Shown: in pieces, positions 1 to 64,000 of the stretch
Numbering within the stretch: position 1 is the stretch's first letter
Layout: each line of letters opens with the position of its first letter
Assembly: GCF_000152265.2 (NCBI RefSeq)
Contig: NC_021592.1
Location: 992,001 to 1,056,000, forward strand
DNA: 64,000 nucleotides
Direction: 5' to 3'
DNA from: Ferroplasma acidarmanus Fer1
Lineage (GTDB): Archaea; Thermoplasmatota; Thermoplasmata; Thermoplasmatales; Thermoplasmataceae
Program-made: the position numbers and the translations under genes
Notes under the pieces: model-generated
Database searches by the model: none
Seen by the model: only the letters and a program-made list of their open reading frames with translations
What the model was told of the DNA's origin: nothing

Positions 1-1736
1 AAACCGCCCTTCTGACCACAAAGGGTTTTAAGGATGTAATAGAAATAGGAAGGCAGAACAGGCCTGAACTTTATAATCTTGATTTTCACAGGCCCAGATC
101 ACTTATACCATCAAAATTGCGCTATGAGTTAGATGAACGTACTGATGTTAATGGGCATATACTTAAAAAGGTTGAAACATCTGATCTTGAATCCATAAGG
201 GCATCTATGGCTAAAAATAATGTAAAATCCCTTGCAATATGCTTTTTGCATTCCTATTTAAGGCCTGAAAATGAAATGAATATTAAGAATTATTTATCAA
301 AATACTTTGATAATATTTCCATATCATACGATGTTTCACCGGAACCCAGGGAATATGAAAGGACATCAACTACGGTTGTTAATGCTGTCCTTATGCCTGT
401 GGTTTCGGGCTATCTCAAAAGATTGAAGTCTGTACTGGATAAATTCGGTTCGCCGGAAATAAATATGATGTCCAATGCAGGAGGCCTGGTTTCCGTTGAT
501 GAAGTTATTAAAAAGCCGGTCAATATAATAGAATCAGGGCCAGCAGCAGGGGTAATTGCAGCCAGTGAATTTGCAAGCATTCTTGGCATTGACCATGTAA
601 TAAGTTTTGATATGGGTGGAACAACATCAAAGGCAGGTACGGTTATTAACTATAATGTGGACATCACCGCAGAATATGAGGTTGGCGGATCTTCACACCA
701 TGGGCGTATAGTGAAAGGATCCGGCTATCCTGTGAGGTTCCCATTTATAGACCTTTCAGAAGTGTCATCAGGCGGTGGCACAGTTATATGGAAAGATAAA
801 ACAGGTGCACTTAATATAGGGCCTATGAGCGCAGGGTCTGAACCGGGGCCTGTTGCATATAACAGGGGTGGAAAAGAGCCTACACTTACAGATTCAAACC
901 TTGTCATGGGCATTATAAATGATAAAATGTCTGGTTCTGACAAAATATTAAGGAAAGACCTGGCTTTAAAAGCACTCCAGAAGCTGGGCGATCCATATGA
1001 AGTGGCCGAATCAGCCATTAAGCTGGCAAACCTTGAAATGGCCAGGGCCATAAGGCTTGTTACTGTTGAAAGGGGGCTTGACCCTACTGAATTTACATTA
1101 TTTGGCTTTGGCGGGGCAGGGCCGCAGGTTACCATGCCTGTTGCTGATGAGCTCGGAATAAAAAATGTAATAATACCTCCAGAACCTGGAGTATTCAGTG
1201 CTCTCGGGCTAATGCTTGCAGATATAAAATACGAAGCCAGAATGTCATATCCCGAGGATCTGAAAGCCGGATTCAATGAACTGGAACAGAGGCTTACGTA
1301 CCAGGTAAAAAATCCTGAATTTATAAAATATGCCGATTGCAGGTACGTTGGGCAGGGGTCAGAGCTTACAATACCTGTTGAAATAGTAGACAGGGATGAG
1401 ATCATAAAATCCTTTACTGATACCCATAACAGGACTTTTGGCTTTACACTGGATCGCCCGGTTGAAATACTTACTATCAGGGTTTTTGCAATAAAGAAAA
1501 GGGTAAAACCTGATATGCATAGTGTAAAAAACAAGGAACTGGCTCCACAGAAGAGAAATGTATACATAAATGGCAAATGGGAAAATGTTGAGGTTTACCA
1601 GCGGAATTCATTGCCAGTAAAGAAGGAGATAAAAGGGCCATCTGTAATTGAAGAAGATGGGTCAAGCACCTTTGTTCCGCCTGGATGGACAATATTCCGC
1701 GGAGAAAATGATGAATTGAGGGCGGTGAGATTATGA
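1..1736 (+). CDS. hyuA: Hydantoinase/5-oxoprolinase subunit A (HyuA), 5' end outside window
   Basis: ATP-dependent ring-opening amidohydrolase subunit, acting with HyuB on hydantoins, 5-oxoproline or a related lactam; the substrate cannot be read from sequence. The frame is open from base 3 of the window (…TTKGFKDVIEIGRQ…), a stretch conserved inside HyuA, so the gene starts upstream and the first internal TTG at 117 is not the start. The ASKHA-type phosphate loop DMGGTTSK and the C-terminal motif GFGGAGPQ are visible. About 577 residues are present against the usual 650-700. Its stop overlaps the start of hyuB (ATGA), indicating translational coupling. Family call is secure, substrate is open. 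Confidence 0.9.
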   Translation, partial: TALLTTKGFKDVIEIGRQNRPELYNLDFHRPRSLIPSKLRYELDERTDVNGHILKKVETSDLESIRASMAKNNVKSLAICFLHSYLRPENEMNIKNYLSKYFDNISISYDVSPEPREYERTSTTVVNAVLMPVVSGYLKRLKSVLDKFGSPEINMMSNAGGLVSVDEVIKKPVNIIESGPAAGVIAASEFASILGIDHVISFDMGGTTSKAGTVINYNVDITAEYEVGGSSHHGRIVKGSGYPVRFPFIDLSEVSSGGGTVIWKDKTGALNIGPMSAGSEPGPVAYNRGGKEPTLTDSNLVMGIINDKMSGSDKILRKDLALKALQKLGDPYEVAESAIKLANLEMARAIRLVTVERGLDPTEFTLFGFGGAGPQVTMPVADELGIKNVIIPPEPGVFSALGLMLADIKYEARMSYPEDLKAGFNELEQRLTYQVKNPEFIKYADCRYVGQGSELTIPVEIVDRDEIIKSFTDTHNRTFGFTLDRPVEILTIRVFAIKKRVKPDMHSVKNKELAPQKRNVYINGKWENVEVYQRNSLPVKKEIKGPSVIEEDGSSTFVPPGWTIFRGENDELRAVRL

Positions 1737-3265
1737 CTGATTGGGAAATAGTTGGAAAGGCTACACAGTTTATAGCAGAGGAAATGGGAGTTGCGTTAAA
1801 GAGATCGGCCATATCGCCTAACATAAGGGAAAGAATGGACCACAGCTGTGCAGTGCTTGATTCAGAAGGGCGCATAATAGCACAGGCAGAACACATACCT
1901 GTACATCTAGGATCATTTAAAATCGGTTCAAGAAATATTATAAATTATATGAGGGAAAAGAAAATTACATTGAAAGAAAATGAAATGCTCATAACAAACG
2001 ATCCATATATTTCTGGCACACACCTGAACGATGTTACAATTATAGCTCCGGTATATGATAATAATAAACTATTCTGTTATGTGATTAATAAAGCACATAA
2101 TGTAGATGTTGGCGGCCCTGTCTTTGGCAGCCTTAACCCGGAGGCACGCAATCTATACCAGGAAGGGCTTATAATACCACCGGTGGTTATAACCCCGGAC
2201 ATTATCAGAATGATACTTGCTAATTTTAAAGACCCGGAAACAGCCAATGGAGATCTTAATGCCCAGATATCCGCCAACAGGATGGGGATAAATAGAATAA
2301 AGGAGTTAATGGCCAAATACGGGTCAGATGAGATAAAATCATCATGGAATTCACTAATAGACCATTCCAGAGAACTTTCGTTAATGGCACTCAAAGAATG
2401 GGAGGCAGGTGAATATAAGGCAATAGATTATCTTGAAAAGGGAATTGAGAAAATAAATATAAATATAAATTTAAAAATAAGTGCAGGTGGCGTGGTAGCT
2501 GATTTCGATGGCACGCATGGGGAAATTGAGTATCCACTGAATGCAGTAGAAGGTGTCACGTTCTCTGCTGTGGCATATGCAATAAGAAGTGCAATGCAAT
2601 ATTCTATACCCACCAATGACGGCTTTTATTCCGTGATTACTATTAAGGCCCCGGAACGCTCTCTGGTAAATCCTGAAAGAAATTACCCTGTCTCAGGAGG
2701 AAATGTTGAAACAACCCAGAGAATAGCCGATGTTACATTAAGGGCATTAAGCGAGTTTCTATATTATATCCCGGCTGCCTCATCAGGGACAATGATGAAT
2801 CTTATGCTGGGCGGGAAATATGGAAACAAATACTGGTCTTACTATGAAACAATAGGCGGTGGCAATGGCGGGAGGTACGATTCCAATGGAGAATCCGGGA
2901 TACATAGCAATATGACAAATACTTTGAACACTCCAGTTGAAATAGCTGAAAAGGAATATCCATTCTTTTTTACAAAAAATAACCTGAGAAAGAATAGTTA
3001 TGGCAAAGGAAAGTATCACGGCGGAGAAGGTATTGTAAGGTCATTCAAGGTACGCAGCAGAACCTATATATCGGTTATTGCAGACAGGTTTATAATACCA
3101 CCATGGGGGCTTCATGGAGGTTTCCCTGGAAAAACCGGAAAAATTTATATACTCAGCAATGGTCGCAAGAAGTCCATGCCGAGTAAATTTTCCACCGTAC
3201 TTGAGGAAAACGATGAAGTAGTAATTGAAACCCCGGGTGGAGCAGCATACGGGGAGAAACAATAA
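1733..3265 (+). CDS. hyuB: Hydantoinase/5-oxoprolinase subunit B (HyuB)
   Basis: Second subunit of the ATP-dependent hydantoinase/oxoprolinase/acetone-carboxylase family. The 510 residues match the normal length. The N-terminal part carries the conserved ERMDHSCA and ITNDPYISGTHLNDV segments, the middle has NPERNYPVSGGNVETTQR, and the C-terminal region has KYHGGEGIVR and GGFPGKTG. It overlaps hyuA by four bases (ATGA), so the two are one transcript. No transporter or racemase follows; the next gene is convergent. Cytosolic; no signal peptide or membrane segments. Confidence 0.92.
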   Translation: MTDWEIVGKATQFIAEEMGVALKRSAISPNIRERMDHSCAVLDSEGRIIAQAEHIPVHLGSFKIGSRNIINYMREKKITLKENEMLITNDPYISGTHLNDVTIIAPVYDNNKLFCYVINKAHNVDVGGPVFGSLNPEARNLYQEGLIIPPVVITPDIIRMILANFKDPETANGDLNAQISANRMGINRIKELMAKYGSDEIKSSWNSLIDHSRELSLMALKEWEAGEYKAIDYLEKGIEKINININLKISAGGVVADFDGTHGEIEYPLNAVEGVTFSAVAYAIRSAMQYSIPTNDGFYSVITIKAPERSLVNPERNYPVSGGNVETTQRIADVTLRALSEFLYYIPAASSGTMMNLMLGGKYGNKYWSYYETIGGGNGGRYDSNGESGIHSNMTNTLNTPVEIAEKEYPFFFTKNNLRKNSYGKGKYHGGEGIVRSFKVRSRTYISVIADRFIIPPWGLHGGFPGKTGKIYILSNGRKKSMPSKFSTVLEENDEVVIETPGGAAYGEKQ

Positions 3266-3378
3266 CTTCCTTATATTCCACGTTCTGCTAAAATTTATCT
3301 ATATTTCCACTATTTAATATTATTATAAGTATATCTGTTGTAGATACACCTGATGATAGGCAAAACAAATCAGTATAT

Positions 3379-3963
3379 CTATTTAAAATTCATATTTATA
3401 TTTTTTATTATGGTATTTATATTATGAACCCTGATGGACGAAATGGTGGTGAATACTATTACTGATAAAATAAAAACAGCCAGGAAGGAATATAGCATGC
3501 CAAAAATAAACTGGCCATGTATTTCCATATATCTGCTAAATCTGTAAAAATAGTATATCTGGTATAAACTGATTATTACAATACCATACCAGACAAAAAA
3601 ATATTTGACCCACTGGAAATTTTCTATGACAGCAACAAATTTTTTTGTTAGATCATCCTTTTTGCCAAGGAATTTGTAGATGCTTGTTATTGCATTTTCG
3701 GCGTCCGGAATAATATTTTCAAATAAAGAATCCACCGAGTCCAATTTTCCATCATTAAGATTTTCTATTATCAAGTCCATGTTATTGAGTAATTTATCAT
3801 TGTAAATGAAAACTATAAATGACTTTATAAATTCCATATCTAAAATATTTTCAACATTCTTAATTCTGTTATCCATGGCATTTAATAGATGCTTTATGTA
3901 CATGGTTAGTAAAATATACGAAACTCCAAAAACCAGGATCAATGTAATATCTAATACATACAC
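3379..3963 (-). CDS. Predicted membrane protein, unknown family
   Basis: A 194-residue protein I do not recognise. One hydrophobic segment lies at about residues 4-24, followed by a roughly 90-residue hydrophilic, partly helical region rich in Asn, Asp and Lys, and then two hydrophobic segments at about 118-138 and 150-171, giving three predicted membrane spans. No catalytic motif was seen. It lies just downstream of a winged-helix gene on the same strand (67-base gap), so co-transcription is possible. AT-rich composition with many Asn/Ile/Lys is similar to the neighbouring regulator and IS element, hinting at a recently acquired or fast-evolving patch. Confidence 0.6.
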   Translation of the reverse strand: MYVLDITLILVFGVSYILLTMYIKHLLNAMDNRIKNVENILDMEFIKSFIVFIYNDKLLNNMDLIIENLNDGKLDSVDSLFENIIPDAENAITSIYKFLGKKDDLTKKFVAVIENFQWVKYFFVWYGIVIISLYQIYYFYRFSRYMEIHGQFIFGMLYSFLAVFILSVIVFTTISSIRVHNINTIIKNINMNFK

Positions 3964-4029
3964 AATAAATTAGATATGCCGATTACTTATGCACTATGTA
4001 AAATTAATATGTACCACTGATATTTTTAA

Positions 4030-4557
4030 TTACATGTTTCTTATGCTCTCCAGTTTGTGCATATATTCTATGCCATAACTGGTTATTTTATACCTAATTG
4101 TTTTGTCCTGTTCAGTCGCCTCAATAATTTTTTTCTCAATCATTGAGTCTATCAAATCAATGCAATATTTGTAGTTCAAATTACATCTGTATACAATATT
4201 TGTAATATTTAGGTCTGTCTCCCTAATTGTTTCAAGTATGTTTAATATAATTTCATCTTTATTCCTTCTCCTATTTTTGTCTACACTGTTCTCCATCAGC
4301 CAATTCTTATGGACCTTAATGCTTATTTCTAAATCTCCGTTTAAGAGTTTAATAGTTTTCATGAGGCTAATAGAATATGTGTTGCAATAATATTTTATCT
4401 TTTGATCAATAATTCCAGAATAAAGTGCTATTTTCTTAACAGTATTATTTTTATAAAAATTATTCACTTCCGATAAAATTTTCAGTTTATTATTTGTGTT
4501 GCCTGATAGATTAATCAGGACCAATTTTATATCTCCATCAAATACAAATACAGACAT
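4030..4557 (-). CDS. Winged helix-turn-helix regulator-like protein
   Basis: A 175-residue protein with a C-terminal winged-helix domain (about residues 98-172): helix-rich stretch around EIILNILETIRETD, recognition-helix-like region ITNIVYRCNLNYKY, and a wing ending in RYKITSYGIEYMHKLE, the pattern of small archaeal wHTH proteins. The N-terminal 95 residues form an alpha/beta region without a motif I can name. The frame stays open upstream of the chosen ATG without another ATG before a stop; a TATA box at 4606-4617 supports the start at 4557. An IS5-like element sits directly upstream. DNA target is unknown. Confidence 0.6.
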   Translation of the reverse strand: MSVFVFDGDIKLVLINLSGNTNNKLKILSEVNNFYKNNTVKKIALYSGIIDQKIKYYCNTYSISLMKTIKLLNGDLEISIKVHKNWLMENSVDKNRRRNKDEIILNILETIRETDLNITNIVYRCNLNYKYCIDLIDSMIEKKIIEATEQDKTIRYKITSYGIEYMHKLESIRNM

Positions 4558-4605
4558 ACCCTCTGAAATCTTCTCCAGCGTAAAAATGAAATTCCCACTA
4601 TTGTT

Positions 4606-4617
4606 ATTTATAAAAAT
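4606..4617 (-). promoter_or_regulatory. TATA box for the winged-helix gene
   Basis: On the minus strand this reads ATTTTTATAAAT, a good archaeal TATA element, about 50 bases upstream of the ATG at 4557. It lies between the gene and the IS5-like insertion, so the insertion need not have destroyed expression. Confidence 0.45.
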
Positions 4618-4631
4618 ATCTCCCAGTGTTA

Positions 4632-4646
4632 GTGTGTTGCATAATT
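4632..4646 (+). repeat. Left terminal inverted repeat of the IS5-like element
   Basis: GTGTGTTGCATAATT; exact inverted copy at 5657-5671. TA precedes it. Confidence 0.85.
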
Positions 4647-4698
4647 CATTTCAATTTAATAATTATTCCATAATAAATTTAAAACTTAAAAGGAAAAC

Positions 4699-4722
4699 CC
4701 CCTATATAGTGAAATATAGGGG
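4699..4722 (+). promoter_or_regulatory. Stem-loop covering the transposase ribosome binding site
   Basis: A perfect 9-bp inverted repeat, CCCCTATAT (4699-4707) and ATATAGGGG (4714-4722), with a six-base loop. Its right arm contains the GGGG of the Shine-Dalgarno sequence GGGGTGAT (4719-4726). A TATA-like TTTAAAAC at 4678-4685 would place transcription start near 4707-4710, after the left arm, so only transcripts entering from outside the element could form the stem. Confidence 0.6.
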
Positions 4723-4731
4723 TGATTTGCT

Positions 4732-5658
4732 TTGACTCCACAAATCAATAATAAAATAAATAGAAGTATAAAAAGGTACTGGATTGGATCAAACAGGAGA
4801 TGGGAAAAGTATAATGAATCACTTGCAGATAGAATAGAATACCTTGCAGATCTATCATTCATAAGGGATTATGATTCTCTATTGGAGGAAAATAATAATG
4901 GTAAAATAGGACATCCATACAAAGTACCCGATGCATTGATAATGTATTTAGCTAGATTAAGATCTATATTCAATGTTCCATTCAGGTCACTTGAAGGCAT
5001 GTTAAGGTCCTTAGCAATTATAGCTAATATAAAATCAATATCATATAGTGAAATATTCAGGAGGATAAGGAGAATTAAGCCAGATCTGAATAGCAATATT
5101 AACAGTAAGCTGGATTGCATTATAGATTCTACTGGCTCTAAGATAACAATAAGGGGAGACTATTTAAGGCATAAATGGCATAGGAAAAGGAATGGATGGC
5201 TCAAATTACATGTAATAATATCATTAAAAGATGTTACTGTATTATCATTCACAATTACAGATGAGCATACACATGATTCTAAAGCTGCTAGAAAACTATT
5301 GAGTAAAATGAAAAATAATATTCTAAGAATATTTGGAGATAGGGGATATGATTCAAAGTATATTTACAATATGTTCGGATATAATGCAATAATACCTCCC
5401 AGGAAAAATGCTTCTACCAAATCCAGAGGTTCATCCACAAGGGCCAGGATTGTAAGATATATTAAAAAGAATTCTATGGAACAGTTGAAAGAGAACAATA
5501 GCTATGGCAAAAGGTGGCTCGTGGAAATATATTTTTCAGGATTAAAAAGAGTAATGACAGAGATAATTAAAGCTAAGAAAATAGAGTATATTATACAGGA
5601 ATTAGCTCTTAAGGTAGTCAATTACAATATTATGAGGGGGATGACACATGCCTATTAA
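4732..5658 (+). CDS. IS5-family DDE transposase
   Basis: Transposase of the enclosing IS element (308 residues). The DDE catalytic triad is visible: D132 in IIDSTGSK, D203 in FGDRGYDS and E265 in RWLVEIYFSGLKR, the last fitting the Y-(2)-R-(3)-E-(6)-K-like C1 signature of IS4/IS5-type enzymes. The TTG start at 4732 is chosen because GGGGTGAT, a strong complement to the 16S 3' end, lies five bases upstream. The N-terminal part (residues 55-115) has the HPYKVPDAL helical region typical of the family. The gene is intact. Confidence 0.9.
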   Translation: MTPQINNKINRSIKRYWIGSNRRWEKYNESLADRIEYLADLSFIRDYDSLLEENNNGKIGHPYKVPDALIMYLARLRSIFNVPFRSLEGMLRSLAIIANIKSISYSEIFRRIRRIKPDLNSNINSKLDCIIDSTGSKITIRGDYLRHKWHRKRNGWLKLHVIISLKDVTVLSFTITDEHTHDSKAARKLLSKMKNNILRIFGDRGYDSKYIYNMFGYNAIIPPRKNASTKSRGSSTRARIVRYIKKNSMEQLKENNSYGKRWLVEIYFSGLKRVMTEIIKAKKIEYIIQELALKVVNYNIMRGMTHAY

Positions 5659-5671
5659 TTATGCAACACAC
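5657..5671 (-). repeat. Right terminal inverted repeat of the IS5-like element
   Basis: AATTATGCAACACAC on the plus strand, the exact complement of 4632-4646, followed by TA. Confidence 0.85.
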
Positions 5672-5853
5672 TACATTTTATGAATAACATTTATGTTTCA
5701 TTTATTTCTCGAACTTACTGTGTAACCAGTAGCTTTATTTATCCATATTTCCATAGCATATTACAGATCTTGCAATTTATCCGGATAGGAAAGTTTTGTA
5801 ATTTTGATAAATTCCACACCCTGCTTTATATATAACATAATTATTACAATAAT

Positions 5854-6612
5854 ATGAAAATACTGTCGTGGAATGTAAACGGAATCAGGGCTGCGGTTAA
5901 GAATGGAATAATAAAAACTCTTGAAAATGAAAATCCTGATATAATACTTCTGCAGGAAGCGAAAGCCGATAAAATGGACATACCTGAAGAATTGCACCAT
6001 ACTGGATATAAAATATATGTAAATCCGGCAGATAAAAAAGGATACAGTGGCACAATGGCCATGGCAAAACAGGAACCATTAAGTTACACCACAGGAACAG
6101 GTGAAAATAATAAAGATGTGGAAGGAAGAATACAAACACTGGAATACGATAATTTTTATTTAATCAATTCATATTTCCCGAACTCACAGCACGGGCTCAC
6201 CAGGCTTGACTACAAAATTCAGTTTAACAGGGAGATACTGGAATATATGGATAAGCTGAAAGCTAAAAAACCTGTAATCATTACAGGCGATTTCAACGTT
6301 GCACATGAAGAAATAGATATAGCAAGGCCAAAGGGGAACGAAAAAAATGCTGGATTTACTATTGAGGAACGGGATTCTATGACTGAAATTTTATCACACG
6401 GCTATGTAGACACATACCGTTATTTCCACAAGGAACCCGGGCACTATTCATGGTGGTCATACAGGTTCAATGCCCGTGAAAAGAATATTGGCTGGCGCAT
6501 AGATTATTTTCTTGTAAGTGATAATTTTATTGGGAAAGTTGAGGATTCATTGATTCTGGAGAATGTTACAGGTTCAGACCACGCACCACTTGAACTTATA
6601 TTAAAACAGTGA
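5854..6612 (+). CDS. xth: Exodeoxyribonuclease III / AP endonuclease
   Basis: Mg-dependent AP endonuclease and 3'-5' exonuclease of base-excision repair. The 252 residues match ExoIII length. Active-site motifs are complete: N7 in LSWNVNGIRA, E35 in LLQEAKAD, D146 and N148 in GDFNVAHEE, the GWRIDYF motif, and D242-H243 in SDHAPLEL at the C-terminus. A TATA-like TTTATATATAAC about 25-30 bases upstream of the ATG implies a leaderless transcript. It stands alone, 180 bases past the IS element, with a gene on the opposite strand following. Confidence 0.95.
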   Translation: MKILSWNVNGIRAAVKNGIIKTLENENPDIILLQEAKADKMDIPEELHHTGYKIYVNPADKKGYSGTMAMAKQEPLSYTTGTGENNKDVEGRIQTLEYDNFYLINSYFPNSQHGLTRLDYKIQFNREILEYMDKLKAKKPVIITGDFNVAHEEIDIARPKGNEKNAGFTIEERDSMTEILSHGYVDTYRYFHKEPGHYSWWSYRFNAREKNIGWRIDYFLVSDNFIGKVEDSLILENVTGSDHAPLELILKQ

Positions 6613-6694
6613 TTGGACAATTCTCTTTTTCCATTATATATTAAAGTATTATTTTGAAAATTTTTGGAAGTGGCCTGGTTTTTACTAAATCTTT

Positions 6695-7303
6695 CTATTT
6701 ATCTATTTCAGAATGCCTTTTTATTTTCTTCCATCCGAAACCTTTGAACCGTTCCTCATCTTCCACTTTGCCTCTTTCGTGGTATCCATATGCTTCCCAG
6801 TACCCATCCTCATATTTCTCCATTAATTTAATTTCGGTGACCCATTTTGCACTTTTCCACCCATAAAGGGATGGCATAAATGGCCTTGCAGGAAATCCAT
6901 GCTTAACTCCAAGGGGCTTGTCATCTATTCTAAGTGCCAGTATGCTCTTTTCATCCACTGCATCATCAAATGGAATAGGTGTATCATAACCATCTGCACA
7001 GACAAACATTACCCATTCGGCCTCAGGTAAAGGTTCAGATTTCATTATAAGATCCTTCAATGACGGCCCGCTAAATTTTGCATCTTTAATTGACCATTTT
7101 GTGACACAGTTGAAGTCTGAAATATATTCAATTCCATCCATTTTATTTAATTCCTGATATGTATATTCTGCAGGTTTTTTTACAAGCCCGGTAACCTTTA
7201 AAGACCATTTATTTTCATCTATTGCAGGACCTCCCAGTGCATCATATATAATCCAGCTGTTAACATAATACTGGCCGGGGTTTTTAATCTCAATTTTTTC
7301 CAT
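6695..7303 (-). CDS. Sulfite-oxidase-fold molybdopterin protein, cytosolic
   Basis: A 202-residue protein with the sulfite oxidase/MsrP molybdopterin-binding fold. C66 in DFNCVTKWS is the expected Mo-coordinating cysteine, and HGFPARPFMPSLYGWKSAKW and GYWEAYGYHERG match the conserved pterin-binding half of the family. There is no Tat or other signal peptide, no dimerisation domain and no heme domain, so a soluble cytosolic oxidoreductase is expected; the substrate (sulfite, or an S- or N-oxide) is unknown. A TATA box at about 7315-7325 supports leaderless start at 7303. Divergent from the membrane protein at 7380. Confidence 0.8.
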   Translation of the reverse strand: MEKIEIKNPGQYYVNSWIIYDALGGPAIDENKWSLKVTGLVKKPAEYTYQELNKMDGIEYISDFNCVTKWSIKDAKFSGPSLKDLIMKSEPLPEAEWVMFVCADGYDTPIPFDDAVDEKSILALRIDDKPLGVKHGFPARPFMPSLYGWKSAKWVTEIKLMEKYEDGYWEAYGYHERGKVEDEERFKGFGWKKIKRHSEIDK

Positions 7304-7379
7304 TGGTCAATCATATTTATTTACTATTTAACAATTTTTTAAGCTATTTTTAAAATATATTGTATTATCCAATCTGATC

Positions 7380-8021
7380 ATGGCTATAAATTATTATATT
7401 ATGGAATTATCACATTTCATGCTCATGATTTATATTTTGCTTCCAGTGGCTATTGTTGGCCTAACTATCCTTATTGCCGGGCTACACATGGTAGCACCAG
7501 ACCACTGGACATCCATACTATCATATTCCCTCCAGAAGAAATTCAGAACAGGAAAGATTGGCACAATGTCATTCAGCTTAGGCCTTATTCATGGAATCTT
7601 TTCATCTATTTTATCATTTGGAATAGCCATACTTGGGATGTACTTTTTGCCAGAGTTCTACTTAAAAATATTTGCTGTGGCGCTGCTTGTCTTTGTTGCT
7701 CTGTATATAATCCTGAACGCAATGCATGAGAAGAAGTCAGAGGATTCCAGGGGCGGTGAAATAGAGAAATCCATATTGCTGGTAAGCATAATACCTGACC
7801 CTGCTATAGTCCCGATCATATTGATTGCTGTAGTTTATGGCATCCACTTTGTATATATAACGCTGATAATATTTGTTCTGGCTTCTGCCCTGGCACTTCT
7901 TCTGGTGACATTGCTTCTGAGCAAAATACTGATGAAAAAACTTGCTACCTTCACACCACAGAAAATAGATTATCTTGTTGCAATTATACTGTTATTAACA
8001 ACTCTATTTGTATTATTTTAA
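7380..8021 (+). CDS. Membrane protein with NiCoT-like HX4DH motif, possible Ni/Co transporter
   Basis: A 213-residue integral membrane protein with about six hydrophobic segments. Residues 36-42 read HMVAPDH, which fits HX4DH, the signature of nickel/cobalt transporters, and a further His (H71, GLIHGIF) lies in the next span. It is shorter than classical NiCoT proteins (about 330 residues) and lacks their other motifs that I can recognise, so a distant RcnA/NicO-like carrier is only a plausible guess. A TATA-like element about 25 bases upstream suggests leaderless transcription. A small membrane protein and an MFS carrier follow on the same strand. Confidence 0.5.
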   Translation: MAINYYIMELSHFMLMIYILLPVAIVGLTILIAGLHMVAPDHWTSILSYSLQKKFRTGKIGTMSFSLGLIHGIFSSILSFGIAILGMYFLPEFYLKIFAVALLVFVALYIILNAMHEKKSEDSRGGEIEKSILLVSIIPDPAIVPIILIAVVYGIHFVYITLIIFVLASALALLLVTLLLSKILMKKLATFTPQKIDYLVAIILLLTTLFVLF

Positions 8022-8058
8022 TTCATAAATAACATTTACTATTATAATATCAGGTATT

Positions 8059-8304
8059 ATGTTGTTAAGCCTTTTGACAATTTATGGTTCAGTAGTACTG
8101 ACCATGATGATGATTTTTTATCTGCTGGAATCACGTTCTCCTGTGTATTCGCTTTTCTTCGGCATTACCTGTTTTGGCTCAGCAATTTATGGAATTCTAG
8201 CAGGTGTGTATCCATTTGGTGCTATAGAATCGGTCTGGGGGATATTTTCCATTAACAGGTATGTCAAAAGAATAGGCAAAGCTAAAAAAAGTGAAAAACA
8301 ATAA
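8059..8304 (+). CDS. Small membrane protein, unknown
   Basis: An 81-residue protein with two to three hydrophobic segments and a basic tail (KRIGKAKKSEKQ). The segment YLLESRSPVYSLFFG and the ending AIESVWGIFSINRY suggest a small conserved family, but I cannot name a function. It lies 37 bases after the preceding membrane protein and 30 before an MFS gene, all on one strand. Confidence 0.55.
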   Translation: MLLSLLTIYGSVVLTMMMIFYLLESRSPVYSLFFGITCFGSAIYGILAGVYPFGAIESVWGIFSINRYVKRIGKAKKSEKQ

Positions 8305-8334
8305 TATTTATATTATCCTGATAAATTTTAAAAA

Positions 8335-9447
8335 ATGAAAAAGGGCTACATTATAATAGGCATTGTGATAATGTCCTTTAATTCCCTTTATCAATATTCA
8401 TGGGATGTTTTCGAACCATTGCTTAAAACCGGCCTGAACGTTACTCTAGTCCAGGTTGAAGTTGCCTTTACGCTCTTTGCCATATTCTCAACCGGTTTTC
8501 AGGGCATTGGCGGCTATTTTGCCGATAAGAATGGGCCTAGAAATATTGGCATATTATCTGCCATTCTGTCATCCATCGGTTTTTTAGGGACATCATTTAT
8601 CCATAACCTGTATTTATTCTATGTACTGTGGTCCCTCGGAAGCATAGGGGAAGGCATACTCTATGGCATATCCACCAATTTAGCGGTTAAATGGTTCAAA
8701 GGCAGGAGAGGTTTTGCAGTAGGGCTTGTCTCCCTGGGTTTTGGCCTTGGTGCAGCAGTTGCAAATATATTCATAGCAAAGGCCGTTTCATTCAGGACAC
8801 CAATGCTGATAATAGGGATTGCTGAAATAATCATCCTGCCAGCCCTGCTTATGAAAGCCAGATACCCGGAAACCGCCAAGCTGACAGGCGAAAAGACATC
8901 AAAAAACCTTAAAAACACAAGATTCTGGATACTTTATATCTCATTTATCCTGGGTGCTGTTCCATTAATAGTAATTTCAGCTTCATTTGGATATCTGGGC
9001 GAAACATTGCCGCTCGTAGAATTTACCATTCTTGTATCCCTGTTCCCTCTGCTCAGTGGTGTAAGCAGGCCCATACTGGGGTATGTATCAGATCTAATAG
9101 GGCGGGTAAAGGTTGTAATGCTGATAGATTCATTCCTGATACTGGGTTCAATATTCCTGATCTTAAGGTTATATGTTTTCGCTATAATCTTTATCGGGTT
9201 CTTTGGAGGTGCCATGATTTCAATGTACTTTTCACTTGTTGGTGATATTTTTGGCACCAGGTTTTCAACTGCAAACAACGGTATATTCTATACGGGAAAA
9301 GCAATATCCGGGTTCATGGGAAGTACAATTTTTGCGGCACTATTTCTATTTGACCATGAAATATCCTTCATATTTGTCCTTATATCCAGCATAGCTGCAA
9401 TAATGTTCCTTCTTGCATCGGTACCGAAGAAAAAGCCAAATGTATAA
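8335..9447 (+). CDS. MFS transporter, oxalate/formate-antiporter-like
   Basis: A 370-residue major facilitator with about 11-12 hydrophobic helices. The loop between helices 2 and 3 reads GGYFADKNGPRNIG, a version of the MFS G-x3-D-R-x-G-R motif, and the repeat in the second half is GYVSDLIGRVK. Overall arrangement is closest to the OxlT/monocarboxylate group, suggesting an organic anion substrate, but specificity is unproven. A stretch of TATA-like sequence just upstream (TATTATCC…) and a 30-base gap leave open whether it is co-transcribed with the small membrane protein. Confidence 0.75.
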   Translation: MKKGYIIIGIVIMSFNSLYQYSWDVFEPLLKTGLNVTLVQVEVAFTLFAIFSTGFQGIGGYFADKNGPRNIGILSAILSSIGFLGTSFIHNLYLFYVLWSLGSIGEGILYGISTNLAVKWFKGRRGFAVGLVSLGFGLGAAVANIFIAKAVSFRTPMLIIGIAEIIILPALLMKARYPETAKLTGEKTSKNLKNTRFWILYISFILGAVPLIVISASFGYLGETLPLVEFTILVSLFPLLSGVSRPILGYVSDLIGRVKVVMLIDSFLILGSIFLILRLYVFAIIFIGFFGGAMISMYFSLVGDIFGTRFSTANNGIFYTGKAISGFMGSTIFAALFLFDHEISFIFVLISSIAAIMFLLASVPKKKPNV

Positions 9448-9451
9448 TTTT

Positions 9452-9463
9452 TTATTTAAATAA
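9452..9463 (+). promoter_or_regulatory. TATA box for the exosome super-operon
   Basis: TTATTTAAATAA, an AT palindrome containing a canonical TTTAAATA element about 20-25 bases upstream of the SBDS ATG (9477); predicts a leaderless mRNA start. Confidence 0.5.
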
Positions 9464-9476
9464 ATGATTATCAACA

Positions 9477-10169
9477 ATGGTAAATACAGACGAGGCGGTT
9501 ATAGCAAGATTCGAATATGACAGTTATAAATTTGAAATCCTTGTTGACCCTGATGCAGCTTCCCGTATACGGGCGGGAAAAATAGATATTGAAAACGATC
9601 TGGCACTGCCTGAAATATTTAAGGATGCCAGAAAAGGGGAAAGGACAAACGAGGAAATACTTAAACGGGTTTTTAAGACTACGGATATAGGGCAGATAGC
9701 TATAGAGATAGTAAAAAGGGGGCAGATACAGCTTACCACAGAACAGAGGAAGGAAATGCTGGAACTCAAAAGGAAACAGGTTATTAACGAAATTGTAAGG
9801 GAAGCTATAAATCCCCAGACAAATACACCTATTCCTGTAACCAGGATAGAGGCGGCTATGGAGGAAGCAAAGGTACGGATCGACCCTTTTAAAAGCGTGG
9901 ACGAACAGGTACAGGCAGTGCTAAAGGCAATAAGGCCATTGATACCCATAAGGATGGAAAAGGCAAGGATGGCTATCAGGCTAACCGGAGATGCCTACGG
10001 GCGCCTTTATGGTGACATTTCAAGAATGGGAACAATACTTAAGGAAGAATGGTCCAATGCCGGCGATTATATATGTGTCATAGAAATTCCAGCCGGCATG
10101 CAGGGAGACCTCATTGACCTTGTCAATAGAAAAACCAGCGGGGATGCAGATGTTAAATTATTGAAATGA
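9477..10169 (+). CDS. Ribosome maturation protein SBDS (Sdo1)
   Basis: Archaeal SBDS orthologue (230 residues, normal length), which in eukaryotes releases eIF6 from the 60S subunit with EFL1. The three-domain layout is recognisable: the FYSH N-domain (to about residue 90) with [17 protein letters not shown], the linker with [19 protein letters not shown], and the C-terminal ferredoxin-like domain ending in [13 protein letters not shown]. First gene of the exosome super-operon. aIF6, its functional partner, is encoded at 37615 in this same window. Confidence 0.95.
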
Positions 10170-10276
10170 TTTTTAAAAGTTGGCATTATTAAAATTATTT
10201 ATATAATATTTTAAAATTAATCACAAAGATAAATATATTACGAAGGTATATTTCATAAAGTAAAAGGTGTATTCAA

Positions 10277-10945
10277 TTGGAAACAAAAAAAATAGTTTAT
10301 CCGGGGGACAAAATAGAAATAGCTGAATTGAAACCCCGAAATGGCATGTATGAATATAATTCGGAATTCTTCTCTGAATACTTTGGAGTAATTCAGGAAA
10401 GCGAGAAATTTATTGACGTTGCTCCATTTAATAGTCCATATTTGCCAAGGGCAAACGACAAGATAATAGGGAAAATAATGGATATAGGTCCCACTATGTG
10501 GACAGTTGATATTAACTCTCCATATTATTCCCTATTGCATATGAACGATACTCCCTGGCATGTTTCATCCGGGGACCTCGAGCGTTATCTGAACGTGGGC
10601 GATTATATATACGCCAGAATATCGGTATCCAACGAAATTAAGGAAAGCTGGATTTCGTTAAGGGATAATGGAATGAGAAAGCTTGAGTCAGGCAGGATAA
10701 TATCGGTAAAGCCTCCGAAGGTTCCACGTGTTATCGGGAGAGGAGGAAATATGATAAATATCATTAAAAACTATACCGATACAAAAATAATTGTAGGCCA
10801 GAATGGATTTATATGGCTCGATGGCAATGTAGATAATGTTAAAAAAGCCATAGATGCAATAAGGCTTGTGGAAAAAGAAGCACATACAATAGGATTAACA
10901 GACCGGATGGAAGAATACCTCAAGAATATGAAAGGTGAAAATTGA
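10277..10945 (+). CDS. rrp4: Exosome RNA-binding subunit Rrp4
   Basis: Cap subunit of the archaeal RNA exosome (222 residues). N-terminal domain, then an S1 domain (about residues 62-130, with GKIMDIGPTMWTVDINSPY) and a KH domain whose loop reads IGRGG (PRVIGRGGNMINIIK). The TTG start at 10277 is supported by the Shine-Dalgarno AAAGGTGT at 10263-10270. Stop and the ATG of rrp41 are adjacent, so the three exosome genes are translated together. It guides RNA into the Rrp41-Rrp42 ring. Confidence 0.95.
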   Translation: METKKIVYPGDKIEIAELKPRNGMYEYNSEFFSEYFGVIQESEKFIDVAPFNSPYLPRANDKIIGKIMDIGPTMWTVDINSPYYSLLHMNDTPWHVSSGDLERYLNVGDYIYARISVSNEIKESWISLRDNGMRKLESGRIISVKPPKVPRVIGRGGNMINIIKNYTDTKIIVGQNGFIWLDGNVDNVKKAIDAIRLVEKEAHTIGLTDRMEEYLKNMKGEN

Positions 10946-11668
10946 ATGGAAGGAAATATAAAATTGATGAGAGAAGATGGGCTCAGGCTTGATGGGAGGT
11001 CATTGAATGAAATGCGCCCCATAAAGATCCAGACAGGAGTTGTGGAACGCGCAGATGGTTCAGCATTTATAGAATGGGGTGCTAATAAAATCATTGTTGC
11101 AGTATACGTAAGGGAAGCCTATCCAAAACATGCCCAGAATATTGACAGGGCTATAGTAAAGGCAAGGTATAATATGTCAGGATATTCAGTAGAGGAGAGA
11201 AAACGCCCGGGTCCGGACAGAAGGACCATGGAAATATCGAAGGTTGTTTCGGAAGCATTATCTTCTGCAATTGTCCTTGAAAAGCTCCCGAGGGCTGAAA
11301 TTGATGTGTTTATCCAGGTTCTGGAAGCTGATGCAGGCACAAGAATAGCGAGCCTTACAGCTTCATCAGTGGCTGTTGCAGATGCCGGTGTTCCCATGAG
11401 GGATCTTGTAGTAGGATGTACTGCAGGAAAGGCAGATGGAAAGATTGTACTTGACCTTTCAAAGGATGAGGACAATTTCGGCCAGGCAGATATACCGATG
11501 GCTATTTTGCCCAGAACTGGAAAAGTAGTATTATTACAGCTTGACGGGGACGTTACAGAAGAAGAGTTTAATGAAGCCACATCGATGATGATGGATGCAA
11601 TGCCAAGAATTTCGGAATTGCAGAGAAACGCTTTGATGAGCAAATACAGTATAGAGGATGGTGAATAA
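10946..11668 (+). CDS. rrp41: Exosome catalytic subunit Rrp41
   Basis: RNase PH-fold phosphorolytic 3'-5' exoribonuclease subunit (240 residues). Catalytic-type segments are present: the phosphate-site RPGPDRRTMEI region and GQADIPMAILP with the conserved Asp of active Rrp41. N-terminus REDGLRLDGR is typical. It starts directly after the rrp4 stop and is two bases from rrp42; the hexameric ring is formed from equal amounts of both. Confidence 0.96.
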   Translation: MEGNIKLMREDGLRLDGRSLNEMRPIKIQTGVVERADGSAFIEWGANKIIVAVYVREAYPKHAQNIDRAIVKARYNMSGYSVEERKRPGPDRRTMEISKVVSEALSSAIVLEKLPRAEIDVFIQVLEADAGTRIASLTASSVAVADAGVPMRDLVVGCTAGKADGKIVLDLSKDEDNFGQADIPMAILPRTGKVVLLQLDGDVTEEEFNEATSMMMDAMPRISELQRNALMSKYSIEDGE

Positions 11669-11670
11669 AA

Positions 11671-12453
11671 ATGCCTATGGATTCAAGTGCAGTATTATCT
11701 GAAATTAGAAAAGGATTTATCCTGGAAAGCATAAAAACAGGGAAACGCCTGGATGGAAGGGGGCTTCAGGATTACCGTGAAATCAAGATAACAGAAAATT
11801 TTGTCCCCAAGGCAGCAGGTTCTGCCATGGTTGAAATCGGTAAAACAAAGGTTGTAGCCGGCATAAAAGTAGAAGAAGGAGACCCGTTCGAGGATTCTCC
11901 TGATAGCGGTGTAATGGCACTGAACATAGAATTGCTGCCAATGGCATTCCCAACCTTTGAATCAGGGCCACCCAGTGAGCAGGCTATAGAGTACTCCCGT
12001 GTGGTTGACCGTGGAATAAGGGAAAGCAAAATGGTTGATACATCAAAGCTTGTAATAGAATCAGGAAAAAGAGTCTGGATGATATTTGTGGATATCGATG
12101 TCCTGAACTATGACGGGAATATAATAGATGCCGCAACCCTCGCTGCTGTGACAGCTTTGAAAAACACTGTTGTCCCTGCATCGAAAATCGGGCAGAAAGA
12201 TTATAGCCTTCCTATTAACGCAACTCCTGTATCAATTACAATGGTTAAAATAGGAGATGAAATAGTATGTGACCCCGACCTCGAGGAGGAACAGGTTTCC
12301 AATGGAAGGATAACGGTAACTATAGCTGAAGACCATAATATCCATGCCATGCAGAAAGGTGATATAGGAGAATTTTCGCTTGATGAAATAAGAAAAGCTA
12401 TAAAAACATCAAGTGATATAGGTAATAGATTAAGAGAATCATATTTGAGGTAA
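11671..12453 (+). CDS. rrp42: Exosome structural subunit Rrp42
   Basis: Non-catalytic RNase PH-fold partner of Rrp41 (260 residues). Shows the characteristic [16 protein letters not shown]-terminal region and the acidic loop [13 protein letters not shown] in place of the Rrp41 phosphate site. Its stop is four bases from the L37Ae start. Completes the exosome core together with Rrp4 and Rrp41. Confidence 0.96.
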
Positions 12454-12457
12454 TTAT

Positions 12458-12715
12458 ATGACAAAACACACAGTAAAAGTAGGGGCTTCAGGACGTTTTG
12501 GGCCAAGGTATGGTGTTACCGTAAGGAAAGCATGGAATAAAATATATAAACAGAAAATCAGTTTCTACACATGCCCTTCCTGCAAACAGAAAAAGGTAAA
12601 GAGAGTAGCGAATGGAATATGGGAGTGCAGGCACTGCAGCTATAAGTTCGCAGGTGGTTCATACACTCCTGAATACAGCAGTGAAATCGTTAAGGAGATA
12701 AACAACCATGTATAA
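12458..12715 (+). CDS. rpl37ae: 50S ribosomal protein L37Ae
   Basis: Zinc-ribbon ribosomal protein (85 residues). N-terminus [17 protein letters not shown] and the four-Cys zinc site CPSC...CRHC are complete. It overlaps the rpoP start by eight bases (ATG inside the last codons), a tight coupling typical of this operon. Confidence 0.96.
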
Positions 12716-12839
12716 ATGTATCAGATGTGGAAGGCAGCTTGAAAAAACCTTCGGAACCACAGATATAGAATGTGAATGTGGTTCAAGGGTATTTATAAAA
12801 GAAAGGCCTAGCGTCGAAAAAATAGTGAAAGCAAGATAA
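12708..12839 (+). CDS. rpoP: RNA polymerase subunit P (Rpb12/RpoP)
   Basis: A 43-residue protein, too short for most gene finders. It begins [12 protein letters not shown] and has a second pair ECECGSR, giving the CxxC…CxC zinc-binding pattern of archaeal RpoP, and ends in basic KIVKAR. Location between L37Ae and Pus10 is the standard place of rpoP in the archaeal exosome operon. The ATG overlaps the end of rpl37ae. Needed for open-complex formation by archaeal RNA polymerase. Confidence 0.92.
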
Positions 12840-12846
12840 TTTTTTT

Positions 12847-13989
12847 ATGGACGATTTTATAAATTTATTTTCACATAACCTGTGCATCAGATGTACCGGG
12901 CGTATTTTTGCAAATATTGATACTGGAATGACAGATTATCAGAGAGGCACTATGCTTGCATTTGCCTATAAATCATTTTATGGAACATACAATGCCCCGG
13001 ATACCTGTTGGCTCTGCAATGGAATTTTTAATGAATTCGATAAATACTTTAACATGGTAAAAGATGCTATAGGAACAAAGGAATACACAACTATCCTGAT
13101 AGGATCAAAATTTGATCCAGAAACGTTGCTGGAAGAGGCAAAAATACAGAATAAATACGGCAATAATGGAGAAAGCATTAAAAAAGAATTTAACAGGGAA
13201 TTTGGAAAATATTTTTCCAGCATTTCTGGAAAAGAATTCTCAAAGGATGCTGATATAGTTATTGAGATAAATACAATTTATGATAATGTAAATTTAATCA
13301 TAAGGCCACTTTATATTTACGGTACATATAAAAAGGAACGCAGGGATATACCGCAGACAAGATGGATTAATGGCAGCGGGGATTCCATTGAATCGCTTAT
13401 AGGTGAAAAGCTATTGAAATTCACCGGTGGAAAAAATTACAAATTGCACGGCTCCGGAAGGGAAGATGTTGATGTGATGATGCTTGGCAATGGGAGGGAG
13501 TTTATCATGGAAGTAGATGAACCTGAAATCAGAAACTTTTCCATAAAAGAATTCATGGAAGAAGTCAATAACTCAGGAAACGGCATATCAATTTCAAATC
13601 TCGAATTTACGGGCAAGAAAAGGGTAAAGGAGATAAAGGAAGCCACATACGATAAAATATACCGGGCAGTGGTTGAATGCAATACGCCCATAAACGAAAA
13701 TACATTGCTTATGGCTGTTAATACGTTCAGGAATTTTACAATATCCCAGAGGACACCTACGAGGGTTATCGGAAATAGATCTGACCTTATTAGAAAAAAA
13801 GAAATAAAATATATAAATATAGAAGATATACATGATAAGGAAGCAGTAGTTAAAATCAGGTCTCAATCAGGCACATATATAAAGGAGCTGATAAATGGGG
13901 ACGGAGGAAGAACCACACCCAGTCTCTCTTCTGTCTATGGATATGAATTAAAGGTAAAATGCCTGGATGTATTGAAAATAGAGAGGTGA
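12847..13989 (+). CDS. pus10: tRNA pseudouridine synthase Pus10
   Basis: Makes pseudouridine 54 and 55 in the tRNA T-loop. The 380 residues begin with a zinc-binding N-domain (CIRCTGRIF at about 17-25 and CWLCNG near 56), followed by the THUMP-like region, and the catalytic domain with GSGREDVDVMMLGNGR, which holds the conserved catalytic Asp. C-terminal QSGTYIKELINGDGGRT matches the TruD/Pus-type end. Located between rpoP and rpl21e, as in many archaea. Confidence 0.93.
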   Translation: MDDFINLFSHNLCIRCTGRIFANIDTGMTDYQRGTMLAFAYKSFYGTYNAPDTCWLCNGIFNEFDKYFNMVKDAIGTKEYTTILIGSKFDPETLLEEAKIQNKYGNNGESIKKEFNREFGKYFSSISGKEFSKDADIVIEINTIYDNVNLIIRPLYIYGTYKKERRDIPQTRWINGSGDSIESLIGEKLLKFTGGKNYKLHGSGREDVDVMMLGNGREFIMEVDEPEIRNFSIKEFMEEVNNSGNGISISNLEFTGKKRVKEIKEATYDKIYRAVVECNTPINENTLLMAVNTFRNFTISQRTPTRVIGNRSDLIRKKEIKYINIEDIHDKEAVVKIRSQSGTYIKELINGDGGRTTPSLSSVYGYELKVKCLDVLKIER

Positions 13990-13995
13990 ATAAAC

Positions 13996-14292
13996 ATGAC
14001 ACGAATGTCTAATGGAACCAGATCAGGTTCAAGAAGTAAGTTAACGAAGAAGATAAAGCAAAGAGGAATGCCAAAGGTTAATAGCCTTTTAAAGAAATTT
14101 GAAATAGGCGAGACGGTTGCTGTTGTAATAGAACCGGCTATACAGAAAGGGATGCCATTTCACAACTTTCAGGGAAGAACAGGAAAAATAACAGGGATGC
14201 AGGGTAGTTGCTATATCCTGAAAATAAAAATTGGAAACACAGAAAGAAAAATAATATCAGCACCTGTTCATCTCAAGAGGTTGCCCCAATGA
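13996..14292 (+). CDS. rpl21e: 50S ribosomal protein L21e
   Basis: A 98-residue ribosomal protein with the SH3-like core MPFHNFQGRTGKITG and basic N-terminus. GAGGTGAAT about six bases upstream of the ATG is a near-perfect ribosome binding site. Its TGA overlaps the rpoF ATG. Confidence 0.95.
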   Translation: MTRMSNGTRSGSRSKLTKKIKQRGMPKVNSLLKKFEIGETVAVVIEPAIQKGMPFHNFQGRTGKITGMQGSCYILKIKIGNTERKIISAPVHLKRLPQ

Positions 14293-14597
14293 AAATAACC
14301 TATAAAACAAATAACGAAGTTTTTAATATGCTCAGTAACGTTGAAGAGCGAACTCCGAGCGAAAACGATACACTGGCATACGTTGAAAAATTTTTAAAAT
14401 ACGACAAAGATGCTGATTTAAAGCAGATTTATAATGATATAAGCAAGGTACACAAGCTTCCACGGGAAGCAATAGTGAAAATTATAGACATTAAACCGTC
14501 TTCCACTGAAGAGCTAATGGCAATATTAAACTCATATAATGTTGCTGCCGATAACAAAGTTTTAGATAGTATATTGGATATACTTCGGGTTTTATAA
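14289..14597 (+). CDS. rpoF: RNA polymerase subunit F (Rpb4/RpoF)
   Basis: A 102-residue stalk subunit that pairs with RpoE'. The frame is open further upstream, but that part is only the shifted frame of rpl21e; the real start is the ATG at 14289, overlapping the L21e stop (AATGA). The sequence MKITYKTNNEVFNML and the HRDC-like helical C-terminus (REAIVKIIDIKPSSTEELMA) fit archaeal RpoF. Confidence 0.92.
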   Translation: MKITYKTNNEVFNMLSNVEERTPSENDTLAYVEKFLKYDKDADLKQIYNDISKVHKLPREAIVKIIDIKPSSTEELMAILNSYNVAADNKVLDSILDILRVL

Positions 14598-15146
14598 ATG
14601 GAAGAGTACGCTTATATCATAGATTTTCTACCCCAGGGCAGGGCAGACGATAAGAATTTCCGCAAATCGCCCCTTATACTTGCAATAGGTGAAAGTGAAT
14701 TCAAATTACTTGAGATTATTCCGAAGGTGGACGCCGTAGTTACTGTAGGCGATAAGATTTATATTGGGAAATCACCTGAAAAGAGAGATAAAATAATTTC
14801 AATCAAGAGGCGGATAACCTATAAAGATCTAACCAGTGCAGCTATAAGTGAGCTTCCATACACAATAGAGAATATAATAGACGACAATCCACAGAGATTC
14901 GTTGATTTTTTCAATAACGCAGAAGCAATTAACACCAGGATGCATACACTTGAACTTTTGCCAGGACTTGGAAATAAGAGTATGTGGTCTGTTCTTGACG
15001 AAAGAAAAAAGGGGCCTTTCAAATCATTTGAAGATATAAGTGAAAGGGTAAAAAGCGTACATAATCCAAAGAAAATGGTTGTGAACAGAATAATGGATGA
15101 ACTGCAGAACAGATATGAGAAATATAAGCTGTTTGTTGCAAAATGA
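14598..15146 (+). CDS. DUF655 RNA-binding protein with helix-hairpin-helix
   Basis: A 182-residue DUF655 protein, conserved in archaea between rpoF and ksgA. N-terminal OB/S1-like half (YIIDFLPQGRADDKNF), then a C-terminal helix-hairpin-helix pair (LELLPGLGNKSMW, and the region following KGPFKSFEDI). It starts immediately after the rpoF stop and overlaps ksgA by four bases. A role in RNA metabolism is likely from context; no catalytic residues seen. Confidence 0.92.
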   Translation: MEEYAYIIDFLPQGRADDKNFRKSPLILAIGESEFKLLEIIPKVDAVVTVGDKIYIGKSPEKRDKIISIKRRITYKDLTSAAISELPYTIENIIDDNPQRFVDFFNNAEAINTRMHTLELLPGLGNKSMWSVLDERKKGPFKSFEDISERVKSVHNPKKMVVNRIMDELQNRYEKYKLFVAK

Positions 15147-15862
15147 CTGTTAACTTTGCAAAAAAATACGGACAGGTATTTTTAAACGATAAAAATATTG
15201 CTGCAAAAGAGGTCCGGCTCCTGGGAATTGAACCCGGAGACCATGTTCTTGAAATAGGCCCGGGCCATGGAATCCTTACCGGAATTCTACTATCTGAACC
15301 GGTAAAGCTAACTGCCATAGAACCAGACCATAGATTTTATGAGAGTTTGAAAATAAGTTATCACGATCATATAGTATCAGGCAAATTTAATATTATTAAA
15401 GAAAGTTTTCTTGATACGGAACCATCCTATTTTGACCATATTATAGGCAATATCCCGTATAATATTTCTTCACCCGTCCTGTTTAAAATTCTGGATTTTA
15501 ACTTTAAATCTTCCATACTCATGGTCCAGAAGGAATTCGCCCGGAGGCTGGTAGCAAGGCCTGGTACAAAGGAATATTCCAGAATAACCATCAATACATC
15601 TGTGAGGTCAACAATTAAAATTCTTTTTAATGTTACAAGGAAGGTGTTTTCTCCAGTTCCAGATGTAGATTCTGCAGTTATTTCTATCATGAAAAAAGAT
15701 GTTGACATAGATCTGGCAAATTTTGATAAATTCATAGCAAAAATATTTTCCATGAGAAGAAAAAAATTATCAACAATATTAAATTATAATGGGCCGTTTA
15801 GCGAAAAAAGGCCGGAAGAACTGGACTTAAGCCAGTTGATCACTCTTTACTCCCGGAATTAG
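15143..15862 (+). CDS. ksgA: 16S rRNA dimethyladenosine transferase KsgA/Dim1
   Basis: Methylates the two adjacent adenosines of the 16S 3' hairpin (239 residues). Motif X GQVFLNDKNIA, SAM-binding motif I VLEIGPGHGILT, and catalytic motif IV NIPYNISSPV are intact. The gene overlaps DUF655 by ATGA and ends the super-operon. Its last 23 bases overlap the convergent slipin gene. Confidence 0.95.
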   Translation: MTVNFAKKYGQVFLNDKNIAAKEVRLLGIEPGDHVLEIGPGHGILTGILLSEPVKLTAIEPDHRFYESLKISYHDHIVSGKFNIIKESFLDTEPSYFDHIIGNIPYNISSPVLFKILDFNFKSSILMVQKEFARRLVARPGTKEYSRITINTSVRSTIKILFNVTRKVFSPVPDVDSAVISIMKKDVDIDLANFDKFIAKIFSMRRKKLSTILNYNGPFSEKRPEELDLSQLITLYSRN

Positions 15863-16685
15863 TGCTGTTACCAACATTTCCGGTACTCTTGCTCAGTATA
15901 TTGTTTAACGCAGTTGCTGTGAAGAACTGGGAAGTATCGCCTACTGTTGGTACATTCTGGGGTATCATTATTAGTGAACCTTTTCCTTCCAGGCCTATCT
16001 GGTAAACTATATCCATCCATCTTAACTGGAAAGCTGTAGGGTTGTTTGCATACTGTTTTGCAGCATCCACCATCTTTCCTGCTGCTTCAACTTCTGCAAG
16101 GGCAAGTGTAACCCTGGATCTCCTCTCCCTCTCTGCAGCTGCCTGCCTTGACATTGCATCCTGCAATGTTTGTGGAACAAGCACATCCCTGATTTCAACG
16201 GATGATACCTTTACTCCCCAGTGTTCTGTTTTCTCATCAATTATCTGCCTTGCTGATTCACCTATCTTTTCCCTTTCTGACAGTATTTCATCAAATGATG
16301 ATTTTCCAAGAACTTCCCTTAAGGTTGTCTGTGCTGCGAGCTGTGTTGCAGCCGCATAATTTTCAACATTTAACACTGCTTTGTCCGGGTCAATGATCTG
16401 AAAATACATAACTGCATCGACATTTACTGGAACATTATCCTGTGTAAATGTAGATTCTGTTTTAAAAGCCACGGCCTGTATCCTCGTGGAAAGCACTACA
16501 GTAATTTTACTTATAATAGGCGTCACATAAACAAGCCCCGGCCCTTTCAATCCTGTATATCTTCCCAGTGTTAAAACCGGGGCCCTCTGCCATTCTTTCA
16601 ATATATGAATTCCCGATAGTATAATTGCTACAATTATAATCAGTACAAGAATTAAAATAACTTCTCCAACATCAATAGCTACCAT
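15840..16685 (-). CDS. Slipin / stomatin-like SPFH membrane protein
   Basis: A 281-residue stomatin homologue. One N-terminal hydrophobic segment (residues 8-27), then the SPFH/Band-7 domain with GPGLVYVTPIISKI and EVLGKSSFDEILSEREKIG, a heptad-rich coiled coil rich in Ala/Glu (about 185-215) and a variable tail. Such proteins organise membrane domains; archaeal slipins are often cleaved by a partner STOPP/NfeD protease, but no nfeD gene adjoins it here. Convergent overlap of 23 bases with ksgA. Confidence 0.9.
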   Translation of the reverse strand: MVAIDVGEVILILVLIIIVAIILSGIHILKEWQRAPVLTLGRYTGLKGPGLVYVTPIISKITVVLSTRIQAVAFKTESTFTQDNVPVNVDAVMYFQIIDPDKAVLNVENYAAATQLAAQTTLREVLGKSSFDEILSEREKIGESARQIIDEKTEHWGVKVSSVEIRDVLVPQTLQDAMSRQAAAERERRSRVTLALAEVEAAGKMVDAAKQYANNPTAFQLRWMDIVYQIGLEGKGSLIMIPQNVPTVGDTSQFFTATALNNILSKSTGNVGNSTNSGSKE

Positions 16686-16940
16686 GATATAACAATGATA
16701 TATTATATATAAACATTTTTAAATGTCATGATCGCCAATTTCCCTTAAATATATTGGGATATTACAGAAATTCGGTTTAAATGATTTTATATAAAATTAG
16801 CAAACTTCAAATTTTTGCCGTTAAATTTACCTTTTCCAGTAGAGAGAAATCAGCAAACCAACAGAACTTTTAAAATATGAAGAATTACACAGGTAATAAT
16901 TTATGTGGTATTACACCGATTGCCGAAATATTAAACGTGA

Positions 16941-16953
16941 ATTTTTATATATA
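16941..16953 (+). promoter_or_regulatory. TATA box for the HMG-CoA synthase operon
   Basis: ATTTTTATATATA, ending about 20 bases before the ATG at 16972; consistent with a leaderless or nearly leaderless mRNA. Overlaps the palindrome at 16950-16966. Confidence 0.6.
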
Positions 16954-16966
16954 GTATAATACTATA
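16950..16966 (+). promoter_or_regulatory. Perfect palindrome over the HMG-CoA synthase transcription start
   Basis: TATAGTATAATACTATA, two exact 7-base arms with a 3-base centre, lying between the TATA box and the start codon, where a bound repressor would block initiation. Chance palindromes are common in AT-rich DNA. Confidence 0.4.
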
Positions 16967-16971
16967 CAACT

Positions 16972-18027
16972 ATGTCTGGAATTGTAAGTTACGGGTCATA
17001 TGTTCCAATATACAGGATAAAACCAGAGGAAATTGCCAGGATATGGGGCGACGATCCGGAAAAAATGAAGAATAATCTATTTATATTAAGCAAATCGGTA
17101 CCTTCACCGGATGAAGATGTTGCTTCTATTTCTGTGGAAGCGGCAAGAAATGCCCTTAAAAGAATAAATATAAATCCGGGAGATATTGGCGCTATTTATG
17201 TTGGTTCAGAGTCACATCCATATGCCGTTAAACCGACAGCCACCATAGTGGCAGCTGCAATAGGGATGCCGCTTGAATACTTTGCCGCAGATTATGAATT
17301 TGCATGCAAAGCAGGTACTGCCGGAATGCAGAATGTTAAGGCAATGGTTGATTCCGGTTATATCAAATATGGCATTGCTATTGGATCAGATACATCGCAG
17401 GGTGCTCCAGGGGATGCTCTGGAATACAGTGCATCTGCGGGCGGAACAGCAATGATTATCGGAAAGGACAATGTAATAGCAGAAATAAATGATACATTGT
17501 CAGTATCAACAGATACCCCTGATTTCTGGAGGAGGGAAGGAGAACCATATCCCCGGCATGGAGAAAGGTTTACAGGCGATCCCGGATACTTCAAGCACGT
17601 TTTAGCTGCCTCAAAGGCAATGATGGAAAGAATGGGAACAAAAAGCAGCGATTATGATTATGTTGTATTTCACCAGCCAAATGGGAAATTCCCAACAAGG
17701 GCGGCAAAGATGCTTAATTTTACAGAAGAACAGTATAAAACTGGCCTTTTGACACCCTATATAGGGAATACATATTCAGGTTCTACAATGACCGGCCTAT
17801 CAGCCATACTGGATGAAGCAAAACCGGGTGACAGGATTCTTGCAGTATCATTTGGTTCCGGTGCAGGCTCCGATGCCTTTGATATAACAATAACAGAAAA
17901 TATGAAAAATTACCATCGTGAAAACGCTCCAGGTGTAAGAAAAATGATTGAAAATGTGAAATTCATAGATTATGCTATATATACAAAGTTTAGGAAAATA
18001 CTGGTTATGGGTGATAGCCTTGAGTAA
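16972..18027 (+). CDS. Hydroxymethylglutaryl-CoA synthase, archaeal type
   Basis: Condenses acetyl-CoA with acetoacetyl-CoA to HMG-CoA, the second step of the mevalonate route to archaeal lipids. 351 residues, the archaeal length. Nucleophile C112 ([11 protein letters not shown]), and the His region [11 protein letters not shown] are present, so the enzyme looks active. First of three genes with a thiolase and a DUF35 protein; such trios form one channelling complex in methanogens. Confidence 0.95.
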
Positions 18028-19183
18028 TGAAGTTTATATTATCGGCGCAGGCGAAACAAAGTTCGGTGAATTATGGGACAAATCATTGAGAAATCTGGCA
18101 GTTGAAGCTGGATTGAAGGCAGTTGAGGATGCAGGGATATATTCAAAAGATATCGATGCAATTTATGGTGCGAATTCACTTGCTGGAATCATAAACATGC
18201 AGGAAAATATAGGCGCTCTGATCGCTGACTTTTCAGGTTTATCCGCTGAAGGAATACCTTCCTTAAGGGTAGAGTCATCTACAGCTTCCGGAGGCGCAGC
18301 GTTGAGGGACGCATACCTCTCCATAAAATCTGGAGAATATGACGTAGTTGTAGTTGGTGGTGTAGAAAAAATGACAGATATACACGGAAGTGACATACTT
18401 GAAAAATCGTCATCCATTCTGGATCGGGAATGGGAAGCCTTTTTTGGTGCTACGCCTGCAGCAATGGCAGCGCTTATAGCCAGGAAATATATGCACGATT
18501 TTGGAGTTGAGAAAGAAGCACTATCAATGTTTTCCGTAAACGACCATCTTAATGGTTCAAAAAACCCGGACGCACAGTTCAGGAATAAATTAACCATACA
18601 GCAGGCTATGAATTCAACTGCAGTTGCTGACCCACTGAATATGATGGATTGCTCTCCAATGAGCGATGGTGCAGCTGCAGTGGTTCTGGCTTCCGAGAGC
18701 TTCATTAAAAAGAACAAACGCGAGGGAGTACGCATATTGAGTTCAGCTGTGGCAGAAGACTATCTTTCTGTTGGCTCTAGAAAATCTATATACACATTGA
18801 ACTCCACAAAGCTTGCAGTTGAAAAGGCATTGCGGAAATCAGGGATAAAAAGGAATGATATATCATTTATGGAGGTTCATGATTCATTTTCAATATTTGG
18901 TTTGCTGGAACTCGAGGACCTTGGATTCGCAGAAAAGGGCAAAGCAAAAGATCTTGTATACGATGAAATAAAGCTTAATGGCAGCATTCCTGTAAATCCC
19001 TCAGGCGGATTGAAAGCAAAGGGTGACCCATATGGTGCCGTTGGTGTTGGCCAGGCTGTAGATGCATACAGGCAGTTAAAGGGCAAGGCAGGCGATAACC
19101 AGATTAAGGATGCAAAATATGCACTTCTGCATAATATGGCTGGAACCGGGACATCATCAATAATACATATACTGGGTGAATAA
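18020..19183 (+). CDS. Thiolase-fold protein of the HMGCS operon, active-site Cys and His replaced
   Basis: Archaeal acetyl-CoA acetyltransferase family (387 residues), expected to supply acetoacetyl-CoA. The TTG start at 18020 is chosen because GGGTGAT lies five bases upstream and the product then begins [11 protein letters not shown]. The fold is complete ([25 protein letters not shown]), but the position of the nucleophilic Cys (family ACASG) is STASG with T88, and the GHP His is D in GDPYGAVG. As read, it cannot perform normal thiolase chemistry. It overlaps the synthase gene by eight bases, so it is likely a structural or substrate-binding subunit of the complex. Confidence 0.88.
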
Positions 19184-19184
19184 A

Positions 19185-19589
19185 ATGACAGAGTTATCGA
19201 GAATCTGGAGAGAAACAGAGTATAGATACAATCTTATCGGATTTAAATGCAAAAATTGTGGGAATTCATATTTCCCACCGAGGGATGTATGCCCTGTATG
19301 CCATAGGGAATCTATAGGAAAAATGGAAAAAGTAAAATTCAGTGGCAATGGAGAAGTAATATCTTACACAGTTGTGCATGATGCACCTCCAAGCTTTAAA
19401 AGGCAGGTACCCTATGTACTTGCGCTCATAAAGTTGTCAGAAGGCCCTGTAATTACTGCCCAGATAGTGGACTGTGATCCTGCAGATGTTGATATGGGGA
19501 AGAAGGTACATTCCGTTTTCAGGAAAATCAGGCAGGACGGGGACAGCGGTATAATAGAATATGGATATAAATTTGTATTAAATCTTTAA
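19185..19589 (+). CDS. DUF35 OB-fold/zinc-ribbon protein bridging thiolase and HMGCS
   Basis: A 134-residue DUF35 protein. N-terminal helix, a rubredoxin-like zinc ribbon (CKNCGNSYFPPRDVCPVC) and an OB fold (GNGEVISYTVVHDAPPSF…). In the methanogen complex the DUF35 protein holds synthase and thiolase together and shares the CoA tunnel (established for that complex; inferred here). The ATG at 19185 follows GGGTGAAT by five bases; a GTG nine bases earlier is the alternative. Confidence 0.9.
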   Translation: MTELSRIWRETEYRYNLIGFKCKNCGNSYFPPRDVCPVCHRESIGKMEKVKFSGNGEVISYTVVHDAPPSFKRQVPYVLALIKLSEGPVITAQIVDCDPADVDMGKKVHSVFRKIRQDGDSGIIEYGYKFVLNL

Positions 19590-19765
19590 TACACTATTTT
19601 ATTATTTTTGATTAAGTACATAGAGGCATTCTGTTCATTTTAAACCATATGGCTTCATAGATTCATATTTATATAGCAACCTTCTACCAGGTAATTTTTC
19701 ATTCCTGAATTTTAAATTCCCCAAAGATGTTGTGTTATAAAAAATACTTTTAACCTTATTGTAAT

Positions 19766-20590
19766 ATGACAGGTATGAAAATGTTGATAGCACACACACC
19801 GGATCCGGATGACGCCTTTATGTTTTACGCCATGTTTGAGCATAAAATCAAGACATCATTTGAATATGACCAGGTAGTAAAAGATATAGAAACACTGAAC
19901 AAGGAATCTGTAGATTTAAAGTACGACGTCACTGCAATATCTGCAAATGGATATATGCATGTTTCTGATAAATATGACCTGACAACTTCTGGAGCAAGTT
20001 TTGGTATAAGTTATGGGCCACAGGTAATAGCCAAAAAAAATATTGACCTGAAAGGAAAGACTATAGCAAGCCCAGGAAAATACACTTCCGCAGAATTGCT
20101 GTACAGGATGTTTGCACCGGAAGCAGGCACATTAAAAGAGATACGCTTTGATAAAATCGTAAACGCAATTATGGAAAATGAAGTAGATGCTGGAATACTT
20201 ATACATGATGAACAGTTGACTTATCAGGATAAGGGGCTTGTACCTGTTCTGAACCTTTACGATGAATGGAAAAAATATGCAGGGGACCTCCCCATACCTT
20301 TAGGATTTAATGCAATACGCAAGGATATGCCGATAGAGGATAAATTGAAATATAAAGCGGACTTTGAAAATTCAATAAAATATGCATTTGAACACGAAAC
20401 TGACGCGGTAAAATACGCAATGAAATATTCAAGATACGATGACTTTGAGCTTGAAAGAAAGTTTATTTTAATGTATGTAAATGAACTCTCGGTAGATTTC
20501 GGTGAAAAGGGCCGGAAGGCACTGGACCTCTATTATAAAAGGGCTGCAGAAAAAAATATAATTAAGCCATTTAAACCTACCATAGTTTAA
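19766..20590 (+). CDS. MqnD-like protein (1,4-dihydroxy-6-naphthoate synthase family)
   Basis: A 274-residue periplasmic-binding-protein-fold enzyme of the MqnA/MqnD family of the futalosine menaquinone pathway. HTPDPDDAFMFYAM at the N-terminus is the MqnD signature, with YDVTAISANGY and SFGISYGPQVIA following; no signal peptide. It converts cyclic dehypoxanthine futalosine to dihydroxynaphthoate in that pathway. It stands directly upstream of quinol-oxidase-type cydAB genes, which would use the quinone. ATGs at 19775 and 19781 are alternative starts. Confidence 0.82.
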   Translation: MTGMKMLIAHTPDPDDAFMFYAMFEHKIKTSFEYDQVVKDIETLNKESVDLKYDVTAISANGYMHVSDKYDLTTSGASFGISYGPQVIAKKNIDLKGKTIASPGKYTSAELLYRMFAPEAGTLKEIRFDKIVNAIMENEVDAGILIHDEQLTYQDKGLVPVLNLYDEWKKYAGDLPIPLGFNAIRKDMPIEDKLKYKADFENSIKYAFEHETDAVKYAMKYSRYDDFELERKFILMYVNELSVDFGEKGRKALDLYYKRAAEKNIIKPFKPTIV

Positions 20591-20633
20591 ATATATAAAA
20601 TATATTTTTTATAAAAATCAAAAACTACAATAT

Positions 20634-20653
20634 TTGTGATAAAAATATCACAA
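20634..20653 (+). promoter_or_regulatory. Palindrome upstream of cydA (operator candidate 1)
   Basis: TTGTGAT-N6-ATCACAA, exact 7-base arms. Resembles a CRP/FNR-type site but with wider spacing. It lies about 65 bases upstream of the cydA TATA box. Confidence 0.4.
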
Positions 20654-20676
20654 CAAGGATTTTTTAATAACAATTA

Positions 20677-20699
20677 GTTAATTTGTGAATTAAATTAAC
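20677..20699 (+). promoter_or_regulatory. Palindrome abutting the cydA TATA box (operator candidate 2)
   Basis: GTTAATTT-N7-AAATTAAC, exact 8-base arms, immediately upstream of the TTTAAATA box at 20700-20707 and thus over the BRE position. Its centre contains TTTGTGA, also found in the first palindrome. Confidence 0.4.
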
Positions 20700-20707
20700 T
20701 TTAAATA
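20700..20707 (+). promoter_or_regulatory. TATA box for cydAB
   Basis: TTTAAATA, with the cydA ATG at 20726; consistent with a leaderless transcript. Confidence 0.5.
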
Positions 20708-20725
20708 TTATTTTGTAATCGCAAA

Positions 20726-22234
20726 ATGATAAACATGTTCAACATATCATACCCGGTTTGGGATAGTGCAATGTTTGCTTACACTATATCCGCTCATATC
20801 TTGCTGGTATCACTGAGTATGGGTCTGGCAATAACAGTAACTATAGCAGAATTCCTTGCACTGAAAAAGAAGGATAAATATTATGATACACTTGCATACA
20901 AACTTTCAAAGGCTCTTGTGATATTCTTTGCAGTGGGAACCGCTTCAGGGACCGTAATGGCTATGGAATTATTCCTATTCTGGCCATCTTTTATGAAGCT
21001 GGTTGGGGAAGTTGCTATGGGGCCATTCTACGTCGAAGTTTTCTCTTTCCTGCTTGAGGCTATAGCCCTTCCAATGTATGTATATTTCTGGAAAGATTTC
21101 AAAAACAGGTGGGAACACTGGGGATTAAGCCTCGCAGTTACAATTGGCACATACCTTTCTGCATTCACAGTTACTGAAATAAACGCATGGATGAATACAC
21201 CTAATGGATTCGATGTTGCTAAATTTGTTACTACAGGAGCAGTAACCAATGTTAATCCATTCGCTCCATTTATCACAGCTTCGACGGCAGCAGAGGAACT
21301 TCACATGTCAGGTGCTGTATACTACGCTGGCATAGCCATGATTCTCGGATATCTTATATACAAATATTTGAAGACAACTAATATGTCTGAAAAAATGATC
21401 TACAGGAGAGGCATAAATATAACAGCAGTTTTCATGATTCTGGATATCATATATTTGGGCATAACCGGTTCAAATGAACTTTCAACTTTAATGGTAATAG
21501 AACCTATAAAATATACTGCACTGGAACTTGACCTGCATGCCACAATAGGGACGTCATTCGCTACCATGGCACCGGAGCATATATTCGGAGTATTAATAAA
21601 TCATAAGCTTGCATATGCTCCCTCATTCCCTTATATCCAGTCTTTGCTGGCATTTCCTTTAACATTCGGGAAGGGATCTATTCCCGGGCTTATACCTTTA
21701 ACGACATATAAGGGTGTTACTGATTACGGAGTATGGCCACCATACATAGTGCATGACACCCTTGACCTTATGGTAGGGTTTGGTGTTTTAATGGGATTAT
21801 ACTGGCTCTATGTTGTGGTACAGTATTTCAGGAAGAAAGACCCGTTAAGCCACAGGTTCACACTCCTTGGTGGGATAGCAGTTGCAATAATGGGTGTATT
21901 TACCATGGAAGATGGATGGTACACAGCCGAAGTTGGCAGAGTTCCATACATAATAAGATCACCTGTGCCCGGAGGTTTTGTTGTTGACGGTGTAAAACAT
22001 TACGGTACTATGACAATTGCTCAGGCTGCCTCAACATCACCACTTGTGTTTCCACTTGGAATTGCAATTATCATATTCTATCTCGCAGTATTCCCCTTAA
22101 CGTTCTATTTCGCGGGAAAGGTAATGAAATTATCAAATGTGGACGAAGACCTTAAACTTGGTGAAGATGACATAAAAATGGAAGACGAAAGAAAGGCGAG
22201 GAAATCTGTTTCTGCGAAGGCAGGTATGAGGTGA
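20726..22234 (+). CDS. cydA: Cytochrome bd-type quinol oxidase subunit I
   Basis: Heme-bearing subunit of a bd-type terminal oxidase (502 residues, about nine membrane helices). Candidate heme ligands are the His of SAHILL near residue 24, the His of EELHMSGA near 193 and the Met of LDLMVGFGVLM; GTASGTVMAMELFLFW and INAWMNTPNGF match the conserved core around heme b595/d. The long Q-loop of E. coli CydA is absent. Followed by cydB after five bases. Expected to reduce oxygen with menaquinol-type donors. Confidence 0.88.
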   Translation: MINMFNISYPVWDSAMFAYTISAHILLVSLSMGLAITVTIAEFLALKKKDKYYDTLAYKLSKALVIFFAVGTASGTVMAMELFLFWPSFMKLVGEVAMGPFYVEVFSFLLEAIALPMYVYFWKDFKNRWEHWGLSLAVTIGTYLSAFTVTEINAWMNTPNGFDVAKFVTTGAVTNVNPFAPFITASTAAEELHMSGAVYYAGIAMILGYLIYKYLKTTNMSEKMIYRRGINITAVFMILDIIYLGITGSNELSTLMVIEPIKYTALELDLHATIGTSFATMAPEHIFGVLINHKLAYAPSFPYIQSLLAFPLTFGKGSIPGLIPLTTYKGVTDYGVWPPYIVHDTLDLMVGFGVLMGLYWLYVVVQYFRKKDPLSHRFTLLGGIAVAIMGVFTMEDGWYTAEVGRVPYIIRSPVPGGFVVDGVKHYGTMTIAQAASTSPLVFPLGIAIIIFYLAVFPLTFYFAGKVMKLSNVDEDLKLGEDDIKMEDERKARKSVSAKAGMR

Positions 22235-22239
22235 AATAA

Positions 22240-23313
22240 ATGGCGAACTTAATTTATGGCATAAATTTCGATGTACTATTTTTAATTGTGGTTGTAGCAT
22301 CCATGGTTACAATGTTTGCAACAGAATTAATGGCTATAGTTCCAATAGCAACACGTTTTAAGGATAATAAAACAAGGGTAAATGTTCTATCATACATAGT
22401 CCCTGTGTGGGAAGTTGTGGGTACATTTTTTGTTCTCTGGCTGGTAGATATGGAGAATGTTATACCTGTGCTGATGCCTTCAATTGCATATGCCCTATTT
22501 CCATTATTTGCAGTATTCATATTTTTCCTTGTGGTAAGAAACTCCTTTATCATATACGCAGAATTCGTATGGCATGAAAACAAATATTTTGATGAGAGAA
22601 AATTATACGCTGTATACTCTATAGCAACATTTATTATGGGAATAATGGCATTATCAGTACTTGCTGCCATAACAAGCGGATACGGTGTGCATATTTACGG
22701 ATTCGTTAAAGGTTCATCTACGAGCTATGCAAGTAGTTACACAAATTTTGGAGTTTTCTATTCACATCTTGGAGTTATAGGATTTATTATCGGTGCACTT
22801 ATACTTGCAAATGGAATTGGAATGGTATTTTACAGGTTAACAGATATAAAAACAGCAATGGGGAAATTCCTTCCATTAATACTGGTTATAGTCGGCCTGG
22901 CAATATTCATGCCCTCTTATTATTCTATCAGTGCCAAGGATTATTCTGTCAATAATGCGCTTATAGTAATACCCATAGTGCTTGCTCTGGTAATACCTAT
23001 ACTGTATGCATTTAAGGGAACAACTCATCTTGCATCATATAAGCCGTTTATTGTTATTCTTACTATAATATCTATAACTTTCCTTGAACTGAAGGCTTAC
23101 CCCTATGTATTCGGGAGCGCCAATATGGCAGCATATATACCCAAAGTTACGACGAATTCTGCTATGGAATACCTTGCTTTTATAATTTCGGTAGTAGGTG
23201 GAATATGGCTTGTATTTATGATGATATACTATGCTTACGTATCCAATCATAGAATAGCCAGGCTAATACCTGAACAAAAGCCAACTGTAAAAGCTCCAGA
23301 ACCAAAACATTAG
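22240..23313 (+). CDS. cydB: Cytochrome bd-type quinol oxidase subunit II
   Basis: A 357-residue polytopic membrane protein with about nine hydrophobic segments, directly following cydA and in length and arrangement a CydB. Conserved patches include WEVVGTFFVLW and the segment after helix 3 with EFVWHENKYFDER. Sequence similarity to bacterial CydB is low by eye, so the call rests partly on its position. No cydX- or cydDC-like gene adjoins. Confidence 0.8.
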   Translation: MANLIYGINFDVLFLIVVVASMVTMFATELMAIVPIATRFKDNKTRVNVLSYIVPVWEVVGTFFVLWLVDMENVIPVLMPSIAYALFPLFAVFIFFLVVRNSFIIYAEFVWHENKYFDERKLYAVYSIATFIMGIMALSVLAAITSGYGVHIYGFVKGSSTSYASSYTNFGVFYSHLGVIGFIIGALILANGIGMVFYRLTDIKTAMGKFLPLILVIVGLAIFMPSYYSISAKDYSVNNALIVIPIVLALVIPILYAFKGTTHLASYKPFIVILTIISITFLELKAYPYVFGSANMAAYIPKVTTNSAMEYLAFIISVVGGIWLVFMMIYYAYVSNHRIARLIPEQKPTVKAPEPKH

Positions 23314-23351
23314 ATAAAAATTTTATATACCTTTTTAAACTGTAGTTGTGA

Positions 23352-23424
23352 GGGGCTGTGGGGTAGCTTGGCATCCTACGGGCTTTGGGAGCCTGAGACT
23401 CCGATTCAAATTCGGGCAGCCCCA
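23352..23424 (+). tRNA. tRNA-Pro (anticodon TGG)
   Basis: Acceptor GGGGCTG/CAGCCCC with discriminator A, D-arm GGGTAGCTTGGCATCC, anticodon stem CGGGC/GCCTG around loop TTTGGGA (anticodon TGG), T-arm TCCGA/TCGGG with loop TTCAAAT. 73 nt, no intron, CCA not encoded. A T run (CATTTTTATTT) follows and would serve as terminator. Confidence 0.95.
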
Positions 23425-23479
23425 TTTTTATTTAACAAAAGTGTATAGTTTTGTAGTCATGATATATGGTATATTTGAA

Positions 23480-23544
23480 AATTGTGAGTTATCCCGGTTA
23501 TTGAGTCATTTTATAACTCCATCTTTTTCTGATAATTCTCAATT
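23480..23544. repeat. Imperfect inverted repeat downstream of tRNA-Pro
   Basis: AATTGTGAGTTATC (23480-23493) and GATAATTCTCAATT (23531-23544) pair at 12 of 14 positions; an inner GAGTTAT/ATAACTC pair overlaps. No gene lies inside. Could be a small element remnant or a structured transcript end. Confidence 0.35.
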
Positions 23545-23557
23545 CTAGAATAAAGGA

Positions 23558-24064
23558 TTAAACTAATCCCCAGACTATCCAGTTATCTGGAAACTTTATA
23601 TTTGTAGCTCTATAATATAAAGCCAATTCGCCCTCGTGAAAAATCTCATGTTCGGTTATCATACCCGTCAACTGTAATGGGCTAATATTTCTGAAGTTTT
23701 CTCCGAGATATTTCATAGAGGGAGTACAATCTATCCACTTATCTGAAACTTTCTGGCTGCTATATGTCAGAACCATACTGGAGAATTCCTCCATAACGCA
23801 TTTCAGCTCTTCTAGCAGTTCCTGTTTATTATTTTCCAGCAAATGGTTAATATCTTTCCTATAAAAGTCAAGGGTTCCAGATTGTAAAGCATCTAAATAA
23901 GAATTTCTAACGTCCAGTATATGCCTGAATTGTTTACCGAATGATCCCGAATTTTTTATCGGGATAATTTCAAGACATTCTGAATCAATAGATTCCAGTG
24001 CGCTATGAATTAAACCTCCGTGAAATCTTAAAGTTTTAACCATTTCCCGTAACGAAATGCCCAT
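23558..24064 (-). CDS. DinB-family four-helix-bundle protein
   Basis: A 168-residue protein of the DinB/YfiT superfamily. Metal-site histidines typical of the family are visible: FRHILDVRNSYLDAL (near residue 47) and ITEHEIFHEGELALYYR (near 138-143). Such proteins are metal-dependent thiol-S-transferases or of unknown function; no particular thiol cofactor is evident. It is convergent with tRNA-Pro and stands alone. Confidence 0.75.
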   Translation of the reverse strand: MGISLREMVKTLRFHGGLIHSALESIDSECLEIIPIKNSGSFGKQFRHILDVRNSYLDALQSGTLDFYRKDINHLLENNKQELLEELKCVMEEFSSMVLTYSSQKVSDKWIDCTPSMKYLGENFRNISPLQLTGMITEHEIFHEGELALYYRATNIKFPDNWIVWGLV

Positions 24065-24175
24065 AATATAAAATTATAATCAGGATATAAAAATTATGAT
24101 GGTATTCATTTTTCAGGTCTTACAATAAATAATTCACATTATTACTAACCGTGAAAAAATAGTGCTATGCATATC

Positions 24176-24183
24176 TTATAAAT
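24176..24183 (+). promoter_or_regulatory. TATA box for the box C/D sRNA candidate
   Basis: TTATAAAT, with its last base 26 bases before the first base of the predicted RNA (24209), the expected archaeal distance. Confidence 0.55.
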
Positions 24184-24208
24184 TTAATATACAATAAAAT
24201 CATAAAGA

Positions 24209-24276
24209 TATACCGCTATGATGATATTTACAAATAAATGATTTGATGATTAATGACGGGCAAGCTGAGCGGTATA
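24209..24276 (+). ncRNA. Box C/D guide sRNA candidate
   Basis: A 68-nt unit with every element of an archaeal box C/D sRNA in order: terminal stem TATACCGC (24209-24216) pairing exactly with GCGGTATA (24269-24276); box C ATGATGA (24218-24224); a 13-nt spacer; a possible D' ATGA (24238-24241); box C' TTGATGA (24243-24249); a 15-nt guide (24250-24264); box D CTGA (24265-24268). An archaeal TATA box sits 26 bases upstream and a T-rich stretch follows. It does not overlap a protein gene. The D guide is complementary to 16S rRNA GCCCGUCA in the decoding centre. Confidence 0.75.
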
Positions 24277-24284
24277 AAATTTAT

Positions 24285-24494
24285 TTATTCTTTTTTATAG
24301 AATGAACTTACTTCTAATCTGTCCCCATTATGGTCATAAACATACAATTTGCCATCTTCGTCTACGGTCTTCATATGGTGTCCATCACAATATGGTTTAT
24401 TTTCCGACAGGCCACATGCACATATATGAACCTCTTTATCGCCTACCTTTACCATATATGGTTTGTCCCTTTCATGCAAAACAATTCTAGACAT
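24285..24494 (-). CDS. CDGSH iron-sulfur domain protein
   Basis: A 69-residue protein with one CDGSH motif: CACGLSENKPYCDGHH gives C-x-C-x2-S-x3-P-x-C-D-G-x-H, the three Cys and one His that bind a [2Fe-2S] cluster. Soluble, single-motif prokaryotic type; likely redox or Fe-S-cluster handling. Convergent with the C/D sRNA candidate. Confidence 0.93.
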   Translation of the reverse strand: MSRIVLHERDKPYMVKVGDKEVHICACGLSENKPYCDGHHMKTVDEDGKLYVYDHNGDRLEVSSFYKKE

Positions 24495-24578
24495 GATTAA
24501 ACATGATGAATTAATATATATGTTTAATGTTTCAACTCTAATCAGTCATATTTAAGTAGATCCGTATAATGTTTTTGC

Positions 24579-25952
24579 ATGGATTATCTCGATGAAAAAT
24601 CTATGGATATTAATTATGCCAGTACCTATGGTGATACATATAAACTGATGAAACAGGCAGGCAAATCCATATCAGATTTTGTGGAACATACAATCCCTCC
24701 TGGCAAATCCATAGCAATAATATGTGGCACAGGAAATAATGCCGGGGATGGTATATGTTCCGGCGAGTATCTTCTTAAAAAGTATAATGTTTCTGTCCTG
24801 CTGATTAAAGATGTGAAAGGATTAAAAACGCAGGAAACCAGGAGAGCTATAAATGATTACAATGGGGCATACTACCCATTATCTTCCCTTGATGAGCTTA
24901 TTTCCCGATCTGATATAATAATAGATGCAATTTTTGGAGTTGGGATCAACGGTGATCCGCGAAAGCCATACATTGAAATAATAGAAAAGATCAATAATAG
25001 TGGAAAAACCATAATCTCTGTGGATGTACCATCTGGATTCCAGACAAATATACAGGTAAAACCTGATTATACGGTTACATTTACAGATATTAAAACCGGA
25101 ATGAATCGTGAGAATAGCGGTAAAATTACTGTATCAGATATAGGAATACCGGAACAAATAAAATCCGCTGTAGGACCCGGTGACATGGTTTACATGCCCA
25201 TTTCAGCCCCAGAATCCCATAAAGGCATGAACGGAACAGTTGGAATACTTGCTGGCTGGGAATTTCCAGGTGCAGCTGTGATGTCATCGCTTTCTGCGTA
25301 TAATGTGGGCCCTGACCTTGTTAAAGTATTTACAAATGAGGTTAACAGGTCTATAATAATGCCGTATAATCCGGGTTTAATGTTTTATCCTGTGAACGGA
25401 AAGAATTTTCCGGCTTTATCAGGCTTGAATTCGATGCTTATAGGGCCTGGAATGGGAAAAAGCAAGGAAGCAGAGGACTTAATAAAGTACGCAGTAAAGA
25501 ATTATAATGGGCAGTTAATACTGGATGCTGACGCATTCAAACTTATAACCCCATCAGAAGTTAAGGATAGAAATGCAATAATTACTCCACATTCAATGGA
25601 ATTTACAGCATTTACTGGTCTGGAACCCACAGAAGAAAATGCAGTTGAAACGGCTAAAAAATATGGCCTTATAATTTTATTGAAGGGAAGTAAGGATATA
25701 ATCACCGATGGTGTTAACATCCGTTATTCATATGGTGGCAATAGCCGCATGACAATGGGCGGGACCGGCGATGTACTGGCTGGAATAGTTGCTGGCATTG
25801 CATCAAGAAAGGTAAGCCCATTGAGATCAGCCAGCCTCGGGTCTTTTATTAACAAAAAATGTGGTGACATAGCTTTTGAAAAATTCGGCTCTTATTACGG
25901 CATAATGGATATGATAGATAATATTAAAATCATCATGCATAATAAATTTTAA
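24579..25952 (+). CDS. nnr: Bifunctional NAD(P)H-hydrate repair enzyme
   Basis: Repairs damaged NAD(P)HX. The N-terminal half (about 1-205) is the epimerase (YjeF_N, GTGNNAGDGICSGEYL and DAIFGVGINGDPR); the C-terminal half is the ADP/ATP-dependent dehydratase (GPGMGKS, DADAFKL, HSMEFTAFTG, GGTGDVLAGIVAG). 457 residues, a little shorter than bacterial fusions. ATP-loop and catalytic Asp region look intact. Leaderless start is likely. Confidence 0.95.
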   Translation: MDYLDEKSMDINYASTYGDTYKLMKQAGKSISDFVEHTIPPGKSIAIICGTGNNAGDGICSGEYLLKKYNVSVLLIKDVKGLKTQETRRAINDYNGAYYPLSSLDELISRSDIIIDAIFGVGINGDPRKPYIEIIEKINNSGKTIISVDVPSGFQTNIQVKPDYTVTFTDIKTGMNRENSGKITVSDIGIPEQIKSAVGPGDMVYMPISAPESHKGMNGTVGILAGWEFPGAAVMSSLSAYNVGPDLVKVFTNEVNRSIIMPYNPGLMFYPVNGKNFPALSGLNSMLIGPGMGKSKEAEDLIKYAVKNYNGQLILDADAFKLITPSEVKDRNAIITPHSMEFTAFTGLEPTEENAVETAKKYGLIILLKGSKDIITDGVNIRYSYGGNSRMTMGGTGDVLAGIVAGIASRKVSPLRSASLGSFINKKCGDIAFEKFGSYYGIMDMIDNIKIIMHNKF

Positions 25953-25977
25953 ATCTGTTTAATGATTATATATAACA

Positions 25978-27150
25978 ATGATCGAGGCAATAAATACCCA
26001 TGTTAACATTCCTGACATCTCAATGTATTCACTTTTGCTGAGAAATGCCGAAGTAAATGGAAGCAGGCCAATAATAATATTTTATGACAAGTATATTACA
26101 TATTCAAAATTACTTAAATATGTGGATTCTATGGCATATCAGCTTGAACACAGGCTAAACGTCAGAAAAGGAGAAACAATAGCTATCATAATGGACTTTT
26201 CACCACCATATATTATCTCCATAATTTCATCTATAAAAATAGGTGCACGCATTTTGATAATTGATGGGAAAACAGATGATAATACTATTAACGGATATAT
26301 TGATAAATATAGCATAAAGGTAATGATCATATGCAAGAAGTTTGCAGAAAAAGCAAAAAATGAGCAGATAAAATATATTGTATCGGACCCTAATGATTTC
26401 CTCACTCTGGGAAAAGCCTTAATTAATAATATCTATAATCGTTCATATGTTAAATACGGAAATAATGTCTTAAAATTTTATGAGTTTATATACAGTGATA
26501 ATGTTCCGGCCCTGCCTGAAGCACATGAACCTTCCTGCATTATGTTCCATATTAAAAATGAACTGTTGGCATTCAACATGAAAAGTATCATAGGAGAAAC
26601 ATTCATAATCAATTACTGGTTGCCAAAATTTGATGGAAAACCTGTATTTTATTCTGATATAGACCATTCAACCCCTCTTGGTTTAATCTACTCAATAGCC
26701 CTTCCCATATCATTTTCAGGGACCATTGTCATAAACAGCCCAGCTTCCATCTCCCGGAATGCCTGTGATTTTGTAGTGGGGACTCCTTCATTTTACTCAC
26801 ACATCATTGAGAAAAAAATAAATATTTCTGGCGTAAAATACTGTATAATGCCATTTTACGATAGAGAAATAGAAAATGCTTTCCATCAATACACAAATAT
26901 TCCCCTGATTGCGGGCAGATCTGACCAGTTCACACTTACAACACATATGAACCCCTTTGATGATATACGTGTGGGGTCATTTGGTATGCCGGTTAATTAT
27001 GTGGAATGCATGATAAACCCTGAAAATGAGTTATTAATTAAAACACCTTATCTTCCAGCAATCTATGAAAATAATAAGAAAAAGGAATATGAATGGTACA
27101 ACTCATACACCAAGGTAAAAGTTGTGGATAATTATTATTATTCACTTTGA
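25978..27150 (+). CDS. Degenerate AMP-dependent synthetase-like (ANL) protein
   Basis: A 390-residue homologue of the large domain of acyl-CoA synthetases. The N-terminal part is recognisable (TYSKLLKYVDSMAYQL…RKGETIAIIMDFSPPYI), and later SFGMPVNYVECMINPENELLIK matches the region after motif A5. The ATP-binding loop expected after EPSCIMF (family TSGTTGKPKG) is replaced by HIKNELLAFNM, motif A5 is unrecognisable, and the whole C-terminal domain is missing. Catalysis is not expected; it may bind an acyl or CoA ligand. It lies 25 bases after nnr and overlaps the next, convergent gene by 13 bases. Confidence 0.7.
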   Translation: MIEAINTHVNIPDISMYSLLLRNAEVNGSRPIIIFYDKYITYSKLLKYVDSMAYQLEHRLNVRKGETIAIIMDFSPPYIISIISSIKIGARILIIDGKTDDNTINGYIDKYSIKVMIICKKFAEKAKNEQIKYIVSDPNDFLTLGKALINNIYNRSYVKYGNNVLKFYEFIYSDNVPALPEAHEPSCIMFHIKNELLAFNMKSIIGETFIINYWLPKFDGKPVFYSDIDHSTPLGLIYSIALPISFSGTIVINSPASISRNACDFVVGTPSFYSHIIEKKINISGVKYCIMPFYDREIENAFHQYTNIPLIAGRSDQFTLTTHMNPFDDIRVGSFGMPVNYVECMINPENELLIKTPYLPAIYENNKKKEYEWYNSYTKVKVVDNYYYSL

Positions 27151-27614
27151 GTTAAATATTTCGAGTTATATTTTTTAAGCAATGACCCGAATAATAATGA
27201 GAGGAAGAAATTTGCTACTATGTATGTTATGAAGTAAAATATTAAATCGTATATACCTAACAAGCCAAGGCTATAAACCGTTATTATCACAAAAAAGACG
27301 AGCCAGTAAGCTATTACCATAAACTTTATTTTGCCATCCAGTGTATTTCTCGGGATAATATCAAAGTATTTTGCCAGCAGAATGGAGTAAAACACACCAA
27401 AAACCAGCCCAAGTATCAATAAATCACGTACCTGCGAAACCAATAGCACAGTGAATAAAAGTGACAGATTTTTGGATGTAATGGTATATCCATAGGCAAA
27501 TGCAAATTCTGCAGAAAATATGTAGAGTATAATAACATTCACTATTGAGGCAATAATAAAATAAATAAACCCGGATTTCAGGCCTGCAATAATTCCATCC
27601 TTGAACGAAGACAT
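27138..27614 (-). CDS. Predicted four-helix membrane protein, unknown
   Basis: A 158-residue protein with about four hydrophobic segments (near residues 14-34, 50-72, 88-112 and 120-146) and polar ends; no motif recognised. It lies downstream of the regulator gene at 27667 on the same strand with a 52-base gap, so the two could be co-transcribed. Convergent overlap with the ANL-like gene. Confidence 0.6.
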   Translation of the reverse strand: MSSFKDGIIAGLKSGFIYFIIASIVNVIILYIFSAEFAFAYGYTITSKNLSLLFTVLLVSQVRDLLILGLVFGVFYSILLAKYFDIIPRNTLDGKIKFMVIAYWLVFFVIITVYSLGLLGIYDLIFYFITYIVANFFLSLLFGSLLKKYNSKYLTQSE

Positions 27615-27666
27615 ATTTCTACATGCTTATATACAATTAATATTTTTATATATTAAAAAAATAGTT

Positions 27667-28023
27667 TTAGTTTTTAAAATTTTTTAACTGGTTTATGGTA
27701 CTGTTTATCTCATCTATTTTCTTTTCACGTTCATTTATTATTTCCTCAAGTATTTCATTGAAATCCTTGGATAATTTATATCCGTGCACGGGCCGCCCCT
27801 TTCCTTCTTTTTTCATATTTCTTTTTGCAATCCAGTTTTTTCTACGCAACCATTGCATAGCAATAGATACTTCGGGCTGCCTTAATCCGGTTTCCCTCTC
27901 AACCTCAACAGAGGTAATTTCACCCTTGTCTTTTATATATACCAGTGTGTATGCCACACTTCTGGGGATGTCAGACACCATTAGGTATTTCGCCAGCTTG
28001 TTAACTTCTTCTGAAAGCGCCAT
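27667..28023 (-). CDS. Winged-helix transcriptional regulator (TrmB/MarR-like)
   Basis: A 118-residue regulator. The central winged HTH (about residues 22-88) reads ITSVEVERETGLRQPEVSIAMQWLRRKNWI, with a wing containing GKGRPVHGYKLSKD, followed by a short coiled coil (IINEREKKIDEINSTI) probably for dimerisation. No ligand domain. It may govern the membrane protein downstream or itself; targets unknown. Confidence 0.75.
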   Translation of the reverse strand: MALSEEVNKLAKYLMVSDIPRSVAYTLVYIKDKGEITSVEVERETGLRQPEVSIAMQWLRRKNWIAKRNMKKEGKGRPVHGYKLSKDFNEILEEIINEREKKIDEINSTINQLKNFKN

Positions 28024-28127
28024 TTTTAATCGGATAATAATATTATAATGTTATATATATTTAACTATACAAAAAAAAATTAATATATTATAAAATGCTT
28101 ATTTTCTATGTTTAATTTATAATAAAC

Positions 28128-28385
28128 TCATGATTTTGAGAGTGCTTCCAGTTTGCTGATTATAGTATATATGGCTGCCCTCCCATGTGACGGCACATTC
28201 GGGTCATTGGAGATATCATCCAGTTCAGATATGACATTGGCACACCTTAAATCAAGGCTTTCCTTGCCATCTTTCATCTTTTCTTTTGCTTCGGAAGACG
28301 TTTTTCTTACATTCCTCGGTATGGACGAATCATCTTCCAGATCATCCATCAAGGCTAGAACCTCGTTAAACAAATTCTCATCCAT
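28128..28385 (-). CDS. UPF0147 family protein
   Basis: An 85-residue all-helical archaeal protein of the UPF0147 family: DDSSIPRNVRKTSSEAK and SNDPNVPSHGRAAIYTIISKLE are the characteristic repeats. A strong site GAGGTGAT precedes the ATG by three bases, and the gene starts four bases after the Lrp-like gene, so they form an operon. Function unknown. Confidence 0.88.
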   Translation of the reverse strand: MDENLFNEVLALMDDLEDDSSIPRNVRKTSSEAKEKMKDGKESLDLRCANVISELDDISNDPNVPSHGRAAIYTIISKLEALSKS

Positions 28386-28389
28386 TCTA

Positions 28390-28728
28390 TCACCTCATAT
28401 ACATATCCTTAATGATGGATAATACCATCATTGTTTTGGATTTTCTTATACCCTGTATCGAATTAAGGTTATTAACTATAAACTTTTCAAGGGCTATGTA
28501 ATCGGGAAATCTGACCTTTATTATAAGATCATATTCTCCGGTAACAACAAAGACCTCTTCGACATTTTTATGTTCTCCTATTATCCTTCCAATTGCATCA
28601 ACGTTGTTAATCTCGGCTTCTATTCCTATCAACGCTGTGATAATTTTATTATCATAATATTCCCTAAAATTTGTAATTTCTGCTTCCATTAATTCACCCA
28701 GGTTATTCATAATCATCTCTATATTCAT
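28390..28728 (-). CDS. Lrp/AsnC ligand-binding (RAM) domain protein without HTH
   Basis: A 112-residue protein containing only the regulator-of-amino-acid-metabolism fold (KIITALIGIEAE…EHKNVEEVFVVTGEYDLIIKVRF…IQGIRKSKTMMVLS), preceded by a short helix. No DNA-binding domain. Stand-alone RAM proteins can assemble with full Lrp regulators or act as ligand sensors. Operon partner is UPF0147. Confidence 0.85.
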   Translation of the reverse strand: MNIEMIMNNLGELMEAEITNFREYYDNKIITALIGIEAEINNVDAIGRIIGEHKNVEEVFVVTGEYDLIIKVRFPDYIALEKFIVNNLNSIQGIRKSKTMMVLSIIKDMYMR

Positions 28729-28830
28729 AATATTTTCTAATACATCATAACTTAATTGTATGCATGACAGTCATTATTATAAAGTGCCATGCTGGTTAAA
28801 AACTTATATGAGTTAATAATACTAACAATA

Positions 28831-29439
28831 ATGAAAAATATCATTATAGGAAAACTAACAGTTATCACCGGTCCTATGTTTTCAGGCAAAACTTCAAGAT
28901 TAATTGAACTGTTAGAACGGGAAATTCTGGCAGGGCGAAATACTTTATTATTTAAGCCAGAAATGGACAAAAGATATGATACAACATTTGTGACCACCCA
29001 TAAGGGCATGAGGCTTCCAGCAATAGTGTTAAATACAGATAATGAGGGCGTGGAGAAAATGTATAACCTGTCTAAAAATGTGGATGTGATAGGCATAGAC
29101 GAAGCCCAGTTCTGGAATCACGGGTCCATATTGCCTGAGATAGCAGATAAAATTGCCAGTGAAAATAAAATTGTTTATGCAGCCGCCCTGAACAAAAACC
29201 ATCTTGGAAACCCTTTTAAAACTTCTATGGATATTATATCAAGGGCAGATCAGGTTTATTCATTGACCGCAGTATGTGCAAAATGCGGTGAAGATGCGAC
29301 ATTTTCTCAGAGAATTTTGAATGGCAAAGAAATATTCGGCGAGCAGATAAAAATAGGCGGCATGGAGAGTTATGAACCGCGATGCAGAAAATGTTTTGTT
29401 TACCCTGATGTATCTGAAGTTCAAAGGCTTGAAGAGTAA
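28831..29439 (+). CDS. tdk: Thymidine kinase, type II
   Basis: Phosphorylates thymidine for salvage (202 residues). Walker A GPMFSGKTS at residues 12-20, Walker-B-type IGIDEAQFW, lasso-region YSLTAVCAKCGEDATFSQR, and the zinc site CAKC…CRKC are all present. Upstream in-frame ATG at 28789 is rejected because a TATA box ACTTATATGA (28801-28810) lies about 22 bases before the ATG at 28831, which begins MKNIIIGKLTVI. Divergent from the Lrp-like gene. Confidence 0.93.
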   Translation: MKNIIIGKLTVITGPMFSGKTSRLIELLEREILAGRNTLLFKPEMDKRYDTTFVTTHKGMRLPAIVLNTDNEGVEKMYNLSKNVDVIGIDEAQFWNHGSILPEIADKIASENKIVYAAALNKNHLGNPFKTSMDIISRADQVYSLTAVCAKCGEDATFSQRILNGKEIFGEQIKIGGMESYEPRCRKCFVYPDVSEVQRLEE

Positions 29440-29488
29440 TACTGCAATTTCCTGCAATAAATTTGGAAAATAACTACAGTGGCTGGAA

Positions 29489-30253
29489 TCATTGTATAAG
29501 TGTAATTACATTATCCATATCAGCTGACATTAATATTGCTTTTTTCCCGCCCTTGGAAATGAAATCAAGCATGGCCTTTATCTTTTTGCCAGTTATGTTA
29601 TCATTAAAGTGCCCACTTTTATAGATATCCATCAGGGCATTAAATGTTATATTCTTCAATAATTTCCCGCTATTTACGATTCCTTCAAATTCATCTTTAT
29701 GCCCGGATATAATTATTAACTCATCCGCCTCAATAAGCGTTCCGAGAAGTGACGAGGAAGAATAATTATTAACCATTCCATGGCAATTATTATAATACTG
29801 CAACTCTCTCACCACAGGAAAACCTGCACCAATAATTATGGGTAAATACCCATCGGACATAAGCGTCATAATTGCCGATTTTTCTGGTATATCTATCGGC
29901 TCAAGGAATTCTTCCGTTTTCCTATTCTCAGGAATTCCACTTTCTGTATAATTATCTCCTGTTTGTACTGAAGGATTGGAAATTTTCCTGATTTCTACCC
30001 TGGTAAAAACTGCAATAATCTCCTTTGAATATCCATATTTGTATTTAACACGATCATAGGCATTGATGATATCCACCGGATAAAAAGTATCTGCATTTTC
30101 AGGATAACTATCTCCGCATGTCACTACAATTTCATTTTCTGATATCAGTTTACCTGATTTAGCGAATATATCATCAATTAATCCAGAGCTTCCGCATTTC
30201 TGGTTATAGCCCGGATAATTGTTGCCAATTGCCATTACAATTCTTTTCATCAA
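29489..30253 (-). CDS. Carbamate-kinase-like protein with degenerate active site
   Basis: A 254-residue amino-acid-kinase-fold protein. The order of carbamate kinase elements is kept: IVMAIGNNYPG (family IVIALGGNAL), EPIDIPEKSAIMTLMSDGYLP, IIIGAGFPVVRE (family GGGGIPVV), LIEADELIIISG, and KKIKAMLDFISKGGKKA at the C-terminus. The catalytic DKD motif is replaced by NNYSSSS and the MGPK motif by ITGKK. It is also shorter than ArcC (about 310). Activity is doubtful; a ligand-binding or structural role is possible. Divergent from the thioesterase gene. Confidence 0.6.
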   Translation of the reverse strand: MMKRIVMAIGNNYPGYNQKCGSSGLIDDIFAKSGKLISENEIVVTCGDSYPENADTFYPVDIINAYDRVKYKYGYSKEIIAVFTRVEIRKISNPSVQTGDNYTESGIPENRKTEEFLEPIDIPEKSAIMTLMSDGYLPIIIGAGFPVVRELQYYNNCHGMVNNYSSSSLLGTLIEADELIIISGHKDEFEGIVNSGKLLKNITFNALMDIYKSGHFNDNITGKKIKAMLDFISKGGKKAILMSADMDNVITLIQ

Positions 30254-30312
30254 ATCCCATCAATAATTATGGATATATGATAAGATTATTAAATTATTTA
30301 CAATCAACCTAT

Positions 30313-30795
30313 ATGGGAAAAAGAGTTAGCGAATCGGATGTAACATCCGAAATCATTGTACTTCCCGGAGACACCAATATGTTCGGTGACCTGTATGGTG
30401 GGAGGCTTGTTGAATGGATGGATAACATAGGGAGCATAACAGCTTTTAAGCATAGCAGAAAGAAAGTGGTCACGGGCAGCATAGATAACCTGTTCTTTCT
30501 TTCACCAATAAAACTTGGATATATAGTGCATCTGCATTCATTTGTTACCTATACAACAAAATCAACAATGGAAATTGAGATAGATGTATCTTCTGAAAAT
30601 GTCATTACCAGTAACAGCAATGTTACAACAAGGGCGTTTTTTACATATGTTGCACTGGACGAAAATGGCCATGCAACAGAGATACCTGAGATAATACCGG
30701 AGAATGATATTGAACGTAAAAGATTCGTGGATGGCGAAAAGAGATTAGAACTCCGGCTTCAAGCCTTAAAATCTGTTAAAGCAGATTTGAAATAA
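30313..30795 (+). CDS. Acyl-CoA thioesterase, hotdog fold
   Basis: A 160-residue BFIT/YciA-type acyl-CoA hydrolase. LPGDTNMFGDLYGGRLVEWMD is represented by the catalytic-helix segment NMFGDLYGGRLVEWMD, and GSIDNLFFLSPIKLG follows. The ATG at 30313 is preferred over in-frame starts further up because a TATA-like TTAAATTA lies 20-30 bases before it. Nine bases later the Hjc-like gene begins on the same strand. Acyl substrate is not predictable. Confidence 0.88.
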   Translation: MGKRVSESDVTSEIIVLPGDTNMFGDLYGGRLVEWMDNIGSITAFKHSRKKVVTGSIDNLFFLSPIKLGYIVHLHSFVTYTTKSTMEIEIDVSSENVITSNSNVTTRAFFTYVALDENGHATEIPEIIPENDIERKRFVDGEKRLELRLQALKSVKADLK

Positions 30796-30804
30796 GTGGT
30801 ATAA

Positions 30805-31320
30805 GTGAATGGCAGCATCTACGAAAGGGAGTTAATGAATATACTCATAGGTACGAAAAACACACTGGATAGGATAACGAAAAATCTTGACCCCGTTTCA
30901 AAGGATGTGGTATATACAATGATGGATAAGCCATTTTACGTTGCCCGGGCAGCAGGTTCATTTGGTGCAGATCTTGTGGCACTGCGCGATGATTATTCTC
31001 TCGTAATTGAAGTAAAATCGTCTTCCAGATCACAATTAACATTCAGTGAAGCCTCCGGGACAAAGCAGGACCAGGCCTTAAAACTCCATAACAGGTGTAT
31101 TCTATCCGGGCTTTTCATAACATATGCCTACAGGTTAAAAAATTATAAAGGGGATTTCTGGAGATTTTTTTCAATAGAGAGCGATTACCAGTACAGGGGA
31201 AAAATGCGCGGGCTTTATGAACTTCTCCCAAAGCAGGAAATAACTAGAACAGGAAATTATATACTGAGATGGGAGGGCGGATTGCCACTCACCACCCTTG
31301 TCAATTATTTAAATTCATAA
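30805..31320 (+). CDS. hjc: Hjc-like Holliday junction resolvase / PD-(D/E)XK nuclease
   Basis: A 171-residue archaeal Hjc-family nuclease. E7 in IYERELMNIL, RAAGSFGADLVALRD, and VIEVKSSSRS give the E…D…ExK active site. The C-terminal part is longer than classical Hjc (about 120-140 residues), with an extra 30-residue tail. GTG start at 30805; no strong ribosome site, so it probably depends on coupling with the preceding thioesterase. Its end overlaps the convergent aminotransferase by six bases. Confidence 0.82.
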   Translation: MNGSIYERELMNILIGTKNTLDRITKNLDPVSKDVVYTMMDKPFYVARAAGSFGADLVALRDDYSLVIEVKSSSRSQLTFSEASGTKQDQALKLHNRCILSGLFITYAYRLKNYKGDFWRFFSIESDYQYRGKMRGLYELLPKQEITRTGNYILRWEGGLPLTTLVNYLNS

Positions 31321-32667
31321 GGCTTTTTTTATTGAGTTATCAAGTATATCTATAGCCTCGTCAATCTGTTTCTCATTCACGATCAAGGGAGGTATAAACC
31401 TTATGGCGCTCTCACCAGCACCCAGCAATATGAGCCCGTTTTTATAGGCATTCTCTATAGTTTTATCCCTGAGCCCACGGAAATGGGCTTTGGTCTTTCT
31501 ATTTTTAACAAAGTCTATTGCCTGCATTAATCCAAGCCCCCTAACGTCTCCTATGTTATCATATTTTTCCTGCAATTCGTGTAGCCTCTTATTAAGGTAA
31601 TCTCCAACCTTTCTTGCGTTTTCAACCATATTTTTATTTTTTATTTCTTCTATTGTGGCACGGCTTGAAACAGAGGCAAGAAGGTTCCCGCCAAATGTGT
31701 TGGAGTGCAACCCTGATTTCTCAAAATTATATTTGCTCTTTACAACAGATGCACCCATAGGTATTCCTGAGGCTATTGATTTGGCTACAGACATAATGTC
31801 AGGGTCAACACCGAAATATTCCGAAGCAAAGAAATATCCGGTTCTGCCGAATCCTGTCTGCACCTCATCCATTATGTACAGTATTTCATTATCATGGGCT
31901 AGCTCCATGAGTTTTTTGTGGAAATCCATCGGTGGCACAATATATCCACCTTCACCCTGTATTGGCTCTACAAGTATAGCTGCAACATCATTGGATGGCA
32001 AAAACTTTCCAAACACATAATCTTCCAGATAATCTATGGCCGCATTTGTCAGGTCTTCAGGCTCTTCATAGCCATCTATGTTGAATGGATTCCTATATGG
32101 GTCTGGAAATGGTATATGTGTAACACCGGCCATTTCCGGGAAGAAACCCTCATGATGCACTGGTTGTGATGCCGTAAATGACAGTGCCCCCATTGTTCTT
32201 CCATGGAATCCGCCTATGAATCCGATAAACTGTGGCCTTTTTGTATAGCTCCTTGCCAGTTTCAGTGATGCTTCATTGCTCTCAGCACCGCTGTTTGCAT
32301 AAAAAACCTTTTTGTCGTGGCTGCCAGGTGATACTCCTATCAGTGCCTTTGCTGCTTCTACCTGCTCGCTATAGTAAAAATCCGTTCCTGCAAAGTGCCA
32401 CAATTTATGCAGCTGTTCCTGGACTTTTGAGATAACATATTCATTGCCATAACCTATGTTTGTTGTACTTATTCCGCTGGAGAAGTCAAGAAAAACATTA
32501 TCATCAACATCTTCAATATAACACCCCTGGCCCCTGTATGCAACTACAGGCAATGACTTTGTGGATGTTGCCAGATATTTTTCATCCTCTGCCATAATTT
32601 TTTTTGCATTAGGCCCCGGTAGTTCAGTTGTTATTCTAACGCCGTTCAACAATACATCGTTTTCCAT
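31315..32667 (-). CDS. Class III PLP aminotransferase (GabT/ornithine-aminotransferase-like)
   Basis: A 450-residue PLP enzyme. YANSGAESNEASLKLAR, GFHGRTMGALSFT, VEPIQGEGGYIVPP, IMDEVQTGFGRTG and the PLP-lysine segment SVAKSIASGIPMGA are intact. Archaeal relatives include 4-aminobutyrate/ornithine aminotransferases and broad-range amino-acid racemases, so substrate is uncertain. A TATA-like AGTTATATACTT just upstream of the ATG supports the start. Confidence 0.9.
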   Translation of the reverse strand: MENDVLLNGVRITTELPGPNAKKIMAEDEKYLATSTKSLPVVAYRGQGCYIEDVDDNVFLDFSSGISTTNIGYGNEYVISKVQEQLHKLWHFAGTDFYYSEQVEAAKALIGVSPGSHDKKVFYANSGAESNEASLKLARSYTKRPQFIGFIGGFHGRTMGALSFTASQPVHHEGFFPEMAGVTHIPFPDPYRNPFNIDGYEEPEDLTNAAIDYLEDYVFGKFLPSNDVAAILVEPIQGEGGYIVPPMDFHKKLMELAHDNEILYIMDEVQTGFGRTGYFFASEYFGVDPDIMSVAKSIASGIPMGASVVKSKYNFEKSGLHSNTFGGNLLASVSSRATIEEIKNKNMVENARKVGDYLNKRLHELQEKYDNIGDVRGLGLMQAIDFVKNRKTKAHFRGLRDKTIENAYKNGLILLGAGESAIRFIPPLIVNEKQIDEAIDILDNSIKKAL

Positions 32668-32870
32668 AAAATTATAATATTTAGACAGTTATATACTTTA
32701 TCATGTGTACATTTTGTGCTATTTCTATGTAACAGAATAAAAAAATATAAAAATTCTATGATTTAGGCTGGCATAAGTTATATGTAGAAGATTAAAATTT
32801 AATCCCAAAAATTTCATAGGTTAACCAAAATTATCAAAAGAAGTTTTATATAATTGATCTATAAAGATAT

Positions 32871-33860
32871 ATGGTTGGTACTTCAAATTCCCGGTATCAA
32901 ATAAAATTTCTCCGCGATGAACTGACAGACATGATTTTCTATACTTATATGTATAGAAAAACAGAAGACCCGGAACTTAAGGAGAATTTCAAGCAACTGG
33001 CTACTATAGAAAATGAACATGCAAATTTCTGGGGGCAGTCTCTGAAATCATCAAACGTAGACATAAATAAAATCACATACAGAAGAACCAAATTTTTTTT
33101 TATGAAAATTATCAGGGTCATAGTTGGGAAAAATCTCATAATCAATCTCCTTGAACACGGTGAATATCAGTCTATCAGGAAATATAAAACCTATCTTGAA
33201 AGTTATAAGCAGGAAGATGATTATAAAAAAAAGGTAAATGACCTCATATCCTCTGAAATGCAGCATGAGGAGATATTTGCAAATAAAATATCAAAAAGTG
33301 TTAAAAACATTCAAAAAAGCAGGGATTTTTTATATGGCATGAGTGATGGCCTTGTTGAGGTCCTTGCAACCCTGGTCGGTTTGTCCGCAATAATCACAAG
33401 CCATATAGATATTGCGTTGAGCGGGGTAGTTGTGGGTATAAGTGGAACATTCAGCATGACCCTGGGGGCATATCTGGCACAGAAATCTGAATCAGAATAT
33501 AAAATTGCCATGCTTAACAGGAAACATATATTTTCCAGAAGCAAGGGCTTGGAAAACATGATCAATCAATACTCTTCAGAAGCCACAATTTCTGCACTCA
33601 ATACAGCAATTTCCTATATAACAGGGGCGGTGATTCCCATATTGCCTTTTGTTTTTTTTCAAAAGTACATGGCGGTAGCACTTTCAGTAATACTCGTTTT
33701 CATAGCACAGATGATTTCCAATTCTATTGTGGCACTTTCACTCAACACACCTATTCTTAAATCCGGGCTCAGGGCCTCACTGTTAGCTCTGGGTGCTGCT
33801 GCAGCAACCTTTGCCGCTGGAGAAATATTCCATATAATATTCCACATTTCACTGCTGTGA
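32871..33860 (+). CDS. Ferritin-like (rubrerythrin) domain fused to VIT1/CCC1 transporter
   Basis: A 329-residue protein in two parts. Residues 1-150 form a ferritin-like four-helix domain with the metal-binding pattern ENEHANFW and SEMQHEEIF. Residues 155-329 form a VIT1/CCC1 transporter with five hydrophobic helices and the signature GMSDGLVEVLATLVGL. This fused family (VIT1/CCC1 with erythrin domain) moves Fe(II) or Mn(II) across membranes, the soluble domain acting as metal sensor or donor. Relevant for an organism that lives in iron-rich acid, if the taxonomic inference is right. Confidence 0.9.
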   Translation: MVGTSNSRYQIKFLRDELTDMIFYTYMYRKTEDPELKENFKQLATIENEHANFWGQSLKSSNVDINKITYRRTKFFFMKIIRVIVGKNLIINLLEHGEYQSIRKYKTYLESYKQEDDYKKKVNDLISSEMQHEEIFANKISKSVKNIQKSRDFLYGMSDGLVEVLATLVGLSAIITSHIDIALSGVVVGISGTFSMTLGAYLAQKSESEYKIAMLNRKHIFSRSKGLENMINQYSSEATISALNTAISYITGAVIPILPFVFFQKYMAVALSVILVFIAQMISNSIVALSLNTPILKSGLRASLLALGAAAATFAAGEIFHIIFHISLL

Positions 33861-33943
33861 TAATGGATACTGGCAAGAACCTGCTGCAAATAATATATGC
33901 ATTGCAACAAAAATATTTATAATAGATATGACTATTAAAATCG

Positions 33944-34717
33944 TTGAACACAATAGAAGTAACGAATCTGTACAAACGTTATGGAACCACTACAGCACTT
34001 AATGGTATCAGTTTATCTATTGCCGGTGGCCAGATATATGGTATACTTGGGCCCAACGGTTCCGGCAAAACTACATTATTGAAAATACTTGCAGGAATAT
34101 TGCCGCCTTCTTCAGGGGAAGTTGTGATTGATGGCATGAATCTTACCGGCAACTCAGACAATATAAAATCCATAACAGGGTATATACCGGAAACACCTGC
34201 ATTATACGAATCACTTACCCCCATAGAATATTTCAACTTTCTTGCATCTGTGTTTAAAATCGAGGATTCCGTTTTGAAAGAGCGGATAAATGCATTTTCC
34301 AATGCCCTTGAAATAGGGAAATACCTTAATGAATTCATAGGGTCATTATCGTTCGGGACAAAACAAAAAGTGGCTATTATCGGATCTTTAATACACGACC
34401 CGAAAATAATTGTCATGGATGAAGGCATGAATGGTCTTGACCCGAAATCATCAAAAATTATTAAGGAACTATTAAAAGATATGACAGCAAAGGGCAAAAC
34501 AGTAATTTTTTCCACCCATATAATGGAAATAGCGGAAACCGTCTGCGATACCATTTCTATATTATATAACGGGAACATAGCCGGAACCGGCAATCTTGAT
34601 CAATTAAAAAGTGAAGCAGGGTCAAACAACAGTGATCTTGAGGGGGTATTCCTTAAACTGACCGGAGACGAGGACCTTGACAATCTGCTTGACTCTCTGA
34701 GGGAATCTATAAAATGA
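33944..34717 (+). CDS. ABC transporter ATP-binding protein (exporter/ABC-2 type)
   Basis: A 257-residue ATPase: Walker A GPNGSGKTT, Q-loop region, signature variant LSFGTKQKV, Walker B IIVMDEGMNGLDP, and switch His in FSTHIME. All functional residues are present. TTG start at 33944, with a TATA box ATATTTATAAT (about 33910-33920) giving a leaderless start. Overlaps the permease gene by four bases (ATGA). Confidence 0.93.
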   Translation: MNTIEVTNLYKRYGTTTALNGISLSIAGGQIYGILGPNGSGKTTLLKILAGILPPSSGEVVIDGMNLTGNSDNIKSITGYIPETPALYESLTPIEYFNFLASVFKIEDSVLKERINAFSNALEIGKYLNEFIGSLSFGTKQKVAIIGSLIHDPKIIVMDEGMNGLDPKSSKIIKELLKDMTAKGKTVIFSTHIMEIAETVCDTISILYNGNIAGTGNLDQLKSEAGSNNSDLEGVFLKLTGDEDLDNLLDSLRESIK

Positions 34718-36306
34718 AAAACCAGACATTATTCTTAAGCAAATTAATAATGGTTGAGCAACGGTATCTTGCTTTAAAAGATACCCCAAAATTTCAGCGG
34801 AGCGTAAATACCATAAATAAACAATCATACTTCACAAGAAATATATTGATGACATATATCGCAAATGCAATACTTTTTACAATGATTTTTGTGCTTCTTG
34901 ATTCTGTTTATTTTGAAGAGAAGGATACAGCAGCGCTAGCTTCCTTCGGGCTTATTGTGTTTCTCTATCTCTTCATAATAGGCATTTATAATTCCATCGT
35001 TTTTTTCAACTCTGTATATAGCAACAATATAATGGCCCCTCTGAAGTCAATCCCGATCAAGGTCAATGTCAACGTCCCATTTATATCCTGGTTTATTTAC
35101 AATTCATCATCATATATTTTTGTTGTTTTCCCATCTGCCATATTTTTTTATCTTCTTACACATGACTATGAAACTATATTCCTGGCTATAATTTACGCAT
35201 TCCTTGTGCTCATGGTCAGTTTTATTATCTCATCCCTACTGTTTATATATTCCGGGAAAAAGGCAAAAACACACACATCAATTAAAAATGTAATTAAAAT
35301 TCTGGTACTTTTCCTTTTCCTGGGGGCATTTTATCTTCTAATCGAAGATCCATCTTATTTTGGCTATGTTAGCAGTGCAATTGCCGCTCTTCCATATTAT
35401 GTCAGAATATTTGCATTTCCAATAAATTTAGAATATATTGTATATTTAAATTATACCCTCCCCCTAATCTACAGGATAATAGAAATACTCCTGTCGCTTT
35501 TGTTTCTTGCAATTGTGGTTTTCATATATTTTGCTTTAAGGGAGAAAATATACAATATTCTCATGACATCTGAGGAAAACGAATCAAGTGAAAAGGTATA
35601 TTCAAACATAAAAGGGAATAAAATGCTTGCAGCTTTCCTTAAAAAGGATGCAAAAAGTACCTTCAGAAAACCCCAGAACCTATCATATATATTCCTGCCT
35701 GTACTATTTGTAATTCCATTTTTCCTTGGAGTTGGCATAGGAGATGGCTTCAGTTCTTCATTTTTTACCCTGCTCTACCTGGTAGAGTTTGTGTCCTCAT
35801 TTTACGCAATTTTTCTGCTTGTTGTTGAGGGAAAGGGAATTGAAGTTCTAAATTCATTGCCTATTAAGAAGCAGTCTATTGCCTTTTATAAGAGTATCTT
35901 TGGTTTAATTATATTCTCGGTTATTGCAATAGCATTCACGGTTGTGACCATAGTGATCAGCCACAAAATCGGGTTAATCGATCTTTTCGAACTCATTGAT
36001 GCTATAACACTTTTTTATATTATACTCACGGTAAACATCAATCGCCTGTTGAAAAAACTTCCGCCTGGAACATCAAACCTTAATTATTATTCCTTTGGAA
36101 CCTATCCGATGCTATTTATATTTATTTTATCTATACTTTTACTTGGAATATCTGTCGGCCTGGCTCTGGGCCTATCATTTTTATTATTCTATAGCATATT
36201 ATATTATGCTTATACAGACCTGATTGTAAATATTATTATGTTATTATTTTTTATTGCAAAGCCAAAAATTTTTAAAAATAACGAAAATGTTATAAATAGT
36301 TTATAA
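34714..36306 (+). CDS. ABC-2-type transporter permease, large
   Basis: A 530-residue membrane protein with about 12 hydrophobic segments, partner of the ATPase just upstream (ATGA overlap). It looks like two ABC-2 halves fused: a first set of helices (about 45-260), a soluble stretch near 285-310, and a second set (about 325-525). Substrate unknown; such pairs export drugs, lipids or peptides. Confidence 0.82.
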   Translation: MKNQTLFLSKLIMVEQRYLALKDTPKFQRSVNTINKQSYFTRNILMTYIANAILFTMIFVLLDSVYFEEKDTAALASFGLIVFLYLFIIGIYNSIVFFNSVYSNNIMAPLKSIPIKVNVNVPFISWFIYNSSSYIFVVFPSAIFFYLLTHDYETIFLAIIYAFLVLMVSFIISSLLFIYSGKKAKTHTSIKNVIKILVLFLFLGAFYLLIEDPSYFGYVSSAIAALPYYVRIFAFPINLEYIVYLNYTLPLIYRIIEILLSLLFLAIVVFIYFALREKIYNILMTSEENESSEKVYSNIKGNKMLAAFLKKDAKSTFRKPQNLSYIFLPVLFVIPFFLGVGIGDGFSSSFFTLLYLVEFVSSFYAIFLLVVEGKGIEVLNSLPIKKQSIAFYKSIFGLIIFSVIAIAFTVVTIVISHKIGLIDLFELIDAITLFYIILTVNINRLLKKLPPGTSNLNYYSFGTYPMLFIFILSILLLGISVGLALGLSFLLFYSILYYAYTDLIVNIIMLLFFIAKPKIFKNNENVINSL

Positions 36307-36327
36307 ATAAACCTGCATCGTGATAAT

Positions 36328-36780
36328 ATGGTAGATGTTAAAGAAGTTCCTGCAGATTTATTGCTAAATAAGCTTGCATCAGAATTTAAAGAGAAAAATG
36401 TTGAGATACCGGACTGGGTAAATTACCTTAAGGATGGTATAGGCAAGGAACGTGCGTGGGTACAGGATGACTGGTACTATACAAGGTTAGCTTCCATTAT
36501 GAGGAAGGTATATCTTAATACAAATATAGGAATATCAAGGCTTAGCCAGGAATATGGCAGTCGCCAGGATAGAGGCACCAAGAGATACCATCCTGTGCAG
36601 GGAAGCAGATTTATAATCAGGAATATACTTCAGTCCCTTGAGGCGCTAGGATATCTCAAGAAAGACACAAGGACAGGCAGGTCACTTACACCTGCAGGCC
36701 AGTCCATGCTGGATAAGGCAGCGAAGGAAGTAATGAAAAGCCTTGCCGAAAAGGATAAGGTTTTTGAAAAATACCTTTAA
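36328..36780 (+). CDS. rps19e: 30S ribosomal protein S19e
   Basis: Ribosomal protein of archaea/eukaryotes, needed for small-subunit maturation (150 residues). Conserved DWYYTRLASIMRKVY, GSRQDRGTKRYHPVQGS and LTPAGQSMLDKAA are intact. CGTGATAAT precedes the ATG. First gene of an operon with PDCD5, L39e, L31e and aIF6. Confidence 0.96.
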   Translation: MVDVKEVPADLLLNKLASEFKEKNVEIPDWVNYLKDGIGKERAWVQDDWYYTRLASIMRKVYLNTNIGISRLSQEYGSRQDRGTKRYHPVQGSRFIIRNILQSLEALGYLKKDTRTGRSLTPAGQSMLDKAAKEVMKSLAEKDKVFEKYL

Positions 36781-36828
36781 TAAAAAATCTTATGAATATT
36801 GTATTAATATCTGGTAATGGTGTTGTAA

Positions 36829-37170
36829 ATGGATAATGATGACGAGTTAAATAGGATAAGGCAAAGAAAACTCGAAGAAATGCAGAGAAATCAGCAGCAA
36901 GGCCAGTATGACGAGGAAAATAGAAAGCAGATCCAGGAGGAAGAAGCCAGAAGGCAACAGATATTACGCCAGATATTATCAACAGAAGCACGTGAAAGAC
37001 TGAGCACACTTAAGCTTGTAAGGCCGGATCTGGTAAGCAATGTTGAAAATCAACTAATCCAGCTTGCCGGTATGGGCAGAATCAACAGGGTTATAGGCGA
37101 TGAAGAATTAAAGGGAATACTTTCAAGATTGATAGGCAACACAAGGGAAACAAAGATAGAGAGGAGATGA
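36829..37170 (+). CDS. DNA-binding protein, PDCD5/TFAR19 family
   Basis: A 113-residue helical protein with charged N-terminus and the core [23 protein letters not shown] typical of PDCD5. It lies between rps19e and rpl39e, the standard archaeal order. Probably nucleic-acid binding; exact role unknown. Confidence 0.93.
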
Positions 37171-37172
37171 AT

Positions 37173-37328
37173 ATGAGTAAAAACAAGCCACTTGGCAAGA
37201 AAATTAGATTAATGAAGCATGTAAATTCAAACAGGAGGGTTCCTGGATGGGTTATGATGAAAACCGACAGGAAAATGACACAGAATCCTAAAAGGAAGAA
37301 CTGGAGAAGGTCCAACTTAAAACTATAG
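37173..37328 (+). CDS. rpl39e: 50S ribosomal protein L39e
   Basis: A 51-residue, strongly basic ribosomal protein lining the exit tunnel: [16 protein letters not shown]…[14 protein letters not shown]…[14 protein letters not shown]. Length and sequence are typical. GAGGAGATGAAT precedes the ATG. Starts two bases after the PDCD5 stop. Confidence 0.95.
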
Positions 37329-37337
37329 GTGTAAAAG

Positions 37338-37610
37338 ATGGCAGAGAATAATGAATTATCAACAGAAGAGCTCATAACAGTATCACTCAGAGGTGCAAGG
37401 TCATCCTCAAGGCGCAGGAGAGCTGACACTGCTATAGGCATAATAAAGGAAGCAGTTTCAAGGTATACAAAGTCAGAAGTAGAGAAGATATGGATAGATA
37501 ATAAGGTAAATGAACTTATATGGGACAGAGGGAGAGAGCATATACCCACAAAGATAAGCCTGAAAATCATTAAACTGGAAGATGGCACAACAGAAATAAT
37601 TCTCCCGTAA
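37338..37610 (+). CDS. rpl31e: 50S ribosomal protein L31e
   Basis: A 90-residue ribosomal protein with SLRGARSSSRRRRADTAIGI and the C-terminal WDRGREHIPTKI segment. GGTGTAAAAG precedes the ATG. Followed after four bases by aIF6. Confidence 0.95.
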   Translation: MAENNELSTEELITVSLRGARSSSRRRRADTAIGIIKEAVSRYTKSEVEKIWIDNKVNELIWDRGREHIPTKISLKIIKLEDGTTEIILP

Positions 37611-37614
37611 TATT

Positions 37615-38271
37615 ATGATTAAAAAATTATCCATATTCGAAAGTGATTTTATTGGCGTATACGCAAAGGTATTCAACGATTTTGCCTTTTTGCCCAGAAA
37701 TATACCGGAGGAAACACGCCTCTCAATAGAGGAAACACTAGAGGTAAAAACAGCCGGCGTAATAGTTGATAACTTCAGCCTCATAGGCACAATGCTTGTC
37801 TTCAATTCAAATGGAATTGTAGTTTCCGGGCTCTCCAGCAAAGAGGATTTTTCCGGACTCGACCTTGGAGGGCGGAGGCTGGTTTTTCTAAAGGACCGGT
37901 TAAATGCAATAGGAAATAATATTATAACCAGCGATAGGGCTGCAGTAATACACCCATCATTTACTGAATCTTCTGAGAAGGCAATAGCCGATACACTTGG
38001 CGTTGAGGTAATAAAAACACCAATTGCTGGAGTCAGTACAGTTGGGAGTGTCGCTGTTCTAAATAATAAAGGAATGCTTGTTTCTCCTGAGGCAAGCGAA
38101 GAAGAAATAAAAAATTTAAGCGATATATTTCATCTCCCTGTAAAAACAGGAACTGCCAATTATGGGAGTTATTACATCGGCGCATCAATTCTGGCAAATT
38201 CCAGCGGCATACTGGTTGGAAATGCTACTACATCAATAGAACTTGGAAGAATAGACGATATATTTTCATAA
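37615..38271 (+). CDS. eif6: Translation initiation factor 6 (aIF6)
   Basis: Anti-association factor that binds the large subunit (218 residues). Pentein repeats are visible, e.g. FIGVYAKVFNDF, AGVIVDNFSLIGTM and ASILANSSGILVGNATT. Last gene of the S19e operon; its 3' end overlaps pyrE by six bases. Its removal factor SBDS is encoded at 9477. Confidence 0.95.
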   Translation: MIKKLSIFESDFIGVYAKVFNDFAFLPRNIPEETRLSIEETLEVKTAGVIVDNFSLIGTMLVFNSNGIVVSGLSSKEDFSGLDLGGRRLVFLKDRLNAIGNNIITSDRAAVIHPSFTESSEKAIADTLGVEVIKTPIAGVSTVGSVAVLNNKGMLVSPEASEEEIKNLSDIFHLPVKTGTANYGSYYIGASILANSSGILVGNATTSIELGRIDDIFS

Positions 38272-38766
38272 GAGTTCAGATATTTTTGCCACAGATTCCA
38301 GTTTTATTCCATTTTCTTTTAAAAGCTCTTCTCCTCCGGATTCCCTATCAACAACGCATACAGCGTGGTCTACTATGGCCCCATTATCTCTGAGTATCTT
38401 TGCAGTCTTTAATAACGAGTTTCCGGTAGTAACAACGTCTTCTATAAGGTCTATTCTGCTTCCAGAAATTATATTTCCAACTATCTGCTTTTTTGTCCCA
38501 TGCTCCCTTTCTCCCTTTCTTATTATTATATACGGTTTGCCGGTTTTTAATGATATTCCTACTATTAACGGGACAGCGCCCAGCTCCATGCCTGCAACAG
38601 TGTCGTATATGGTTTTCCCTGCCAGGTCATCACAAATTTCAGACAATGTTGCAGGGTCTGTGCATGCTTCCTTGATATCCACATAATATGTTGATTTCTT
38701 TCCTGATGTTAGGGTAAAATCACCGAATTTTATCATTCCTGACTGTATAAATTTTTTCTTATCCAT
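38266..38766 (-). CDS. pyrE: Orotate phosphoribosyltransferase
   Basis: Adds PRPP to orotate in UMP synthesis (166 residues). PRPP-binding motif LIEDVVTTGNSLL is intact; YVDIKEACTDPATL and the loop IRKGEREHGTKKQI match. Short archaeal type. Divergent from pyrF, with an 80-base shared promoter region. Confidence 0.95.
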   Translation of the reverse strand: MDKKKFIQSGMIKFGDFTLTSGKKSTYYVDIKEACTDPATLSEICDDLAGKTIYDTVAGMELGAVPLIVGISLKTGKPYIIIRKGEREHGTKKQIVGNIISGSRIDLIEDVVTTGNSLLKTAKILRDNGAIVDHAVCVVDRESGGEELLKENGIKLESVAKISELL

Positions 38767-38845
38767 GGCTTCTGATTAAAACTGTTTATTTAATTATATG
38801 CTTGCCTTCGCATATCTATTATATACGCATAATAAATATACAACA

Positions 38846-39481
38846 ATGGAAAGTAAGATTATATTTGCGCTGGATGTTTATGATTACAATACAGCTATGG
38901 AACTGGCCAGAACTGTTGGAGAAAAGGTATTTGCAATAAAAATTAACTGGCCCGTAATTCTAGAAAATGGGATAAAAATTGTCCGGGACCTTTCTAAATA
39001 TGCAAATATAATATGTGATTTTAAACTTGCTGATATAGATAATACTGTGAGCATGATTACAACAAAGGTAAAAGAATATGGCGGGTATGGTATAATCAGC
39101 CATTCATTTACCGGGTTAAATTCATTGAAAGCTGTCGTTAAAAGCGCTGGAAATATGAAAGTATTTTCCGTTGTTTCAATGTCACAGGAGTCATATCTTG
39201 ACAATATTACGGAGGAACTCATAAAAATATCAAGGGAGGCCGGTGTTTACGGGCTGGTTGCACCGGGAAACCGCCCCTATTACCTTAAAAAAGTCAAAGA
39301 ACTTTCAGAAGGATTAAAAATAATTTCCCCGGGTGTAGGTGCCCAGGGCGGCGATATAGTAAATGCAATGCTTTTAGGGTCTGACTATGTAATAATCGGG
39401 AGATCTATTTACAACTCCCTTGACCCGCTGGGAACCCTTGAAGGTTTTTCCAGCAGTATTAACAATAAATTAAATAAATAG
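38846..39481 (+). CDS. pyrF: Orotidine 5'-phosphate decarboxylase
   Basis: Makes UMP from OMP (211 residues). Catalytic DxKxxD appears as CDFKLADIDN, and LVAPGNRPYY and PGVGAQGGD bind phosphate. The ATG at 38846 is chosen over an earlier frame start because TTATATACGC at about 38819-38828 is a TATA box 18-27 bases upstream. Divergent from pyrE. Confidence 0.95.
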   Translation: MESKIIFALDVYDYNTAMELARTVGEKVFAIKINWPVILENGIKIVRDLSKYANIICDFKLADIDNTVSMITTKVKEYGGYGIISHSFTGLNSLKAVVKSAGNMKVFSVVSMSQESYLDNITEELIKISREAGVYGLVAPGNRPYYLKKVKELSEGLKIISPGVGAQGGDIVNAMLLGSDYVIIGRSIYNSLDPLGTLEGFSSSINNKLNK

Positions 39482-39497
39482 AGTTACATATTAATAC

Positions 39498-40217
39498 ATG
39501 TATATTAGCGTTTTAAATTTCAAAGGTACAATAACAGGGAGTTCGCCGGGCACCTATATGCCTGCCCTGCGTTATATAGAAAAGAAAAATAAGGTAAAAG
39601 CATTGCTTCTTATTATAAACTCTGGAGGAGGGGATGCCAACGCCACAGAAATACTCTATAATCAATTAATGAAAATATCCAGTAAAAAACCGGTTTATGC
39701 CCTGATAGAGGGAATAGGCGCATCCGGAGCCTACTGGCTTGCATGTTCAGCAGAAAAAATATTTGCTATGCGGACATCGCTTGTGGGTTCAATAGGCGTC
39801 ATAAGCATGTCACCTGACTTTTCAGAATTCCTTGATACTCTGGGCATAAAAATGAGGATAAATAAGGTTGGAAAATATAAGGATATAAATTCTCCATTCA
39901 GGCCAATGACGGAGGAGGAAAATGCCATTTATAACAATATTATGAAGGACGTTTACTCAGTATTCAGGGAAGAGGTCAAAAAGAGAAGAAACCTTGGTGA
40001 AGATATCATGGAAGAGATTGCAACAGGGCTTGTATTTTCTGCAGAACAGGCAAAGAAAAATGGGCTAATAGATGGCATAGCCAATCTGGAAACTGTGGTT
40101 GATGAATTAAAAGCAAAAACAGGAACAAATTCTATAAAAAATCTCACACCAAAAAGGCCATTTATTTCCCGTTTAATGTCCATGTCTTTCGAGGCCATAT
40201 ATAATGTTATAAAATAA
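39498..40217 (+). CDS. SppA-like S49 protease without membrane anchor
   Basis: A 239-residue member of the signal-peptide-peptidase S49 family. Catalytic dyad: S76 in GIGASGAYWLAC and K128 in GKYKDINSPFR. INSGGGDANATE forms the oxyanion-hole region. There is no N-terminal hydrophobic segment, so it should be soluble and cytosolic, unlike most SppA proteins. Sixteen bases after pyrF, same strand. Confidence 0.88.
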   Translation: MYISVLNFKGTITGSSPGTYMPALRYIEKKNKVKALLLIINSGGGDANATEILYNQLMKISSKKPVYALIEGIGASGAYWLACSAEKIFAMRTSLVGSIGVISMSPDFSEFLDTLGIKMRINKVGKYKDINSPFRPMTEEENAIYNNIMKDVYSVFREEVKKRRNLGEDIMEEIATGLVFSAEQAKKNGLIDGIANLETVVDELKAKTGTNSIKNLTPKRPFISRLMSMSFEAIYNVIK

Positions 40218-40257
40218 TTTCAGGCAATTAACTATCGAACTCCATATGGCAATAATA

Positions 40258-41268
40258 TCATTTCAGGAAGGATCTGTACACTTTTTTTATATTGCTGTAT
40301 ACTGGTGCAGTATTGCCGCCAAGGAGGTACGATACTCCGAAAGCCGCACCGAATCCAGTGCCTTCTTTTACATATCCTTCATCGTAATATTTTAATCCCG
40401 TTATTCCGGAAAAATTCATGTTTGCATATAATACGCTTTGCCCGGCAAGTTTTCTCATAAGTTTATCCTTATCTTTCATAATATAGCCTGTTGTGAAGAC
40501 ATACCTGTTATTATTGCCATTTATCAGCCTGTCAAGGTAAAATACTGTTGCCATCTGGGTACCTCCTGCATAAAATAATGTTGATTTTTTAATAACACTG
40601 CTAATCCCAAGGGAAATTGCCATCATATAATCACCGAATTCAGCCACGCTATCATTATAACCAGGCAACTGTCCAGTTCTCTCCAGTGCACGGGCTGTAA
40701 ATGATTCTTTTATTGCATCTGGAGAATTTTTCATTGAACTGCTTGTCATTTCACCAATGCCAATGGAGGAAAGTACAGTGTGGGCAGTTGTGGTACCTCC
40801 AGGAACACTTTCTGCCAGAAATATAAATTTATACCTTCCATCAAGCAAATTTCCGAGATAACTCCCATAGGCCTTTGCTCTTTCATAAAATTGCAACGCC
40901 CTTTCCTTTGATCCATCACCCGCACTCCCCAGTGATGTTTTTATGAATGGAATTGCAGGATCCTGGATAAATCCAGCGTCCATAATTAAGGTATTTATGC
41001 CCGATACTTCATTGGCGCCCCTTGTTATTATTGACGGTGTAGGAATGCCCTCTTCTGTCATTGGAACAACATCATAGCTTATGCATTTCCCTTCTGATAT
41101 TATTTCAGAATCCAGTACAGGTGTCAGTTTGGTAAGCTCTGGAGATGCACCTGCCGCAGAAATACCTGGAATTGTTGATACCTGAGTTGTACCTCCAAGA
41201 AGAATATAAAGTATATCATGCCTGTCTGTAATTTTGTTATAAACATTATTGCCTTCAACTATTTCCAT
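40258..41268 (-). CDS. CobT-like protein, archaeal TIGR00303 family
   Basis: A 336-residue member of the archaeal family related to nicotinate-nucleotide:dimethylbenzimidazole phosphoribosyltransferase. GGTTQVSTIPGISAAGASPEL, LGSAGDGSKERA, and ESVPGGTTTAHTVL are the family's blocks. In this cluster it would activate the lower-ligand base for cobamides, although archaea often use other bases. Last gene of the cob cluster. Confidence 0.85.
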   Translation of the reverse strand: MEIVEGNNVYNKITDRHDILYILLGGTTQVSTIPGISAAGASPELTKLTPVLDSEIISEGKCISYDVVPMTEEGIPTPSIITRGANEVSGINTLIMDAGFIQDPAIPFIKTSLGSAGDGSKERALQFYERAKAYGSYLGNLLDGRYKFIFLAESVPGGTTTAHTVLSSIGIGEMTSSSMKNSPDAIKESFTARALERTGQLPGYNDSVAEFGDYMMAISLGISSVIKKSTLFYAGGTQMATVFYLDRLINGNNNRYVFTTGYIMKDKDKLMRKLAGQSVLYANMNFSGITGLKYYDEGYVKEGTGFGAAFGVSYLLGGNTAPVYSNIKKVYRSFLK

Positions 41269-41339
41269 AAATTGCCATTGCCACGATATTATAATACTTC
41301 TGCTGAAATCATGTTTAAATTCATTAAAGGATATTTTAT

Positions 41340-42296
41340 TTAGAATAAGAGAAAGATATGCAAAACAAACAGGACAAGCATTACAGGAATAACAAATATC
41401 AGCAGGGTTAGAATTGAGGAAAGGTAGTATATGTGCATTGCTTTCTTTATATCATTAACACCAGGGGATTTTGCATCAGGATTTATTATGTATTCACCGG
41501 ATTTCTCAAGCCTGATACCAAGCACTTTAGCCATTGCCCCAATGCTGTATCCTGCATTCAGGCTGTCTGTTGTATTTATTATCCTGGTTTTTGCGTATTT
41601 AATACCCAGAAGGAAAGCACTGATGCTGAACATAAACGGTGCCATTCTTGAAGTGATAAAGTTTGTAATAGAATCTCCAATCGCAGTGCACCTCCCGAAT
41701 TCATAGTGGGTATTGTCACGATATGCTATATTGGAATCCATAGTATTGATAACTCTGGCCACCATTGCACCAGCGATGCCAAAAAACGCATAGAAGAACA
41801 TGGGAGTTAGATATCCATCTACAAATCCTTCTGCAATAGTTTCTACTGCAGCGGATGCTATTTTTTCAGAATCCATACTGGAGGTATCCCGCCGGACAAC
41901 CATAGATGTGTATTTTTTAGCTGAATCCAGATCACTTTTTTCCAGTGCATTTATAATTCTGTTTACATGTGTTCCCATACCCCTTATAGAAAATGTACTT
42001 TTAAGGAAATATATATAGATAACAGCGAAAAGAATAAGCAATATTGTATTTTTAGCTATGTATAATAAATACAGTACGGCAACTAATGGAACCGTATTTA
42101 TAAGTATGATAGAAATAAGAAAAAAACATCCGGCTGCTATTTTATTATTCTTTGAAATAAACCGTGTTTTTAGCTTTGATATGGTAATGCCTATAAAAAC
42201 TACGGGGTGTATCCTGTTTGGGGGTTCCCCTATAACAACATCAAATAAAATAGAAAAAAATAAAATTAACAATGCCAGGACAAGCAATTCAATCAT
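41340..42296 (-). CDS. cbiB: Adenosylcobinamide-phosphate synthase CbiB
   Basis: Membrane enzyme joining aminopropanol(-phosphate) to cobyric acid (318 residues, about five hydrophobic segments). GEPPNRIHPVVFIG and ETIAEGFVDGYLTPMFFY are conserved blocks. Starts in the stop of cobQ (ATGA). Confidence 0.93.
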   Translation of the reverse strand: MIELLVLALLILFFSILFDVVIGEPPNRIHPVVFIGITISKLKTRFISKNNKIAAGCFFLISIILINTVPLVAVLYLLYIAKNTILLILFAVIYIYFLKSTFSIRGMGTHVNRIINALEKSDLDSAKKYTSMVVRRDTSSMDSEKIASAAVETIAEGFVDGYLTPMFFYAFFGIAGAMVARVINTMDSNIAYRDNTHYEFGRCTAIGDSITNFITSRMAPFMFSISAFLLGIKYAKTRIINTTDSLNAGYSIGAMAKVLGIRLEKSGEYIINPDAKSPGVNDIKKAMHIYYLSSILTLLIFVIPVMLVLFVLHIFLLF

Positions 42297-43714
42297 AATA
42301 TCAAATCTTCTAGCAGTTCCATATTCATATTCCCGGTAAATAGTTTTGAGGTTGCATCTATATTTTTAATCAGGGTTTTTCTATAATCTCCGCTCTCAAT
42401 ATTCAGCAGGCGATTCAGTAATGCCCTATTCTCAAATATTCCGTGTATGTTTGTCCCATATATATTTCCACGTACAGACCCCTCAGGCTTTCCATCAATG
42501 TATGCCAGGGGTGGCTCCATGTTCCTCACTATTGACCCATAATGTATTTCGTAACCTTCTCCATGAATTTCACCTGGAAAAATCTTATCATTCAGGGTGT
42601 AGCTCACAGCACCTGTAATCTTTTTATTTTTAAATTCTGTTTCTATATCCAGTATTTCCAGGCATTTTATTTCCTTTTCCGCGGATTCCACATTATCAGT
42701 ATCTATGACCCGCTTGCCCAGCATCTGATACCCCCCACATATGCCAATTATTGTTTTCGTGGCCTGAAGTGCTATCAATTTGCTGGCTATGCCATATTTT
42801 TCCATATAATGAAGATCCTCACCCACAAGTTTTGACCCTGGCAATATTATAACATCGCATCTGTCCAGGGCATCAATATTGTCCTTATCCACGAATGTGA
42901 ATCCAATATTGAGCAGGTAAAATGGGTCAAAATCACTGTAAACTTCCATATGTGGATATTTTATTATGCAAATTCTATGGTTCTGTATAGCCGGCTTATT
43001 ATAATTTAATGAATCTTCACCTGGAAGGGAAATACCAGAATATGGGATAACCCCGATAACCTTCTTTCCTGTTAGTTCCTCCAGTTTTAATATTCCTGGA
43101 GAAAGCATTTCAGAATTTCCTCTCATCCTGTTTATTACCAGGTATTTTACAAGATTGCTATCAGGCATGAGTTTTACAGTGCCATAAAGGGATGCAAAGA
43201 CGCCCCCCCTCTCAATATCTGAAATTAGAATTGCAGGGGTACCGTACATGCTGGAAACATATGAATTTGCAAAATCACGATCCTGCATATTGATCTCTGC
43301 AGCCGAACCTGCACCTTCGGATATTATAATGTCATATTCACCGGAAAGCCTATCTATTGCACCCTTTATTATTGCTTGAGCATTATTTTTCAGATAACTG
43401 TAATACTCTTCTATTTTCATGCTTCCTATAGATTTTCCCTCTACTATAATCTGTGATTTCCCCATCCCTTCCGGTTTTATAAGAAATGGATTCATATATT
43501 TAGAAGGCTCTGCTCCTGCTGCAATAGCCTGAAGCCACTGCGCCCTTGATATTTCAGAAGAATCCTTCAAAGATATGGAGTTCAGGGACATATTTACTGC
43601 CTTAAACGGTGCAACTCTATAGCCTTTTCCGGAGAAATAGTAACAAAGGGACATAGCCAGTGTGCTTTTCCCTGAATCTGAGGAAGTTCCGAGAACCTGT
43701 ATCATTTTAACCAT
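42293..43714 (-). CDS. cobQ: Cobyric acid synthase CobQ/CbiP
   Basis: Glutamine-dependent amidation of four corrin side chains (473 residues). N-terminal dethiobiotin-synthetase-like ATPase: VLGTSSDSGKSTLAMSLC and NPFLIKPEGMGKSQI; C-terminal triad-type glutaminase: IIGICGGYQMLG with the Cys, and NIHGIFEN with the His. The ATG at 43714 follows GGTGAAAT by a few bases; a GTG three codons earlier overlaps that site. Confidence 0.94.
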   Translation of the reverse strand: MVKMIQVLGTSSDSGKSTLAMSLCYYFSGKGYRVAPFKAVNMSLNSISLKDSSEISRAQWLQAIAAGAEPSKYMNPFLIKPEGMGKSQIIVEGKSIGSMKIEEYYSYLKNNAQAIIKGAIDRLSGEYDIIISEGAGSAAEINMQDRDFANSYVSSMYGTPAILISDIERGGVFASLYGTVKLMPDSNLVKYLVINRMRGNSEMLSPGILKLEELTGKKVIGVIPYSGISLPGEDSLNYNKPAIQNHRICIIKYPHMEVYSDFDPFYLLNIGFTFVDKDNIDALDRCDVIILPGSKLVGEDLHYMEKYGIASKLIALQATKTIIGICGGYQMLGKRVIDTDNVESAEKEIKCLEILDIETEFKNKKITGAVSYTLNDKIFPGEIHGEGYEIHYGSIVRNMEPPLAYIDGKPEGSVRGNIYGTNIHGIFENRALLNRLLNIESGDYRKTLIKNIDATSKLFTGNMNMELLEDLIL

Positions 43715-43761
43715 GTATTTCACCGGTATAACAATTTAAGGCGTTAATTAAAACTTTATTT

Positions 43762-44736
43762 TTAACCCTTTTTTTTACACTGATTCTCATATAGTTGCTT
43801 CCGAATTCGTTTGTAATCATCCAGCAGCCTTATCATTATATTTTTACCTGCCAGATATGCTTTAAGCCTGGAGCCATCAATACTGGCTGGCAATTGAAAT
43901 GTTATGTAGTTTGCCCTTGGCTTTCCCACAGTACGGAAACCTATATTTTTAAGGGATTTTATAAGATAATTTCTTTCTGTTTCTGTGCTCAGTGCCACAT
44001 TGCTTAAATCCTGTATGTTCCCATCTATATATGCAAGGGCTGCCTGATTGATTCTCCAGGGTTCCAGCTTCTCTTCAATATTGTGTATTGTTGTACTGTT
44101 AGATGCAATATACCCGAGCCTTAATCCCGGAATTGAAAGTATTTTTGTCATTGACCTCCCGATTATAACATTGTTATATTTTTCAATCAATTCTCTTTCC
44201 ATTATTTCCCTATTATTTACAAACCATATGAATGACTCATCCAGAAATACTGTTGAATTTTTCTTCATTGCAATTTCTATTATGGAATAAATGCTGCTAG
44301 AGCTCATCAACTGCCCTGTGGGGCTATCAGGGTATACAAGAAATAATGCTTCAAAATTGAAATTACTTAAAATCTCAGGATGATCATTTACAACATTAAA
44401 AGGAATAATTATTCTCTTTCCCTCAATTTGAGGTTTCAGATATTCTGTAAAGGAAGGAGAAATAATAATTACATTGCCTTTAATTGATGCCAGGAACGTA
44501 TGAATGAATGCTGTAAGCCCTGAAACCAGAGAAATATTAGCCGGATTAAATTCATTGCCCGCCAGAATCTTTTTATATGCAGCCAGGTTTGTTTCCGGAT
44601 AGTTTTCTATATATTCTTTTTTTATAATAAAATTTTTAATCCTGTTAAAATCACTTATACTGGCTGAGAAATCCAGTATACTGGACAAACTTGCCTGATT
44701 TTCCCGGGCAAAGTCGTATATGTTGCCACCATGCAT
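43762..44736 (-). CDS. cobD: CobD/HisC-like PLP enzyme (threonine-phosphate decarboxylase)
   Basis: A 324-residue class I/II-fold PLP enzyme. N-terminal MHGGNIYDFA and DFSASIS are typical of CobD, which makes aminopropanol phosphate for CbiB. The PLP-lysine segment is GRSMTKILSIPGLRLGYIAS. Histidinol-phosphate aminotransferase is the main alternative, but the start of the cob cluster and HGGN motif favour CobD. First gene of the cluster. Confidence 0.87.
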   Translation of the reverse strand: MHGGNIYDFARENQASLSSILDFSASISDFNRIKNFIIKKEYIENYPETNLAAYKKILAGNEFNPANISLVSGLTAFIHTFLASIKGNVIIISPSFTEYLKPQIEGKRIIIPFNVVNDHPEILSNFNFEALFLVYPDSPTGQLMSSSSIYSIIEIAMKKNSTVFLDESFIWFVNNREIMERELIEKYNNVIIGRSMTKILSIPGLRLGYIASNSTTIHNIEEKLEPWRINQAALAYIDGNIQDLSNVALSTETERNYLIKSLKNIGFRTVGKPRANYITFQLPASIDGSRLKAYLAGKNIMIRLLDDYKRIRKQLYENQCKKKG

Positions 44737-44925
44737 TTTTGTTTATCATTATTTGTTATATAATTTTATATAATTTTAAAGCAAATTTATAATATTGTTG
44801 TATTTGTTAGTTAACAGTAATACTTATATAGTCTTTTTAAATACAAATTTTAATTGCAGATATATGTGAAATGGATTTTTACTAATCCTTCCGTATTATC
44901 TGAAATAAGATATCGAAGTGTTAGC

Positions 44926-45810
44926 ATGACAGACCTTTTGGAAGATTTTGAGACAAAAAAAGAGGCAATCAGAGATGAAGTAGAACTCCATATTAAAAAG
45001 CGAGATGAAGCCAATGCAGAAGCCCAGAAGTACGCGAAGATCCGTGATGAGTTAAATCAGAAAACCCACGAAATGCGTGAACACGCAAAGGAAAAAATCG
45101 CTGAAAAAAATGAGTTAATTGAGAAAATTAAAACTTTGAGGGACGAAAAGGAAGTTCATTACAAAAATCTTTCTGAATTGAAAAAGCAGCTACGTGAGTA
45201 CAGGTCAAGCCTTGGTACCAATATTGATATTAAGGACATTAAAGCTAAAGAGAAAGAGTTGCAGTACCTTGAGAGAAGGCAGCAGACAACCGAGTTGAAA
45301 AAGGACGAAGAAAATAAAATCATTGTTGAAATAAGAAGGTTAAACAATGAAATAAAAAAGTCAAAAACACTCAGGGAGCAGGAACTTTTAAAGAATGGCG
45401 ATGTAAAGGAACTTACTGACAAGATCAATGAAGAAAGGACTGTAGGAGAAGGATATAAAAAGGAAATAGAAGATCTGTCAAACAGGATCTCACAGCTCAG
45501 TGATGAAATTAACGATGAACTCCAAAAGCTTGATGAGGTTCGCAAGGTCGCTGACGAGAATCACGAAACATTTATTAAATATAGCCAGGAGTCCGAAGCA
45601 GAACACGCAGCTTTCCTGAAGGCAAAAATAGAGCTCAAGGACATGGAGAAGGCTATATATTCCATAAGGAATAAATCAAAAGTCACAAAGAGAAAGGAAA
45701 AGGAATCTGAACTCCAGGAAAAGGCTTCTGAACTGTATGAGAAATTCAAGGCAGGAGAGCAGCTAACTACAGAAGACCTTTTAATATTGCAGAAAGCAGG
45801 TTTCCTTTAA
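44926..45810 (+). CDS. Long coiled-coil protein (COG1340-like)
   Basis: A 294-residue charged, almost entirely coiled-coil protein (Glu/Lys/Asp rich, no hydrophobic segment) of a type common in archaea. The start at 44926 (MTDLLEDFETKKEA) is preferred, since residues before it in the open frame look non-coding. Upstream lies a promoter-like TTATATAG. It may be a scaffold or chromosome/cytoskeleton factor; function unknown. Confidence 0.75.
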   Translation: MTDLLEDFETKKEAIRDEVELHIKKRDEANAEAQKYAKIRDELNQKTHEMREHAKEKIAEKNELIEKIKTLRDEKEVHYKNLSELKKQLREYRSSLGTNIDIKDIKAKEKELQYLERRQQTTELKKDEENKIIVEIRRLNNEIKKSKTLREQELLKNGDVKELTDKINEERTVGEGYKKEIEDLSNRISQLSDEINDELQKLDEVRKVADENHETFIKYSQESEAEHAAFLKAKIELKDMEKAIYSIRNKSKVTKRKEKESELQEKASELYEKFKAGEQLTTEDLLILQKAGFL

Positions 45811-45927
45811 TCCTGTTTTTAGTTTGCATATTACATTTACCAGCAATTTTTCATATTTTATAATTTATTTTAAGTGGAACGAAGATTTAAATTTATTAGC
45901 TATATCGGTTGCATACTCCGTCAACTA

Positions 45928-45947
45928 CCCACAGCTAAAGCAGTGAG
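45928..45947 (-). repeat. 3' (RE) hairpin overlapping the tnpB stop
   Basis: On the minus strand CTCACTGC-TTTA-GCTGTGGG forms an 8-bp stem with one mismatch. It overlaps the tnpB stop codon (45935-45937). In known TnpB elements this hairpin forms the 3' scaffold of the guide (omega/re) RNA. Confidence 0.6.
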
Positions 45948-47050
45948 CTTGCAACTGGGCTGTCACAATGGACAATAAAATCACCCGCTACAATAGGCTG
46001 GTTGGCAACAGCCCTGTTCCTGATATTAAGGGAAGCAATATAATCTGCTTCTCCCTTTAATCCACAGGAAATGCATTTGAAAACTGACCTCTCAGGCCTG
46101 TTTTTTTTAGATATAGTATGGCAGTTAGGGCATTCCCTGCTTGTGTTATGTGGGTCTATAACAATAACGGGAATGCCTGCTTCCATAGCTTTGTATTCTA
46201 TAAACAGCCTGAGCTGGTAGAAAGCCCATGAATTATGGATATATCTATTTCCTTTTTTAACAGTTTCCCTCATTCTTATACCACTGAGATCTTCAATGGC
46301 AATAGCGGAAGAGGTGCCTCTGGCTTTATTTACTATTTCTTTGGATATTATATGGTTGGTATTTGTAGCAAACCTATGCTCTTTTCCTGAAAGCTTTTTA
46401 AGATGCCTTTTTGCTGATTTAGTATTAACGGATTGCAATCTGGAACGGAGATCTAAATTGTGTTCCCTTACATTCTTGATCTCATCTCCGGAATAGTATT
46501 TGCCTGTGGAGTCCACGGAGATGTTTACTATACCCATATCTACACCTATAACATTCTTAGGTTCAATAACTGGTTGTTCCGGTATATCAATACTTACCAT
46601 TAGATAGAAAATTTTATGCTTTCTTACAAGGTCACATTGGCCCCTTACCATATCAAAGGGTATATCAGCATATTTTCCAATGGTTATAGGTATTCTTATT
46701 CTTCCCTTAATGGTGTTAAGGCTTACTTCATTCATACTTTTAAAGCTCATTATTCTCTGGTCATATACAATTGAGCCATACTCACGGAACTCATGGAATA
46801 CTGATCTATCAACTGTGTAGGTGTCCACAACCTTTGCAATAACTCTTATGGTTAACTGTGCTGATAACCCTAATTTGTTTCTAATATCATAATATACTAA
46901 TTTCTGAAGGGATATTTTATTGTATATTTTATTATCCCATGCTATTTTAGAGACAAAGTTGCATGCTTCATTGAACTGCCTGAATGTGTCAAGGAGTAGA
47001 GCCTTCTGATTATCGTCTGGAAGCAACTTGATTTGAAGGGTTTTGAGCAC
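45935..47050 (-). CDS. tnpB: TnpB RNA-guided nuclease / OrfB transposase
   Basis: A 371-residue TnpB. RuvC-like motifs: D in IGVDMGIVNISVDS, E in IAIEDLSGIRMRE, and D in GEADYIASLNI; zinc finger CPNC…CISC near the C-terminus; N-terminal LKTLQIKLLPDDNQ. All catalytic residues are present, so nuclease activity is possible. The GTG at 47050 is chosen because a TATA-like TTTTATATAT lies about 25 bases before it. Relatives are the ancestors of Cas12. Confidence 0.9.
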   Translation of the reverse strand: MLKTLQIKLLPDDNQKALLLDTFRQFNEACNFVSKIAWDNKIYNKISLQKLVYYDIRNKLGLSAQLTIRVIAKVVDTYTVDRSVFHEFREYGSIVYDQRIMSFKSMNEVSLNTIKGRIRIPITIGKYADIPFDMVRGQCDLVRKHKIFYLMVSIDIPEQPVIEPKNVIGVDMGIVNISVDSTGKYYSGDEIKNVREHNLDLRSRLQSVNTKSAKRHLKKLSGKEHRFATNTNHIISKEIVNKARGTSSAIAIEDLSGIRMRETVKKGNRYIHNSWAFYQLRLFIEYKAMEAGIPVIVIDPHNTSRECPNCHTISKKNRPERSVFKCISCGLKGEADYIASLNIRNRAVANQPIVAGDFIVHCDSPVASSLL

Positions 47051-47094
47051 AATATTCAAATATAAACTCAATATATAAAATTGTCGCAACTCCT

Positions 47095-47114
47095 CCTATG
47101 ACTGAAGTCATAGG
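47095..47114 (-). repeat. 5' (LE) hairpin of the TnpB element
   Basis: CCTATGAC-TGAA-GTCATAGG, a perfect 8-bp stem with a 4-base loop, followed by a second small stem CCTT-GCG-AAGG at 47118-47128; likely subterminal transposon stem. Confidence 0.6.
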
Positions 47115-47257
47115 CTTCCTTGCGAAGGGGTCGTGATCCAGATTTCAAATTAAATTATTGAAATGTTGTTGATTTAACTATCTTAAACATAATATGGCAA
47201 AATTAAAATGATAAACTAAATAATGTACCGGTTATAAGCTCCGGTGGTGATATTAAA

Positions 47258-47683
47258 ATGCCAGGGAAAAACGGCAGTTCAAATAGTTTATATGCAGGAA
47301 TTCTCCTGATATTATCAGGATTTGCCATATTGTTCACCCTCGCAGTAGAAGGGCTTGCCAGGGCAGGCTTTTTGCTTTTCTTCCCATTTATAGTTAGCAG
47401 CAGCCCTCTGGCATTTATCCCGTTTATTCTCATTTTCTCCGGAATAATTTTACTGTTCATATCTTTTCCTTTAAATTCGAATAAAGAATACAATAGGGAA
47501 TACGGCATATACACGGAATCAGAACATGAAAAAGAAGAAAATGAATCACATTTTGGTGGTTTCCTGATGATAGGACCAATTCCTATAATATTCGGAAATG
47601 ATAAAAAGATGGTTTATATATCAATTGCCATAGCAATATTCATCATAGCATTATACCTATCATTTATATTTCATCTTCTATGA
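47258..47683 (+). CDS. DUF131 (TIGR00304) membrane protein
   Basis: A 141-residue archaeal membrane protein of the DUF131 family: three hydrophobic segments and the signature GGFLMIGPIPIIFGNDKK before the last helix. Start ATG 47258, with GGTGGTGATATT upstream. Function unknown. Convergent overlap of 20 bases with the nucleotidyltransferase gene. Confidence 0.85.
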   Translation: MPGKNGSSNSLYAGILLILSGFAILFTLAVEGLARAGFLLFFPFIVSSSPLAFIPFILIFSGIILLFISFPLNSNKEYNREYGIYTESEHEKEENESHFGGFLMIGPIPIIFGNDKKMVYISIAIAIFIIALYLSFIFHLL

Positions 47684-48746
47684 CTTTGGATGCAAGTGAA
47701 ACATTATATATTCTGGATTTTCCACGTAAATCCATATCCGGGGCAATTATGCTGTCCACGATTTCCGAGTTTTCACCTATTACACAGTTTTTCATTATCA
47801 CCGAATTCCTGATTTTGGTATTTTCCCTGACGGTAACATTATCCATCAACAGAGAATTTGTTATTTCAACATTGTTCCCAATAACTTCATTATCATAAAG
47901 GGCTGAATATTTGATATATACATTATCACCTGCCTTTATGTTTCTTCCTATATAGCATTTGTCTATCCCTGTATTATGGATTCCTGCCATATCAAGTATT
48001 ATATTCTTCCCTTTTATAAAATCCACATTGCTTGGTTTGCCATATTTCTCCACCATAATCTGATTTGCCGTTATAAGGTCATTAGGCCTTCCAGTATCAA
48101 GCCATACACCCTTTCCCATATAACCATATATATCTATGTTTCTTTTCATAAGTTCCGGAAACAGGTCCTTGGCAAAATCATAGGGCATTGTTGTTATATA
48201 ATCCAGAATTTCTGGTTCTATAACGTAAATTCCCGTACTGGCAATATGGGAAAATGTCTGGTCCCTGTCCGGTTTTTCCAAAAACCTAACAATCCTGTTA
48301 TTTTCCATTTCTACTATTCCAAATTGCCTCGGATCTTCTACTTCAGTTAAGACTATTGTTACCATTGCCTTGTTTTTTTTATGAAAATTTATTATATCTG
48401 AAATATTAAAATCAGAAAGTATGTCTCCGCTTCCAACAATTAAAGTATCATCTATAAAATTTGAGACCATTTTTACGCTTCCAGCTGTTCCTGCGGGTTC
48501 TTTCTCTACTGAGAAGAGTATAGCCTGGTCATTATGCCTGTTTTCTATAATGCTTGTTATCAGCGAACTGAATTTGTATCCTGTTGTGATTATAACATCT
48601 TTTATTCCAGCATTGTAATAGGAGTCCAGCAAATACAGCATGCATGGTTTGCCAGCAATTGGAACCACTGGTTTTGGAATTGAATATGTTATAGGCCTTA
48701 AGCGAGTACCCTTCCCACCTGCCATAACAACGGCTTTAATACTCAT
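47664..48746 (-). CDS. Sugar-phosphate nucleotidyltransferase with left-handed beta-helix
   Basis: A 360-residue NTP-transferase (mannose-1-phosphate guanylyl- or glucose-1-phosphate thymidylyl-type). N-terminal VVMAGGKGTRLRPITYSIPKPVVPI; substrate region GSGDILSDFNI; C-terminal hexapeptide repeats from about residue 250 (NIKAGDNVYIKYSALYDN…, NVEITNSLLMDNVTV). Feeds glycan or S-layer/lipid glycosylation. ATG at 48746 with a TATA box (48766-48777) 20-30 bases upstream. Confidence 0.88.
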   Translation of the reverse strand: MSIKAVVMAGGKGTRLRPITYSIPKPVVPIAGKPCMLYLLDSYYNAGIKDVIITTGYKFSSLITSIIENRHNDQAILFSVEKEPAGTAGSVKMVSNFIDDTLIVGSGDILSDFNISDIINFHKKNKAMVTIVLTEVEDPRQFGIVEMENNRIVRFLEKPDRDQTFSHIASTGIYVIEPEILDYITTMPYDFAKDLFPELMKRNIDIYGYMGKGVWLDTGRPNDLITANQIMVEKYGKPSNVDFIKGKNIILDMAGIHNTGIDKCYIGRNIKAGDNVYIKYSALYDNEVIGNNVEITNSLLMDNVTVRENTKIRNSVIMKNCVIGENSEIVDSIIAPDMDLRGKSRIYNVSLASKVIEDEI

Positions 48747-49131
48747 AAAATTGGATAATACAATCATTTATATTATTTTGTATTATAGGTGCTGGATTGC
48801 AGGTTGATGCGGCAATATGGGAATAATAATTTATTGTATGGACATAAACAACCAGCATAAATAACATCAATTTCTTATATAATATAGTTGAACATATCAT
48901 AGTCAAGTGGTTATAAAATAAATAATCCTGATTATTACATTTTCCGGGTATCTGAAAAGCCATGCAACCTGATTTTAAAGATATTATAACGCACTGGCTG
49001 TTTGAATTCAACCTTCTGTAAATTTATTCAGTGTAGTTGAAACGGTATGCCCGGGTTTTGTTTATGTGTATATGCCACTATTAGAAAACCTTAATTATCC
49101 AATTTTAAATAACGTCTGCATGAAATCCAGC
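48747..49131. other. 385-base divergent intergenic region
   Basis: No credible gene. It holds the TATA box of the nucleotidyltransferase (48766-48777, minus strand) and a TATA element TTTAAATA at 49104-49111 for the solute-binding protein. A 91-codon minus-strand frame here has no support. Confidence 0.6.
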
Positions 49132-51492
49132 ATGCCAGATCCCGAGACTTATCCAAAAAAACCAAGGTCTACAAGAAAAAAATGGTATGCTGTAATTATA
49201 GTTCTCGTACTTATAATATCATCATTAGGGGTCCTTTCTCTATTACACCCTGAATCTAAATCTCCTGATATTTCTGTGGATACCGCTCCAAATTATCTGA
49301 AAACCGGGAGCAACTATACAATATCACTGAAAGCAAATGAACCCTATAAAACGCTGACAATTTTCTGGGGAGACGGCAACAGTACAGCATTAAACTATAC
49401 ACAGGAAACAGTATCAGTATCGCACATATATAATAGCCCTGGCATATACTATATATACTACATAGCAAATTTTACATCAGGGCCGGAGGAATTCAACACA
49501 TACATCCCTGTTTATGTTGAAAGTGCAGGCACCGGCAATAGAACGGCGGAAGGAACACTCACAATTCTGAAAAGCTCCATTTCTCCTGTAGTCGCAAATT
49601 CTAATATATATAGCAATAACACAACTATAGGAATGAACATCAGCAATGCAGGCAATCCTTCAAACTCAACATTCACAATACTAAACCAGACATTGTATGT
49701 TTATAAAAATGGGAGTTTAAATAAAACACTTTCTCCTGGAAATAATGACACACTTACAGTTAATACTGGATATTATATGCTAAAACTTTCAACTACTACA
49801 GCCAATAAGGCTGGAACAAATTATACAACTTATTATTACATGGATATTCCGGTAAACCCAGCCGCGAAATTATATATTAACACCGTTAACAATTCAATAG
49901 TGATGGATAGCCTTACGCCATATTCAAATCTTAATCCACAGGAAGCTTATACAACATCTGAACTTGAAATACTTGACAACATAGAGGAAACCCTTGTAGG
50001 AAATGGCAGTTCCGGGTACTTCCCTGAAATTGCAGCTTCCCTCCCATCCCCACATGGGATTCATGGCAACAGCTATACTTTCAATATAAGCAGCAAGGCT
50101 AAATTTTCTACAGGCCAACCGGTAACGGCTTACGATGTTTATTATTCACTTGTTATGGACCTCCTTCTGGAAAATAAAGAGCCACAGACCCCTGGATGGC
50201 TACTTGCCCAGTATCTCCTGCCGGGGAATTACCATAGCACAGATAATTATACAAATATAAAGAATGCAATTACATATGATAATTCCACACAGACGGTTAC
50301 CCTGAATTTTACAGCAAAACTTCAACCAGATACAGTATTCAGCATACTTTCTTCTCCAGGGACATTTATATCGTCATATTCTTATTTATTGCAGAACGGT
50401 GAAAATTTAACATTGTCGTCAGCAGGGGTTAGGACGTTTGAGAACAGCAATAAAACATATACAATGTCAGGTGCCATTTCAGATGGCCCCTATATGATAT
50501 TATCTTCAGTTCCTGGTGAATACATCACAATGGTAAGAAACCCGTTTTTCATTGGAAATGCCAATAACAGCGTTCCTACAATAAATTCAGTTACAATTGA
50601 TTACATAAGCCAGTATCCATCTATTTATCAGGATTTAAGATTTAATACTTCCCAGCTGGCTATTTTCCCTAACACATATCCATATACTTCATATTTAACA
50701 ACTGTTAAACCATATAATAATTCTTATAACGTTTCAACCATATACGACTTTAATGCCAATGTAAATAAAACTATTCTGGGAAAATATACAGACAATGTGA
50801 ATTTTCCCGCAAACTTATTTTCTAACATAACCGTCAGGGAGGCTTTCATGGAAGCCTATCCTGGAAATAATTTAACATCCGCGGAGGCTTTGTGGAAGTC
50901 ATTTATTAGTAATACAAATACCTCGAGCAGGTTCCATATTGACCCTTCCGGGAAGTATAATAACAAACCGCTGGAGATTCCTATATTTGCCATGCCGCTG
51001 GTTTCCGGTCCAAATCTGTCCCAATTTGCTGCTAACCTTGAGGAAATGACAAATAATAGCTCCAGTTTTTCCATTGTTACAGAGCCAGTGTCGTTCTTCA
51101 ATGAATACACATATTCAGGATTGAACCCTATGCCCATATATGAAACTATAACTGCAGAAAACATGAATTTATCCGCATATTATAGTTACCTGGGCAGCAC
51201 TATGAACTATACCCACGCCTACAATAATGGATTCAGCAATTATTCATTTACTGCAAGCCATATGAACCAGTCAATTATTATGAGCCAGTTAAATTCCAAT
51301 ATATCCAGTCTAGTTATGAATTATAACCAGACAAATCTCGTTAAAACAAAATCACTTATGAACAGCCTTTATCTGTACATAAATACCTCCAGGAGCATAA
51401 ATACGAAGCTTTACCTGCAAAATTATATAACTGCCGGGAACGGCACATTCGATAGCCAGGGAATTGTTATTTTCAACAGGCTTTCAATATAG
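49132..51492 (+). CDS. Extracellular solute-binding protein (family 5) with PKD domain
   Basis: About 786 residues: a short basic start, one N-terminal hydrophobic anchor (KKWYAVIIVLVLIISSLGVL), a PKD-like domain (TLTIFWGDGNS…SVSHIYNSPGIYYIYY), and a long SBP_bac_5 oligopeptide-binding region. Very rich in N-x-S/T sequons (surface glycoprotein) and lacking Cys/lipobox. The ATG at 49132 is preferred from a TATA element (49104-49111) 20-28 bases upstream; ATGs at 49120 and 49066 are alternatives. Probably partner of the minus-strand permeases at 52639-54466, three bases convergent with the ATPase-like gene. Confidence 0.82.
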   Translation: MPDPETYPKKPRSTRKKWYAVIIVLVLIISSLGVLSLLHPESKSPDISVDTAPNYLKTGSNYTISLKANEPYKTLTIFWGDGNSTALNYTQETVSVSHIYNSPGIYYIYYIANFTSGPEEFNTYIPVYVESAGTGNRTAEGTLTILKSSISPVVANSNIYSNNTTIGMNISNAGNPSNSTFTILNQTLYVYKNGSLNKTLSPGNNDTLTVNTGYYMLKLSTTTANKAGTNYTTYYYMDIPVNPAAKLYINTVNNSIVMDSLTPYSNLNPQEAYTTSELEILDNIEETLVGNGSSGYFPEIAASLPSPHGIHGNSYTFNISSKAKFSTGQPVTAYDVYYSLVMDLLLENKEPQTPGWLLAQYLLPGNYHSTDNYTNIKNAITYDNSTQTVTLNFTAKLQPDTVFSILSSPGTFISSYSYLLQNGENLTLSSAGVRTFENSNKTYTMSGAISDGPYMILSSVPGEYITMVRNPFFIGNANNSVPTINSVTIDYISQYPSIYQDLRFNTSQLAIFPNTYPYTSYLTTVKPYNNSYNVSTIYDFNANVNKTILGKYTDNVNFPANLFSNITVREAFMEAYPGNNLTSAEALWKSFISNTNTSSRFHIDPSGKYNNKPLEIPIFAMPLVSGPNLSQFAANLEEMTNNSSSFSIVTEPVSFFNEYTYSGLNPMPIYETITAENMNLSAYYSYLGSTMNYTHAYNNGFSNYSFTASHMNQSIIMSQLNSNISSLVMNYNQTNLVKTKSLMNSLYLYINTSRSINTKLYLQNYITAGNGTFDSQGIVIFNRLSI

Positions 51493-51494
51493 CC

Positions 51495-52652
51495 CTATGC
51501 CCTTATAACCCTGTCAAATATTCTATTTTTGTTTTCAGCAACTTCATCATCTGTACAGATATACAGGCATGCCATATTCTGTATCGATTTAAGCCGTTTT
51601 ATGAATTCAACAATTTCTGTTGCATGACCTGGATTAAGGGTAATATCGGCAATTATAACACTTTTTCCTGTTAGAAACGCAAGGCAGGTCAAAAGCTTGT
51701 AGAGGTCTGAAATATTTGCATCTGTGGGAAATATGTCATAGATGCCTTCTTCATATTGAATACCTGTAATGTTCATATAACTTTTAACCAGATTAATAAT
51801 TTCAATTTTTAAAATATTTTCACTGTATGATTTTGCAACCTTAAAATTCATAAAATTGAAATCCTTCCTTCCCTTTTTCATAACGGACTTCCTCTTCTTA
51901 TGGATTTTATGGCATGATTTTCCCTTTACGTTACATTCACAAATTTCTCCATTAAGCCCGTCAAGAGTTAACCTGTATCTGTAATAATTCCTCAACATAA
52001 CCATATCAGCCAGATTAACACCGGTTTTTTGGCCTATCATCAGACCTGCTAGCAAATTTTCCCTATCTTTCGATTCTGATTTAAGGATATTATACATTTC
52101 TGTATACTTTGGGAGAACACCAAAATCCTGTGATTTTATAATTGCATAGGTAAGCTTATCTTCTGCAGCATCAAAATTTTTTATAATTTCCCTTATTTCA
52201 ACAAGCTTAATCATTTCCCTCCTTATTATGGCATTAAGTGCCTCTATCCTCGTCTGATATGGGACAAAATCAAGTATCTGGCTGGAAATCTTTATTCCGG
52301 GATCGAAAGCATCCAATGGATCAGGCGGTATGGGAAATATATCACCCAGTAAGCGCCCCAGGATCCCTATCCTGTTCCCGTTGACCCTGAACTTTTTTAT
52401 TTTAGTTATAAGTTCAACCATGTCCCTTCCACCGTGCATCAATTTTCCATCCGGTTCCATATTGTTAAATATATCAAAAACAAAAAGCCCTGTTATTCTA
52501 GAAATATTCCTATTTCTGGAATATAAGAGCACATCGCAATCCCATCCCAGATCAATATTCAGGTTTTCTATCTCAGTGATTCCGTTTAATTTTATGCTAA
52601 ATTCCCTGAAAGAAATAGAATTTTCATTTTCCTGATTATCATATTGTGGCAT
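51495..52652 (-). CDS. OppD-like ABC ATPase homologue, Walker A and signature lost
   Basis: A 385-residue protein whose segments line up with oligopeptide ATPases: DGKLMHGGRDM, GNRIGILGRL…DPLDAFDPGIKISSQIL (OppD: MIFQDPMTSLNP…), and CLAFLTGKSVIIADI with EIVEFIKRLKSI (OppD: ALACNPKLLIADEPT…). The P-loop position reads LLYSRNRNISRIT, the LSGGQ signature is unrecognisable, and Walker B lacks the Glu (IIADIT). It has an inserted middle region with a Cys/His/basic cluster (CECNVKGKSCHKIHKKRK). A dead or non-ATP-using subunit in an operon with two permeases. Confidence 0.65.
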   Translation of the reverse strand: MPQYDNQENENSISFREFSIKLNGITEIENLNIDLGWDCDVLLYSRNRNISRITGLFVFDIFNNMEPDGKLMHGGRDMVELITKIKKFRVNGNRIGILGRLLGDIFPIPPDPLDAFDPGIKISSQILDFVPYQTRIEALNAIIRREMIKLVEIREIIKNFDAAEDKLTYAIIKSQDFGVLPKYTEMYNILKSESKDRENLLAGLMIGQKTGVNLADMVMLRNYYRYRLTLDGLNGEICECNVKGKSCHKIHKKRKSVMKKGRKDFNFMNFKVAKSYSENILKIEIINLVKSYMNITGIQYEEGIYDIFPTDANISDLYKLLTCLAFLTGKSVIIADITLNPGHATEIVEFIKRLKSIQNMACLYICTDDEVAENKNRIFDRVIRA

Positions 52653-53460
52653 CGTCCGTACCCCCGTTCAGTTCATAGCTTAAAAGCGCAGCAAATCCAA
52701 TAAACACTGTAATAAACGCAAGTGGAAAAATTATTACCCACCAGACACCGGACTGGATAAAAGTGCTTATGTTTCCATCCAGGTACATTAGATTTCCTAT
52801 ATCCACTATGAAAGGATTATGAAAATAGAACCCGAAATATGTAATTATTGTAACTACGCCTGTAATGGCACCTAAATCAGTAATAAAATAAGGTGCAAAA
52901 CCAGCCAGAATTTTTTTATAACTATATTGTTGCCTGTTTCCAGTATTATCATCAAAAAATTTTATGGCCCTTAAAATGTAGAATGGAGACCATCCGGTAG
53001 AAATTGCAATAATTATTCCGATCTCCATGGGCCTGGCGACATAGAGCACCAGAAGCATAACCAGTATATATGGAGCACTGGAGAAAATCTTAGTTATATA
53101 AATTATGGCTTTTCTGTAACCCTTTCCAATTTTCGCTGCTGTAAAGCCAATTGCAATGCCAGCTGCGGATGAAATCAATAATGATGCAAGCATCACCGTG
53201 AAATCAAATTTTAATGAACCAAGAAGGGCGGGCAATAGCATTATGCTGTCATATGTTGTTCCAAGGTATAATTTCCATCCAGAGGATAATGAAGGTGAGT
53301 GTGGTGCAATATCATGGCCGTATCTGAATGAAAGTAGTGTGCTGAGATTGTGGACACCAAGGTACTCTGGATATATGATATCCAGAACAAAGACCAGCAA
53401 ATAGAGGAAGATAACCAGAGAACTTATAAATATCAAGGCCTGCCTTAAATTAATCCGCAT
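52639..53460 (-). CDS. Oligopeptide-type ABC transporter permease (DppC/OppC-like)
   Basis: A 273-residue permease with about six hydrophobic segments. The second half has the binding-protein-dependent transport fold (SSAAGIAIGFTAAKIG…, FAPYFITDLGAITGVVTII). Overlaps the upstream permease by 11 bases and the ATPase-like gene by 14. EAA-loop sequence is divergent. Confidence 0.75.
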   Translation of the reverse strand: MRINLRQALIFISSLVIFLYLLVFVLDIIYPEYLGVHNLSTLLSFRYGHDIAPHSPSLSSGWKLYLGTTYDSIMLLPALLGSLKFDFTVMLASLLISSAAGIAIGFTAAKIGKGYRKAIIYITKIFSSAPYILVMLLVLYVARPMEIGIIIAISTGWSPFYILRAIKFFDDNTGNRQQYSYKKILAGFAPYFITDLGAITGVVTIITYFGFYFHNPFIVDIGNLMYLDGNISTFIQSGVWWVIIFPLAFITVFIGFAALLSYELNGGTDDATI

Positions 53461-54466
53461 GTTTGACCTCCCTGTTGAGCAAATCTATAATGGCATCAAA
53501 TATAATTACTATTATAGCAAGCATAAATACACTGTATAGCCCCCCCATAAACCCGAAATTATAATTCATAAACGAATAAACTGCAAACTCGCCCAGGTTC
53601 ATATATGAGAAAATGAAACTTATAAGAACCAGACCTCCCATGAATATAAGAAATACAGGTTTTAATTCCTCAAGAAGCCTGGAACGGATCCCTCTTTTTA
53701 CGTATAATATATAATTATCCCTGAACGCATCCCTTGTTGTTCCGGCCCTCATGAAACTGCTGTTGTACTCTATAGATGCTTCATGGCTTATATACACACT
53801 AAGGTATATGGTAGTTGGCACTAACAGGGCTATAAATGGCAATACCATATGTTTCAGATAATCAAATAACACAACAGGTGAATTGTGTATAATGCTATCC
53901 AGTATAATTATGTTTGTCGGGGATGTAATAAATAATCCCTGCCCGGAATATGAAATCCAGCTATGCCCTATAATTGAATGTATTGAAAGTATGCTACCGG
54001 AGGGGAACCATCCGAGGATTCCAGAAAAAACTGTAACAAGTGTAAGCCCGGATACCATGTAAAGAAATAGCAGCGGAAATATGCTCATGCTTAACCTTCT
54101 AACGGTTCTGAATGTTGTTCCTGAGTAGAAACCAATTAAATAGGCAAGTGCATATGATATGAGGAATGTGATAACCAGAAAAAATATTGTTTCAGGAAGA
54201 ATAATTGAGACTGCACTTTTTACTGTGCCTGAATAAAGCAAAGTATTCACGTTTCCCATTTTTCCGGTGATAAGGGCATAAAGAAAATAAAAATACTGGA
54301 AAAAATCATTTTCGCGCAATCCAAGGACGTTGATGGAAGTTCCCGGATAATCTTTTTTTAATATGGTGATCGGAACAAATTTATAAATAATAAACAGGAG
54401 GATAGTAAAACCTATAAATATGAAAAAGTATTTTGCCAGAATATTTACAGGTTTCTGATTTCCCAT
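53450..54466 (-). CDS. Oligopeptide-type ABC transporter permease (DppB/OppB-like)
   Basis: A 338-residue permease with an N-terminal helix, a large external loop and five more helices. The EAA-like loop is EASIEYNSSFMRAGTTRD. First gene of the three-gene minus-strand operon (permease, permease, ATPase-like). Confidence 0.75.
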   Translation of the reverse strand: MGNQKPVNILAKYFFIFIGFTILLFIIYKFVPITILKKDYPGTSINVLGLRENDFFQYFYFLYALITGKMGNVNTLLYSGTVKSAVSIILPETIFFLVITFLISYALAYLIGFYSGTTFRTVRRLSMSIFPLLFLYMVSGLTLVTVFSGILGWFPSGSILSIHSIIGHSWISYSGQGLFITSPTNIIILDSIIHNSPVVLFDYLKHMVLPFIALLVPTTIYLSVYISHEASIEYNSSFMRAGTTRDAFRDNYILYVKRGIRSRLLEELKPVFLIFMGGLVLISFIFSYMNLGEFAVYSFMNYNFGFMGGLYSVFMLAIIVIIFDAIIDLLNREVKHAD

Positions 54467-54521
54467 TATAAATTGCTGATAAGATTTATAAATTTAAATG
54501 TTTATGTCAGACAGCATAAGC

Positions 54522-55052
54522 CTAATCCTCATTCCACGCAGATGTAAAATATGTCATAAGCACATCATCAACATACCTGTCGCCAATCAGAAATTGCCTC
54601 TTCCTTACACCTTCATACTGGAACCCCAGATTCCTGTAAGCCTGAATTGCGTTGATGTTGCTGGAAAATACCTCAAGGTTTATTTTCTCTATTCCCTGCT
54701 GCTTTGACCATGAAATTGCATCCTGTATCATCCCTGTACCCATACCCATATGCCGGTATTCTTTTCTTATTGCAATACCCAGGGATGCAACGTGCCGGTT
54801 TTTCCTGTACATGCCCCTCTGGATTGTTGTCACCCCGGCAATTTTGCCATTCAACTCGCAGACAAGCGTCAGGTCATCCTTATTCTTGAGCCTTTCCCGC
54901 TCCCCACGCTCTGTCAATAAATAGTATTCACTGACAAGGTAAATTTTTTCATCCATGACGCTTTGCATGCATTCAATAATCCCCTTAGCATCCTCAGGGA
55001 CTCCTCTCCTTATGGCATAATTTTGAACTGCCCCGTCTCTTTTTAATATCAT
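54522..55052 (-). CDS. GNAT-family N-acetyltransferase
   Basis: A 176-residue acetyl-CoA-dependent N-acetyltransferase. Acetyl-CoA motif A: SLGIAIRKEYRHMGMGTGMI, then IEKINLEVFSSNINAIQAYRNLGF. Close in pattern to Thermoplasma PaiA-like or RimI-like proteins; acceptor unknown. Starts in the stop of the regulator gene (ATGA), so they are coupled. Confidence 0.88.
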   Translation of the reverse strand: MILKRDGAVQNYAIRRGVPEDAKGIIECMQSVMDEKIYLVSEYYLLTERGERERLKNKDDLTLVCELNGKIAGVTTIQRGMYRKNRHVASLGIAIRKEYRHMGMGTGMIQDAISWSKQQGIEKINLEVFSSNINAIQAYRNLGFQYEGVRKRQFLIGDRYVDDVLMTYFTSAWNED

Positions 55053-55372
55053 GATGATTCTAAAATGTTTTTCAATTCCCTGTAAATCTTCTCGATGCCC
55101 TCGGAACTTTCCCTTGCAGCTTTCAGTATCTGATCCTTATTGCCCAGGAAATCAGACGTCAGAATAGCCCCTTCCCTTGATGCTTCAATAATCCCTTCGT
55201 GTTCCAGAATTCTAAGGGAATACCTGATTTTATGTTCCGGTATGCCTGTCTGCTGGGACATTTTAATTATGCCCAATGGCTGTTCCATAAGCAATGTTTT
55301 AATTATAGTCATATGCCGTTCCAGGGTTTCTATATTTTCCCGGATTTCCTTAAAAATCGAATAGTCATTCAT
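55049..55372 (-). CDS. Winged-helix transcriptional regulator
   Basis: A 107-residue regulator: HTH IIKMSQQTGIPEHKIRYSLRILEHEGI (residues about 38-63), wing IEASREGAILT, and helical tail. The ATG at 55372 is preferred over one five codons upstream because the TATA-like AATAAATAATG lies 20-30 bases ahead. Coupled to the acetyltransferase gene. Confidence 0.78.
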   Translation of the reverse strand: MNDYSIFKEIRENIETLERHMTIIKTLLMEQPLGIIKMSQQTGIPEHKIRYSLRILEHEGIIEASREGAILTSDFLGNKDQILKAARESSEGIEKIYRELKNILESS

Positions 55373-55420
55373 GGTAACAAATAACAAGGCATTATTTATT
55401 ACTTTTTAAAATAACCAAAT

Positions 55421-55663
55421 TTAAGAATTTTTGAGGATTTCAGAGCTATAAATAACCTTGTCCTTATCCATTATTGTGAACTTTGCCGTGGTATCAACAA
55501 GGACCCGTATCTTCTCAATCCTTTCCTCAATATACTCATCATATTTGTCAGGGTTTTTTGAATTTGCTTTAATTTTCAGCGTGTTATGCAGCAATGCAAT
55601 CTGCAGGCGTATTTCGAATTGCTTCCGTTCATTGAAATTATTTATGTCAAAAGCCTTAACCAT
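55421..55663 (-). CDS. Small hypothetical protein
   Basis: An 80-residue charged protein, predicted helix-helix-strand (NERKQFEIRLQIALLHNTLK…EERIEKIRVLVDTTAKFTI). No family recognised, but codon use is like the neighbours and it fills a clear gap, with a plausible promoter upstream. Probably real. Confidence 0.55.
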   Translation of the reverse strand: MVKAFDINNFNERKQFEIRLQIALLHNTLKIKANSKNPDKYDEYIEERIEKIRVLVDTTAKFTIMDKDKVIYSSEILKNS

Positions 55664-55758
55664 TTAGCCCTTATTACTTTATTATTTTATTAATTTTTCC
55701 TATTTACGATTATCTGATGCTGGAAAACAGTTATGTTTGATAATGTAATTTAGCATAA

Positions 55759-57186
55759 ATGGTACAGGTAAAAAAAATTGATGATTACCGGTATGAAATA
55801 CCAAGAACCGGCAATATGCGTGTTCCAGGAACTATTTATATCAGTCAGGATCTTCTTGGAAATTTTACCGACGATGAACCCATAAAACAGGTAATGCATG
55901 TGGCATCCCTTCCCGGTATAGTAAAAAGCTCGATGGCAATGCCGGATATACATTTAGGTTATGGTTTCCCAATAGGTGGCGTGGCTGCCTTCGATTACGA
56001 TGATGGGATAATATCCCCCGGTGGCGTTGGCTATGATATAAATTGTGGTGTTTCGCTTATAACTACTAACATAGATTATGATGAAGCCCGCGATAAAATA
56101 AATATCCTTCTGGATGAAATAAATAAAACTGTACCGGCAGGAATTGATTATAAATCCAGTTTCCGTATAAGTATTGATGATGAAAATGAAATTCTGTCAT
56201 CCGGAATTGAATGGGCATACAATAATGGGTATGCAACCAGGGAAGATATAGAAAGAACGGAAGAAAATGGAAAAATGCTTTCAGACATATCGGGCGTAAG
56301 TGAAAAGGCAATAAAAAGGGGCAAAAATGAACTGGGAACACTGGGGGCAGGAAACCACTTTCTTGAAATGGACCGCATAGAGAGTATAATGGATGAAGCA
56401 AAGGCAAAGAAATTCGGGATTAATAATAAAAATAACCTTGCCATAATGGTACATACCGGATCCCGCGGGCTTGGGCATCAGGTGGCTACTGACTATTTAA
56501 TGCGCCTGAATGAGGAGGACAGCAGCATTAAAAGCGAAGATGACCGGCAGCTCATATCTGCATACATACATAGCAGGACCGGGCAGGATTATCTAAATGC
56601 AATGAATGCAGCTGCAAATTTCGGGTTTGTAAACAGGCAGATTATTACATATAAAATCAGAAAAGCCTTCGAAAAAATATTCGGTGAAGATTTCGAACAT
56701 CTTGGAATAGAAACACTATATAGCCTGGCACATAACATGGCTAAGGCAGAAATACATAATGTAGATGGCAATAAGAGAAAGTTAATGGTGCACAGGAAAG
56801 GCGCAACACGTGCTCTGCCAGCCTATGCCTCTTCAGGATATTTTAACGAAACAGGCCATCCGGTTATAATTCCAGGCAACATGGGTGGCCCATCCTATGT
56901 GATGGTAGGCATGCCAGGAAATGAGGAAATAACATTTTCCAGTTCATGCCACGGAGCCGGAAGAGTTTTGAGCAGAAAAAGGGCTAATGAGCAGTTCAAT
57001 GCAGAAGATGTTGAAATGGAATTAAAATCACGTGGAATATACCTGCGCGCTACAACAAAAAAAGCTATAATTGAGGAATCCCCTGGAAGCTATAAAAACA
57101 TTGATGAGGTGGTGAGGGTAATTAACGGTGCAAAAATAGCTGCGCCCGTAGCAAGGCTAATGCCTGTAGCGGTCATGAAAGGATAG
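55759..57186 (+). CDS. rtcB: RNA-splicing ligase RtcB
   Basis: Joins tRNA exon halves and repairs RNA with GTP and Mn(II) (475 residues). Metal ligands D93 and C96 (GYDINCGV), NH in LGAGNHFLEM, H in HTGSRGLGHQ, and the GMP-accepting His in SSCHGAGR are intact. No intein. Stands alone, convergent with the trp operon. Confidence 0.96.
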   Translation: MVQVKKIDDYRYEIPRTGNMRVPGTIYISQDLLGNFTDDEPIKQVMHVASLPGIVKSSMAMPDIHLGYGFPIGGVAAFDYDDGIISPGGVGYDINCGVSLITTNIDYDEARDKINILLDEINKTVPAGIDYKSSFRISIDDENEILSSGIEWAYNNGYATREDIERTEENGKMLSDISGVSEKAIKRGKNELGTLGAGNHFLEMDRIESIMDEAKAKKFGINNKNNLAIMVHTGSRGLGHQVATDYLMRLNEEDSSIKSEDDRQLISAYIHSRTGQDYLNAMNAAANFGFVNRQIITYKIRKAFEKIFGEDFEHLGIETLYSLAHNMAKAEIHNVDGNKRKLMVHRKGATRALPAYASSGYFNETGHPVIIPGNMGGPSYVMVGMPGNEEITFSSSCHGAGRVLSRKRANEQFNAEDVEMELKSRGIYLRATTKKAIIEESPGSYKNIDEVVRVINGAKIAAPVARLMPVAVMKG

Positions 57187-57214
57187 GATTATCGTTGTAA
57201 CAATTATATATTTC

Positions 57215-57997
57215 TCATATTACTGTTTTCCCTAGAACTGCATTTATATTCTTTACCTTTGTATATAAATTCTGGAATTGCGGGACGGTAAGTTGCTGGG
57301 CTGAATCACTGAGTGCCTTTGGTGGGTCAGGATGGACTTCTATCATCAGGCCATCAGCGCCTGCGGCTGTACCACCCAGTGCCAGTGGTTCTACATATCT
57401 GTTAACCCCTGCCGGGTGGCTAGGGTCTATTATCACCGGGTATTCAGTTTTTTCATGCAGGACAGGAATGGCTGAGATATCAAGTGTAAACCTTGTCGAT
57501 TGTTCAAATGTCCTTATTCCACGTTCTGAAAACATAATCCTCTTATTGCCATTCATGGAAAGATACTTTGAAGATGATATCAGTTCATCAACAGTATTCC
57601 CGAACCCTCTCTTCAACAGTACCGGTTTATCGTACCTGCTAATCTTTTTAAGGAGTGAAAAATTCTGTGAATTTCTTGATCCTACCTGGAGAATATCTGC
57701 ATATTCTGCAACAAGTGGCAATTCATCCATGTCCATAACCTCGGTTATAATTGCCATTCCTGTGGCATCCCTTGCCTTAGCCAGCAATTTTAGCCCTTCT
57801 TCTCCAAGGCCCTGGAAGGAATCAGGGCATGTTCTTGGTTTGAATGCGCCTCCTCTCAGCACATTGACCCCAATTTTCCTTAATTGCGTGGCAACCCTGA
57901 TAATCTGTTCCTCACTTTCAACGGAGCATGGCCCTGCTATCATGAGAAATTTATCATCTGTAAGCCTGATTTCGTCATTTATTTTTATGTCCACCAT
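57215..57997 (-). CDS. DAHP synthase (3-deoxy-7-phosphoheptulonate synthase), KDO8P-like type
   Basis: First enzyme of the shikimate pathway (260 residues). IAGPCSVESEEQI, LRGGAFKPRTCPDSFQGLGEEGL, KRGFGNTVDEL and DPSHPAG contain the PEP/metal residues. No ACT or chorismate-mutase regulatory domain. Starts after AGGTGGTAAT and two bases after trpC, so it ends the trp operon. Confidence 0.93.
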   Translation of the reverse strand: MVDIKINDEIRLTDDKFLMIAGPCSVESEEQIIRVATQLRKIGVNVLRGGAFKPRTCPDSFQGLGEEGLKLLAKARDATGMAIITEVMDMDELPLVAEYADILQVGSRNSQNFSLLKKISRYDKPVLLKRGFGNTVDELISSSKYLSMNGNKRIMFSERGIRTFEQSTRFTLDISAIPVLHEKTEYPVIIDPSHPAGVNRYVEPLALGGTAAGADGLMIEVHPDPPKALSDSAQQLTVPQFQNLYTKVKNINAVLGKTVI

Positions 57998-57998
57998 A

Positions 57999-58712
57999 TT
58001 ACCACCTTATCGTATCGCCGGAAAGTAATGATGACCCTATGAGCAGCCCCTGGTATTTTTCTATATGGAGTTTATTTATGTTTTCATGGTTTATGCCGCT
58101 TTCCAGTACTACTGGAAGCCCGTATGATTTGAGGTTATCATACATTTCCTCTGAGTTATCCTCCATTTTCAATGTTTTCAGGTTTCTTCTATTATATCCC
58201 AGTATTACATTCTCATCCGGGAATATGTTCTTTACACTGGCAGGATCATGTACTTCCACCAGGGCATCCATCCCCAATTTTTTCCCATACTGCACCAGCT
58301 TTTTTATGCTAGCGTAATCAAGGAAATCGCATATAAGCAGGAAGGCATCTCCACCTGACATATATGAGGATTTTATCATGGATTCACTGGAGATAAAATC
58401 CTTAATGAGGATTGGTTTGTTATAGCATTGCACGGCTTCTGCATCTAACGGTGTTCCACCAAAGTATTGAGGTTCCGTTAAAATACTGATTCCAGCGATG
58501 ATTCTCTGTATACCATCAAAGTATTTAAGTATGTCAGTATTAGATTTATTGCTGAAACCTGATGGTGATTTTCTCTTGTACTCAGCTATGATCCCGGGGC
58601 CGTTTTGATTTTTTTCCAGGGCGTCTTTAAGGCTTATAATGCCCCTTTCCCTCATATTAAATTCCTGTAGTTTTCTTTCACTATTCTTGCTGTAAATCTC
58701 ATCAACGATCAT
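57999..58712 (-). CDS. trpC: Indole-3-glycerol-phosphate synthase
   Basis: Fourth step of tryptophan synthesis (237 residues, TIM barrel). IIAEYKRKSPSGF and ILIKDFISS carry the catalytic lysines; GYNRRNLKTLK, VLESGINH and GLLIGSSLL bind substrate. Overlaps trpG by ATGA. Confidence 0.95.
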   Translation of the reverse strand: MIVDEIYSKNSERKLQEFNMRERGIISLKDALEKNQNGPGIIAEYKRKSPSGFSNKSNTDILKYFDGIQRIIAGISILTEPQYFGGTPLDAEAVQCYNKPILIKDFISSESMIKSSYMSGGDAFLLICDFLDYASIKKLVQYGKKLGMDALVEVHDPASVKNIFPDENVILGYNRRNLKTLKMEDNSEEMYDNLKSYGLPVVLESGINHENINKLHIEKYQGLLIGSSLLSGDTIRW

Positions 58713-59269
58713 ATGGCATCAACAAAATTTTTGAATATCTGTTTTCCATATTCGGAATAATAGCTCTCAGGATGGTACTGGACCCCAAAAAATCTTCCAT
58801 CCTTTGAGTGGAATCCCATAATCTCTCCATCTGTTTCAGAAACCGCGTCCACTATGATATTGCTTCCAGGCTCCAGTACAAGTGAGTGGTAACGTATTGC
58901 AGTAAACTTTTCCGGTACGTCCCTGTATAATAGCGAATCTCCGTGGGATATGGTATCCGGTTGGCCATGCATCAACCTTTTTGACAGTGTAATATCAGAA
59001 CCAAGATAGTACCCGAGTATCTGGTTGCCGAAGCACACTCCAAGGAATTTAGCTTCTTTATTCCTATCTATGAATTCATAAAGCCCTCCACGATCTTCAC
59101 TATTCTTTGGATTTCCTGGTCCCGGAGAAATTATATATCCATCATAGGGTTCAAGATCTGTTAAATTATCGTTTGTCCTGATATCTACATGTATTTCAGG
59201 GGAACTTATATACTGGTATATATTATAAACAAAAGAATCATAATTATCAATAATTAATATTTTTTTCAT
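58709..59269 (-). CDS. trpG: Anthranilate synthase glutaminase subunit
   Basis: Glutamine amidotransferase class I (186 residues). Triad: Cys in LGVCFGNQILG, His and Glu in GVQYHPES. ISPGPGNPKN is the oxyanion-hole strand. The ATG at 59269 follows AGGTGG; an ATG nine bases earlier is the alternative. Overlaps trpE by 23 bases. Confidence 0.95.
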   Translation of the reverse strand: MKKILIIDNYDSFVYNIYQYISSPEIHVDIRTNDNLTDLEPYDGYIISPGPGNPKNSEDRGGLYEFIDRNKEAKFLGVCFGNQILGYYLGSDITLSKRLMHGQPDTISHGDSLLYRDVPEKFTAIRYHSLVLEPGSNIIVDAVSETDGEIMGFHSKDGRFFGVQYHPESYYSEYGKQIFKNFVDAI

Positions 59270-60398
59270 ATAAACCACCTGTTACAGTTAAAATCTTTGA
59301 GTACATCTCTGCAATCTCACTGGAGGGCACAGAATCCTTAACTATTCCAGCACCTGCCTGTGTATAGTTTTCATTTTTTGATTTGAAAAGGCTTCTGATT
59401 AAAAGGGCAAGGTCCATGCCATTATTTCCTATAATTCCAAGTGCCCCTGCATACGCACCCCTTGGCATATCTTCATATCCATTGATCAGGGTTATAGCCT
59501 TTTTTTTCGGTGCCCCGCTTACTGTTCCAGCAGGGAATACCGACCGTAAAATATTTCCCGGTGCATACTCTTCAAGTTTTCCTGATACCGTGCTGACTAT
59601 GTGCATTACACTGGCAAATTTCCTTATTTCCATTGAACTTAATACATCAACTGACCCGGGATAGCATATTCTTCCAAGGTCATTTCTTGCAAGGTCAACA
59701 AGCATCCTGTGTTCTAAAAGCTCCTTCTGGTCAGTTTTCAGGTCATTTTCAAGGTCTTTATCTTCAGATTCTGATTTGCCCCTTTTCCTTGTGCCAGCCA
59801 CCGGATATATAGTTATTGTCCCGTTTTGAACTGAAAGGAGATTTTCCGGTGAGCTTCCTATTACCTCAAGGTCACCGAATTTATAATAATAAACATAGAG
59901 TGATTTATCATTTTTCAGGAATTTTTTTGCCACATATAGAGGGTCATAAACATCAAGGTCAAATCTCCTGGACAATACAATCTGGAGAAGATCGCCATTT
60001 TTTATCCTTTTTATTGCATCCCCTATTTTTCCCTCCAGCTCATTATCATCTAGATCGCCATTTGCTATGGTTGTCTGTTCTTTTTCCCTGATATATGTAT
60101 CGCTAAATTCCTCTTCCGGTATTATATAAGAAACCTGTGGCCATGAAGACCTCTTCAATCTAATATCGGGATATATATCATCAATGAAGTCGTATGATAC
60201 AATCACCGGAATATTTTTTCCTGATTTTATTATCTCAGCAAACTCATTGTTCATATGGTTGATGGCACCATTGTACACATTTACCGGTTCTTTGCCAGAA
60301 ACAAAAAGTGTTTCGGTTCCAGTACGCCTTTCATCATCAAATTTGCAGAAATATGCAAAGTTTTTTCCTTTGAACTCATTGATTCTGTCTAACAGCAT
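59247..60398 (-). CDS. trpE: Anthranilate synthase component I
   Basis: Chorismate-using subunit (383 residues, shorter than most TrpE of about 450-500). Conserved [33 protein letters not shown] and [11 protein letters not shown] are intact. GGTGAG precedes the ATG at 60398. The N-terminal part, which carries tryptophan feedback residues in other TrpE, is reduced. Confidence 0.95.
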
Positions 60399-60975
60399 AA
60401 TACTCACCAATTTTATTAAAAAACTCATCTATTTTTTTAAATGATTTTTTGCCTGTGTACTCTTCCAGAGAACTGCTTACATCAACAAGATACGGTTCTG
60501 TTGCAAGGAGCTTCTGAACATTGTTTGAATCAATTTTTCCTGCTATCCCCAACCTTTCCCGGGGTAATTCCTTTACCTGGTCTATCCTGTTTATAATTCC
60601 AGATCTATCCTCAAGAAGTATGATTTCGGCGCCGGACTTCATGTGTGAATCCACCTTGTCAGCTATTCCCTCCTCATGGAAATCTACAACAGAGATAATT
60701 TTCTTATTAAATGCCTTTTTAGCTGCAATAATATCTTCTCCAGAATGGTTGAAGTGGAGCTGTATGTAATCCTCATAACCTGCATGTTCGGGCATAGATG
60801 TGTATACGCCAGCAATAGGAGTTGAAGGGTATTTTGTTTTTATCTCCCTTATCAACGCCTGGCTTCCATGCCGCCCAACTTCAGGGTCCAGTATAACACC
60901 GATTAAATCTGCGCCCATCTTGATTGCATATTCCGCATCTTCAATTCTGGTTATGCCACAAACTTTAACTTTCAT
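60376..60975 (-). CDS. trpF: Phosphoribosylanthranilate isomerase
   Basis: Third step (199 residues). MKVKVCGITRIEDA holds the catalytic Cys; LDPEVGRHGSQ and EDRSGIINRI follow, and DVSSSLEEYTGKK binds phosphate. The ATG at 60975 is six bases from GGAGGT and overlaps the trpD stop (ATGA). Confidence 0.94.
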   Translation of the reverse strand: MKVKVCGITRIEDAEYAIKMGADLIGVILDPEVGRHGSQALIREIKTKYPSTPIAGVYTSMPEHAGYEDYIQLHFNHSGEDIIAAKKAFNKKIISVVDFHEEGIADKVDSHMKSGAEIILLEDRSGIINRIDQVKELPRERLGIAGKIDSNNVQKLLATEPYLVDVSSSLEEYTGKKSFKKIDEFFNKIGEYYAVRQNQ

Positions 60976-61946
60976 CTGCATACCTCCTTTAATTTTTCAA
61001 TGGCTTTCCCACTCTGTATAAAATCAACTGAAAGATCGTATGCTTCTTCAAAACTCTCTGCCTTCTGGTTTAATATCACAGCCGGCAAAGCGTTAATGGC
61101 AATAAATTCCATGACATCCTTATTTTTTCCTGAAAGCCCATTAAGCAGCATTTCAAAACTTTTTATGGAATCAGTGGTAGAAATATCCTCGGGGTTTATG
61201 CTATGCCCTATCAGTTTTTCAGGGTCAATTGTAATTTTATCTAAATGGCCATCTACCCTGTACAGCGTACTTTTGCTGGACGGTGATATCTCATCCATGC
61301 CATCTGAGCCATGCACGATAAATCCTGTCTTTTTCTCCTCTTTTATTACCTTTGCATATAATTCTGCCAGATCTTCACTGTATGTCCCGAGAACAACACG
61401 GGCGGGATTAAGCGGGTTTGTCAGGGGTCCGAGAATATTGAACACAGTTCTGAAGCTAATCTGTTTCCTGGCTGCCGAAAATTTTGCAAAGCTTTTGTTA
61501 TACTCTGGAGCGAGAATATACACATAATTTTTCCTTGATATATTCTCAATAATTGTGTTCTTATCCATTTTAAAATTATAATTCATATACTTCATGAAGT
61601 CAGCACTGCCATGGTGCCCTGTGACCCCAAAATTTCCATGTTTGGCAGTTTTAATTCCCATGGATGCAAGCAATATGCTCACTCCTGTGCTTACATTGAC
61701 AGTATTTTTTCCATCACCACCTGTGCCTACCACATCTGTTAATTCAGGATAATTTAAGTTTAACGATGACAGTTCCCTCAATGCCATGGCGAATCCAGCA
61801 ATCTCTGCAGGCGTTTCACCTCTATTGTGGATCTCTGTAAGAAATGAAATTTTTGCAGAATCAGGGCTGTCCACAAGTTCCATCATGGTATCCCTGGCTT
61901 TTAATACCTCATTTCCTGTTGCGGCATAGTTGATATCATTATTCAT
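60972..61946 (-). CDS. trpD: Anthranilate phosphoribosyltransferase
   Basis: Adds PRPP to anthranilate (324 residues). DVVGTGGDGKNTVNVST and KHGNFGVTGHHGSADF are the PRPP and anthranilate sites; DEISPSSKS follows. The GHHGSADFM segment matches the usual NRSVSSxxGS region loosely. The ATG at 61946 overlaps the trpA stop. Confidence 0.94.
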   Translation of the reverse strand: MNNDINYAATGNEVLKARDTMMELVDSPDSAKISFLTEIHNRGETPAEIAGFAMALRELSSLNLNYPELTDVVGTGGDGKNTVNVSTGVSILLASMGIKTAKHGNFGVTGHHGSADFMKYMNYNFKMDKNTIIENISRKNYVYILAPEYNKSFAKFSAARKQISFRTVFNILGPLTNPLNPARVVLGTYSEDLAELYAKVIKEEKKTGFIVHGSDGMDEISPSSKSTLYRVDGHLDKITIDPEKLIGHSINPEDISTTDSIKSFEMLLNGLSGKNKDVMEFIAINALPAVILNQKAESFEEAYDLSVDFIQSGKAIEKLKEVCR

Positions 61947-62673
61947 CAAGCACACCCCTCATTTTGTTAATATAGTCTATAAATCCCTTCTCGTCTCCTG
62001 CTTCTGTCATCTTAATAAGGTAAGTTCCTATGGCTACTCCTGACCCTCCATTTTTCATAAGGTCTCTAATATCATCATCAGTTTTAATTCCAAATCCGTA
62101 TGTAATTTCCCTGCCAGGAAGCAATTCATTAATTCTTTCTGTTGTATAGTCCAGTTCGTAGGGTATATCGATGCCGGTGGAGGGCTGGAGGCCGTAGTAA
62201 ATCCATGAATTCGTCATGGAAGACACATCCTTTATTATGGAGTCCGGAGTAGAGGGTGAAAAAAATGGTATATACTCAAAACCACGATCGTTCAATTTAT
62301 TAATTATTTCCTTGCCTTCACTGTAATAATCAATAATCAGGTCAGGTATTATAATTCCTGAAAAATTTCTTTTCTGGAGGTAATCAATAAACTCATCAAA
62401 TCGAGCCTTTATGTCAGAATAATAGGATAAGGAATACATTTTTACATGGTTTTTATGGAAGTGGTCAAAATATTTCTTATAAAAATCATCCGAGAAATTT
62501 ATGTTGCCAACATTATGTGTTTTTCTTATAACAGGCCCATCATATCTCGGGTCATTTGAAGGAAAGCCGAATTCTATATAATTTATTTTATCAACAGGGA
62601 TCAGGTCAAGAAAATGTGAAAGCGTTTCATTATTCGGATATCCAAGTGTAAAATATGGTATAAGGTTCTTCAT
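61939..62673 (-). CDS. trpA: Tryptophan synthase alpha subunit
   Basis: Cleaves indole-3-glycerol phosphate (244 residues). Catalytic E34 ([10 protein letters not shown]) and D45 (YDGPVI) are present; [11 protein letters not shown] replaces the usual GVTG loop region and [10 protein letters not shown] binds phosphate. Shorter than bacterial TrpA (about 268). Overlaps trpB by ATGA. Confidence 0.93.
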
Positions 62674-63923
62674 TTTTTCTCACCGAATATTGAAAGGTCC
62701 AGATACCCATGTCCGCTGACATTGACAACGATAGTTTTTTTCTCATTTATATGGGCTTTTACATACTTTATCGCGCTTGCAATTGCATGACCTGATTCAG
62801 GTGCAGCAATTATCCCCTGGGTGTTTGCAAACGTTCTTAAAGCTTCTTTTACCTCTTCCTCTGTGACCTCATCGCTTTTGATTCTGCCTTTGTTGATCAG
62901 AAGTGATAGTGATGGGGATGCACCATGGTATCTTAAGCCTCCAGCATAAATTGTAGGTGGCACAAAATCCGCACCCAGTGAATACATTCTCACCTGTGGC
63001 AGAATGCCTGCAGAATCCATAAGGTCATATTTATAATCGCCTTTAGAAAACTTCGGGACTTCATTGGCAGTTGTTGCTATTATCTCTGTATCATCTCCAT
63101 CAGGTATAAATGGGAATGTAAAACCACCGAAATTGCTTCCTCCCCCCACACACCCTATCAATACATCTGCATGCTCCCCAATGAGTTCAAGCTGTTTCTT
63201 CGTTTCCTGGCCTATAACACTCTGGTGTGTAAGTGATACATTCATCACACTGGCAACCATATATCTGTAATCATTATCAAGTGCATATTCCACTGCTTCG
63301 CTAATTCCAATTCCCAGAGTTCCTGGCGTGTCCGGATGTTCTTTTAATATTTTCCTTCCGTATGCAGTTAAAGTAGAAGGGCTAGCCACAACATTTCCAT
63401 TATAAAGGTTCATGACGGTTTTTCTCAATGGTTTCTGCTCAAAACTAATTTTTACCATAAAAATCTGTGAAGGAAGACCGTATAGCGATGCTGCAAGTGC
63501 GGTTGCTGATCCCCATTGCCCGGCACCGGTTTCTGTTGTAACTCCTTTTACTCCTTCCTTCATAGCATAGTATGCCTGTGGTATGGCTGTATTTATTTTA
63601 TGGGAACCTGTAGCAGTAGCGCCTTCATATTTATAGTATATTTTTCCGGAATAGCCTAGTTTTTTTTCAAGATTCCTGGCTCTTATGAGCGGTGTAGGTC
63701 TTCCTATCTGTTCATATGCTTCCATTACCTCATCAGGAATTTTTTCATATCTTTTGAATGTAAATTCCTGCTTCAAAACTTCCTTTGGCAAAATTTTATT
63801 GAGCAAATTGATTGATGATATATCACTCTTCGAATCTCTGGGTGGTGCCAGGGGTTCTGGAAGGTCAGGAACTACATTGTACCAGTTATCAGGTATTATT
63901 TCTTTATTCATTGCTGTTATCAT
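62670..63923 (-). CDS. trpB: Tryptophan synthase beta subunit, TrpB2 type
   Basis: PLP enzyme that makes tryptophan from indole and serine (417 residues). The longer N-terminus with [19 protein letters not shown] and the segment [11 protein letters not shown] mark the TrpB2 branch. PLP-Lys is in GSHKINTA and the phosphate loop is [10 protein letters not shown]. The ATG at 63923 (MITAMNKE) lies 22 bases after the TATA box, so the mRNA is probably leaderless; a later ATG at 63911 is possible. First gene of the operon. Confidence 0.94.
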
Positions 63924-63944
63924 AATCTGTATATTAATACACAT

Positions 63945-63952
63945 TATTTAAA
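63945..63952 (-). promoter_or_regulatory. TATA box of the trp operon
   Basis: TTTAAATA on the minus strand, about 22 bases before the trpB2 ATG at 63923. Confidence 0.55.
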
Positions 63953-63969
63953 CATTATTGATTATTATT

Positions 63970-63998
63970 ATTGTATAAATATAAATTATATATACAAT
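63970..63998. promoter_or_regulatory. Palindrome upstream of the trp promoter
   Basis: ATTGTATA (63970-63977) and TATACAAT (63991-63998), exact arms 13 bases apart, 18 bases beyond the TATA box. Possible operator; AT-rich chance palindrome not excluded. Confidence 0.3.
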
Positions 63999-64000
63999 GC

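Follow-up and report, generated by a model that had tools for sequence, protein, structure and literature searches.

A candidate box C/D guide sRNA of Thermoplasmata with predicted pairing to the C1402 region of 16S rRNA

The window analysed here, a stretch of 64,000 nucleotides from Ferroplasma acidarmanus Fer1, holds a short intergenic segment with box C/D motifs inside a terminal stem, raising the question of whether it encodes a guide RNA and, if so, which nucleotide that RNA would mark. The segment lies between a DinB-family ORF (23558-24064, minus strand) and a CDGSH iron-sulfur ORF (24285-24494, minus strand), and the preliminary description had read it as an unannotated, free-standing 68-nt C/D sRNA with a promoter. 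Its features are collected in Table 1. The convergent gene of the CDGSH protein ends 8 nt past the 3' end of the sRNA, and in the window's genus most genomes likewise have this neighbour downstream of the sRNA.

Table 1. Features of the sRNA locus (coordinates are those of the window)
Feature	Position	Strand	Basis
tRNA-Pro(UGG), ancestral upstream neighbour of the sRNA	23352-23424	+	Rfam; layout in relatives
TATA box TTATAAAT, presumed promoter	24176-24183	+	Sequence; TATA-like element in relatives
Box C/D guide sRNA, complete unit, 68 nt	24209-24276	+	Sequence, relatives, shuffles
Terminal stem, 5' strand TATACCGC	24209-24216	+	Pairs with 24269-24276; covariation in relatives
Box C ATGATGA (RTGATGA)	24218-24224	+	Homologue comparison
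Decayed D' guide region, A+T-rich, without conserved target	24225-24237	+	Guide of relatives against 16S rRNA
Box D' ATGA, degenerate CTGA	24238-24241	+	Homologue comparison
Box C' ATGATTA	24246-24252	+	Homologue comparison
D guide ATGACGGGCAAG, 12 nt	24253-24264	+	Pairing with 16S rRNA, covariation
Box D CTGA	24265-24268	+	Homologue comparison
Terminal stem, 3' strand GCGGTATA	24269-24276	+	Sequence; covariation

As had been described, box C and box D lie inside a perfect 8-bp terminal stem that is read directly from the sequence. The internal boxes D' and C' are also present; the window's genus has degenerate forms of both, most other genera the canonical ones. Box C' had been given as TTGATGA, and these letters do occur at 24243-24249; its register is nevertheless three bases off, as the relatives conserve ATGATTA, and box D', absent from that description, was added from the relatives. 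With C' as ATGATTA and D' as ATGA, the D'-C' spacer is 4 nt and the D guide has its canonical 12 nt. The C'-to-D spacing in archaeal box C/D sRNAs is 10-12 nt (PMC3608112). The boxes, the stem, the spacing, the complementarity at D+5 and the fibrillarin and Nop5 genes of the genome, all features of an archaeal box C/D guide sRNA, were found.

The full C/D'/C'/D descriptor with a stem of at least 5 bp matched once in the window and in none of 100 dinucleotide shuffles, as did a looser C..D descriptor with a stem of at least 7 bp (one match; 0/100), and the sRNA folds more stably than its shuffles (z = -2.47). An Rfam search of the window returned the tRNA-Pro as its sole hit; the sRNA fell below the cutoff of every family, sR12 included. 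Its sub-threshold matches spread over many C/D families and track the boxes rather than the guides, with scores well under the cutoffs for sR11 (24.7 bits against 39), sR20 (23.3 against 44) and SNORD11B (25.5 against 50).

Conservation extends far beyond the species. Nucleotide search detected the sRNA in 12 of 61 genomes, a count that includes the window's own; a covariance model built from those 12 recovered it from 58 of 77 genomes of the family (33 of the 35 best assemblies), and with a broader model it was seen in 96 of the order's 117 genomes (47 of its 51 best assemblies). Within the window's own genus, the covariance-model searches gave no match in one genome of 96% completeness (G006). 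Two copies were observed in G083 (matches L126 and L135). A pattern scan of GTDB recovered at least 119 stretches in Thermoplasmatales, Methanomassiliicoccales, Aciduliprofundum/DHVE2 and unplaced Thermoplasmata, matches that show spread and not frequency, since the pattern required the guide core; among them is Acidiplasma aeolicum (L304), whose sRNA is the same as in genus g18. The predicted sRNA is thus kept across the class Thermoplasmata.

All 59 homologues that were read out possess boxes C, D', C' and D and a 12-nt D guide, with a C-D' spacing of 11-15 nt. Box D is CTGA in every one, and box C is RTGATGA apart from one RTGATGT. Box D' reads ATGA in g1, g18 and g19 and CTGA in the other genera, and box C' is identically ATGATTA in g1, g18 and g19 and RTGATGN in nearly all other genera. 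The terminal stem covaries through compensatory changes, with 96.8% of cells paired. Loss of the stem and boxes in close relatives, which the preliminary description had named as a sign against its reading, was not seen; the retained boxes, stem, spacing and D guide support a free-standing intergenic C/D sRNA of 68 nt.

The preliminary description had named no target; the follow-up assigns one in 16S rRNA. Positions 4-11 of the D guide, counted from box D, pair with GCCCGUCA over 8 bp, which places guide position 5 (D+5) opposite position 1341 of this genome's 16S rRNA. From the conserved segment CACACCGCCCGUC, we take this nucleotide to be the equivalent of E. coli C1402. It ranks first or second of approximately 4360 rRNA positions in each of the nine genomes having both rRNAs. 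The uninterrupted duplex in the window's own genome is no longer than 8 bp, guide positions 2 and 3 each placing an A against a C, and the C1402 equivalent is slightly outscored there by one 23S site; a 23S target was rejected, as its best site varies between genera. Another RNA carrying TGCCYGTCA was also sought: the motif occurs at 19 genomic places, one of which is the sRNA gene itself, and at the other 18 loci Rfam finds two tRNAs, both off the match.

Guide positions 2-3 are purines (AA, AG or GA) opposite two rRNA C residues throughout the 59 homologues. GG at these positions, although fully pairing, never occurs in the window's family and is present in Aciduliprofundum/DHVE2 genomes. 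A-C pairing in an acidic cytoplasm was considered for these positions and is not claimed.

The assignment is borne out by covariation between guide and rRNA. In all 26 of the 26 genomes compared, guide position 7 is complementary to 16S base 1404, as G-C in 20 and A-U in six. The core of the D guide is GACAGGC in g12, g15 and g19, in place of GACGGGC; all six genomes of these three genera with readable 16S rRNA have U instead of C at base 1404, and GCCUGUCA is their counterpart of GCCCGUCA. In a tree of 16S segments from which the columns at issue had been removed, well-supported branches force three origins of the change at 1404, and at each event guide and rRNA changed together, each to the base predicted by pairing. 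A sign test on these events gives p = 0.25, three being too few for significance. Along with 1404, base 1497 turns from G to A (29 of 29 genomes), which keeps the h44 pair 1404-1497. Such co-change of guide and rRNA in three lineages is direct evolutionary evidence for the assigned target, and the comparative evidence that the predicted D guide addresses 16S rRNA is strong.

The near-universal segment CACACCGCCCGTC reads CACACCGCCTGTC in g12, g15 and g19, with the matching G-to-A at 1497, and primers on this segment would mismatch there. The variant was seen in the 16S loci L145 (G019), L137 (G026) and L151 (G022) and in segments of G067, G080 and G081.

A 2'-O-methyl group at C1402 or the corresponding nucleotide has been mapped in E. 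coli, P. abyssi (Cm1369), yeast, plants and human, a ribose methylation common to all three domains (PMC11542601). The sRNA most likely directs ribose methylation onto this nucleotide of the ribosomal decoding centre.

The D' guide has a different history. In other genera, its region reads TTCAGCCT... and pairs with h27 of 16S rRNA. A D' guide with TCAGCC is carried by g2, g4, g5, g7, g9-g13, g16, g17 and G087 (g14), and also by DHVE2 genomes among the matches listed in the GTDB scan; it pairs with GCAAGGCUGAA of h27 through up to 10 consecutive Watson-Crick pairs, placing D'+5 at about G902, and this site ranks first in the four tested genomes with such a guide. The D' region of the window's genus, like that of its sisters g18 and g19, is A+T-rich and has lost the h27 pairing, and 16S base 903 is A instead of G in these genera, through one event. 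The guide was also lost in g3, g6, g15 and G021, the rRNA of which keeps G903, so the target change and the guide loss are compatible, with causation not established. A guide role for the D' region of the window was rejected: no target recurs consistently, and the 9 bp that it matches in 16S rRNA are not kept in the relatives. With the D' guide decayed in the window's genus, the sRNA is now probably a single guide. In loci of Methanomassiliicoccales such as L210, L216, L248 and L255, the D guide core is kept and the D' guide differs (for example, TAAACCCAGCT or TCGTTTTTTCGAG), a pattern that resembles re-aiming of the second arm; the rRNAs of the window's genome hold no exact complement of that D' guide.

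Three other readings of the element have to be weighed. Its boxes are short and its region is A+T-rich, so that a chance arrangement or a decayed pseudogene might be suspected; the empty shuffles, together with order-wide conservation that includes compensatory changes in the stem and between guide and rRNA, already contradict this and make it exceedingly improbable. Judged by sequence comparison, the element is a real, previously uncatalogued box C/D guide sRNA. A real C/D sRNA might instead, or in addition, aim its D guide at the anticodon arm GCCUGUCG of tRNA-Asp(GUC), which came out best in the D+5 register when the 44 tRNAs of the genome were scanned. Positions 4-11 do pair with it in the window's genome, two G-U pairs included, and either G or A at guide position 7 could pair with U33. 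Such a target, however, offers no explanation for the agreement of position 7 with 16S base 1404 in every genome compared, and the ancestral D' guide targets 16S rRNA, not a tRNA. It would also put D+5 on nucleotide 31, which to our knowledge is not a ribose-methylated site of tRNA. The tRNA-Asp target is accordingly very unlikely.

Somewhat less remote, though still unlikely, is a function mainly as a folding chaperone that holds h44 (and ancestrally h27) of 16S rRNA during assembly, with methylation secondary. The ancestral sRNA has two 16S targets, and paired guides to distant 16S segments have been proposed to act in this way in other archaea (PMC4644070); yet the D guide has outlasted the h27 guide in several genera, and the D+5 register lands on a widely methylated nucleotide. 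It is highly probable that the locus encodes an archaeal box C/D methylation-guide sRNA with its own TATA promoter, the D guide of which addresses the 16S C1402 equivalent. A broader evolutionary proposal is more tentative and, in our estimate, rather doubtful: the ancestral sRNA would have been two-armed, addressing h27 and the base of h44; the guide would follow the rare C1404-G1497 changes as the second arm decays lineage by lineage; and the pairing itself might be selected besides the methyl mark.

How the sRNA is expressed can be traced from its neighbourhood. The TATA box noted upstream of the stem is present, at a distance of 25 nt and not 26. A TATA-like element lies 42-43 nt before box C in all six members of the window's genus in which tRNA-Pro does not abut the sRNA, namely G003, G005, G008, G076, the window and G001. 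In eight genomes, comprising g18, g19 and, within the window's genus, G002, G004 and G007, a mere 6-24 nt separate the end of tRNA-Pro(UGG) from box C, and no TATA element was found in these eight. The gap from tRNA-Pro to sRNA is 60-62 nt in G003, G005 and G008 and 787-793 nt in G076 and the window. Conservation of the TATA box in the relatives needing one thus supports the putative promoter proposed earlier; a sigma-70 promoter scan was set aside as inapplicable to archaea. In the window's species, the DinB-family ORF lies between tRNA-Pro and sRNA, a gap of about 60 nt or less in close relatives. A likely history runs from a joint tRNA-Pro/sRNA transcript through an independent promoter to insertion of the DinB-family gene between the two. 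tRNA-sRNA dicistrons are known in archaea, one of them with tRNA-Pro in Thermoproteus tenax (PMC7994747). The sister genomes resemble these in having the sRNA directly behind tRNA-Pro, whereas the window's species has an sRNA with its own TATA box and the DinB-family ORF between. The locus thus appears to show a tRNA-sRNA pair turning into a free-standing gene with its own promoter, as well as a dual guide becoming a single guide.

Transcription, RNP assembly and methylation are proposed here from sequence. Transcription of the sRNA would start from a TATA promoter of its own, the terminal stem would close the molecule, and L7Ae, Nop5 and fibrillarin would assemble on its C/D and C'/D' motifs. 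The genome encodes fibrillarin (PF01269, E = 1.2e-59) and Nop5 (PF01798, E = 2.5e-32), and the literature describes L7Ae as present in all archaea (PMC5539422). Once guide positions 4-11 had paired with GCCCGUCA, fibrillarin would methylate the ribose opposite position 5, the C1402 equivalent at the base of h44 in the decoding centre. Ancestrally, the sRNA would also have carried the D' guide for h27 (about G902), which decayed in the window's genus.

Few ribose methylations are common to bacteria, archaea and eukaryotes, and that of C1402 is one of them. For Thermoplasmata, the locus provides a concrete candidate for the gene of its guide, one that scores below the cutoff of every Rfam family. 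The best archaeal sub-threshold matches, the Pyrococcus C/D sRNAs sR11 and sR20, share its box layout and size but differ in their D guide sequences. For archaeal sR12 of Pyrococcus and Sulfolobus, the predicted target is the site that corresponds to the one guided by yeast snR70 (PMC3511168), making the window sRNA a putative functional counterpart of sR12 and SNORD43/snR70. Both sR12 and the window sRNA are C/D sRNAs with predicted 2'-O-methylation at the C1402 equivalent, assigned in the latter by pairing register and covariation only; sR12, however, is known from other archaeal groups. Eukaryotic SNORD43 (U43) and yeast snR70 likewise guide the equivalent 18S nucleotide (PMC3511168, PMC11542601), but are snoRNAs of eukaryotes, the homology of which with archaeal guides is unproven (PMC3511168).

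What the first reader, a model, noticed from the sequence alone, without database searches (positions are those of the whole stretch)
45900..47140. TnpB locus with an intact nuclease and a reRNA-like 3' end
All RuvC residues are present. A hairpin overlaps the stop codon and is followed by GTGGGTAGTTGAC, after which the minus-strand flank (about 45901-45920) would be the guide. Without tnpA the locus may be a domesticated or stranded guide-RNA nuclease.
Basis: partly seen in the sequence, partly recalled or inferred. Interest (0 to 1): 0.55.

Follow-up and report, generated by a model that had tools for sequence, protein, structure and literature searches.

The report
TnpB-only jumping gene in an archaeon
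This is one of several copies of an ordinary small archaeal jumping gene that carries its own RNA-guided DNA-cutting enzyme but appears to borrow the enzyme that moves it, so it looks like a mobile element and not a gene taken over by its host.

Summary
The sequence observation holds. On the minus strand, 45920-47132 is a complete 1213-bp IS200/IS605-type element. It has a left end, an intact tnpB (GTG start 47050, stop 45935; RuvC D/E/D and zinc finger present), and a right end that overlaps the stop and closes in GTGGGTAGTTGAC. The predicted guide starts at 45919. The same genome holds four intact copies of identical layout, each 3' of TCAC and ending in TTGAC. Two same-species genomes carry copies at different sites. 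Three empty sites in related genomes keep a single TCAC with no target duplication. Both ends satisfy the IS608 guide/cleavage-site pairing rule. TnpB is under strong purifying selection (dN/dS 0.09-0.17). The genome has one intact Y1 transposase gene, in a related element that has lost its own left end; supply in trans is the likeliest route, but only inferred. The 3' end folds into a conserved scaffold with compensatory changes. Predicted TAM: TCAC. This is a new member of a known kind. One oddity stays open: in the sister strain the window's empty site reads GCCA, not TCAC.

The parts
45920..47132 (-). whole tnpB-only IS200/IS605-type element, 1213 bp
   Evidence: same 1213-bp unit between TCAC and TTGAC in 4 of 4 full copies of this genome and in L021
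47133..47136 (-). TCAC, left cleavage site and predicted TAM, retained in the flank
47115..47118 (-). GAAG, left guide tetranucleotide (GL)
   Evidence: pairs with TCAC by the IS608 rule, 3 of 3
47095..47114 (-). left-end hairpin CCTATGACTTCAGTCATAGG
   Evidence: sequence; conserved in the copies
45935..47050 (-). tnpB, 371 codons plus stop, GTG start
45920..46044 (-). predicted reRNA scaffold (125 bases used for the alignment; true 5' end unknown), overlapping the end of tnpB
45948..45951 (-). CAAG, right guide tetranucleotide (GR)
   Evidence: pairs with TGAC by the IS608 rule, 3 of 3
45928..45947 (-). right-end hairpin, containing the stop codon
45920..45923 (-). TGAC, right cleavage site, last four bases of the element
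45900..45919 (-). predicted guide (20 bases of flank)
   Evidence: sequence; guide position by analogy with PMC8612924 and PMC11043419 (passages)

Best explanation
The locus is a mobile, non-autonomous IS200/IS605-type insertion sequence that carries tnpB but no tnpA. Movement (inferred): a Y1 transposase TnpA made elsewhere in the cell binds the two end hairpins on single-stranded DNA, cuts after TCAC and after TTGAC through guide/cleavage-site base pairing, excises the element and inserts it 3' of another TCAC without duplication. Maintenance (inferred from known TnpBs): the 3' transcript plus about 16-20 bases of flank forms a reRNA with TnpB; the complex would cut the resealed donor site (TCAC plus flank), and repair from a copy that still holds the element restores it. 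The resident guide follows TTGAC and not TCAC, so the locus should not cut itself. Shown here: boundaries, copies, empty sites, pairing rule, purifying selection, conserved structured 3' end. Not shown: RNA, cleavage, source of transposase.
For: Four intact copies at four sites with the same ends; two more intact ones at other sites in the same-species genome G061 and one in another species (L021). Empty sites with one TCAC and no duplication, 3 of the 5 found. IS608 pairing rule met at both ends. dN/dS 0.09-0.17 in 21 of 21 pairs of 7 intact copies, D/E/D kept in 7 of 7. Full-length TnpB model match. Structured 3' end with two-sided changes in 7 of 28 pairs. One intact Y1 transposase gene in the genome.
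Against: No tnpA in the element, and no proof that the resident TnpA accepts these ends: its own element family uses TTAC and TCAG. Two of the 5 empty sites, both in G061, do not read TCAC (GCCA and TTAC). No copy in the genome is a close duplicate (element identity 88-93% for all pairs), so movement inside this genome is not directly seen. No RNA or cleavage data. Five of the 7 two-sided pairs are in the terminal hairpin, which also works as DNA.
Confidence: 0.85

Rival explanations
1. The locus is a domesticated TnpB kept at a fixed place for a host function (regulator or defence nuclease) and no longer moves.
For: No tnpA in cis; strong purifying selection.
Against: Several intact copies with flank-derived, all different guides; window copy absent from a same-species genome; ends intact; flanks are unrelated genes (for the window; for the others).
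Confidence: 0.04
2. A stranded element: TnpB is intact but the copy can no longer be moved because no suitable transposase remains in this genome.
For: Only one intact TnpA gene, in an element whose left end is lost here, with other tetranucleotides. Copies differ by 7-12% from one another, so none is a fresh local duplicate.
Against: That TnpA is intact as a protein (Y1_Tnp 139 bits). In IS608 the tetranucleotides are read by DNA guides and not by the protein (PMC5934647 passages), so another element's TnpA could serve. Left ends of the two groups share GATCCCTT.GCA and a guide plus hairpin. Copies sit at different sites in two genomes of one species.
Confidence: 0.1
3. A decayed transposon remnant without function.
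For: Relics of the same element exist in the genome (right-end relic L012) and a broken copy in G061.
Against: Open frame, catalytic residues and both ends intact; dN/dS 0.09-0.17.
Confidence: 0.01

Closest known systems
IS608 (Helicobacter pylori), IS605 group
   Same: Insertion 3' of a fixed tetranucleotide kept in the left flank, subterminal hairpins, guide tetranucleotides 5' of each hairpin obeying the same pairing (PMC5934647 passages)
   Different: TCAC/GAAG and TGAC/CAAG here against TTAC/AAAG and TCAA/GAAT; no tnpA here
SisTnpB1 / TnpB7 elements of Sulfolobus islandicus REY15A
   Same: Archaeal TnpB; right end closes in a fixed motif followed by the guide; TAM equals the left-end site (PMC10640517, PMC11043419 passages)
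   Different: There TAM TTTAA and right-end motif TTCAC; here TCAC and TTGAC. Those were tested in the laboratory, this one was not
ISDra2 TnpB
   Same: reRNA from the 3' end of tnpB and the right end plus about 16 nt of flank; RuvC nuclease (PMC8612924 passages); homologous chain 8h1j, E 2.3e-05
   Different: TAM TTGAT; distant in sequence
IS605 elements of Halanaerobium hydrogeniformans
   Same: Many elements with intact ends but a single intact tnpA; movement in trans proposed (PMC7290912 passages)
   Different: A bacterium; other ends
tnpA+tnpB element L063/L065 of G061
   Same: Similar left end GATCCCTTAGCAG-AAAG-hairpin and right hairpin GCTTTAGCTGTGGG
   Different: Uses TTAC and TCAG; TnpB about 40% identical to the window's

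Membership tests
TnpB RNA-guided nuclease | full-length TnpB profile match | tested here: met
   NF040570 172 bits, cut-off 100
TnpB RNA-guided nuclease | RuvC D, E, D and zinc-finger cysteines | tested here: met
TnpB RNA-guided nuclease | structured 3' region overlapping the end of tnpB and the right end | tested here: met
   RNA or DNA role not separated in the terminal hairpin
TnpB RNA-guided nuclease | reRNA is made and guides cleavage | not testable with these tools
   no RNA or biochemical data
IS200/IS605 family | subterminal hairpins at both ends | tested here: met
IS200/IS605 family | insertion 3' of a fixed short sequence without target duplication | tested here: met
   TCAC at 4 of 4 copies here; 3 of 5 empty sites show one TCAC, 2 of 5 show altered bases
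IS200/IS605 family | guide/cleavage-site pairing at both ends | tested here: met
   3 of 3 pairs at each end (rule)
IS200/IS605 family | Y1 transposase gene tnpA in the element (autonomous members) | tested here: not met
   none in 45920-47132; one intact gene elsewhere. So filed as a non-autonomous tnpB-only member, not as an autonomous IS605
Domesticated TnpB | single fixed place, transposon ends lost | tested here: not met
Domesticated TnpB (nuclease-dead regulators such as TldR; recalled) | RuvC residues lost | tested here: not met
   D/E/D present in 7 of 7 intact copies

The most novel reading that the evidence does not exclude
In the sister strain G061 the bases at the window's empty site are GCCA where TCAC is expected, and TTAC at the 659-kb empty site. 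This could be the mark of TnpB at work in nature: a donor site that lost the element survives cutting only if its TAM is changed, so vacated sites would carry a TAM scar. The reciprocal empty sites in this genome (for L060 and L061) keep TCAC but differ from the guides at other positions.
Probability: 0.07. Interest if true: 0.55.

Novelty: new member of a known kind. Interest (0 to 1): 0.22.

Why it matters
It adds a cleanly bounded TnpB element of an extreme acidophile with a predicted TCAC TAM, with guide and cleavage tetranucleotides that changed together relative to a related element in the same species, and with a two-strain set of filled and empty sites that could be used to test whether TnpB leaves marks on vacated sites. 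As a system it is ordinary.

Tried and rejected
Domestication: rejected on copy number, intact ends and site differences. Foreign target of the guide: 0 matches to the 20-base guide in viral contigs; within the window only itself at up to 4 mismatches. The whole genome was not searched for the guide. Plasmid records: no match to the element. Rfam at gathering score: only a tRNA in the window, so the scaffold matched no curated family there.

TAM-scar statistics: 3 of 4 TAM bases differ at the window site, against 39 of 600 in the joined flanks. Taken alone this has chance about 0.001, but the test was chosen after seeing the site. A single template switch is possible, because CTGGAGCCAG in G061 is an inverted repeat (my reading). 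Any change in the 4 bases at the 659-kb site has chance 0.17. Not taken as evidence of TnpB action.

The 485-kb site gave no resolved empty site. The site of L021 was not examined. For the scaffold alignment 28 loci were scanned, 25 gave a right end, 22 were aligned: L012 and L067 (relics ending in TTGGT) and L126 (cut by a contig end) were dropped; L128, L129 and L013 gave none. A short left-end/right-end fusion beside L012 was looked at as a possible mini-element, but the stretch around it is missing from G061, so it says nothing on mobility. Structure prediction was not run: homology was enough, and relatives fetched by the genome search are not on the list of allowed inputs.

Full report
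What is there. The window lies in a 1.935-Mb single-contig genome, G000. The 'same species' genome G061 has 1,826,943 bases, exactly the size given for Ferroplasma acidiphilum Y in PMC5473848 (passages). I take G000 for its close relative 'F. acidarmanus' fer1; that name is my inference. The paper treats the two strains as one species. On the minus strand, tnpB runs from a GTG at 47050 to a stop at 45935. It matches the curated TnpB model over its whole length and aligns with Cas12f chains through the RuvC and zinc-finger region.

Boundaries. Four full copies exist in the genome; the other three are 91-92% identical in protein to the window copy. Each is 1213 bp, preceded by TCAC and ending in GTGGGTAGTTGAC. 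One in another species of the genus (L021, G002) and two in G061 (L060, L061) have the same layout. The window element is 45920-47132.

Empty sites. Of six insertion sites studied, five gave an empty allele in a relative. Three keep exactly one TCAC and no duplication: the helicase site in G001 (L081), and the L060 and L061 sites in this genome (L098, L108). Two in G061 do not: the window site reads CTGGA-GCCA-GGAGTATGC and the 659-kb site TTAC. The 485-kb site was not resolved. The helicase insertion is shared with G061, where tnpB is broken and the left flank differs.

Transposase logic. In IS608, insertion occurs 3' of TTAC, and the cleavage sites are read by guides 5' of each hairpin: TTAC/AAAG and TCAA/GAAT, with pairs A+16:T-3 and A+17:T-4 (PMC5934647, abstract and passages). 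The pair at the fourth position is my reading of those tetranucleotides. The window element has TCAC/GAAG and TGAC/CAAG, 3 of 3 pairs at both ends. The tnpA+tnpB elements L063 and L065 of G061 have TTAC/AAAG and TCAG/GAAC, again 3 of 3 (sequences). So guide and cleavage site changed together between two related element groups. The one intact transposase gene of this genome (L018; Y1_Tnp 139 bits) sits in an element (L005, same right flank as L065) that lacks the left end L065 has. A second tnpA is in pieces (L019, L020). That this TnpA moves the window element is inference.

RNA. The last 125 bases of 22 right ends were aligned. RNAalifold gave 24 pairs. A 28-pair structure has 97.0% of cells paired against 91.0% shuffled, 7 pairs with two-sided changes against 3.7, and 27 such cells against 7.5; slid controls reach at most 49.8% and 2 pairs. 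The structure was drawn on these same sequences, and many rows are close relatives. Five of the 7 two-sided pairs are in the terminal hairpin, which also serves the transposase as DNA; the other two come from one sequence. The window stretch alone folds only modestly better than shuffles (z -1.90). So a structured right end is firm; RNA function is inferred from known TnpB systems (PMC8612924, PMC11043419, PMC10640517, passages only).

Evolution. Seven intact copies give dN/dS 0.09-0.17 in all 21 pairs, with dS 0.28-0.45. Element DNA identity is 88-93% for every pair of the 8 copies compared: mean 90.3% within G000, 90.2% between G000 and the intact G061 copies, and 91.2% between G000 and L021 of G002 (means), although flanking DNA of G002 is only about 74-78% identical. 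So the copies in one genome are not a local burst, and spread between species is likely.

What is in print. A search for Ferroplasma with TnpB found 0 papers. A search for TnpB, TAM and TTCAC found 2: PMC11043419, where TTCAC is a right-end motif of Sulfolobus elements (passages), and one phage paper seen only in the listing. IS605 OrfB genes in Ferroplasma are mentioned in general terms (PMC5473848, passages), and IS counts by family (PMC12350378, passages). These searches cover only the held open-licence library.

Verdict. An ordinary, well-formed, probably mobile tnpB-only IS605-type element. The nuclease and guide reading is likely right by homology; the domesticated or stranded reading is not supported.

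Noticed in passing
L051 (G061), + strand 2121-2124: Empty site of the window insertion in the sister strain reads GCCA where TCAC is expected; 3 of 4 bases differ although the neighbouring 5' flank and the first 12 guide bases are identical.
   Followed up: partly
L005/L018 (G000:C1:1525721-1530027): The only intact tnpA of the genome lies in an element whose left end has been replaced; the same insertion in G061 (L065) still has its left end.
   Followed up: partly
L001-L004, L021, L060, L061, L066: All copies are about equally distant (88-93% DNA identity) whichever genome they lie in, including another species: a star-like pool without local bursts.
   Followed up: partly
L003 (G000:C1:1863662-1867774): One copy interrupts a large helicase gene with a PLD-like N-terminal part (my reading of the translation); the same insertion in G061 carries a broken tnpB.
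   Followed up: partly
L060 (G061:C1:1180997-1182109): A copy in G061 sits inside what reads as an AMP-ligase gene; the empty allele in G000 is uninterrupted with one TCAC.
   Followed up: partly
L012, + strand 2772-2819 (G000:C1:618846-618893): A 48-base left-end/right-end fusion between TTCAC and TTGAC, about 1.3 kb from a right-end relic that closes in TTGGT.
   Followed up: partly
L064 (G061:C1:1417311-1417982): A tnpB-only relative of the tnpA+tnpB group with the same right end and no tnpA in the fetched stretch.
   Followed up: no
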